Shown piece by piece: positions 1 through 30,057 of a stretch of DNA of 30,057 nucleotides. Both the position numbers and the translations under genes were made by a program. The DNA lies in the IMG/VR virus record IMGVR_UViG_3300042540_001146, positions 1 through 30,057 of that record, one strand, 5' to 3'. The DNA is from a virus. The notes beneath the pieces are model-generated. The model saw nothing but the letters and a program-made list of their open reading frames with translations, was not told the DNA's origin and made no database searches. Each line of letters opens with the position of its first letter. Within the stretch, counting starts at the first letter, position 1.

Positions 1-4
1 TTTT

Positions 5-352
5 TTAGTTATTTATCTTGATTTGTCCAAAAGGTATTCTTCTCAAATCACCAACCTCATTTTTATCCACAATATGTAGGGGTCCAATCACTTCTTCAAA
101 GGTATATTGACGCCCCCTCCCCCAGTGGAAGTTAATGCCAGTAAATCCCCAAGAATAAACATTTGTAACGGCAACAAAAGGATGTGCGTCATATCTTACA
201 CGAGGAGTCTTCGGTCTGTAAACAAAAGTATAAAACTTACCTGCCTCTGGAGAAGTAGTTGTTTGTTTCAATACATCAAGTATTTCCAACATCAAATCAT
301 CGGCATCTTCTGTTCCATATAAGTTTTTGAGTAGAGGTTTAATACGGTTCAT
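5..352 (-). CDS. Conserved-looking hypothetical protein downstream of gp4
   Basis: This 115-aa protein is on the minus strand, immediately downstream of the gp4-like gene. Its start ATG overlaps the gp4 TGA as ATGA (positions 352-349), so translation is probably coupled and the two genes share a late transcript. I do not recognise the family. The N-terminal third (MNRIKPLLKNLYGTEDADDL onward) looks helical. The rest is rich in aromatic residues and beta-prone, with a YRPKTPRVRYDAHPFVAV segment and a GINFHWGRGRQYTF segment, and has no signal peptide or membrane segment. The pairing with a head-completion gene suggests a virion-assembly role, but that is inference only. It does not resemble T4 gp53 or gp50 closely enough for me to name it. 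Confidence 0.8.
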   Translation of the reverse strand: MNRIKPLLKNLYGTEDADDLMLEILDVLKQTTTSPEAGKFYTFVYRPKTPRVRYDAHPFVAVTNVYSWGFTGINFHWGRGRQYTFEEVIGPLHIVDKNEVGDLRRIPFGQIKINN

Positions 353-792
353 TTTTTAGAAATACCTAATTCGTGTTCCGTGATTACTTTGAAGGTCCAT
401 CCTTTATCTTTACAATATTCTCTTGCCGCTTCCCACTTTGATTGGTTTTTGGCATATTCATATGCTTCATAGATGTATCCTTTGGTCTGCCTCTTAGGTT
501 TGGGTGGAGGCATCGTTTGCTTATATGGTTTAATCTCAATCAAATACTTTTTAGTACTTCCATCTGGTTCTTTAACCTTTATATAAGCATCAGGAAAGTA
601 TCTATGAATTCTTCCATCTACCGGTGAACGATATGGAATTGCAAGTTCTTCTGAAGCATACTCTAAAATATTTTCATTCGTATCACAATATTTTAGAAAC
701 TTCAATTCCCATAAAGACCGATAGATGATGTTGGTGGGGTCTCCAACATATTTTTCAGGAAATGATGGTTTGAATTTTCCTTTATAAGACAT
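349..792 (-). CDS. 4: Head completion protein, T4 gp4-like
   Basis: This 147-aa protein matches the T4 gp4 (gp50/gp4) head-completion family in length and motif order. It opens with SYKGKFKPSFPEKYVGDP and then IIYRSLWELKFLKYCD. It continues with a SEELAIPYRSPVDGRIHRYFPDAYI block and an EIKPYKQTMPPPKPK block, and ends with a helix containing WEAAREYCKDKGWTFKVITE. The acidic D followed by E-x-K arrangement (PDAYIKV, then LIEIKP) is the signature of a PD-(D/E)xK-like nuclease fold, as discussed for gp4. In T4, gp4 acts after DNA packaging to prepare the filled head for tail joining. It is transcribed divergently from the tail-tube gene at 834. The family assignment is confident; catalytic activity is inferred. 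Confidence 0.88.
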   Translation of the reverse strand: MSYKGKFKPSFPEKYVGDPTNIIYRSLWELKFLKYCDTNENILEYASEELAIPYRSPVDGRIHRYFPDAYIKVKEPDGSTKKYLIEIKPYKQTMPPPKPKRQTKGYIYEAYEYAKNQSKWEAAREYCKDKGWTFKVITEHELGISKK

Positions 793-833
793 CTAAATAC
801 TTATACTAATAAGACTCATAAAAGGTATTTAGA
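792..833. promoter_or_regulatory. Divergent intergenic region with symmetric late-promoter-like motifs
   Basis: The 41 bases between the gp4 start (minus) and the tube-fold gene start (plus) carry TCTAAATAC at 792-800. The exact inverse, GTATTTAGA, lies at 825-833. Each copy, read on its own strand, is a CTAAATAC motif about 34 bases upstream of the ATG it faces. This resembles the T4-type late promoter (TATAAATA) with one change. The plus-strand leader also has an AAAAGG ribosome-binding-site-like stretch at 820-825. I infer a bidirectional late promoter; alternatively the inverted repeat could be a protein-binding site. Confidence 0.45.
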
Positions 834-1604
834 ATGCCTAGTATCCGCAGAATATCTGATTTTAAACCACTATTTACGAATCTGGCTCAGAGTTCTCACT
901 TTCAGGTCATCTTTGGTGGTCTACCAACTCCACTTTTATCACATCTTGCAATAAGAGGAGTTGACCCATTATTTGTTGCTAATGATGCGGGACTACTTTG
1001 TTTTTCGGCATCACTACCGGGAACTCAACTAGCAACTGCCGATATTAGCAATAATTATACTGGAGTAAACGAAAGAATTGCTCATCGCAGAATCTTTACA
1101 GAAATTGGTCTGGAGTTTTATGTTGATAGTAATTATACCAATTTAAAATTCATAGAGCACTGGATGGAGTTTATTGCCAGTGGTTCTAATGAGAATCCAT
1201 CCAGAGACGGATATTATTTTAGAATGAGATATCCAAAAGATTATAAGAGTGATATGACTAAGATTATTAAGTTTGATAGAGATTATAATGCAGAAATTGA
1301 GTATAATTTTTTCGGACTATTTCCACTTTCTTTAAATTCAGTACCAGTTCAGTATAATGGTTCTGATATATTAAAAATGAGTGCCACATTTAATTACGAA
1401 AGATATGTTTGTGGCAGAACATTAAGTTTAGATTTTATAAGAAATAATGATAATAATAAAGTCTTAGGTAATGTAATTAACAGTACAACTAATCAAACAA
1501 ATAGACAAAATAGACTTGCCACAGGAAGAGATGAATTGATTAATAGAAATCTCAATCTAGGAACTGGTAGATTGGATGACCCAAGACCAGTTGGAGTTGC
1601 CTAA
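834..1604 (+). CDS. Baseplate tail-tube initiator-like protein (gp48/gp54 type)
   Basis: This 256-aa protein has the layout of a tail-tube fold. An N-terminal helix (RISDFKPLFTNLAQ) leads into FQVIFGGLPTPLL. Next comes a loop with FSASLPGTQLATADISN and the run GVNERIAHRRIFTEIGLEFY. A helix with FIEHWMEFIASG follows, then a beta segment IEYNFFGLFPLSLNSVPVQY and LKMSATFNYERYV. In T4, gp48 and gp54 both contain a tube-like domain and cap the baseplate so the gp19 tube can polymerise. The position just before gp26 and the hub genes fits this role. The C-terminal 60 residues are Asn/Arg-rich and probably flexible. I cannot tell gp48 from gp54 by eye, so I give no symbol. Confidence 0.68.
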   Translation: MPSIRRISDFKPLFTNLAQSSHFQVIFGGLPTPLLSHLAIRGVDPLFVANDAGLLCFSASLPGTQLATADISNNYTGVNERIAHRRIFTEIGLEFYVDSNYTNLKFIEHWMEFIASGSNENPSRDGYYFRMRYPKDYKSDMTKIIKFDRDYNAEIEYNFFGLFPLSLNSVPVQYNGSDILKMSATFNYERYVCGRTLSLDFIRNNDNNKVLGNVINSTTNQTNRQNRLATGRDELINRNLNLGTGRLDDPRPVGVA

Positions 1605-1609
1605 GTCGT

Positions 1610-1617
1610 CTAAATAA
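1610..1617 (+). promoter_or_regulatory. Candidate late promoter before gene 26
   Basis: CTAAATAA lies in the 38-base gap between the tube-fold gene and gene 26, 26 bases upstream of the ATG. It is one base from the T4 late -10 consensus and is the same motif as in the divergent region at 792-833. A TAGGA ribosome-binding-like element sits close to the ATG at 1643. This is a weak motif-only call. Confidence 0.35.
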
Positions 1618-1642
1618 TTTTAACTGAACTTTATAGGATATT

Positions 1643-2362
1643 ATGCCTTTACCAAAGATTGCAACTCCAATTTATGAATTGGAAATTCCTTCATTAAAAA
1701 AGAAAATTAGATATAGACCCTTTCTAGTTAAAGAAGAAAAAATTCTGATTATTGCTCTAGAAAGCGAAGACCCTAAACAGATTGCAAATGCAGTTAAGAA
1801 TGTCATTTCAAATTGCATTTTAAGCAAAGGTATTAAAGTAGAAGACCTATCCACATTTGATATTGAGTATTTGTTTCTTAATATTAGAGGTAAGTCTGTG
1901 GGTGAGAGTGTTGATGTTTTAATCACTTGCCCTGATGATGAAACGACTCAGGTTCCGATGAGTATTAATTTAGATGAGATTACTGTTGAGGTTGATCCAA
2001 AACATTCTTGTGATATTAAGTTAGATGATACTCTAACTCTAAGAATGAGATATCCATCTATGACTGAGTTTATCAAGAATAATTTTGATTCTGGTGATGG
2101 TGTAAGTGTTGATGATACTTTTGATTTGATTATATCTTGTATTGATCAAATTTATTCGGAAGAAGAATCTTGGACAGCAAGTGATTCTACTAAAAAAGAA
2201 TTATTAGAATTCGTAGAGCAGTTAAGTTCCAAACAATTCAAAGAAGTTGAAAAATTTTTTGAGACTATGCCTAAACTTTCTCATACAATTAAAGTTAAAA
2301 ATCCAAAGACCGGTGTGGAAAGTGAAGTTGTATTGGAGGGTCTTTCAGCTTTTTTCGTGTAG
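1643..2362 (+). CDS. 26: Baseplate hub assembly protein gp26 (zero-frame product)
   Basis: This 239-aa protein matches the T4 gp26 baseplate family. It has an N-terminal PIYELEIPSLKKKIRYRPFL strand pair and the hallmark RPFLVKEEKILIIALES. A helical region follows (IANAVKNVISNCIL), then FDIEYLFLNIRGKSVGE, a small beta domain, and LRMRYPSMTEF. In T4, gp26 is needed for assembly of the central hub. The family is related in position and length to the G-type tail-assembly chaperones that precede tape-measure genes. The last codons (LSAFFV-stop) sit on a perfect slippery heptamer, so a minor longer product is expected (see the entry for 2335-2538). In T4 the next gene is 51; here that place is taken by the frameshift extension. 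Confidence 0.87.
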   Translation: MPLPKIATPIYELEIPSLKKKIRYRPFLVKEEKILIIALESEDPKQIANAVKNVISNCILSKGIKVEDLSTFDIEYLFLNIRGKSVGESVDVLITCPDDETTQVPMSINLDEITVEVDPKHSCDIKLDDTLTLRMRYPSMTEFIKNNFDSGDGVSVDDTFDLIISCIDQIYSEEESWTASDSTKKELLEFVEQLSSKQFKEVEKFFETMPKLSHTIKVKNPKTGVESEVVLEGLSAFFV

Positions 2363-2392
2363 GTATGGCGCATACTGATCTTGCGTCATACT
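2335..2392 (+). promoter_or_regulatory. Programmed -1 ribosomal frameshift signal
   Basis: Three classic elements line up. (1) A Shine-Dalgarno-like GGAGGG lies at 2335-2340 inside the coding region, nine bases upstream of the slippery site. (2) The slippery heptamer T TTT TTC at 2350-2356 is in the correct zero frame (codons TTT, TTC) and is followed by GTG TAG. (3) A hairpin starts six bases downstream: 2363-2372 pairs with 2382-2391 through ten base pairs, one of them G-U, with a nine-base loop; a further G-U is possible at 2362/2392. SD-like plus heptamer plus hairpin is the dnaX type of arrangement. Slipping back one base moves ribosomes from the gp26 frame into the open -1 frame that ends at 2538. 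Confidence 0.82.
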
Positions 2393-2538
2393 ATAAGACA
2401 AACTTTGCTCTGATGCAGCATCATAAATACTCTTTGACTGAACTAGAAGATATGATTCCTTGGGAAAGGGAAATTTATATAACTCTCCTACAAAATTATA
2501 TTGAAGAAGAAAATTTAAAGAACCAAGCAAATGGCTGA
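2350..2538 (+). CDS. -1-frame extension of gp26 (tail-assembly chaperone GT-like)
   Basis: The -1 frame is open from the slippery site at 2350-2356 to TGA 2536-2538. It would add 60 residues to gp26, giving a fusion of about 298 aa spanning 1643-2538. The extension reads RVGMAHTDLASYYKTNFALM and continues with HHKYSLTELEDMIPWEREIY, a helical His/Trp/Glu-rich segment of the sort found in the T part of G-T tail chaperones, which binds the tape measure. An internal ATG at 2365 could give a free 57-aa protein, but it has no good ribosome-binding site. The stop overlaps the next gene start (2531) by eight bases. Fusion is preferred over independent initiation because of the complete frameshift signal. 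Confidence 0.78.
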   Translation, partial: FFRVGMAHTDLASYYKTNFALMQHHKYSLTELEDMIPWEREIYITLLQNYIEEENLKNQANG

Positions 2539-4264
2539 TTTAGCACAAATAGCTCAAAGTGGGGTAGATCCTATATCTGGGTCCTATTTGTCTGCGGAAA
2601 GAAGAAAGGCACTATTTCAAAGAAGTAGAGTCTCATCAAATATTTTTGGTGGAGGTGGGGCACTTGTTCCGGTTAGTAGAAAATCAGACCCAGAGACCTT
2701 AGCAATTGTAAAGTCTCAATCATCATCAATAACTTCAGTGCAACAACAGGTTAATACCTTAAGTTCTGAGGTTGCTAATTTAAATAAGGTAATATTTGTT
2801 CAGACCCAAACCGTAAATGGAGTTCAAGAACTAGTAGGAAGTTTAAGAGGTGAAGTTACTGTTTTTAATGCCTCCTTAAATAACGTTGCAAAGGCAATCA
2901 ACACCGATAGTATTCTAGAACAGAATCGTGTAAAGCAAGAAAACGAAGAGCAAAGAAGAGCAACAGAATTAGGATTAAGAGCAGGTAGAGAAAGTCTTCT
3001 AGAAAAAGCAATACAAAATGCACTAATTGCTCCGGTTCAGGCAATTGCACAAAAAACACAATCTATTTTAAGTAGATTGGCACAATTTTTTGGAACATTA
3101 TTGCTTGGATGGTTAACGAATCAAGGAATTGAAACTCTTAGAGCACTGTCCGAAGATAATGGTAAAAAATTAGAAGAAATTAGAGATAATGTTCTAAAGG
3201 CTCTTGGAATTGGTGCCGCAACATTATTCTTATTAAATGGTGGATTTCTTGCTATTGCCGGAACCATTACTAGATTATCTCTTAAAATTGGTGGATGGTT
3301 GCTTAAGAATACAGTCGGTAGATTTTTTGGAGCACTTGGAAATCTTTTAAAAGGCGCTGGAGCAGCCTTGTTTGGTCTTGGAAAACAAAAACCACCGGCA
3401 ACTACAATAGTTCCTCCAACAACAACACCTCCTGGTGCTAAACCTCCTACTGTGCCACCAACTACACCAAAAGGAGGCGGACCTCCTGCTCCAAAAGGTG
3501 GAGGTCTTAATTGGTTAAAAGGAAGTGGTGTACTTAATGCTATTTTTGGAACATTAGAATTTGGAATTAGAAAATCTCAGGGACAAACAAATCTACAAGC
3601 AGGTGCCGGCGCCGGGGGTAGTGTAGCGGGGTCACTGTCCGGAGCAGCTCTTGGAGCAAAAATTGGTCTTTTGGGTGGACCAGTTTCTTGGATTACTTCA
3701 CCTTTGGGAGGTTTGATTGGTGGTGGTATAGGTTGGTATCTTGGTGGAAAAGGTGCGGATGTTCTTACTGGTGCAGATAAACCTAAAACACCAACACCAA
3801 CACCAACATCAAAGGCACAAAGTCCAGTAATACCATCATCTACAAAATCTACACAAACTCCTGCTCCTGCTGCCACCACTGCCGCTAGTGATAAAACATT
3901 TGAGCAGCAAATGAGTGATTTAAAGACTCAGGCTGATTCAATTGATTTCACTCAGGCACCACAATATGGAGAACTCAATATAACACCAGAGGAGAGTAAT
4001 CAGGTTTCATCTCAATCAAATCAGGTAAATATAAGACCACTTCCAGCACAAACTGATAGGATTTCTACTCAAGTTAATGTTGGTCCTGCACCAGCACCAG
4101 CACCAAATGTAATTTATAGAAGAGTTGGGTCTTCGGCACAACAACAATCCTCAGGTGCCGCTCCTACTGGTGGTCCGGTAAATCAAGTTCCATCAATATC
4201 AGCATCAAATCCAGATAATTTCTATGTGCTCTACTCACAAGTAAATTATAATGTGGTGACATAA
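2531..4264 (+). CDS. Candidate tape-measure/hub protein with coiled coil and membrane segments
   Basis: This 577-aa protein has no sure family assignment. From the N-terminus: a short Ala/Ser region, a helical coiled-coil stretch at about 55-150 (SITSVQQQVNTLSSEVANLN), and a helical, charged segment. A hydrophobic motif FFGTLLLGWL lies near residue 190 and a second hydrophobic stretch at about 225-260. A Pro/Thr/Gly-rich linker at about 285-325 leads to a Gly/Ala-rich hydrophobic region at about 355-410. The tail is Pro/Thr/Gln-rich and looks disordered. Its length is close to T4 gp29 (590 aa), the tape measure. It directly follows the frameshifted chaperone gene, the usual place for a tape measure. 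No hydrolase motif is visible. It shares the FxxTLL(L/V)GWL motif with the next gene product, so the two may be paralogous. Confidence 0.6.
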   Translation: MADLAQIAQSGVDPISGSYLSAERRKALFQRSRVSSNIFGGGGALVPVSRKSDPETLAIVKSQSSSITSVQQQVNTLSSEVANLNKVIFVQTQTVNGVQELVGSLRGEVTVFNASLNNVAKAINTDSILEQNRVKQENEEQRRATELGLRAGRESLLEKAIQNALIAPVQAIAQKTQSILSRLAQFFGTLLLGWLTNQGIETLRALSEDNGKKLEEIRDNVLKALGIGAATLFLLNGGFLAIAGTITRLSLKIGGWLLKNTVGRFFGALGNLLKGAGAALFGLGKQKPPATTIVPPTTTPPGAKPPTVPPTTPKGGGPPAPKGGGLNWLKGSGVLNAIFGTLEFGIRKSQGQTNLQAGAGAGGSVAGSLSGAALGAKIGLLGGPVSWITSPLGGLIGGGIGWYLGGKGADVLTGADKPKTPTPTPTSKAQSPVIPSSTKSTQTPAPAATTAASDKTFEQQMSDLKTQADSIDFTQAPQYGELNITPEESNQVSSQSNQVNIRPLPAQTDRISTQVNVGPAPAPAPNVIYRRVGSSAQQQSSGAAPTGGPVNQVPSISASNPDNFYVLYSQVNYNVVT

Positions 4265-4265
4265 G

Positions 4266-6245
4266 ATGGCAGTAGCAGTAAAACCATCCAAAAGTTTACT
4301 TAATATTCGTTCTGGAATTAAGTCCATAAAAGATTCATTCTCTGGACTGAGAAAGAATAGTGAAAACCTCAACGAGGTTATGTTGAAAAAAACAAAAGTA
4401 AAAAGAGAATCAATAGCAAGAAATTATATACTTTCTCAAAGAAGACAAGAACAGGAAAGAAGAAAAAATAAAGAAGACCTTTTAGAGGCATCAAGTATTG
4501 GTGGTGCAATTAAGAGGCAGGGAAGAGCAATTGCCTCAAGTACCAAAGGATTTCTGGGAAGAATTATGGACTTCCTGTCAACACTATTAGTTGGTTGGTT
4601 GCTTACTAATTTGCCATCAATTATCACGATGGCACAGGAATTAATTGCTAGAATACAGAGACTTTATACTATTATAACTGGATTTTTTAATAATACCGTG
4701 AATTTGTTTAAAGGATTTGGAAAACTTCTAAGTGCCGTTGGTAAAAATATTCTAACCTTTGATTTTACCGATAGTAAAGGAAGAGTTGAAAGTGCCTTGA
4801 AAGATTTGGGTGGTACTTTTGATGATATGCAAAGTCAGTTTGATGAAGGATTTAAGTTACTCACAACATCTCTTGGAGAAGGAGTTGTAAGTGGAGAAAA
4901 CGCAAAACCTTTTGGAACTCAATATGAAAATGAAAGTATGCAAGAGCAACCTTCTAGTAGTTCTAGCGGTAGAGCAGTTTCTGGTGATGCTGTAGATAAA
5001 AAAGTTTTGGATTTTATTGCAGATGGAGAAGCAAGTCAGAGCGACCCTTATGGGGGATTTAATACGTCAAGAGGAAAAACTCAAGGGAGGGCAACAGACA
5101 AAACAATTGGTTGGTTGGCACAAAATGCTCAAGGTGCTATCGGCCGATATCAACATATGCCAGCGTATATTTTAGACAGGGCGATAGCAGCTGGTTACAA
5201 TGCAAATACAAAGTTTACTCCAGAAGTTCAAGATAAAATTACTTTACACTTTTTAAAAACTTCACATTCATATGATGCCTGGAAATCTGGCAAACTAAGT
5301 GATGAAGATTTTCTTGGTAAATTAGCACCAACTTGGAGAGCTATTCCTCAAGGTCCAAAAAATGCTGCAATATTGGGTGGAAGTCCAAATTCTACCTATA
5401 ACGATAGATATGCTGGTGGAAATGCATCAAAAGGAACTTGGGAACAGAGATTAACAAAACTTAAATCTGTGAAAACCGGTGCCACTCAACAAGCACAGCA
5501 AGTACCATCAACACCAAGACCAGCACAAACAGCACCAGCAGTTTCAACATCAGTTATAGACCAATTTAAAGGTAAACCCGGAGGAGCAGCAGGAATAATT
5601 ACATCAGAAAGAGGAATGAGATTAAGTCCTACAACTGGCAAATACCGAATGCATCACGGAATTGATATTGCTCCAGCAGGACCAGGATATTATGTTGCAT
5701 TAAAACTATCAGGTACGGTTTCTGATGTTTCTTTAGGATATAGTGGTGGATATGGTAACTATGTTGATATTAAATCGGGAAACACAATATATCGTTTTGC
5801 ACACTTAGCAAAGGTACTGGTGAAAAGGGGTCAATCTTATAATGGACAAACAATTGGTGAAATTGGAAATACTGGTTCTGGTACTGGGATACATCTTCAT
5901 TTTGAGGTAAGACCTGGAGGTGGTGATTCTATTAATCCAAGACCATATCTTGGTCTTCTTTCAATCGGAAAACAATTAACCGGGGCTCCAGGACAACCAG
6001 CACAAATATCAACTCCAACACCTGCACAAATAGCATCATCAGGAACTCAACAGAGACGACAAGCATCTCAGCAATTAGCACAACAACCAGCAGGACCTAG
6101 TATTCTTATAATAGAAGAAGAACCTCCTGCACCACAACCACAAGTCTCTGCTGGTGGTGGAGGGGCGATGATGATTCCTATTGTAATTAATCCGTTAAAT
6201 AGTTTTATCACAAAGAAACTTCTACTAGATTTAGCATACACATAA
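4266..6245 (+). CDS. Tail-associated cell-wall hydrolase: GH104-like lysozyme plus M23 peptidase
   Basis: This 659-aa protein begins one base after the previous stop. Residues 1-100 are highly basic and helical. A hydrophobic motif FLSTLLVGWLLTN lies at about 102-116. Residues about 245-400 resemble the lambda-R-type lysozyme/lytic transglycosylase fold (GH104). They contain DFIADGEAS with likely catalytic Glu255, then GAIGRYQHMP, FTPEVQDKITLHFL and WRAIPQ. Residues about 445-565 form an M23 zinc endopeptidase domain with H463-x3-D467 (in MHHGIDIAP), H513 and H543-x-H545 (HLHFE). The last 100 residues are Pro/Gln-rich, with a hydrophobic end. It probably cuts peptidoglycan glycan and peptide bonds during DNA entry, riding on the hub or as a second tape-measure-like protein. 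T4 carries its lysozyme in gp5 instead. Confidence 0.83.
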   Translation: MAVAVKPSKSLLNIRSGIKSIKDSFSGLRKNSENLNEVMLKKTKVKRESIARNYILSQRRQEQERRKNKEDLLEASSIGGAIKRQGRAIASSTKGFLGRIMDFLSTLLVGWLLTNLPSIITMAQELIARIQRLYTIITGFFNNTVNLFKGFGKLLSAVGKNILTFDFTDSKGRVESALKDLGGTFDDMQSQFDEGFKLLTTSLGEGVVSGENAKPFGTQYENESMQEQPSSSSSGRAVSGDAVDKKVLDFIADGEASQSDPYGGFNTSRGKTQGRATDKTIGWLAQNAQGAIGRYQHMPAYILDRAIAAGYNANTKFTPEVQDKITLHFLKTSHSYDAWKSGKLSDEDFLGKLAPTWRAIPQGPKNAAILGGSPNSTYNDRYAGGNASKGTWEQRLTKLKSVKTGATQQAQQVPSTPRPAQTAPAVSTSVIDQFKGKPGGAAGIITSERGMRLSPTTGKYRMHHGIDIAPAGPGYYVALKLSGTVSDVSLGYSGGYGNYVDIKSGNTIYRFAHLAKVLVKRGQSYNGQTIGEIGNTGSGTGIHLHFEVRPGGGDSINPRPYLGLLSIGKQLTGAPGQPAQISTPTPAQIASSGTQQRRQASQQLAQQPAGPSILIIEEEPPAPQPQVSAGGGGAMMIPIVINPLNSFITKKLLLDLAYT

Positions 6246-7603
6246 TGTCAATTAAAAAGTCAATCTACGAAGAACTTATACTAGAATCCAACGACCAAAA
6301 GAGAACGGTTGATATTAGAACTGGTACAGTTTCTATTGATTACTATGAAGATATTTTCTCACCAACAATCACTGTAAAGATTCAGGTAGGAAATACCGGT
6401 GATTCTATTCAGGCACAGGATAATGAAGGAAATGCAACGGGAAAATTTCAGTCAATTTATAATGGTCTTCCTTTAAGAGGTGGTGAGAGAGTTTCTTTGA
6501 AAATTGCCGGTAATTCTGCCACAAATCCCGGACTAGATTTTGCAACCGACGAGAAAGACTATCTTTATGTTTCTAGTATTACGAATGTTATTTCAGAATC
6601 ACAACGAGAATTCTTTGAACTTAATCTAGTTTCAAGAGAAGCAATCACAAATGAAACCATAAGAGTTCCTAAGAAATTTCCAACTAGTCAATCAATCAGC
6701 GATTCTGTGGAAAGTATCATTAAGGAATATCTAAAGACAGACAAGATTGATAAAATTGATAAGACTCAAAATAAGTACGGTTTTATTGGTAATCTTAGAA
6801 AACCATTTACGGTATTAGTATGGTTGGCATCTAAAGGAGTTCCGGAAACTTCAAAGAAAGATGCAACGGCAGGATATGTATTTTTCCAAACACAGGATGG
6901 ATTTAATTTTAGGTCAATTGATAATTTAATTTCACAAACTCCAAGAAAAACTTTTAATGATAAAGAATTTGTGTATGATTATACTGATGTAAACCAGACT
7001 GGATATGAGAGAGATAATGATTTTAAGATTTTACAATACACCACAAACAGAAATCAAAATCTAATTGAGAAACTTAGATTGGGTAGTTATTCTAGTTATA
7101 GAGTAGTTTATGATCCTCTTAATTTTACATTTAATGCATCAACATTTAAACTTGAAGATTATGCCGGTGAATCTGCAAACCTAGGAAAGATTTTAGAATT
7201 GCCTAAGATTACAAATAGCTCTAATGAGAAACTTGGAGATTTGCCGACAAGAATTATAACTCAGGTTTTAGATGTTGGAACTGTAGAAAAAGATGTTTCT
7301 AAGCAAGAAAATGCAGATCCTGGAAAATATCAGTCTCAGGCAATAATGAGATATAATGTTTTGTTTACTCAAACTTTGAGTATGACCGTACCTTCAAATA
7401 CCAATCTAAGAGCAGGAGATATTATTACTTGCAATTTTCCTAAAATTTCCAGAGAAGACGGAGCAACATATGATGATGAACAAAGTGGTCTATATATGAT
7501 AAAAGCATTATGCCACCACTTTGATACGGAAGGTTCTTATACTTCTATGACTTTAATTAGAGATACATTTGGGCGTTACGGAACAAATACTAGACAAAAA
7601 TAA
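6245..7603 (+). CDS. 27: Baseplate central hub protein, gp27-like
   Basis: This 452-aa protein starts on the last base of the previous stop (TAATG). It opens with a beta-rich domain, VDIRTGTVSIDYYEDIFSPT. A middle region follows with FFELNLVSREAITNETIRVP. Next comes a helix-loop segment with SISDSVESIIKEYLK, then the hub hallmark GYVFFQTQDGFNFRSIDNLI near residues 215-235. The second tube-like half ends with MTVPSNTNLRAGDIITCNFP and LYMIKALCHHFDTEGSYTSM. In T4, gp27 forms the trimeric hub ring that joins gp5 to the tail tube. It lies directly before the gp5-like gene with zero spacing, as expected for binding partners made together. T4 gp27 is 391 aa, so this version is somewhat longer. Confidence 0.82.
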   Translation: MSIKKSIYEELILESNDQKRTVDIRTGTVSIDYYEDIFSPTITVKIQVGNTGDSIQAQDNEGNATGKFQSIYNGLPLRGGERVSLKIAGNSATNPGLDFATDEKDYLYVSSITNVISESQREFFELNLVSREAITNETIRVPKKFPTSQSISDSVESIIKEYLKTDKIDKIDKTQNKYGFIGNLRKPFTVLVWLASKGVPETSKKDATAGYVFFQTQDGFNFRSIDNLISQTPRKTFNDKEFVYDYTDVNQTGYERDNDFKILQYTTNRNQNLIEKLRLGSYSSYRVVYDPLNFTFNASTFKLEDYAGESANLGKILELPKITNSSNEKLGDLPTRIITQVLDVGTVEKDVSKQENADPGKYQSQAIMRYNVLFTQTLSMTVPSNTNLRAGDIITCNFPKISREDGATYDDEQSGLYMIKALCHHFDTEGSYTSMTLIRDTFGRYGTNTRQK

Positions 7604-9712
7604 ATGGAACAGTCTTTACTTAAAACTAATTTTATTGGAAGAGATGGGTTTCTTTGGTGGATTGGTCAAGTAGCTCCAGAAGGTGCTCAAAAAGACCAAC
7701 TTGATAAGGGAGGATGGGGAAATAGACGTAAAGTTAGAATTATGGGATATCATCCCACAAATGAAGCTGATTTATCAAATGATGATCTTCCTTGGGCACA
7801 AGTCCTATTATCCACAAGTGATGGCAGTGGCGCAGGAAACTATGGAACTAGTATAAAAGTTGCACCAGGAGATTCGGTCTTTGGATTCTTTATGGATGGT
7901 GATAATGCTCAACTTCCCGTTATTATAGGAGTATTTGGTAAAACCAAGGAAGGAGCATCAAACGAAGAATTTAGATTACCATTTCAACCATTTACCGGAT
8001 ATACCAGTAAAATAACAAATGATGGATCTAAATTAAAACAAAATCAAACAAACGAGCAGACAACATCAGCACAAGAGTCTCCGGTTCATTTACCTCCACA
8101 AGTTGCAAATAGTAATGATAAAATTGCATATTCTGGTGTAATTGGTGATACACTTCAACTTGGGACCACAATACCAGGTTCCAAGATGGAAAAAATTGCC
8201 ACAGAACTTGAAAATGCGATTAAGTATTTGCAAGACCTAAAATCATTTCCAAATCTGGCACAAGAATGGATTAACGCTAAAGTAGAAGAATTGTGTGACC
8301 AAATATCTCAAAAAATACAAGGGATTACCACAGAAATAGTTTCCGGAGTTGTGAATAGTACTTACGAAGAATTGCAACCTGTATTACAACAAGGTGCCGA
8401 ACAAGTATATGATACGGTAAACTCCACAACAAAGGCGGCAACTCAAAGTAAATCCACGGCACATTTAGCAGGGGTAGAATCCCAGAAGGCAACAATTGAA
8501 CCTGTAAAACAATTACAAAAATTAATTCCTTGTTTAATTTCAAGTATTATAGAAAGTCTTGGAAGTCTTATAAGTGATATGGTTTGTGCTATATTAAAAA
8601 ATGTGACAAACTTTGTATCCTGTGTTATTGACCAATTTCTTGGAGGATTATTGAATGGAATTATTGATTTAATTATAGCAGGTATGTCCGGAGTTCTTGG
8701 AGCTGTTTCTTTACTCTTAAGTTTTAGTAATTTTAATCTTAAAGATAGTATAAGACAAAATGCAGAAGGTCTTCTTGGCATTCCACTATCATTCAACTGC
8801 GGAGAAGAAGAAACCGATCCGGGCGTTGAGAAATGGACGATTGGTTCTGGACCAACACAATCTCCACCATTTGATGTAAATGCTATCTTAGAACTTGCGA
8901 ATAATGCTAATGCTATTGCTTCTGACCCAGAATCTGGATTATCTGGTATTGAAAGTATTATAGGACCTCTTGATTTCTTAAATCCAGAAATTAGTGACCC
9001 TGACTTTATTGGTAGTGGATTGAGTAATTGTTTTGGTGGAACACCAACCGTATGTAATCCTCCATCAATTAATATTTTTGGTGGGGGTGGTTCTGGAGCA
9101 TCGGCACTTCCAGTCTTTGGGTCAATTGGCGAAGGTACTGGAAGCATTATTGGTGCAATTCTTACATCAGGAGGTTCTGGTTATACCTATCCACCATTTG
9201 TATCAATCACTGATAATTGTGGAAAAGGATACGGTGCCGTGGCTCAATCGGTCATCGAGAACGGACAGGTTACGGCAATTGTGATTAATTCCGATGGTGA
9301 AGGATATACTCTAGGGAATCAACCACAAGTTGGCGATATCATTAGTACTGGCACTGGTGCTGATACTGGTACTGGAGGTACTGGTGTTGATACTGGCACT
9401 GGAGGTACTGGTGCCGATATCACACTTACGGACCAACAGAACATCACAATTTCTGAAGTTTTAATTCTAAATCCTGGATATAATTATCAAGATGGAGATA
9501 TTGTAACTGATAACTTTGGAAATCAATATGATGTTGTAATTGATGGTGGTTCAATCTCTAGCATTACGCCGATAAATATTACGGACATTACAGATTTACC
9601 AGTTTTGAAAGTCATAACACAAACTGGTTCTGGAGCAAGATTAAAACCTGTATTTGGATTTAGAAGTTCATTCCAAGGTGAAGTGAAGCAAGTTATTGAC
9701 TGTGTGGTATAA
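7604..9712 (+). CDS. 5: Baseplate hub gp5-like OB-fold protein without lysozyme domain
   Basis: This 702-aa protein starts immediately after the gp27 stop. Residues 1-125 match the gp5/VgrG OB-fold: FLWWIGQVAPE, VRIMGYHP, DLPWAQVLLSTSDGSGAGNY and GDSVFGFFMDGDNAQLPVII. The T4 lysozyme insertion is absent. Residues about 180-400 are helical with hydrophobic stretches and several Cys. From about 510 a beta module appears, ILTSGGSGYTYPPFVSITDN. A 9-residue Gly/Thr/Asp repeat follows at 9353-9418 (27-base units), and a second similar module (ILNPGYNYQDGDIVTDNFGN) ends the protein. The T4-type C-terminal spike helix is missing here but is encoded by the next gene. The gp5 identity rests on the N-terminal domain and gene order. 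Confidence 0.8.
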   Translation: MEQSLLKTNFIGRDGFLWWIGQVAPEGAQKDQLDKGGWGNRRKVRIMGYHPTNEADLSNDDLPWAQVLLSTSDGSGAGNYGTSIKVAPGDSVFGFFMDGDNAQLPVIIGVFGKTKEGASNEEFRLPFQPFTGYTSKITNDGSKLKQNQTNEQTTSAQESPVHLPPQVANSNDKIAYSGVIGDTLQLGTTIPGSKMEKIATELENAIKYLQDLKSFPNLAQEWINAKVEELCDQISQKIQGITTEIVSGVVNSTYEELQPVLQQGAEQVYDTVNSTTKAATQSKSTAHLAGVESQKATIEPVKQLQKLIPCLISSIIESLGSLISDMVCAILKNVTNFVSCVIDQFLGGLLNGIIDLIIAGMSGVLGAVSLLLSFSNFNLKDSIRQNAEGLLGIPLSFNCGEEETDPGVEKWTIGSGPTQSPPFDVNAILELANNANAIASDPESGLSGIESIIGPLDFLNPEISDPDFIGSGLSNCFGGTPTVCNPPSINIFGGGGSGASALPVFGSIGEGTGSIIGAILTSGGSGYTYPPFVSITDNCGKGYGAVAQSVIENGQVTAIVINSDGEGYTLGNQPQVGDIISTGTGADTGTGGTGVDTGTGGTGADITLTDQQNITISEVLILNPGYNYQDGDIVTDNFGNQYDVVIDGGSISSITPINITDITDLPVLKVITQTGSGARLKPVFGFRSSFQGEVKQVIDCVV
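9353..9418 (+). repeat. 27-base Gly/Thr/Asp tandem repeat in gp5-like gene
   Basis: Copies start at 9353, 9380 and 9407 (the third is partial), exactly 27 bases apart. They encode the unit TGADTGTGG, TGVDTGTGG and then TGAD. It probably forms a flexible linker between two beta modules. Small in-frame repeats of this kind can change length by recombination. Confidence 0.85.
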
Positions 9713-9714
9713 AA

Positions 9715-10272
9715 ATGACTAGAGAAATAAACTGGCAAGCAAGAAATTATTGGAAACTTGGACCTAATTTTGGTCTAGATGTTAGGGACCAACAATTAGG
9801 TTTAGGTGGATCTGACATCTATAGTTTCTATGGAATTACTGATGATAAAGATACTAATGTATTTGGATTAAGTAATGGTAATGGATTATTTAAAATTTAT
9901 AATGATCGGTCAATTGAAATTATTGCAGGACAGAATAATTCCGGTGGAGGGGTTGATATTGTAATTGCCGGTAAGAATGGAGATGTAACAATCACGGCAG
10001 AAAGAAATGGTGATGTAAGAATAAGAGCAAAAAATATAATTATTGATGCCGATGAAAACATTAATCTGACCGCAGGTAGAAATGTAAATATTAAGGCAGG
10101 TTCTAGATTTGTAGTTCAATCAAATCAGGCAGATTGTATAGCAAAAACCGGAAGTCTTGCTCCACAGGGAACTTCTACAGGTGAAAGAATATTCCCTCAA
10201 GGATCTCCTGCCGGTGATGATATTGTTGAAAATGCTTTCTATGCTGGTGATACTGGCAAATATACTGGATAA
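9715..10272 (+). CDS. Tail spike beta-helix protein (gp5 C-terminal domain equivalent)
   Basis: This 185-aa protein starts two bases after the gp5-like stop. Residues about 60-135 are short alternating hydrophobic repeats: IEIIAGQNN, VDIVIAGKNGDVTITAERNG, DVRIRAKNIIIDADENINLT and AGRNVNIKAGSRFVVQSN. These are typical of the triple-stranded beta-helix in T4 gp5 and VgrG spikes, which pierces the outer membrane. The N-terminus (REINWQARNYWKLGPNFGLD) may dock to the hub; the C-terminus is Gly/Pro-rich. In T4 this spike is the third domain of gp5. Here it is a separate gene in the same order, so spike and OB platform must assemble non-covalently. No PAAR tip protein is recognised in the window. 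Confidence 0.75.
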   Translation: MTREINWQARNYWKLGPNFGLDVRDQQLGLGGSDIYSFYGITDDKDTNVFGLSNGNGLFKIYNDRSIEIIAGQNNSGGGVDIVIAGKNGDVTITAERNGDVRIRAKNIIIDADENINLTAGRNVNIKAGSRFVVQSNQADCIAKTGSLAPQGTSTGERIFPQGSPAGDDIVENAFYAGDTGKYTG

Positions 10273-10280
10273 GAAATAAA

Positions 10281-10967
10281 ATGGCAGACAAGACTTATCT
10301 AAGTAAAGAAATAAACTTTAATAAAGCACCAATAATGTGGGCTGGTGTAGAAGTTTATCCGGGAAATGGTGCTGCCTCTAATCTTTATGGAACTTTGAAT
10401 GTAATTAAAAATCCCGAAGAACCTACCACTCCTGATATTAATACTGATGGATTTGTGAATGTCAAAAAAAGTGTGAATGTTAATCAATTTGTGAATGTTA
10501 AAAGAAATGTTAATGCAGATGGAGAAGTTTATTCTAATAAAGGAAAGCACAAACTTTCGGCAAAGAAGAACTTTGACATTCCTCACCCAACTAAAAGTGG
10601 TTGGAGATTAACTCATAGTTGCGTTGAAGGGCCCGAAGCGGCAGTATATGTTCGTGGAAAGTTAATGAATGAAAATATAATTAAACTTCCAGAATATTGG
10701 GAAAACCTTGTAGATCCTGATACAATTACTGTTTCCATTACCCCAATTGAATTTCATCAAGATATTTTTGTAAAAAAACTTGATAGTACTGAAATTATAT
10801 TGGAATCAAAAGAAAAAACCCCTATATATTGTTTTTACCATATATTTGGTGAAAGAATAGATACTGAAAAATTAATAGCAGAGTATGAAGGAGACATAGA
10901 AGATTATCCCGGAGATAATTCTGAAAGGTCAATTGCTGGTTATCACTACGACAAAAAAGTAACTTAA
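10281..10967 (+). CDS. Virion structural/fibre protein with EGPEAxVYVRG motif
   Basis: This 228-aa protein follows the spike after eight bases. The first 50 residues are loosely structured. Residues about 55-85 hold near-repeats of the form (F/S)VNVK, such as VNVKKSVNVNQFVNVKRNVN, like a small beta-helical stalk. From about 95 a domain begins with KKNFDIPHPTKSGWRLTHSC and VEGPEAAVYVRGKL, then LPEYWENLVDPDTITVSITP. This domain recurs in tail-fibre-like proteins of marine phages. The C-terminus is acidic, ending near DYPGDNSERSIAGYHYDKK. Function is unknown; position and motif suggest a baseplate-proximal fibre or adhesin component. The fold is inferred, not shown. Confidence 0.7.
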   Translation: MADKTYLSKEINFNKAPIMWAGVEVYPGNGAASNLYGTLNVIKNPEEPTTPDINTDGFVNVKKSVNVNQFVNVKRNVNADGEVYSNKGKHKLSAKKNFDIPHPTKSGWRLTHSCVEGPEAAVYVRGKLMNENIIKLPEYWENLVDPDTITVSITPIEFHQDIFVKKLDSTEIILESKEKTPIYCFYHIFGERIDTEKLIAEYEGDIEDYPGDNSERSIAGYHYDKKVT

Positions 10968-10971
10968 AGAA

Positions 10972-13900
10972 ATGACAGCATTCAGTACTTTCACCTACGC
11001 TAAAAAGTATTTTGTTTCACAAGAACTAGAATTTGTAACTGAACCTGATATTGAGTTTAGTGAAACTTATAAACCACCTCAAGACTTAATTAATTTACTT
11101 GCCGATAATTTAATTGTATATGATAAAGTTGGAATTGGTACGACTACTCCAACATCAAATCTTACCGTAAATGGAAGTGCGTTATTTTTAGGTATCAGCA
11201 CCTTTGAGCAAGATATACGCCTTAAGGGGGCTCTTCAAGACAAATTTGCAAACAAAGGCACATCAGGTCAAGTTCTTTTAAGTGATGGATCTAGTGTTTT
11301 TTGGGGAGATATTTCTGGAATAGGAACTCCATTACAAACAATTGGAATATATGATGAAAATGTCTTTCAAGGAACAGTTGCTAATTTAAATTTTCTTGAT
11401 GGTACTGATCCCGATAATCTTGTATCAGCTACTATTGGAGTTAACACAAGTTTTACCAATATAGTTATTTCCGATAGATGGTCTCTATCTGGATCAGACA
11501 TTTATAGAATGTCCAAAGTTGGTATTCAAAATAGTAGTCCAGTATCAACTTTAGATATAACAGGGACTCTTCACGCAACAGGTGCGGTTGATTTTGATTC
11601 AACTTTAAATGTTGATCTAGATTCAAGATTAAGAGGACTAGTAACCGTTGATACTGGTATTGTACCAGACTCCGATGAAGGGGCATATCTGGGAACTGCG
11701 GCATTACCATTTTCTGATGCACATATTGGGGAGATTAGAATTGCCAATGGTGCTAATGATAATACTATTGATACTGCAACCGGAGATTTAATTCTTGATG
11801 CAGCAACTGAATTAGTAAGTGTTCAGGCAAACTTGGATGTTGACGGAACTTTAAATGTTGATTTAGATTCAAGATTAAGAGGACTAGTAACCGTTGATAC
11901 TGGTATTGTACCAATCTCTGATGAAGCGGCATATCTAGGAACTGCGGCATTACCATTTTCTGATGCACATATCGGTGAAATTAGAATTGCCGATGGTGCT
12001 AATGATAATACTATTGATACTGCAACCGGAAACTTAAATCTTAATGCCGCAACTAATTTAGTAAATGTTCAGGCAAACTTAGATGTTGACGGAACTTTAA
12101 ATGTAGATTCAACATCAACTTTAGTAGGTCAGGTTCAGGTAAATACTGGAATAATTCCTGATGCCGATAAAAGTGCTTATTTGGGTAATAATTCAACAGC
12201 ATTTACGAATGCCTATATTAGTGAGGTAACAATTGGATCTGCAGGAGCAGCAGACATTAATACTAGAACTGGAAACCTAATTCTTGATTCTGCAACTAAT
12301 TTAGTAAATGTTCAGGCAAACTTAGATGTTGATGGAACTTTAAATGTTGATAGTGCCACGACTCTTCAAACAACTCTTCAAGTTGGCACGGCAGGAACAG
12401 TAATTACAACGACTGGAATAGGATCTGTTGGATTCGGTACAAATAATCCAAGAAGAGACATTCAATTCAAAGAAAAAGATGTTTTCTTTGATGGTGGAGC
12501 AATATACGATACAGATGAAAATGTTGGATTTAGATCAGAGCAATATCAGGTCCCTAGAAATGTCTTAACTACCGTTGGAGTTGATACATCTGGAGGCATC
12601 ATAGGTGGTAGATTCTTTGATGCGGCAAATCTTATAAGACTTAATCTAGATTTTATTGCAAATGAAACTATTGGATTTTTAACAAGTACAGACTATAAGA
12701 GTCCGGCATTTACTATTGTTAATTCTTCGGGAATTGCAACCGATCCCGTAAATTGTAAAGATGACATTAAGAGTATTCTTAAAGCGATTACCTATGATAT
12801 TACGAGAGGTGGAAACTCTAGGTCTGTTGGTGCCGGACTATCTTATTATAATGGACCTTCATTAATTCATATTACAGGAAATGATATAAATGGATATTCT
12901 GTAAAAGATGCCACAATTGTTGCCATTACAACTGCAGCACAAATTGCAAGATATGTAATTAATAATGCACCCCTTCCAAAATCATATCAAAGTGTAGGAT
13001 CTAGTTTTCCTCAAATTAAAGATTTAACTTTAGCAGATGATCCTGTTGTTGGGTCTAATACAAACATTAATGGTTGCTCTAATGTCGTCTCCGCAATTAC
13101 TGTTTGTGCAGGAATTGTAACCACAATTATTAATAATGGGCCCACTTCTTCTCCTAGAACCACATATCCGGACGGAAAGATAGTATGGTCTCCCTCCGGT
13201 GCAGACTCTAAGAATATCATTTATGTTTCTAAGTATGGAAATGATGATAATAATGGAAGAACCGAAGGAGCGGCAAAACTTACAATTGGTGCAGCAGCAG
13301 ATGTTGCACAACCAGGCGATACTATTATGGTTCGTTCTGGCGTTTATTTTGAAAATAACCCAATTGGACTGAGAACTGATGTTACTGTTAGTGGTCAAGA
13401 TTTGAGACTTGTGACAATATGCCCACAAAATGATGATGACGTATTCTATGTGAGAAGAGGATGTTTAATCGAGAACTTAAGTTTTGCTTATAGTAAAAAT
13501 CCATTTGATGCAGCTGCACCAATTTCTATTAGAGGTGCGGCAGTGGCATTCCCACCACCAGCAGGGATTTCAAGAGTTAGAACTGGATATTTAGAACCGG
13601 GTCCTGCTACAGAAGGACCTACTGGAAGATGGAGGTCTCCATATATTCGTAACTGCACCAACTTTATGAGTAGCAGTATTGGTATGAAAATTAATGGAGA
13701 CCATGCAACTGCAGCAACAATTGGTAATGATTTGAAGTGTATGGTTTGTGATTCATTCACACAATATAATGAGGCAGGAATCGGAGTATCAATTACTAAT
13801 AATGGATATGCTCAGTTAGTTTCTATTTTCACAATCAACTGCGATATTGCAATCTATGCGGATACTGGTGGTTCTTGTGACCTAACAAACTCCAACTCAT

Positions 13901-14820
13901 CATTTGGTAATTTTGGACTCGTTGCCGTTGGATTAGGTTCTACTGAATTTACTGGCATTGTAAGTACTTTCCCTCCAACTAGAACTCAACCTGGTGTTGA
14001 TGCCGGAAGTGATAAAGTCACCTTTGCTAATATGAAAGATGGTGGTGGACTTGAAAGAAGACCTTATGATGGCCAGGCACTTTTCTTTAAGATTAATTTA
14101 AATAATTATCCAGATGCTCAAGGAACCGGAATACTTCAAGAACCAATGGTTCAAATTCAAGAAATTAAAGTTACAAATGGTGGGTCTGGATATAGTCCTG
14201 CAACACCTCCAACAATATTTGTTTATGATAATATTGATCAATCTCAACAACCAAAAGGACCTCAAGGAATTATTGCGGAATTAAGTCCGACAATTGATGA
14301 AGTAACAGGTGCAATTACGGCAATAGATATTGTAAATAGTGGAAGAAATTATTTACCAACGCAAGATCTTAAAGTTTTTATTGACGGAGGAACTGCTACT
14401 GCAGATGTTGTTACTCAACCAATTTATTATGCGGTTGATTCTGCAACAGAAACAACATCTGTTACTGGAATTACAACAGTCACTTTTAACGAATTTATAC
14501 CATATGAACTATTTGGTGGAGAAGAAGTTTCATTAAAGAGAATCAGTCGCATACTTACAAGCTCTCATTCTTTTGAATATATCGGTACTGGCACAGACAT
14601 AAATACATCAACACCGTTTAAAGGTGGAGTTTCTATTAAAGAAAATGAGATTGTTGCTTTAGATGGGGCACAAATTCCATTTACAAGTACAGACCAAAAA
14701 GGTAATTTTGATATCGGTGAAGGATTTCAAATTAATCAACCATCTGCAACTATCAGAGGAAGAGATTTTAGTAAGGCAATACAGGCAGAAGTTACACCAC
14801 TCATACTTGCATTGAGATAA
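10972..14820 (+). CDS. Giant tail-fibre protein with 82-aa repeats and beta-helix
   Basis: This 1282-aa protein starts four bases after the previous stop. Residues about 45-90 contain the fibre motif KVGIGTTTPTSNLTVNGSAL. Residues about 211-455 are three tandem 82/82/81-residue repeats, each running from TLNVDLDSRLRGLVTVDTGI to NVQANLDVDG. At about 750-1000 a right-handed beta-helix (pectin-lyase-like) begins at IIYVSKYGNDDNNGRTEGAA and PGDTIMVRSGVYFENNPIGL and continues past LTNSNSSFGNFGLVAVG. Near residue 1065 a GGSGYSPATPPTIFVYD module follows, like that in the gp5-like protein. The C-terminus (GNFDIGEGFQINQPSATIRG, then EVTPLILALR) is a known kind of cyanophage fibre end. It probably binds host surface sugar or forms a fibre shaft. 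There is no visible catalytic motif. Confidence 0.83.
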   Translation: MTAFSTFTYAKKYFVSQELEFVTEPDIEFSETYKPPQDLINLLADNLIVYDKVGIGTTTPTSNLTVNGSALFLGISTFEQDIRLKGALQDKFANKGTSGQVLLSDGSSVFWGDISGIGTPLQTIGIYDENVFQGTVANLNFLDGTDPDNLVSATIGVNTSFTNIVISDRWSLSGSDIYRMSKVGIQNSSPVSTLDITGTLHATGAVDFDSTLNVDLDSRLRGLVTVDTGIVPDSDEGAYLGTAALPFSDAHIGEIRIANGANDNTIDTATGDLILDAATELVSVQANLDVDGTLNVDLDSRLRGLVTVDTGIVPISDEAAYLGTAALPFSDAHIGEIRIADGANDNTIDTATGNLNLNAATNLVNVQANLDVDGTLNVDSTSTLVGQVQVNTGIIPDADKSAYLGNNSTAFTNAYISEVTIGSAGAADINTRTGNLILDSATNLVNVQANLDVDGTLNVDSATTLQTTLQVGTAGTVITTTGIGSVGFGTNNPRRDIQFKEKDVFFDGGAIYDTDENVGFRSEQYQVPRNVLTTVGVDTSGGIIGGRFFDAANLIRLNLDFIANETIGFLTSTDYKSPAFTIVNSSGIATDPVNCKDDIKSILKAITYDITRGGNSRSVGAGLSYYNGPSLIHITGNDINGYSVKDATIVAITTAAQIARYVINNAPLPKSYQSVGSSFPQIKDLTLADDPVVGSNTNINGCSNVVSAITVCAGIVTTIINNGPTSSPRTTYPDGKIVWSPSGADSKNIIYVSKYGNDDNNGRTEGAAKLTIGAAADVAQPGDTIMVRSGVYFENNPIGLRTDVTVSGQDLRLVTICPQNDDDVFYVRRGCLIENLSFAYSKNPFDAAAPISIRGAAVAFPPPAGISRVRTGYLEPGPATEGPTGRWRSPYIRNCTNFMSSSIGMKINGDHATAATIGNDLKCMVCDSFTQYNEAGIGVSITNNGYAQLVSIFTINCDIAIYADTGGSCDLTNSNSSFGNFGLVAVGLGSTEFTGIVSTFPPTRTQPGVDAGSDKVTFANMKDGGGLERRPYDGQALFFKINLNNYPDAQGTGILQEPMVQIQEIKVTNGGSGYSPATPPTIFVYDNIDQSQQPKGPQGIIAELSPTIDEVTGAITAIDIVNSGRNYLPTQDLKVFIDGGTATADVVTQPIYYAVDSATETTSVTGITTVTFNEFIPYELFGGEEVSLKRISRILTSSHSFEYIGTGTDINTSTPFKGGVSIKENEIVALDGAQIPFTSTDQKGNFDIGEGFQINQPSATIRGRDFSKAIQAEVTPLILALR
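11602..12336 (+). repeat. Tandem repeat of about 246 bases (82 aa) in fibre gene
   Basis: Copies start at 11602, 11848 and 12094, and a truncated fourth copy at 12337. Spacings are 246, 246 and 243 bases. Each unit starts with ACTTTAAATGT(T/A)GAT and ends with GTTCAGGCAAACTTRGATGT. Copies 1 and 2 are nearly identical over long stretches, while copy 3 has diverged, which points to fairly recent duplication. Confidence 0.92.
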
Positions 14821-14823
14821 GAT

Positions 14824-15492
14824 ATGGCAGTCGCACCACTTAATAAATTTTTAACCATAGCAGTTCCGGTTGCTCCAGGAGAACAGACAGTATATACAAC
14901 TCCTATTGGAGTCTCTGCAATTCTTCTTTATGCTCAGGTTGCAAATGTGGGTGTCAATACTTATCCAACAGTCTCTCTTACTCATAGAAGAAAAAGTACA
15001 TCATCAAGAACTTCTGGAAATACTAGAGATATTAGAATCATTAAAAATGTAGAAATACCTCCAAATGATGCTGTAGTAATTGTTGACGGACGATTAGTCT
15101 TAGAAAGAACCGCCGTAATTAATGATTCTGTTGTAATTCAAGGAACTCAATCAGGTATTGTTTCGGTTACTAACTGCGTATATGACAATACAAGTGGAAT
15201 TACTACTGTAACCACACTTACACCACATAATTTTAATGTAAATGATGAGGTTACGATGAGTGGATTGGCATTTACTTGTAGCGGATCATTCGGACTAACC
15301 ACATCTATTTTCCCATCACCTCAACAATCTTTCGTTGTTGATTCTATAATTGGTAGTGTCGGAACTTCTAAAACCTTTGTAACTAATTCTGGTGTAGTTG
15401 TTGGTATTGCTCATACTTATTTGAATGGAGGTCACGTCGGACCACTTCATATGGAATTTATTTGCAGCATTCTAGAAAATAGTACGACATAA
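14824..15492 (+). CDS. Virion structural protein, beta-rich, unassigned
   Basis: This 222-aa protein starts three bases after the previous stop. It opens with MAVAPLNKFLTIAVPVAPGE and TVYTTPIGVSAILLYAQVAN, followed by a basic Ser/Arg segment (THRRKSTSSRTSGNTRD). The second half, from VTNCVYDNTSGITTVTTLTP and HNFNVNDEVTMSGLAFTC to GTSKTFVTNSGVVVGIAHTY, resembles a beta module repeated in marine-phage fibre proteins. A related HNLNDGDSIIIKNV stretch is in the gene starting at 25244. There is no signal peptide or membrane segment. It sits between two giant fibre genes, so it may be a connector or chaperone-like structural part. Function is unknown. Confidence 0.75.
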   Translation: MAVAPLNKFLTIAVPVAPGEQTVYTTPIGVSAILLYAQVANVGVNTYPTVSLTHRRKSTSSRTSGNTRDIRIIKNVEIPPNDAVVIVDGRLVLERTAVINDSVVIQGTQSGIVSVTNCVYDNTSGITTVTTLTPHNFNVNDEVTMSGLAFTCSGSFGLTTSIFPSPQQSFVVDSIIGSVGTSKTFVTNSGVVVGIAHTYLNGGHVGPLHMEFICSILENSTT

Positions 15493-15494
15493 TT

Positions 15495-18400
15495 ATGCCA
15501 AGATACCTTAGTAATAGAGTCAAAAGAACTCCACAGGGTTCACTATCTACTGATAGATATAGGTATTTGGATCTTGACCAGGCAGAACCAAATCTTGGAG
15601 ATCCTGCTGTACCGGGACCAACAATACCATTAGGAACTCAATATCAACTTATATCTCTTTTAGAAAATCCGGGAGAAAGATATTGGATTCCGGTTGGTGG
15701 AGGATTAATTCCTGCGGGAATTACTGTTTATGAAGAAGGTGTTATAACTCCACCGGGAGGAGTTAGTAGTATTAGTCAACTTAATTTTAAAGGAAGTGCT
15801 ATTACGGTACAGGGTTATTTGAATCCTGATGGGTCTCCTGCAATTGCCGCAACAATAACAGTATCTCCACCAGGAAATAATGGTGGAGTTTTATTTAAAG
15901 AAAATAATGACTTTGCAACATCTTCCAATTTAGTCTTTAATAGTTCTGTTGGAATTTTAACAATTGGTAATGGGTTAAATGTTGGTAGTGGTGGAGCACT
16001 TTTTACGGTACAACCAACTGGATTGGTTGGTATAGGAACCACAAATCCAACACAAGAATTGCACGTTCAGGGAGACCTTAGACTTACTGGAACAATTTAT
16101 GATTACTTTAATAATCCAGGAATTAATAATCAAATTTTAGTTAAAAATAATTTTGGTGGTTTAATTTGGACAAATCAAGATACAATTAGAGCAGGGGCAG
16201 GAGGAACATATCAACAAGTTCAGTTTCATAATTCTGCCGGATTAGTTGATGGAGCTTCAAACTTTGTATTTGATGAAGTTAATAATCGTGTTGGTATTGG
16301 AAGTACTAGACCAAAGGTTTTACTAGATGTTTTAGGAATATCTAGTTTTAAAGGCGGAACCTTTATTGATAATCTTACTATAACCGGAATAGCGACAATT
16401 GGAACTCTTGGAGTAACAGGAACCACAACAACTAGAAATCTTCAAGTTACTGGAGTTACAACAGTTGGATTTGTTACCGGAACAAGTGCTTATTTTACGG
16501 GTATTGTAACGGCAACAAAGTTTATCGGAGCAATTGATGTAACTGATTTATATGTAACCGGACTATCAACATTTAAGCAAAAAGTAAATATTGAGAGTGA
16601 TTTAGGTGTTACTGGTCTTACAACACTTAATCGTTTAAGAGTAAGTGGAATCTCAACATTTGATACTCAGGTAAATATTAATAATTTAAATGTTACTGGT
16701 GTAGGAACATTTGATAATATTAAACTTGATACAAATACGGTCAGTACAAATAGTGGAAATCTTATTCTAGATTCAAATGCAGGAACCACTCAAATTAATG
16801 ATGTAGTTTATGTAACTAGTACCACAGAATCAACAAATAAAGATACTGGTTCAATCGTTACGGAAGGTGGTGTTGGTATTGAAAAAAATCTTTATGTTGG
16901 TGGTAAAATTGGTATTACCTCAAGAGTAGAAGATTATTATGGAAATGTAGGTATTGCTGGTAGTGTTTTAATTTCTACTGGTATTGGAGTTAGTTGGGTT
17001 ACTCCATTTGCCGCTGGTATTCAAGGACTGCAAGGTGCTCAGGGACTTCAGGGTACTCAAGGAATACAAGGAACACAAGGACTTCAGGGTGCTCAAGGTT
17101 TACAGGGTACTCAAGGTCGTCAAGGTACTCAAGGATTGCAGGGTACTCAAGGACTTCAGGGTACTCAAGGTTTACAAGGCACTCAAGGTCGTCAAGGCAC
17201 TCAAGGTTTACAAGGCACTCAAGGTTTACAAGGCACACAAGGACTTCAGGGTGCTCAAGGATTACAAGGCACTCAAGGACTTCAGGGTACTCAAGGATTA
17301 CAAGGATTACAAGGTAGTGGTTCTCAGGGTTCTCAAGGTCTTCAGGGTACTCAAGGATTACAAGGGACGCAAGGACTTCAGGGTACTCAAGGATTACAAG
17401 GAACACAAGGACTTCAGGGTACTCAAGGTCGTCAGGGTACTCAAGGGTTACAGGGTGCTCAAGGACTTCAGGGTGCTCAAGGTCTCCAAGGTACTCAGGG
17501 ACTTCAGGGACTTGCAGGAACAACACAGGGTACTCAAGGACTTCAGGGTGCTCAAGGTTTACAGGGTGCTCAAGGTCTTCAGGGTACTCAAGGTCGTCAA
17601 GGTACTCAAGGACTTCAGGGTGCTCAAGGACTTCAGGGTGCTCAAGGACTTCAAGGACTTCAGGGACTTGCTGGAACAACTCAGGGTACTCAAGGTTCTC
17701 AAGGTTTACAGGGTACTCAAGGTCTTCAGGGACTTCAGGGACTTGCAGGAACAACTCAAGGTGCTCAAGGTACTCAAGGACTTCAAGGTACTCAAGGATT
17801 ACAAGGTACTCAAGGTTTACAGGGTACTCAAGGTTTACAGGGTGCTCAAGGTCTTCAGGGTACTCAAGGACTTCAGGGACTTCAAGGACTTGCAGGAACA
17901 ACTCAGGGTACTCAAGGGTTACAGGGTGCTCAAGGACTTCAGGGTCGTCAAGGTACTCAGGGTCTTCAAGGACTTGCGGGAACAACTCAAGGTACTCAAG
18001 GAACCCAAGGACTTCAGGGTGCTCAGGGACTTCAGGGACTTCAAGGACTTGCAGGAACAACACAGGGCACTCAAGGTTTGCAGGGTGCTCAGGGACTTCA
18101 GGGTCTTCAGGGTCTTCAGGGACCTGCAGGAACAACTCAAGGTGCTCAAGGTACTCAAGGACTTCAAGGTCGTCAAGGTACTCAAGGACTTCAGGGACCT
18201 GCAGGAACAACTCAAGGTGCTCAAGGTACTCAAGGTCTACAGGGTGCTCAAGGACTTCAGGGTCTTCAGGGACCTGCAGGAACAACTCAAGGTGCTCAAG
18301 GTACTCAAGGACTTCAAGGTCGTCAAGGTACTCAAGGACTTCAAGGACTTGCAGGAACAACTCAAGGTGCTCAAGGTACTCAAGGTTTACAGGGTGCTCA

Positions 18401-19265
18401 AGGTTTTCAGGGTCTTCAGGGACTTGCGGGAACAACTCAGGGAACCCAAGGTTTACAGGGTACTCAGGGTCTTCAGGGTACTCAGGGTCGTCAAGGTACT
18501 CAGGGTCTTCAAGGAGCTCAAGGAATTCCCGGTGCGCTCATAGCTACAATTCCATCAACAATTACAAAATCAACATTTACTGCTACTGCTGGTCAGACAA
18601 CATTCTCGGTTACGTATGGAGCACAATATATTCTTGTATATCTAAATGGTTCTCATTTACAAGAGTCTGTAGATTATACCGCAACTAATGGTACTACAGT
18701 TGTTCTTACCGTTGGTGCATCTGCCGGAGATATTATTGAGGTCGTATATTTTAACTTGGGCAATTATGTCGCAGGAATTCAAGGTTCTCAAGGACTTCAA
18801 GGTGCTACTGGTGCTACTGGAGCTACAAATGTTACTCTCTCTGATGACACAACTACCAATGCCACCAGATACCTTTTATTTGATGATATAACTACTGGTT
18901 CGGTTGATTCTGTGAATGTTTCATCCACAAAACTTACCTTTAATCCTTCAACAGGAAATCTTACTTGTGCCGGAACAGTTACAGCAAACTCCGATGAAAA
19001 AATTAAAGAAAATATCAAAACTATTGAAGGTGCATTAAATAAAGTTTGTGAACTTCGTGGAGTAGAATTTGATTATAAGCAAAATAATCAGCACTCGTTA
19101 GGGTTTATAGCTCAAGAAGTTGAAAAAGTTATACCTCATCTTGTTTTTGGTGATGATCCTAAATCAGTTGCATACCAAAACTTTGTTGCACTTCTTGTAG
19201 AAGCAATTAAAGAACTTAAATATGAGGTTGAAATTTTGAAGAATACTATAAATAATAACAAGTAA
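15495..19265 (+). CDS. Collagen-like tail fibre with C-terminal S74 peptidase/chaperone
   Basis: This 1256-aa protein starts two bases after the previous stop. Residues 1-110 form an N-terminal part with RYWIPVGGGLIPAGITVYEE. Residues about 175-490 hold fibre motifs, such as GLVGIGTTNPTQELHVQGDL, and many GVTT/GIST beta repeats. Residues about 508-1015 are collagen-like Gly-x-Gln triplets (mostly GLQGTQ or GLQGAQ hexamers). A beta domain follows (STFTATAGQTTFSVTYGAQY, then LVYLNGSHLQESVDY), then a second short collagen-like stretch (GIQGSQGLQGATGATGAT). The last 90 residues are an S74 intramolecular chaperone: S1166-D1167 in NSDEKIKENI is the expected self-cleavage site, followed by LRGVEFDYK, GFIAQEVEKVIPHLV and a helical C-terminus. 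It likely trimerises into a long fibre. Confidence 0.9.
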   Translation: MPRYLSNRVKRTPQGSLSTDRYRYLDLDQAEPNLGDPAVPGPTIPLGTQYQLISLLENPGERYWIPVGGGLIPAGITVYEEGVITPPGGVSSISQLNFKGSAITVQGYLNPDGSPAIAATITVSPPGNNGGVLFKENNDFATSSNLVFNSSVGILTIGNGLNVGSGGALFTVQPTGLVGIGTTNPTQELHVQGDLRLTGTIYDYFNNPGINNQILVKNNFGGLIWTNQDTIRAGAGGTYQQVQFHNSAGLVDGASNFVFDEVNNRVGIGSTRPKVLLDVLGISSFKGGTFIDNLTITGIATIGTLGVTGTTTTRNLQVTGVTTVGFVTGTSAYFTGIVTATKFIGAIDVTDLYVTGLSTFKQKVNIESDLGVTGLTTLNRLRVSGISTFDTQVNINNLNVTGVGTFDNIKLDTNTVSTNSGNLILDSNAGTTQINDVVYVTSTTESTNKDTGSIVTEGGVGIEKNLYVGGKIGITSRVEDYYGNVGIAGSVLISTGIGVSWVTPFAAGIQGLQGAQGLQGTQGIQGTQGLQGAQGLQGTQGRQGTQGLQGTQGLQGTQGLQGTQGRQGTQGLQGTQGLQGTQGLQGAQGLQGTQGLQGTQGLQGLQGSGSQGSQGLQGTQGLQGTQGLQGTQGLQGTQGLQGTQGRQGTQGLQGAQGLQGAQGLQGTQGLQGLAGTTQGTQGLQGAQGLQGAQGLQGTQGRQGTQGLQGAQGLQGAQGLQGLQGLAGTTQGTQGSQGLQGTQGLQGLQGLAGTTQGAQGTQGLQGTQGLQGTQGLQGTQGLQGAQGLQGTQGLQGLQGLAGTTQGTQGLQGAQGLQGRQGTQGLQGLAGTTQGTQGTQGLQGAQGLQGLQGLAGTTQGTQGLQGAQGLQGLQGLQGPAGTTQGAQGTQGLQGRQGTQGLQGPAGTTQGAQGTQGLQGAQGLQGLQGPAGTTQGAQGTQGLQGRQGTQGLQGLAGTTQGAQGTQGLQGAQGFQGLQGLAGTTQGTQGLQGTQGLQGTQGRQGTQGLQGAQGIPGALIATIPSTITKSTFTATAGQTTFSVTYGAQYILVYLNGSHLQESVDYTATNGTTVVLTVGASAGDIIEVVYFNLGNYVAGIQGSQGLQGATGATGATNVTLSDDTTTNATRYLLFDDITTGSVDSVNVSSTKLTFNPSTGNLTCAGTVTANSDEKIKENIKTIEGALNKVCELRGVEFDYKQNNQHSLGFIAQEVEKVIPHLVFGDDPKSVAYQNFVALLVEAIKELKYEVEILKNTINNNK
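17016..18533 (+). repeat. 18-base collagen-like repeat array
   Basis: The array consists of variants of an 18-base unit (CTTCAGGGTACTCAAGGA-like) encoding Gly-Leu-Gln-Gly-(Thr/Ala/Arg)-Gln, over roughly 1.5 kb. Eleven AGTTQ interruptions (G-T-T-Q before the next Gly, breaking the triplet phase) occur only after about 17510. One other break (GSGSQ) lies near 17315. Because units lack stop codons in several frames, long spurious open frames exist on both strands here. Confidence 0.95.
19247..19254 (+). promoter_or_regulatory. Candidate T4-type late promoter before tip gene
   Basis: An exact TATAAATA lies 27 bases upstream of the GTG start at 19281, inside the last codons of the collagen-like fibre gene. 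The spacing is close to that of the motif before gene 26. This would let the receptor-binding tip gene be transcribed on its own in addition to read-through. Confidence 0.42.
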
Positions 19266-19280
19266 ATTAATGAAAGTAGA

Positions 19281-19904
19281 GTGGCAATAGTTATTGGTGG
19301 TGGTTCCGGTAATGCTATCTCAATCAATTCTTCTGTAGGATCTGCTGGACAAGTAATTGTTTCTGACGGAACCAATTCTTCGTGGGGAAGTGTTTCTGGA
19401 GATGGATTTGTAGCGGGAACAAAACTGATGTTTGCTCAAGATATAGCACCAACTGGATGGACTAGAGTAACAGACGATTCGGCAAATAACAGAATGCTTA
19501 GAGTCGTATCTGGTGGTGGTGATGTTGGTGGTGCCTTCGCAGGTTCTGCATCCCCAATTCTGAATAATGTAGTTCCGGCACACACTCATAGTTTTACCAC
19601 TGGTAATCAAAGTGTGGATCACAGTCACACCGGAAATACTAATAATGAATCAAATGACCACGCACACATCTATAGTGCAAGTAATAATAATAATACGACA
19701 CGTGATGTCTTAGGGTTAAATGCAGCAGTTAATAGTGGAGTATTTAATGCTGGGACTAGTGGTGTAACTGCCAACCACTTTCACTCATTTGGTACAGGTG
19801 GACAAAGTGTCTCACACAGTCACAGCGGTACTACAGATAATGGTTCTAGTGCAACAAACTGGGCTCCTAGATATATTAATATGATTTTATGCTCTAAAAA
19901 TTAA
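19281..19904 (+). CDS. Tail-fibre tip/collar-like adhesin with regular His-x-His motifs
   Basis: This 207-aa protein has a GTG start. The preceding fibre stop TAA (19263-19265) is in the same frame, and no in-frame ATG occurs until about residue 49, past the conserved-looking MAIVIGGGSGNAISIN start. Residues 32-70 (GQVIVSDGTNSSWGSVSGDG, then TKLMFAQDIAPTGWTRV) look like a tail-collar domain. The C-terminal half carries five His-x-His pairs at residues 101/103, 114/116, 127/129, 166/168 and 179/181. The spacings are 13, 13, 39 (3 x 13) and 13. In T4 gp37, His-x-His motifs bind iron in the needle-like receptor-binding tip. A similar trimeric metal-bound needle is inferred. It lies directly after the long fibre gene, as a tip should. 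Confidence 0.8.
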   Translation: MAIVIGGGSGNAISINSSVGSAGQVIVSDGTNSSWGSVSGDGFVAGTKLMFAQDIAPTGWTRVTDDSANNRMLRVVSGGGDVGGAFAGSASPILNNVVPAHTHSFTTGNQSVDHSHTGNTNNESNDHAHIYSASNNNNTTRDVLGLNAAVNSGVFNAGTSGVTANHFHSFGTGGQSVSHSHSGTTDNGSSATNWAPRYINMILCSKN

Positions 19905-19908
19905 AAAA

Positions 19909-20511
19909 ATGATTATGGAAAACGAAGAACTTATTTTGGGTTATCAATGGTCTCCCGAAACTAAAAAATATATCGGTGAATACAAATTTCCAAATAATAA
20001 AGACAAGGACGAGATTCATTTACCACCATTTACCACACTAGTAAAACCTCCAGAGACAGGAAAAGAATCTGTTGCATACTGGAATGGTGGGGAATGGTTT
20101 ATAGATATAGATCCTGATGCTATAACTGAACATCCTCCAATTAATGATTATGAGTTGTTAATGCCGGATTATATTGATTACTTAAAATCTAATGATTTAT
20201 GGACTACCGATGATGAAAATAAAAGACAAGAAGCACTAGATAATGTAGAAAAAAGAAGAATAGAACAAGAAAGAGAACAAGAGGAAATAGAAAAAAATAA
20301 AGATTATCTAGAATTGTTAAAAAATATTAGAAATCAATTACTTACACAATCAGATTGGACTCAATTGCCAGATGTACCATTATCCGAAGAGCAAAAAGAA
20401 TCTTGGAGAATCTATAGGCAAAAACTAAGAGATTTGCCAGAAAATATTAATGATCCAAAAGCATTAGTTCTTGACCAAACACATCCAGATTGGCCGATTG
20501 CTTTTATTTGA
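19909..20511 (+). CDS. Fibre-assembly chaperone-like protein
   Basis: This 200-aa protein starts four bases after the tip gene. An ATG at 19909 and a second at 19915 are both possible starts. The N-terminal part (ELILGYQWSPETKKYIGEYK, and SVAYWNGGEWFIDI) resembles tail-fibre assembly proteins. Residues about 100-130 are a charged coiled coil rich in Glu and Arg. The C-terminal region LRNQLLTQSDWTQLPDVPLS-like (residues about 145-165), then EEQKESWRIYRQKLRDLP, is the signature of the phage tail-assembly chaperone group (XkdW/gpTfa C-terminal type). These proteins help fibre trimers fold and are usually next to the fibre tip gene, as here. The exact client protein is inferred. Confidence 0.78.
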   Translation: MIMENEELILGYQWSPETKKYIGEYKFPNNKDKDEIHLPPFTTLVKPPETGKESVAYWNGGEWFIDIDPDAITEHPPINDYELLMPDYIDYLKSNDLWTTDDENKRQEALDNVEKRRIEQEREQEEIEKNKDYLELLKNIRNQLLTQSDWTQLPDVPLSEEQKESWRIYRQKLRDLPENINDPKALVLDQTHPDWPIAFI

Positions 20512-20549
20512 TACTTAATGTATTATAATCTATAACTATAAATTTAAAT

Positions 20550-20882
20550 ATGAAAAAAGGAACCTTCTGCCCTCTTATTAAAAAAGAATGTATAGAAAAT
20601 AAATGTGCTTGGTTTACTCAGATTAGAGGAGTAAATCCAAACACCGGACAAGAAGTTGACGATTGGGCGTGTGCCGTGAAATGGATGCCTATACTTACTA
20701 TTGAAGTTGCACAAAAATCAAATCAAACTGGCGCTGCGGTTGAGTCCTTTAGAAATGAAGTCGTAAAGGCAAATCAACAAAATCAGCAACTTTATATGAA
20801 TACTTTACAACAAGGAATTGTTCCGGCACAAATTACCCCACTAAATCAACCAATAAACACTCTACCCGAAGCAGAGTTCTAA
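20550..20882 (+). CDS. Small Cys-containing hypothetical protein
   Basis: This 110-aa protein has an N-terminal Cys cluster: C7, C14 and C19 within TFCPLIKKECIENKCAWF, and C41 in DDWACAVKW. That could bind a metal or an iron-sulphur cluster. The rest is Gln/Asn-rich and helical (EVVKANQQNQQLYMNTLQQG). I do not recognise a named family. It lies between a fibre chaperone and a small adhesin gene. The 38-base leader contains TATAAATT at 20537-20544, which is too close to the ATG to be a convincing late promoter. It may be a small virion or regulatory protein. Confidence 0.75.
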   Translation: MKKGTFCPLIKKECIENKCAWFTQIRGVNPNTGQEVDDWACAVKWMPILTIEVAQKSNQTGAAVESFRNEVVKANQQNQQLYMNTLQQGIVPAQITPLNQPINTLPEAEF

Positions 20883-20891
20883 GTTGCTAAT

Positions 20892-20899
20892 TATAAATA
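20892..20899 (+). promoter_or_regulatory. TATAAATA motif just before small adhesin gene
   Basis: An exact T4 late-promoter motif lies 9 bases before the ATG at 20909. By the T4 rule, transcription would start only about four bases before the ATG, leaving no room for a ribosome-binding site. It may therefore serve downstream genes of the cassette array, allow leaderless translation, or be chance. Confidence 0.3.
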
Positions 20900-20908
20900 A
20901 AAATAAAA

Positions 20909-21190
20909 ATGGGAAAGGCAAGAGATACTGGTAATTTTGTTTCTGATAATATTGCATTTGCCAATATTACAAATGATAGATTGGGAATTGGAACAACTAG
21001 TCCATCATCTGCTTTGGATGTAAATGGAACCATTACGGCAAGTAATACTCCATTTTTTAGAACTGGACCAACAATTTCTGCGGACTATACAATCGGTCCA
21101 TCTTATAATGAAATGAGTGTTGGTCCAATCACAATAAATAGTGGCGTCACAGTAACTGTAAGTTCAGGCGGCAATTGGGTTATTATTTGA
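20909..21190 (+). CDS. Small fibre/adhesin protein with IGTTSP motif
   Basis: This 93-aa protein combines a short N-terminal region (MGKARDTGNFVSDNIAFANI) with the fibre motif RLGIGTTSPSSALDVNGTIT. The giant fibres use the same motif (GIGTTTPTSNLTVNG, GIGTTNPTQELHVQG). Its C-terminal beta strands (INSGVTVTVSSGGNWVII) look like a trimerising cap. It is a stand-alone mini-version of the fibre module and begins the array of small adhesin genes that runs to 23474. Role inferred: a small virion adhesin or fibre accessory. Confidence 0.75.
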   Translation: MGKARDTGNFVSDNIAFANITNDRLGIGTTSPSSALDVNGTITASNTPFFRTGPTISADYTIGPSYNEMSVGPITINSGVTVTVSSGGNWVII

Positions 21191-21198
21191 GATAAAAT

Positions 21199-21741
21199 AT
21201 GAGTACTTTAAAAACTAATACAATTCAGACAGTTGCGGGGAAGACAATACTTGGTAGTACTGGAAGTATTCTTCAAGTTGTATATGGAGAGGATACGTCA
21301 CAATTTGATGTGACTGTTCTCAGATCTTATCAAGTATATTATAGTTTAAATGTTACTGCAATTGCCAATAATAGTAGATATGTTTTAGATGGATTTTTTA
21401 CTGGATGGTCTGGAGTATCGTTAGGTGGTGACTTTAGGTATGGTAGATCAAATATTGGATATTCTGTAACAATTTCAGGATCAACTACAAGAATACTTGG
21501 TGTAGATGGAATAAATGGAGATTCTTGGGCACAAACCAGTGGGGCTATTGATAGTTTTGGAAGGGTAATAGTGGGGCAAGCACTACATAGTAGACCTGTA
21601 GTTTATACTTCAACATCTCCGGCAGGAACTTTACTAACATTCAATCTTCTTGCTGCGTCTTATGAGGTTGTACCATTAAGACTTACTACTTCAGGATTTG
21701 GACAAAAATCTGGATTTACTATAATGGAGGTGTCAGCATGA
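21199..21741 (+). CDS. Small adhesin, cassette copy 1
   Basis: This 180-aa protein has the N-terminal signature STLKTNTIQTVAGKTILGST, followed by GSILQVVYGE. It is clearly paralogous to the protein at 22100 (STLRTDVITTVAGKPILNST, GSIIQVVHVA). Both end in MEVSA, while the middles have diverged. The pattern of constant ends and a variable core suggests a fixed virion anchor with an exchangeable receptor-binding body. The stop overlaps the next start as ATGA (21738-21741). There is no enzymatic motif. The beta-rich core (SRYVLDGFFTGWSGVSLGGD) is of unknown fold. Confidence 0.8.
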   Translation: MSTLKTNTIQTVAGKTILGSTGSILQVVYGEDTSQFDVTVLRSYQVYYSLNVTAIANNSRYVLDGFFTGWSGVSLGGDFRYGRSNIGYSVTISGSTTRILGVDGINGDSWAQTSGAIDSFGRVIVGQALHSRPVVYTSTSPAGTLLTFNLLAASYEVVPLRLTTSGFGQKSGFTIMEVSA

Positions 21742-22100
21742 TTGAGTTGGATATTCTTAAAAAGTTTAGTACTGATATTTCATCTGCAGTTTTATCCTTA
21801 AGACCTAATGCACAATTTTTAGTACGAGGAAATTGTTATGAAGGTATAGAATGGTTAGAAAAACCAGTATGGGAAGGTGGTCAAAAGAAACCCACAAAAG
21901 AAGAGGTAGACGCAGAAATAATAAGACTTCAAAGAGAGTGGGACAATACCGAATATCAACGCCTGAGAGCAGCAGAATATCCACCGATGGCTGATTATCT
22001 TGACGGTATTGTAAAAAACGATCAAGAGCAAATACAAACATATATTGATGCCTGTCTTGCGGTAAAGGCAAAATATCCTAAACCAGAAGGTGTAGAGTAA
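21738..22100 (+). CDS. Small tail-fibre assembly chaperone-like protein, cassette copy 1
   Basis: This 120-aa protein overlaps the adhesin stop by four bases. An N-terminal module (AVLSLRPNAQFLVRGNCYEG, then IEWLEKP) leads to a charged helix (TKEEVDAEIIRLQREWDNTE). The hallmark YQRLRAAEYPPMADYLDGIV follows, and the C-terminus is AKYPKPEGVE. This (E/S)YPP(M/I)xxxLD helix resembles small phage tail-assembly chaperones. It is paralogous to the 22684 protein. Translational coupling to the adhesin supports a dedicated chaperone role; this is inference. Confidence 0.8.
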   Translation: MIELDILKKFSTDISSAVLSLRPNAQFLVRGNCYEGIEWLEKPVWEGGQKKPTKEEVDAEIIRLQREWDNTEYQRLRAAEYPPMADYLDGIVKNDQEQIQTYIDACLAVKAKYPKPEGVE

Positions 22101-22684
22101 TGAGTACTTTAAGAACTGACGTAATCACAACGGTTGCCGGAAAACCCATTCTTAATAGTACTGGAAGTATTATACAGGTTGTTCATGTTGCAAAAAGTGA
22201 TAGTTTTACCGGAGTATCCGTGCAAACTGGTACTGGTTATTACATAGATGTTCCTGGATTAAGTGCATCAATAACACCGAGTAGTTCAAGTAATAGAATA
22301 CTTATTTTGACTAATCTGTATGTTGGAGCATCAACAGAAGGAGCATCCGGATATCAGGTACATTTTAGAATAAAAAGAAACGGAAGTCCTTTTTTCTTTT
22401 CACCTATCTTCGAAGGTGTTAGACCCGCATCGGCAGGAACAATTAACATGTATACAGACCCAGCATATGATCCCGCCAGCCTTCAATATAGAATGTCACA
22501 ACTTAGTGGAGTTCATTATGATAGTCCGGCATCTACATCGTCAGTAACTTATCAAATAGCATTAGGTAGATATTCTGGTAGTCCCACTGTTTATTTAAAT
22601 AGATCACAAATCTTTCAAAATGTCGCTAATGATTATGATTCTGTTCCTACTTCCACCTTAACATTAATGGAGGTTTCTGCATAA
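22100..22684 (+). CDS. Small adhesin, cassette copy 2
   Basis: This 194-aa paralogue of the 21199 protein shares the N-terminal STLRTDVITTVAGKPILNST block and the C-terminal MEVSA. The central part has little visible similarity to copy 1. It contains the beta-rich RILILTNLYVGASTEGASGY and YQIALGRYSGSPTVYLNRSQ stretches. It starts on the stop of the previous chaperone (TAATG) and its own stop overlaps the next start in the same way (22680s). The variable core probably sets binding specificity. Confidence 0.8.
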   Translation: MSTLRTDVITTVAGKPILNSTGSIIQVVHVAKSDSFTGVSVQTGTGYYIDVPGLSASITPSSSSNRILILTNLYVGASTEGASGYQVHFRIKRNGSPFFFSPIFEGVRPASAGTINMYTDPAYDPASLQYRMSQLSGVHYDSPASTSSVTYQIALGRYSGSPTVYLNRSQIFQNVANDYDSVPTSTLTLMEVSA

Positions 22685-22989
22685 TGGATTTAACAAAAGC
22701 AATACTATCATTAAGACCCGGATCCGTATGGTCATTAGATGGTGAATCTTATGACGGATTATGGTGGTCTAATGAAAACGAACTTCCTCCACCAACAGAG
22801 GAAGAACTTCAAGCGGAAGGAGAAAGACTTCAACAAGAATATGAAAGTAAACAATATCAAAGAGACCGTGCCTCTGCTTATCCACCTATTCGAGAACAAC
22901 TAGATACTTTATATCATCAAGGTTATGATGGTTGGAAAGCGACTATTGATGAAGTCAAAAATAAATATCCAAAACCAGAAAACTTATGA
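22684..22989 (+). CDS. Small tail-fibre assembly chaperone-like protein, cassette copy 2
   Basis: This 101-aa paralogue of the 21738 protein opens with AILSLRPGSVWSLDGESYDG. The middle helix is EEELQAEGERLQQEYESKQY, followed by RASAYPPIREQLDTLYHQGY, and it ends in KNKYPKPENL. The order of blocks is the same as copy 1, with a shorter linker. Its stop overlaps the next gene start as ATGA. It is likely the dedicated helper of the adhesin encoded just upstream. Confidence 0.8.
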   Translation: MDLTKAILSLRPGSVWSLDGESYDGLWWSNENELPPPTEEELQAEGERLQQEYESKQYQRDRASAYPPIREQLDTLYHQGYDGWKATIDEVKNKYPKPENL

Positions 22990-23474
22990 GTATCTTAAAT
23001 GTAGGTGAAGTTCAAGCAAACTTCATTAAAAGCACTACCGGAAATACTGCTTTATCGATTGATAGTTCTGGTATAGTTTTAAATTCCAATAGACCAGCAT
23101 TCACTGCCCGAAATATTAGTGCAACAGGAATTCCGATACTGTCTGGAAATATTATTTTAAATACAATAATATTAAATAATGGAAATTATTATAGTACTTC
23201 AACTGGAAATTTTACTGCTCCTGTATCTGGATTATATTATTTTAGTTTTACTGGATTTACTGAAGCAAGTGCAAGTGGAAGTAATAACATAGAAATTAGA
23301 CTTAATAATACAGCAATTGTCAGAACATTTACCAGTGAAACCGTAAATAATTTTCGTCCTTTTGCCACAGAATGTATCATATCACTAGCAACAAATGATA
23401 CTGTAAGACCATATTCTTTTATTGATATACACCCAAATCAAAATCCTGTTTTTACTGGATTTCTCTTAGGATAA
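22986..23474 (+). CDS. C1q/TNF-like small adhesin
   Basis: This 162-aa protein has an N-terminal anchor-like part (MSILNVGEVQANFIKSTTGN) followed by a C1q-like jelly-roll from about residue 35. Key blocks are FTARNISATGIPIL, YYSTSTGNFTAPVSGLYYFS, NIEIRLNNTAIVRTF, TECIISLATNDTV and the closing FTGFLLG. In the C1q family the order G-x-F-T-A-P-x-x-G-x-Y-x-F and the final F-x-G-(F/L)-L-(L/I) are diagnostic. Such domains form trimers and bind ligands. It follows the two adhesin/chaperone cassettes with an ATGA overlap, so it is likely another exchangeable receptor-binding tip. Confidence 0.78.
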   Translation: MSILNVGEVQANFIKSTTGNTALSIDSSGIVLNSNRPAFTARNISATGIPILSGNIILNTIILNNGNYYSTSTGNFTAPVSGLYYFSFTGFTEASASGSNNIEIRLNNTAIVRTFTSETVNNFRPFATECIISLATNDTVRPYSFIDIHPNQNPVFTGFLLG

Positions 23475-23478
23475 AACT

Positions 23479-23748
23479 ATGAACTACACAATCACTTTAA
23501 CAGAAGCACAAGAAAAAGCACTCGCTTATGTTTCTTATGATACACAAGAATGGATTGAAAATGCAGTATATAATAGATGCAGAATTGCGATTGATGAAAT
23601 AGTCGCACTAGAGGTAGAAAGAATTACCTCACAAGGCGGAGAACTTTCGGGAACAAAAGAGGATATAGTTCTTGCCGCACCCATCAAATCTGCCAGAGAA
23701 CGGCAAGAGGAATTTGATTGCCAAAACCCCTTGACACCACCCGCCTGA
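23479..23748 (+). CDS. Small conserved-type phage protein
   Basis: This 89-aa protein starts four bases after the C1q-like gene. It is helical and charged: TITLTEAQEKALAYVSYDTQ, EWIENAVYNRCRIAIDEIVA, LEVERI, and a C-terminal segment GTKEDIVLAAPIKSARERQE. I recognise the style from marine T4-like phages but know no function. By position it could be the helper of the C1q-like adhesin, taking the place of the cassette chaperones, though it lacks their YPP motif. Its last codons overlap the strong sigma70-like promoter at 23731-23759. Confidence 0.75.
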   Translation: MNYTITLTEAQEKALAYVSYDTQEWIENAVYNRCRIAIDEIVALEVERITSQGGELSGTKEDIVLAAPIKSARERQEEFDCQNPLTPPA

Positions 23749-23759
23749 TGCCCTATAAT
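23731..23759 (+). promoter_or_regulatory. Consensus sigma70 promoter (TTGACA-17-TATAAT)
   Basis: TTGACA at 23731-23736 and TATAAT at 23754-23759 are separated by exactly 17 bases, matching the bacterial housekeeping consensus at all twelve positions. It lies at the junction between the late structural block and the small-gene/tRNA island. Expected transcription starts near 23766 and reads into the 61-aa gene at 23786. In T4-like phages such promoters are early promoters used by host polymerase. Confidence 0.85.
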
Positions 23760-23790
23760 ACCTAGGTAATCAAACGAAACGCCTGATGCC
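23742..23790 (+). repeat. 11-base direct repeat around island promoter
   Basis: CGCCTGATGCC occurs at 23742-23752 and 23780-23790, a 38-base offset. The first copy spans the stop codon of the 89-aa gene and the second spans the start codon of the 61-aa gene. The -10 box lies between them. This could be a small duplication or an insertion scar. Confidence 0.8.
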
Positions 23791-23971
23791 TGCCGAAGAG
23801 ACCCTGACCCGCTGTGTTGTTGATACTCTTGCTCGTAAGTTCTACCTGTATTCTAATGAGGGTGGTGAACGAGTTGTAAATTGTGAGACCGTAGACCAGT
23901 TTATGAATGTTCTTGAAGTGGTTCGTGCTCAGGTAAGTGATGATTGTCTTGCATATTCTGATCCCCTTTGA
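23786..23971 (+). CDS. Small hypothetical early protein
   Basis: This 61-aa protein reads MPAEETLTRCVVDTLARKFY, then a short strand region LYSNEGGERVVNC, then a helix (VDQFMNVLEVVRAQVSDD) ending in AYSDPL. I do not recognise a function. It is first in the transcript from the consensus sigma70 promoter at 23731-23759, suggesting early expression. It is followed after three bases by the antitoxin-like gene, so the two may be co-expressed. Confidence 0.7.
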   Translation: MPAEETLTRCVVDTLARKFYLYSNEGGERVVNCETVDQFMNVLEVVRAQVSDDCLAYSDPL

Positions 23972-23974
23972 TAA

Positions 23975-24142
23975 ATGGAAGAGTTTACTGTAGAAGAATT
24001 TCAAGCAGACTTTGATGCTCTTATGAATAGAGTAGAGAACGGAGAGTCTTTTATGATTCATAGCGAACACGGAGATGCTATGATGATTCCTGCACACGAC
24101 GACCTTATCCGAATACACACGGACCACGAAGAAGGTTGTTGA
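23975..24142 (+). CDS. Phd/YefM antitoxin-like small protein
   Basis: This 55-aa protein starts three bases after the previous stop. It reads MEEFTVEEFQADFDALMNRV, then ENGESFMIHSEHGDAMMIPA, then HDDLIRIHTDHEEGC. The pattern of a helix with xxxF/Lxxx(L/M)xxRVxxGE, then two beta strands ending in a hydrophobic (M/V)(I/V)P, is that of the N-terminal DNA-binding fold of Phd/YefM antitoxins. It is shorter than usual (about 80 aa) and lacks most of the toxin-binding tail. No toxin partner is seen next to it. A role in countering a host toxin or in autoregulation is inference. Confidence 0.68.
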   Translation: MEEFTVEEFQADFDALMNRVENGESFMIHSEHGDAMMIPAHDDLIRIHTDHEEGC

Positions 24143-24148
24143 TTTTTT

Positions 24149-24236
24149 GCGAGTGAGACTTGGTAGTCAGAGGGCACTTATAACGCCTTTGCCCCAGATT
24201 AGGGCCTTTGACCTGGTTCGAATCCAGGCACTCGTA
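24149..24236 (+). tRNA. Aberrant tRNA-like element, possible UAU anticodon
   Basis: The acceptor stem GCGAGTG (24149-24155) pairs with CACTCGT (24229-24235), seven pairs with one G-U. The T-arm CCTGG-TTCGAAT-CCAGG (24212-24228) is perfect. Between them the form is odd. The D-arm collapses to GACT-TGGT-AGTC (24157-24168). An anticodon-like loop CTTATAA (24177-24183, anticodon TAT) closes with GGGCA/CGCCT including an A-C mismatch and a G-U. A 23-base insert follows with a GCCC-CAGATTA-GGGC hairpin, like a class II variable arm. Alternatively GGGCA pairs perfectly with TGCCC (24190-24194), leaving a 13-base loop. It may be a degenerate, chimeric or pseudo tRNA; the identity is unsure. Confidence 0.55.
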
Positions 24237-24237
24237 T

Positions 24238-24262
24238 TGCTATTCGTTATTTGCGAATAGCG
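24238..24262 (+). promoter_or_regulatory. Perfect hairpin between tRNA genes
   Basis: GCTATTCG at 24239-24246 pairs with CGAATAGC at 24254-24261 over eight base pairs, with a seven-base loop TTATTTG. It can extend by a T-G pair (24238/24262). There is no U-run, so it is not a typical terminator. It lies exactly between the aberrant tRNA-like element and tRNA-CAT, which suggests an RNA-processing signal. Confidence 0.6.
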
Positions 24263-24265
24263 AAT

Positions 24266-24338
24266 GCTTCTTTACCAATCTGGTGAATGGACCGTTCTCA
24301 TAAAGCGGCGAAGGTGGGTTCGATCCCCTCAAGGAGCA
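24266..24338 (+). tRNA. tRNA with CAT anticodon (Met elongator or Ile2)
   Basis: This is a 73-base cloverleaf. The acceptor GCTTCTT/AAGGAGC has seven pairs with one T-G, and the discriminator is A24338. The D-arm is CCAA-TCTGGTGA-ATGG (one A-A mismatch) after T8-A9. The anticodon arm is CCGTT-CTCATAA-AGCGG, giving anticodon CAT at 24299-24301. The variable loop is CGAAG. The T-arm is GTGGG-TTCGATC-CCCTC with one T-T mismatch. The G1-C72 pair argues against initiator Met. CTCATAA is the loop of both elongator Met and Ile2(CAU, lysidine-modified) tRNAs, and I cannot separate these by eye. Confidence 0.82.
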
Positions 24339-24339
24339 C

Positions 24340-24368
24340 TTGACCTTTATGACTCTTTGAGTTATAAT
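24340..24368 (+). promoter_or_regulatory. Near-consensus sigma70 promoter before tRNA-Leu
   Basis: TTGACC at 24340-24345 and TATAAT at 24363-24368 are separated by exactly 17 bases (11 of 12 consensus positions). Transcription would start near 24375, a few bases upstream of mature tRNA-Leu at 24381, and could continue into the HNH gene. It starts right behind the tRNA-CAT 3' end. Confidence 0.8.
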
Positions 24369-24380
24369 GGTCTCATACAA

Positions 24381-24464
24381 GCGAGTATGGTGGAATCGGT
24401 AGACACACCAGACTTAAAATCTGTTGAGCGTATGCTCGTGCCAGTTCGACCCTGGCTACTCGCA
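24381..24464 (+). tRNA. tRNA-Leu(TAA)
   Basis: This is an 84-base class II tRNA. The acceptor GCGAGTA/TACTCGC is perfect, with discriminator A24464. The D-arm has the Leu-type GGTGGAATCGGTAGACAC. The anticodon arm CCAGA-CTTAAAA-TCTGT gives anticodon TAA at 24415-24417. The variable arm is TGAGCGTATGCTCGT-like with a GAGC/GCTC stem. The T-arm is GCCAG-TTCGACC-CTGGC. CCA is not encoded. UAA reads UUA, a codon this AT-rich phage uses often. Confidence 0.96.
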
Positions 24465-24481
24465 CTCAAAAATATTTGGGT

Positions 24482-24489
24482 TATAAATA
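24482..24489 (+). promoter_or_regulatory. Candidate late promoter before HNH gene
   Basis: An exact TATAAATA lies 29 bases upstream of the ATG at 24511, in the gap after tRNA-Leu. Together with the sigma70 promoter at 24340 it would give both early and late expression of the HNH gene. Confidence 0.42.
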
Positions 24490-24510
24490 TCATTAGATAC
24501 TTGAACCTAT

Positions 24511-24849
24511 ATGCCTTATAAAAACAAAGAAAAGCAAAAAGAATATCAAAAAAAGTGGCACTCTGAACATAAACTTCCAAAAACAAAACAAACTTCTCAT
24601 AATAAGAGAAAACAAATGGTCGAAGAGGCAAAAGATAAACCTTGTGCCATCTGTAAAGTTAAATACCCTCCTTGTGCTATGGATTTACATCATATCGATC
24701 CATCAACAAAAGATATGGGTGGCATATCTGGAATGGTGAGAATGGGTTCTTACCAAAAATTACAAGAAGAGATTGATAAATGTATTCCTTTATGTGCTGT
24801 TTGTCATAGACTACTTCACAACGATCTTGCTGAACTTATTCTAAATTAG
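24511..24849 (+). CDS. HNH endonuclease family protein
   Basis: This 112-aa protein has a very basic, Lys/Gln-rich N-terminus (MPYKNKEKQKEYQKKWHSEH). An HNH zinc-finger core follows at about 50-105: C-x2-C (PCAICKVKYPP), the motif DLHHIDPSTKD, and C-x2-C-H-x3-H (PLCAVCHRLLH). The two CxxC pairs bind structural zinc, and the HH of DLHHID is the catalytic His region. Such small HNH proteins in T4-like phages can be homing endonucleases or DNA-nicking/packaging-linked nucleases. It lies beside tRNA genes, a common mobile-gene neighbourhood. No DNA-target domain is visible beyond the basic tail. Confidence 0.86.
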   Translation: MPYKNKEKQKEYQKKWHSEHKLPKTKQTSHNKRKQMVEEAKDKPCAICKVKYPPCAMDLHHIDPSTKDMGGISGMVRMGSYQKLQEEIDKCIPLCAVCHRLLHNDLAELILN

Positions 24850-24868
24850 TCTCCCATTTCCTACTTAA

Positions 24869-24876
24869 AATAAATA
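24869..24876 (+). promoter_or_regulatory. Candidate late-promoter-like motif
   Basis: AATAAATA lies 28 bases upstream of the ATG at 24897. It has one mismatch to TATAAATA, at the same spacing as the other candidates (26-34 bases). This is a weak call. Confidence 0.3.
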
Positions 24877-24896
24877 TAAGATATTGAAGTATTCAT

Positions 24897-25208
24897 ATGT
24901 CTTTTAAGTACAAAATCACTCACGCATACTGCTGGTACAATAATGGCAGTATGATAGTGAAAATGTACTTCATCAACGAGATTCCCTTTACCTTTGATGA
25001 GCTCCCAGACGGGCACTTATACGACCAAGAACTCTGTAAAACAGCGGACAAATATCGTACATTTGAACCAGAAGATTTATATAAAAACTCTTTCTATCTT
25101 ATAGACGAGGAGGCACATCCTTGCCTGTTTATGATGGACCTAGAAAACCCAGAGGATATGCCCCCAGATGTAGAATATCTTTTTGATGAGGAGGATTTGA
25201 CTTCATAA
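24897..25208 (+). CDS. Acidic hypothetical protein
   Basis: This 103-aa protein begins MSFKYKITHAYCWYNNGSMI and continues with alternating beta-like stretches (VKMYFINEIPFTFDELPDGH). It ends in a very acidic segment (LENPEDMPPDVEYLFDEEDL). I recognise no family. There is no signal peptide or membrane segment. The strong negative charge could suit a DNA-mimic or an inhibitor of a nucleic-acid-binding protein, but nothing in the sequence proves that. It closes the accessory island before the next giant structural gene. Confidence 0.75.
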   Translation: MSFKYKITHAYCWYNNGSMIVKMYFINEIPFTFDELPDGHLYDQELCKTADKYRTFEPEDLYKNSFYLIDEEAHPCLFMMDLENPEDMPPDVEYLFDEEDLTS

Positions 25209-25211
25209 ATA
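25204..25211 (+). promoter_or_regulatory. Candidate late promoter before giant structural gene
   Basis: CATAAATA overlaps the stop codon of the acidic protein and lies 40 bases upstream of the ATG at 25244. It differs from the T4 late consensus at the first base only. It would let the structural gene be expressed late despite the island inserted before it. Confidence 0.38.
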
Positions 25212-25243
25212 AAACATAGAAATAATTTAGAAGTTATAATCCG

Positions 25244-28200
25244 ATGCCTCTGAATAAATTAGACAATTTTATAAAGAATACAGAAGGTCGTATTCTTTAT
25301 GTAAGTCCAAGTGACCTTGATTCTACTGATAGTATTAGTAATCAGGGTAATTCACTTGCCCAACCATTCAAAACGCTGCAGAGAGCACTTTTAGAGGCAG
25401 CAAGATTTTCTTATCAAAAAGGAAATAGTAATGATGAAGTAGAGAAGACCACGATTCTTTTGATGCCTGGTCAACATACGGTTGATAATAGACCCGGTTT
25501 TTCTATAAAAAATGTTGGTGGTACGGCAACAGTAACATCTCCGAGTGGTGCAACATCTGCGGCATCGAGTACATTATCACTCACTCTTGATTCGGTATTT
25601 GACCTCACACAAGAAGATAATATTCTTTATAAGTTTAATAGTGTTAATGGTGGTGTTGTTGTACCCAGAGGAACTTCAATTGTTGGTCTAGATTTAAGAA
25701 AGACCAAGATTCGTCCAAAATATGTCCCAAACCCAACTGATTCTGCTGTTTCAAACTCGGCAATTTTTAGAATCACTGGTGCCTGCTATTTCTGGCAGTT
25801 CTGTATTTTTGATGGTAGCACAGAAGGTACGGTATATACTGACCCAGCAGACTTCTCAGTTAATAATCAATCAGTACCAACATTCTCTCACCACAAACTC
25901 ACCTGCTTTGAGTATGCCGATGGTGTAAATTTAGAAAATACAGGTCTTACTGACCTTGATATGTATTATGCAAAACTGTCTAATGCATTTAATCTTGCAT
26001 CCGGTAGAGATATTGATGATAAGTATCCCGCAAAACCTCTTGGTTTTGAAAAGCAAAGACCCGAATGGGAGATTGTAGGTGCCTTTGCTGCGGACCCAAT
26101 TGAGATTTCTACTATTGAGGCTGGAAGTGGTGGAACACCAAACAGTCAGGTTACGGTTAAGACAACAATACCTCACGAACTTACGGCAGGAACTCCAATC
26201 AAGATTAGTGGAGTTTCGCCAGTAGACTATAATATCTCTACAAAGGTTCAGAGTATTAGTGAAACCGACCCAACAGTCTTTACATATTTACTTCCTAATT
26301 TCCGTCTTAATTTACCAACACCCGGAAATGCATCAAGTGGATTAGTAACGATTGAGACTGATACGGTTTCTGGTGCATCACCTTATATCTTTAATATTTC
26401 CTTGCGTTCTGTTTATGGAATGAACGGAATGCTTGCCGATGGTAGTAAGGCATCGGGATTCCGTTCGATGGTTGTTGCACAATTTACTGGCGTATCTCTA
26501 CAAAAAGATGACCGTGCATTTGTAAGATACAATCCAACAAATAGAAACTATTCGGATAATATTGCCATAACCAGAGTTGCCGGTGCAACTTTATCTTCTC
26601 AGTCATCCTCACTTGGTACAGTTTATCACCTAGAACCATTATCAATTTATAGAAGTGGATGGGAATCCAGTCACATAAAAGCAACGAATGATGCTTTTAT
26701 TCAGATTGTTTCCGTCTTTGCAATTGGATTTAATAAGCACTTTGATGCCGAAAGTGGTGGTGACTTAAGCATTACCAACTCCAACTCAAACTTTGGTCAG
26801 ATTTCACTTGCCTCTGCCGGATTTAAAAAAGAAGCATTTGACAAGGATAATAATGCATTTATTACCTCAATTATTGCTCCCAGAGCAATTGTGGGAGAAG
26901 AAGAAAATGTTGATTGGATTTCATTAGATGTTGGTATAACTACGAATACGACAATAAATCCAGGTCAAAATAGACTTTATCTTTTTGGATTTACTGCCGA
27001 AGATGATGTACCACCAGTCCTGACTCAAGGATATAGAGTTGGTGCAAAGGTAAGTGATAAATTATATTTTACCGCAAACGGAACGGAATATTCGGCAAAT
27101 ATTCTAATGTCCGATGGTGTTACAAGTTCTGTAAAGGAACACACAGTAACTTCTGGACCATCATCTAATATCTTTACGATTGGTACTCACAATATCCAAA
27201 CAGGTGAAAAAGTTATTATTCTGAGTGATGATGGAGACCTGCCAGAAAATATTGTAGAAAATACAGTTTATTATGCAATTCGTGAGTCTTCTACTGAAAT
27301 TAAACTTGCTTCTTCACAATCGGCAGCTATAAATGGTAATGAAATTAATGTTTATTTAGGAACTAATCTAAGAATTCTAAGTAGAGTATCTGATAAAATT
27401 GCCGGTGATGTTGGTCATCCAGTACAGTTTGATACTGCAAATAATCAGTGGTATATTACCACAAATGCAGGTAGTTCCATCTATACTGCATTCACTTCAT
27501 TAGGTGTTGCGGGATTAACCGAAAGAACCGAACCTTCTTATATTAAGAGAATTGCCGACACCAGAAGTCTAGATGAAAAAATCTATAAGATTAGAGTTGT
27601 AATTCCAAAACAACTAGAGAATGCCAAAAATCCCGAGAATGGATTTGTCATTCAGGAATCTAGTTCAACCGGATATCGTGATAATGCTGATTCTAGTCTC
27701 TCTAGTCTTACTACAACGGACTATGATTATAATAGAAATCTAAGTTTTATTGCCAAGTGTACACGAGCTTCTAATACAGTAACGATTATATCGGAACTTC
27801 CACACAATCTTAATGATGGTGATAGTATTATCATCAAAAATGTAACGGACGGTGATGAAAATCCTACCGGTGAAGATGACCTTGGTTATAATGGAACCTT
27901 TACGGTTGAATCTGTTGTTGATGATATGACATTTACATATTTAACAACAAGAACTCCGGGAACTACATTTACAAATAATACAACTGTCAGAACAACTTCG
28001 CTTCCAAGATTTGAAAGAAATGATTTACGTTCAAATCTTTATATTTACAGAAATGAGGTAATCACACCATATATTGAAAATGTTCAGGATGGGGTTTATC
28101 ACCTCTATGTCTTAAGTGCGGATAAGGCAGTTCCAACCGAGTTTACAAATATCAAGTATAGTCAAAATGTTGTTGACTTGTATCCTCAGTTGGATAGAGA

Positions 28201-30057
28201 TAATATTAATGATACTCCAACATCTGCCAAGACATTTGCTAAAAGGTCTCCGATTGGAGATGTTGTAACAAATGACCTTAAGAAGAGCATTACCAAAGAG
28301 TCTAGTGATGCCTTACTTACAAGTTTAAATGTTGGTCTTGATGTTTCCTCTGTTTCTAGTTCTACATCAAGTGCAACGATTACCTTTGCCAGAGAGCACG
28401 GTCTTGCTGGTATTGTAACCTGTAGCACTTTAGATGGTGGTGCCACTTATACTCCAGGAACATATCAAAATGTCAAACTTCTAAACGGTTCTCAGACTGG
28501 AACTTGGAGGGGAGCAACCGCAAATGTTGTTGTTCATATCAGTGGAGCGGTTGCTTCTGCCGATATTGTTTCTTCTGGATCTGGTTATTCTGCCGGTTCT
28601 GGAGCTAACGGTTTATATTTTGATTCTTCTGTAATAGGTAATGGTAATGGTTCTGCCAGATTTAATGTTGCCACATCAGGAATTACAACGGCAATTGGTA
28701 ATGTGGTTCAATTTACTGGTGCCGGTACAACTTCCGATACTTATCATCGTATTACGGCAGTTTCTGCAGACAATCAGATTTCTATTGCCAGAACTACGGG
28801 TGACCCTGTTATTACCACATCTCAATATGCCTTTGTTGTTGGACCTTCTGTACAGATTCAGACAACCACTTATTCTAGCAGCGTTGGTATAAGAACCTTC
28901 AATTGCTATGCACCTCACGGACTAGTTGCCGGTAATAGATTTAGAGTTATTGATTCTTCAAATAATAATCTAGGTGATTATATTGTAAAGGATAGAATTA
29001 GTACTACTTCATTTACATCACTTACTCCTTCTATCAATAGTTCCAATAATGGATATATTCTGAAGCACGGACTGTCGGCAAATGATGCAAGTTCTGATTC
29101 TTCTGCGGAGAATCTAGGAGTACGAAGTGTTCCTTTATTTGATAAGGAAACTCTTGTTGCCAGTGCCGGAATTAGTACTACTGATACTCTAATTGCAGTT
29201 TCAAGCCCTGTAGGAGCAGACGCAATTACCAAGAGATTCCCACTTGGTTCTTATATTCAGATTGATGAAGAGATTATGAGAGTTGCAAGTAGCACTCTAT
29301 CTTCAAGTTCTATTACGGTGATTCGTGGATCTCTTGCCACAAGACAAACCGCTCATGATAATGGTTCACTTATTAGAAAGATTAATCCAATCTCAATTGA
29401 GTTTAGAAGACCTTCTATCGTTAGGGCATCAGGTCATACTTTTGAATATCTTGGTTATGGTCCCGGAAACTACTCAACCGGATTGCCTCAGGTTCAGACC
29501 GTAACCTTAACCGAAAGAGAAGAGTTCTTGGTACAATCTCAAGAAAGGTCTGGTGGTATTGTTGTTTATACTGGTATGAACAATAATGGAGACTTATTTG
29601 TAGGTAATCGTAAGACATCATCCGCAACTGGTGAAGAAGTTACTTATGATAATCCAATTCCAACGATTACCGGTGAAGACCCATCTAGATTAAGTGCGGT
29701 ATTTGATGAGGTTACAATTAAGGAAAGACTTGTTGTTGAGGGTGGAAACTCTGGTACAATTCTTTCTCAGTTTGATGGTCCGGTTACATTCAATAAAGAA
29801 GTTAAACTTACTGCTGCAGTAAATGCTAAGTCACAATTAAAGGTTAGTGACACAACTCAATCCACAACTACCACAAACGGAGCACTCGTTGTAAGTGGTG
29901 GTGTTGGTATTGTCAAGAATTTAAATGTTGGTGGAACTTCTACTCTCACCGGTCTTCTAGACGCCAATGGCGGTGCAACAATTGATAACGTAAGAATAGG
30001 TGTTGCTGGTGATAATGAAATTGATACTTCCACAGGAAACTTAACAATTGATTCTGC
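25244..30057 (+). CDS. Giant tail-fibre/structural protein, 3' end beyond window
   Basis: The reading frame from ATG 25244 stays open to the window end (1604 codons, truncated by the window edge). Residues 1-100 start a pectin-lyase-like beta-helix: IKNTEGRILYVSPSDLDSTD, QPFKTLQRALLEAARFSY, then TTILLMPGQHTVDNRPGF. At about 485-515, IQIVSVFAIGFN and LSITNSNSNFGQISLASAGF closely parallel the 1282-aa fibre (AQLVSIFTINCD, CDLTNSNSSFGNFGLVAVGL). The region from about 830 has repeated beta modules (CTRASNTVTIISELPHNLND). The visible end, NGALVVSGGVGIVKNLNVGG and then DNEIDTSTGNLTIDS, matches modules of both giant fibres, so more shaft and perhaps an S74-type end lie beyond. It is probably a virion adhesin or baseplate-attached fibre. 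Confidence 0.85.
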   Translation, partial: MPLNKLDNFIKNTEGRILYVSPSDLDSTDSISNQGNSLAQPFKTLQRALLEAARFSYQKGNSNDEVEKTTILLMPGQHTVDNRPGFSIKNVGGTATVTSPSGATSAASSTLSLTLDSVFDLTQEDNILYKFNSVNGGVVVPRGTSIVGLDLRKTKIRPKYVPNPTDSAVSNSAIFRITGACYFWQFCIFDGSTEGTVYTDPADFSVNNQSVPTFSHHKLTCFEYADGVNLENTGLTDLDMYYAKLSNAFNLASGRDIDDKYPAKPLGFEKQRPEWEIVGAFAADPIEISTIEAGSGGTPNSQVTVKTTIPHELTAGTPIKISGVSPVDYNISTKVQSISETDPTVFTYLLPNFRLNLPTPGNASSGLVTIETDTVSGASPYIFNISLRSVYGMNGMLADGSKASGFRSMVVAQFTGVSLQKDDRAFVRYNPTNRNYSDNIAITRVAGATLSSQSSSLGTVYHLEPLSIYRSGWESSHIKATNDAFIQIVSVFAIGFNKHFDAESGGDLSITNSNSNFGQISLASAGFKKEAFDKDNNAFITSIIAPRAIVGEEENVDWISLDVGITTNTTINPGQNRLYLFGFTAEDDVPPVLTQGYRVGAKVSDKLYFTANGTEYSANILMSDGVTSSVKEHTVTSGPSSNIFTIGTHNIQTGEKVIILSDDGDLPENIVENTVYYAIRESSTEIKLASSQSAAINGNEINVYLGTNLRILSRVSDKIAGDVGHPVQFDTANNQWYITTNAGSSIYTAFTSLGVAGLTERTEPSYIKRIADTRSLDEKIYKIRVVIPKQLENAKNPENGFVIQESSSTGYRDNADSSLSSLTTTDYDYNRNLSFIAKCTRASNTVTIISELPHNLNDGDSIIIKNVTDGDENPTGEDDLGYNGTFTVESVVDDMTFTYLTTRTPGTTFTNNTTVRTTSLPRFERNDLRSNLYIYRNEVITPYIENVQDGVYHLYVLSADKAVPTEFTNIKYSQNVVDLYPQLDRDNINDTPTSAKTFAKRSPIGDVVTNDLKKSITKESSDALLTSLNVGLDVSSVSSSTSSATITFAREHGLAGIVTCSTLDGGATYTPGTYQNVKLLNGSQTGTWRGATANVVVHISGAVASADIVSSGSGYSAGSGANGLYFDSSVIGNGNGSARFNVATSGITTAIGNVVQFTGAGTTSDTYHRITAVSADNQISIARTTGDPVITTSQYAFVVGPSVQIQTTTYSSSVGIRTFNCYAPHGLVAGNRFRVIDSSNNNLGDYIVKDRISTTSFTSLTPSINSSNNGYILKHGLSANDASSDSSAENLGVRSVPLFDKETLVASAGISTTDTLIAVSSPVGADAITKRFPLGSYIQIDEEIMRVASSTLSSSSITVIRGSLATRQTAHDNGSLIRKINPISIEFRRPSIVRASGHTFEYLGYGPGNYSTGLPQVQTVTLTEREEFLVQSQERSGGIVVYTGMNNNGDLFVGNRKTSSATGEEVTYDNPIPTITGEDPSRLSAVFDEVTIKERLVVEGGNSGTILSQFDGPVTFNKEVKLTAAVNAKSQLKVSDTTQSTTTTNGALVVSGGVGIVKNLNVGGTSTLTGLLDANGGATIDNVRIGVAGDNEIDTSTGNLTIDS

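Follow-up and report, generated by a model that had tools for sequence, protein, structure and literature searches.

The end of gene 26 in a marine T4-like phage, where the 0-frame stop codon lies within a -1 open frame that annotators enter as a separate small gene 51, raises the question of whether this locus encodes two independent proteins or two forms of a single protein. We analysed the locus in a 30,057-nt (30-kb) virus record, IMG/VR IMGVR_UViG_3300042540_001146 (the whole stretch is called the window below), which holds a T4-like tail module as judged from Pfam and PHROG matches (Table 1), and compared it with related loci. We consider it highly probable that gene 26 and the overlapping -1 frame form one tail assembly chaperone gene with two products, generated by programmed frameshifting. 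The device is family-wide and already described for T4-like phages, and the window is a member of this known kind. The 2022 abstract of Vladimirov and colleagues reportedly describes frameshifting as a conserved feature of several T4-like groups, with genes 26 and 51 being separate in T4. As reported by two papers that cite the study (PMC10885494, PMC12846349), gp26 and gp51 were recognized as the T4-like tail assembly chaperones (Vladimirov, Gautam & Davidson 2022, Virology 566:9-15), and separate short and long chaperone genes in some T4-like phages had already been reported; the second paper also credits Vladimirov et al. with the finding that TAC-N genes in T4-like phages carry poly-T frameshift signals. 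Because the identification in T4 is already published, the new value lies in a quantitative conservation test and in the stimulatory elements, and we offer as refinements the strength of that test, a codon bias in a Shine-Dalgarno (SD)-like site, covariation in a lineage-specific stem, a natural fusion and an explanation of the "truncated" gp51.

Table 1. Coordinates of the features discussed, numbered from the first base of the window
Feature	Position	Strand	Basis or remark
Tail tube protein gene	834-1604		Pfam/PHROG matches
Gene 26 homologue, short form (TAC-N), 239 aa	1643-2362	+	Pfam T4_baseplate PF12322; PHROG 150 "baseplate hub"
SD-like GGAGGG, probable internal stimulator	2335-2340	+	9 bases upstream of heptamer
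Slippery heptamer T TTT TTC, in frame	2350-2356	+	Conservation in loci and on tree
Stem-loop, arms 2363-2372 and 2382-2391	2363-2391	+	Starts 6 bases after heptamer
-1 extension, gp51-like C-terminal domain (TAC-C), 60 codons and stop	2356-2538	+	PHROG 634, PHROG 150; open in relatives
57-aa ATG open reading frame, "gp51" of annotators	2365-2538	+	Sequence; ATG sits within hairpin stem
577-aa protein, probable tape-measure protein (client)	2531-4264	+	Position; weak PHROG tape-measure matches
659-aa protein with M23 peptidase domain	4266-6245		Pfam/PHROG matches
Tail protein	6245-7603		Pfam/PHROG matches
gp5-like hub protein	7604-9712		Pfam/PHROG matches

The 0 frame of gene 26 closes with GCT TTT TTC GTG TAG, which places the heptamer in the X XXY YYZ register. 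In the putative mechanism most ribosomes would terminate at the TAG codon (2360-2362) and release the short form, whereas some would pause on T TTT TTC while the upstream GGAGGG pairs with the anti-SD sequence of the ribosome, a pause that the downstream stem-loop would also aid in the window's clade. After slipping back by one base, so that TTT TTC is re-paired as TTT TTT, these ribosomes would read the 60 additional codons (...LSAFF-RVGMAHTDLASYYK..., 2356-2535, stop TGA 2536-2538) and produce a long form of 298 aa, ending in a helical domain that would correspond to the C-terminal end of T4 gp51. If the parallel with lambda G/GT holds, the short and long chaperones would together coat the tape-measure protein encoded just downstream, deliver it and then leave. 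The slip itself, its efficiency, the chaperone role and the client we infer; the site, its conservation, the coding extension and the gp26/gp51 homology come directly from the sequences compared. The GGAGGG, the heptamer, the 10-bp hairpin, the 60-codon -1 frame and its 8-base overlap with the next gene (start 2531), all named in an earlier sequence-only reading of the window, proved exact to the base.

Since this heptamer is common in AT-rich DNA (14 matches on both strands of the window against 16.2 expected), the motif alone was not taken as evidence and the case rests on its conservation. A second in-frame T TTT TTC at 1307-1313, inside the tail tube gene, is followed by just 16 open -1 codons and makes a useful natural negative control. 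Among 258 loci with a complete gene 26 end, drawn from IMG/VR and named phages, gene 26 ends with the heptamer in 252: TTTTTTC or TTTTTTT lies no more than eight codons from the stop in 246, and six more keep the heptamer with a stop several codons later (four of these were inspected; two have identical 3' sequence). Of the six remaining loci, one is an in-frame fusion (L038) and one has a gp26 broken by an early stop (L178); the others are T4, Vibrio D510 and the two Ackermannviridae Vibrio YC and Salmonella PLL1. Across a tree of 199 sequences, the first slippery Phe codon is TTT without exception and shows no changes, and the third base of the preceding codon is T throughout, again with no changes, while for that codon as a whole at least 37 changes are needed, at least 23 of them to its amino acid. 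The second slippery Phe codon changed five times, as against 17-44 changes in each of nine other conserved Phe codons. An invariant T and Phe codon amid changing neighbours imply that conservation of the heptamer exceeds chance, and on the strength of the 258-locus comparison a programmed -1 frameshift at the end of gene 26 is very probable in the window's phage. The earlier reading had asserted such a frameshift and proposed looking for a conserved slippery site in cyanophages; the comparison strongly supports the frameshift. Three of the exceptional loci, Vibrio D510, Vibrio YC and Salmonella PLL1 (L087, L088 and L090), retain a -1 extension where gp26 ends although they have no canonical heptamer, and the Salmonella PLL1 extension lacks a nearby start codon too. 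The early stop in L178, a close relative of HTVC008M, falls at codon 163 and is perhaps a sequencing error. A search of viral contigs with gp26 of Vibrio D490 found no relatives.

Codon choice upstream of the heptamer is also biased. The Glu codon within the SD-like site is GAG in 138/182, compared with 28% GAG elsewhere in gene 26, and GAG is the minority codon (about 14-35%) in other conserved Glu columns. The GGAGGG thus appears to be under selection at a usable spacing, as in a dnaX-type cassette.

The downstream hairpin, in which all ten positions pair with a single G-U, has a predicted RNA fold of -16 kcal/mol, whereas shuffled sequences average -7.18 (z -3.82; none of 200 shuffles as good). 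In 71 related sequences 91.1% of the cells of the stem are paired, and double changes number 36 against 15.6 after shuffling, with a sharp fall when the partners are slid. Nearly all of these double changes occur at one pair (U-A/G-C/A-U), at which an Ala codon GCT, GCG or GCA is matched by a Glu, Ala or Val codon in the opposite arm. Relative to a null model that preserves codon usage and the -1 amino acids, folding is significantly better in 98% of 52 clade representatives (mean z -4.88), whereas 63 other representatives display little structure over the same short stretch (mean z about -1.0). The hairpin is absent in the close relatives L001-L004 and in the Syn33 group, and we therefore rejected it as a universal signal. 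By these comparative criteria the stem is real and under selection in the window's clade, but lineage-specific; its place in the signal, as first proposed, holds for this clade and not in general. A stem of different sequence occupies the same position in L184, which suggests replacement of the hairpin between lineages. In the hairpin-less lineages the early Leu codon of the extension is CTC in 77/118, against a background of 6%, and Ala is often GCC; in L001-L004 and Syn33-type loci this bias falls about 7-16 bases past the heptamer. Such codon usage suggests another constraint at the RNA level, possibly pairing with the upstream GAGGG. The structure signal of these lineages rises with longer downstream windows, possibly through a composition effect.

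If the extension is reached by frameshifting it should need no start codon of its own, and the relatives bear on this directly. No ATG, GTG or TTG occurs among its first six codons in 112/202 distinct loci, and in the start-less loci conservation of the extension protein already begins ahead of any later ATG. An ATG at the matching place is found in the window and 77 of about 196 alignable loci, and one near the extension start was gained or lost about 11 times on the tree. The gp26 proteins of L001-L004 are 95-97% identical to that of the window, and there CCCTCTCCCA replaces the window's GTATGGCGCA, so that both ATG and hairpin are gone, yet heptamer and protein are kept. Diverse loci keep the -1 frame open, and conservation of its protein extends to phages that infect several host groups. 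Like the extension of a frameshifted tail chaperone, the -1 extension therefore appears independent of its own start codon.

The same data allow the alternatives to be weighed. Frameshifting might yield the long form while, in the window's clade, the ATG within the stem additionally yields a free C-terminal arm. The position of this ATG inside the stem of the hairpin clade and its changing presence on the tree would suit such a combination, but a ribosome-binding site at the proper distance is absent and the close relatives L001-L004 do without the ATG; we regard the combination as unlikely. An elaboration, in which the clade's stem-loop both promotes the slip and gates the arm's ATG to give three products, and other lineages pair a different stimulatory RNA with the same heptamer, is speculative and decidedly unlikely. 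Dispensing with the frameshift, the 57-aa frame could instead be a separate gene translated from ATG 2365, either coupled to the stop at 2360-2362 or independently, so that the two proteins are separate subunits. Annotators do use this ATG where it is present, as for P-SSM2 gp51; D490, Moby and S-CRM01 have an overlapping TAATG, and the ATG of the window's clade, 2 bases past TAG, might allow coupled reinitiation to make a free 57-aa arm. However, ATG 2365 has no well-placed ribosome-binding site, the SD-like site ending 24 bases ahead of it and hence too far away to serve it, and a separate gene would leave the invariant heptamer and T, the fused L038 and the full-length T4 gp51 unaccounted for. 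We rejected this reading as a general explanation because start codons are missing in over half of the loci, in which the protein is nonetheless conserved, and we consider it highly improbable. That the extension is open by chance, or is a remnant left by decay, as the abundance of the heptamer in AT-rich DNA might suggest, is refuted by its conservation, its PHROG 634 match and the open -1 frame of diverse loci, and its probability is negligible. Returning to the two-product frameshift, the L038 fusion, the match of T4 gp26 and gp51 to the two forms and the compensatory changes in the stem support it; the missing hairpin in many relatives, the heptamer-less Vibrio D510 and two Ackermannviridae and the lack of a chaperone match in the PDB count against it.

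Profile searches place both parts of the predicted protein in the gp26/gp51 family. The short form matches Pfam T4_baseplate (E 1e-74) and PHROG 150 (E 8.5e-83, columns 5-232 of 282), in agreement with its first designation as gp26-like, and the 57-aa part of the extension matches PHROG 634 (E 3.1e-27) and columns 239-278 of PHROG 150 (E 8.3e-6). Both T4 proteins match Pfam T4_baseplate; T4 gp26 covers PHROG 150 columns 14-235, and T4 gp51 (249 aa) covers columns 13-280 of 282 and also matches PHROG 634 (1.2e-23). Together with the location of genes 26 and 51 on opposite strands, these spans indicate that in T4 the short and the long form each have a gene of their own, the two having diverged, and that T4 gp51 is, by its profile match, the complete long form rather than merely a C-terminal arm. 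The sequence-only reading, which had T4 simply split the locus between genes 26 and 51, was mistaken on this point, and its equation of the extension with gp51 holds for the gp51 C-terminus only. The T4 proteins, long called "hub catalysts", fit two isoforms of one chaperone, separately encoded.

A natural in-frame fusion of gp26 and extension (297 aa, ...TSFWLGMAHVDL...) occurs at L038:4001-4894, on a 236-kb IMG/VR contig, where the slippery run reads TTTTTGG; either this phage makes solely the long form or the sequence contains an error. Structure prediction used sequence rows from the window and viral contigs only, and L038, folded as encoded, gave a confident model (pLDDT 91.7) in which the extension forms three helices. 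The model matches only other viral hub/chaperone models and no solved tail chaperone, with no PDB match at E <= 0.001; neither the family profile nor T4 gp51, used as sequence queries against the PDB, returned anything useful. Tail chaperones are very diverse, so the missing fold match lowers the case for homology to the lambda/HK97 chaperones and not that for a shared way of working.

Sampled annotated records split, shorten or omit the long form, as had been anticipated from the window alone: P-SSM2 gp51 is the same 57-aa frame as the window's 2365-2538, the gp51 of Syn33, Sf-CH5 and HTVC008M starts about 50 bases further in, and ZPAH1 has no gp51. Cyanophage gp51 has been described as missing its first ~200 residues and reaching only ~20% of the length seen in other gp51 proteins, with no explanation in the passages concerned (Sullivan et al. 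2010, PMC3037559). Frameshifting would explain it, in that the missing ~200 residues would come from gene 26.

A tail assembly chaperone role for the gene 26 locus is well supported, and it is plausible that the 577-aa protein is the tape-measure client. The earlier proposal of this client suits its position and is weakly shown by PHROG tape-measure matches (best E 8.3e-5); in HTVC008M the gene at the corresponding place is annotated as "putative tail tape measure". As a rule of thumb, tape-measure proteins span 0.15 nm per residue. The gene next to gp51 encodes 933 aa in S-N03 (140 nm predicted, 138 measured), 936 aa in S-H34 (140 predicted, 129 measured), 864 aa in S-CRM01 (130 predicted, 140-170 measured, a rough fit) and 1565 aa in S-CREM2 (235 predicted, 418 measured, no fit). 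Since the 577-aa protein resembles the 659-aa protein in one segment (35% over 74 aa, E 3e-6), either or both could be clients, and the two may be paired tape-measure-like paralogues. S-CRM01 has a single gene where the window has this pair. In S-CREM2 (L265:5984-15055; reported tail 418 nm) both genes after gp51 are enlarged, encoding 1565 and 1456 aa against 936 and 735 aa in S-H34 (129 nm); both S-CREM2 proteins are annotated as endolysins though present in the virion, and neither alone fits 0.15 nm per residue. The S-CREM2 virion proteome lists the neighbouring ORF203, 204 and 208-213 and not ORF206/207, the gp26/gp51 homologues, which is absence of detection only (PMC10665884).

Four known systems resemble the locus. 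The T4-like chaperones (gp26 as TAC-N, gp51 as TAC-NC) share with the window the protein family and the short and long forms, but T4 uses two genes on opposite strands and the window's phage one frameshifting gene. The window's heptamer, T TTT TTC, differs from the G GGA AAG of lambda G/GT, and solved tail chaperones have no detectable fold match to the window family. The predicted arrangement is that of lambda, in which a short form and a minor form with a -1 extension are encoded just ahead of the tape-measure gene, here a presumed one (Xu, Hendrix & Duda 2004). As in bacterial cassettes of the dnaX type, SD, heptamer and hairpin all lie at usable spacings; in the window, however, the cassette would serve two phage chaperone isoforms, and across its family the hairpin is dispensable. 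The tail chaperones of Vandenendeviridae and Andersonviridae likewise end TAC-N in a conserved poly-T -1 site, GTTTTT, with the -1 frame annotated as hypothetical, although these are other phage families and their motif is shorter (PMC12846349).
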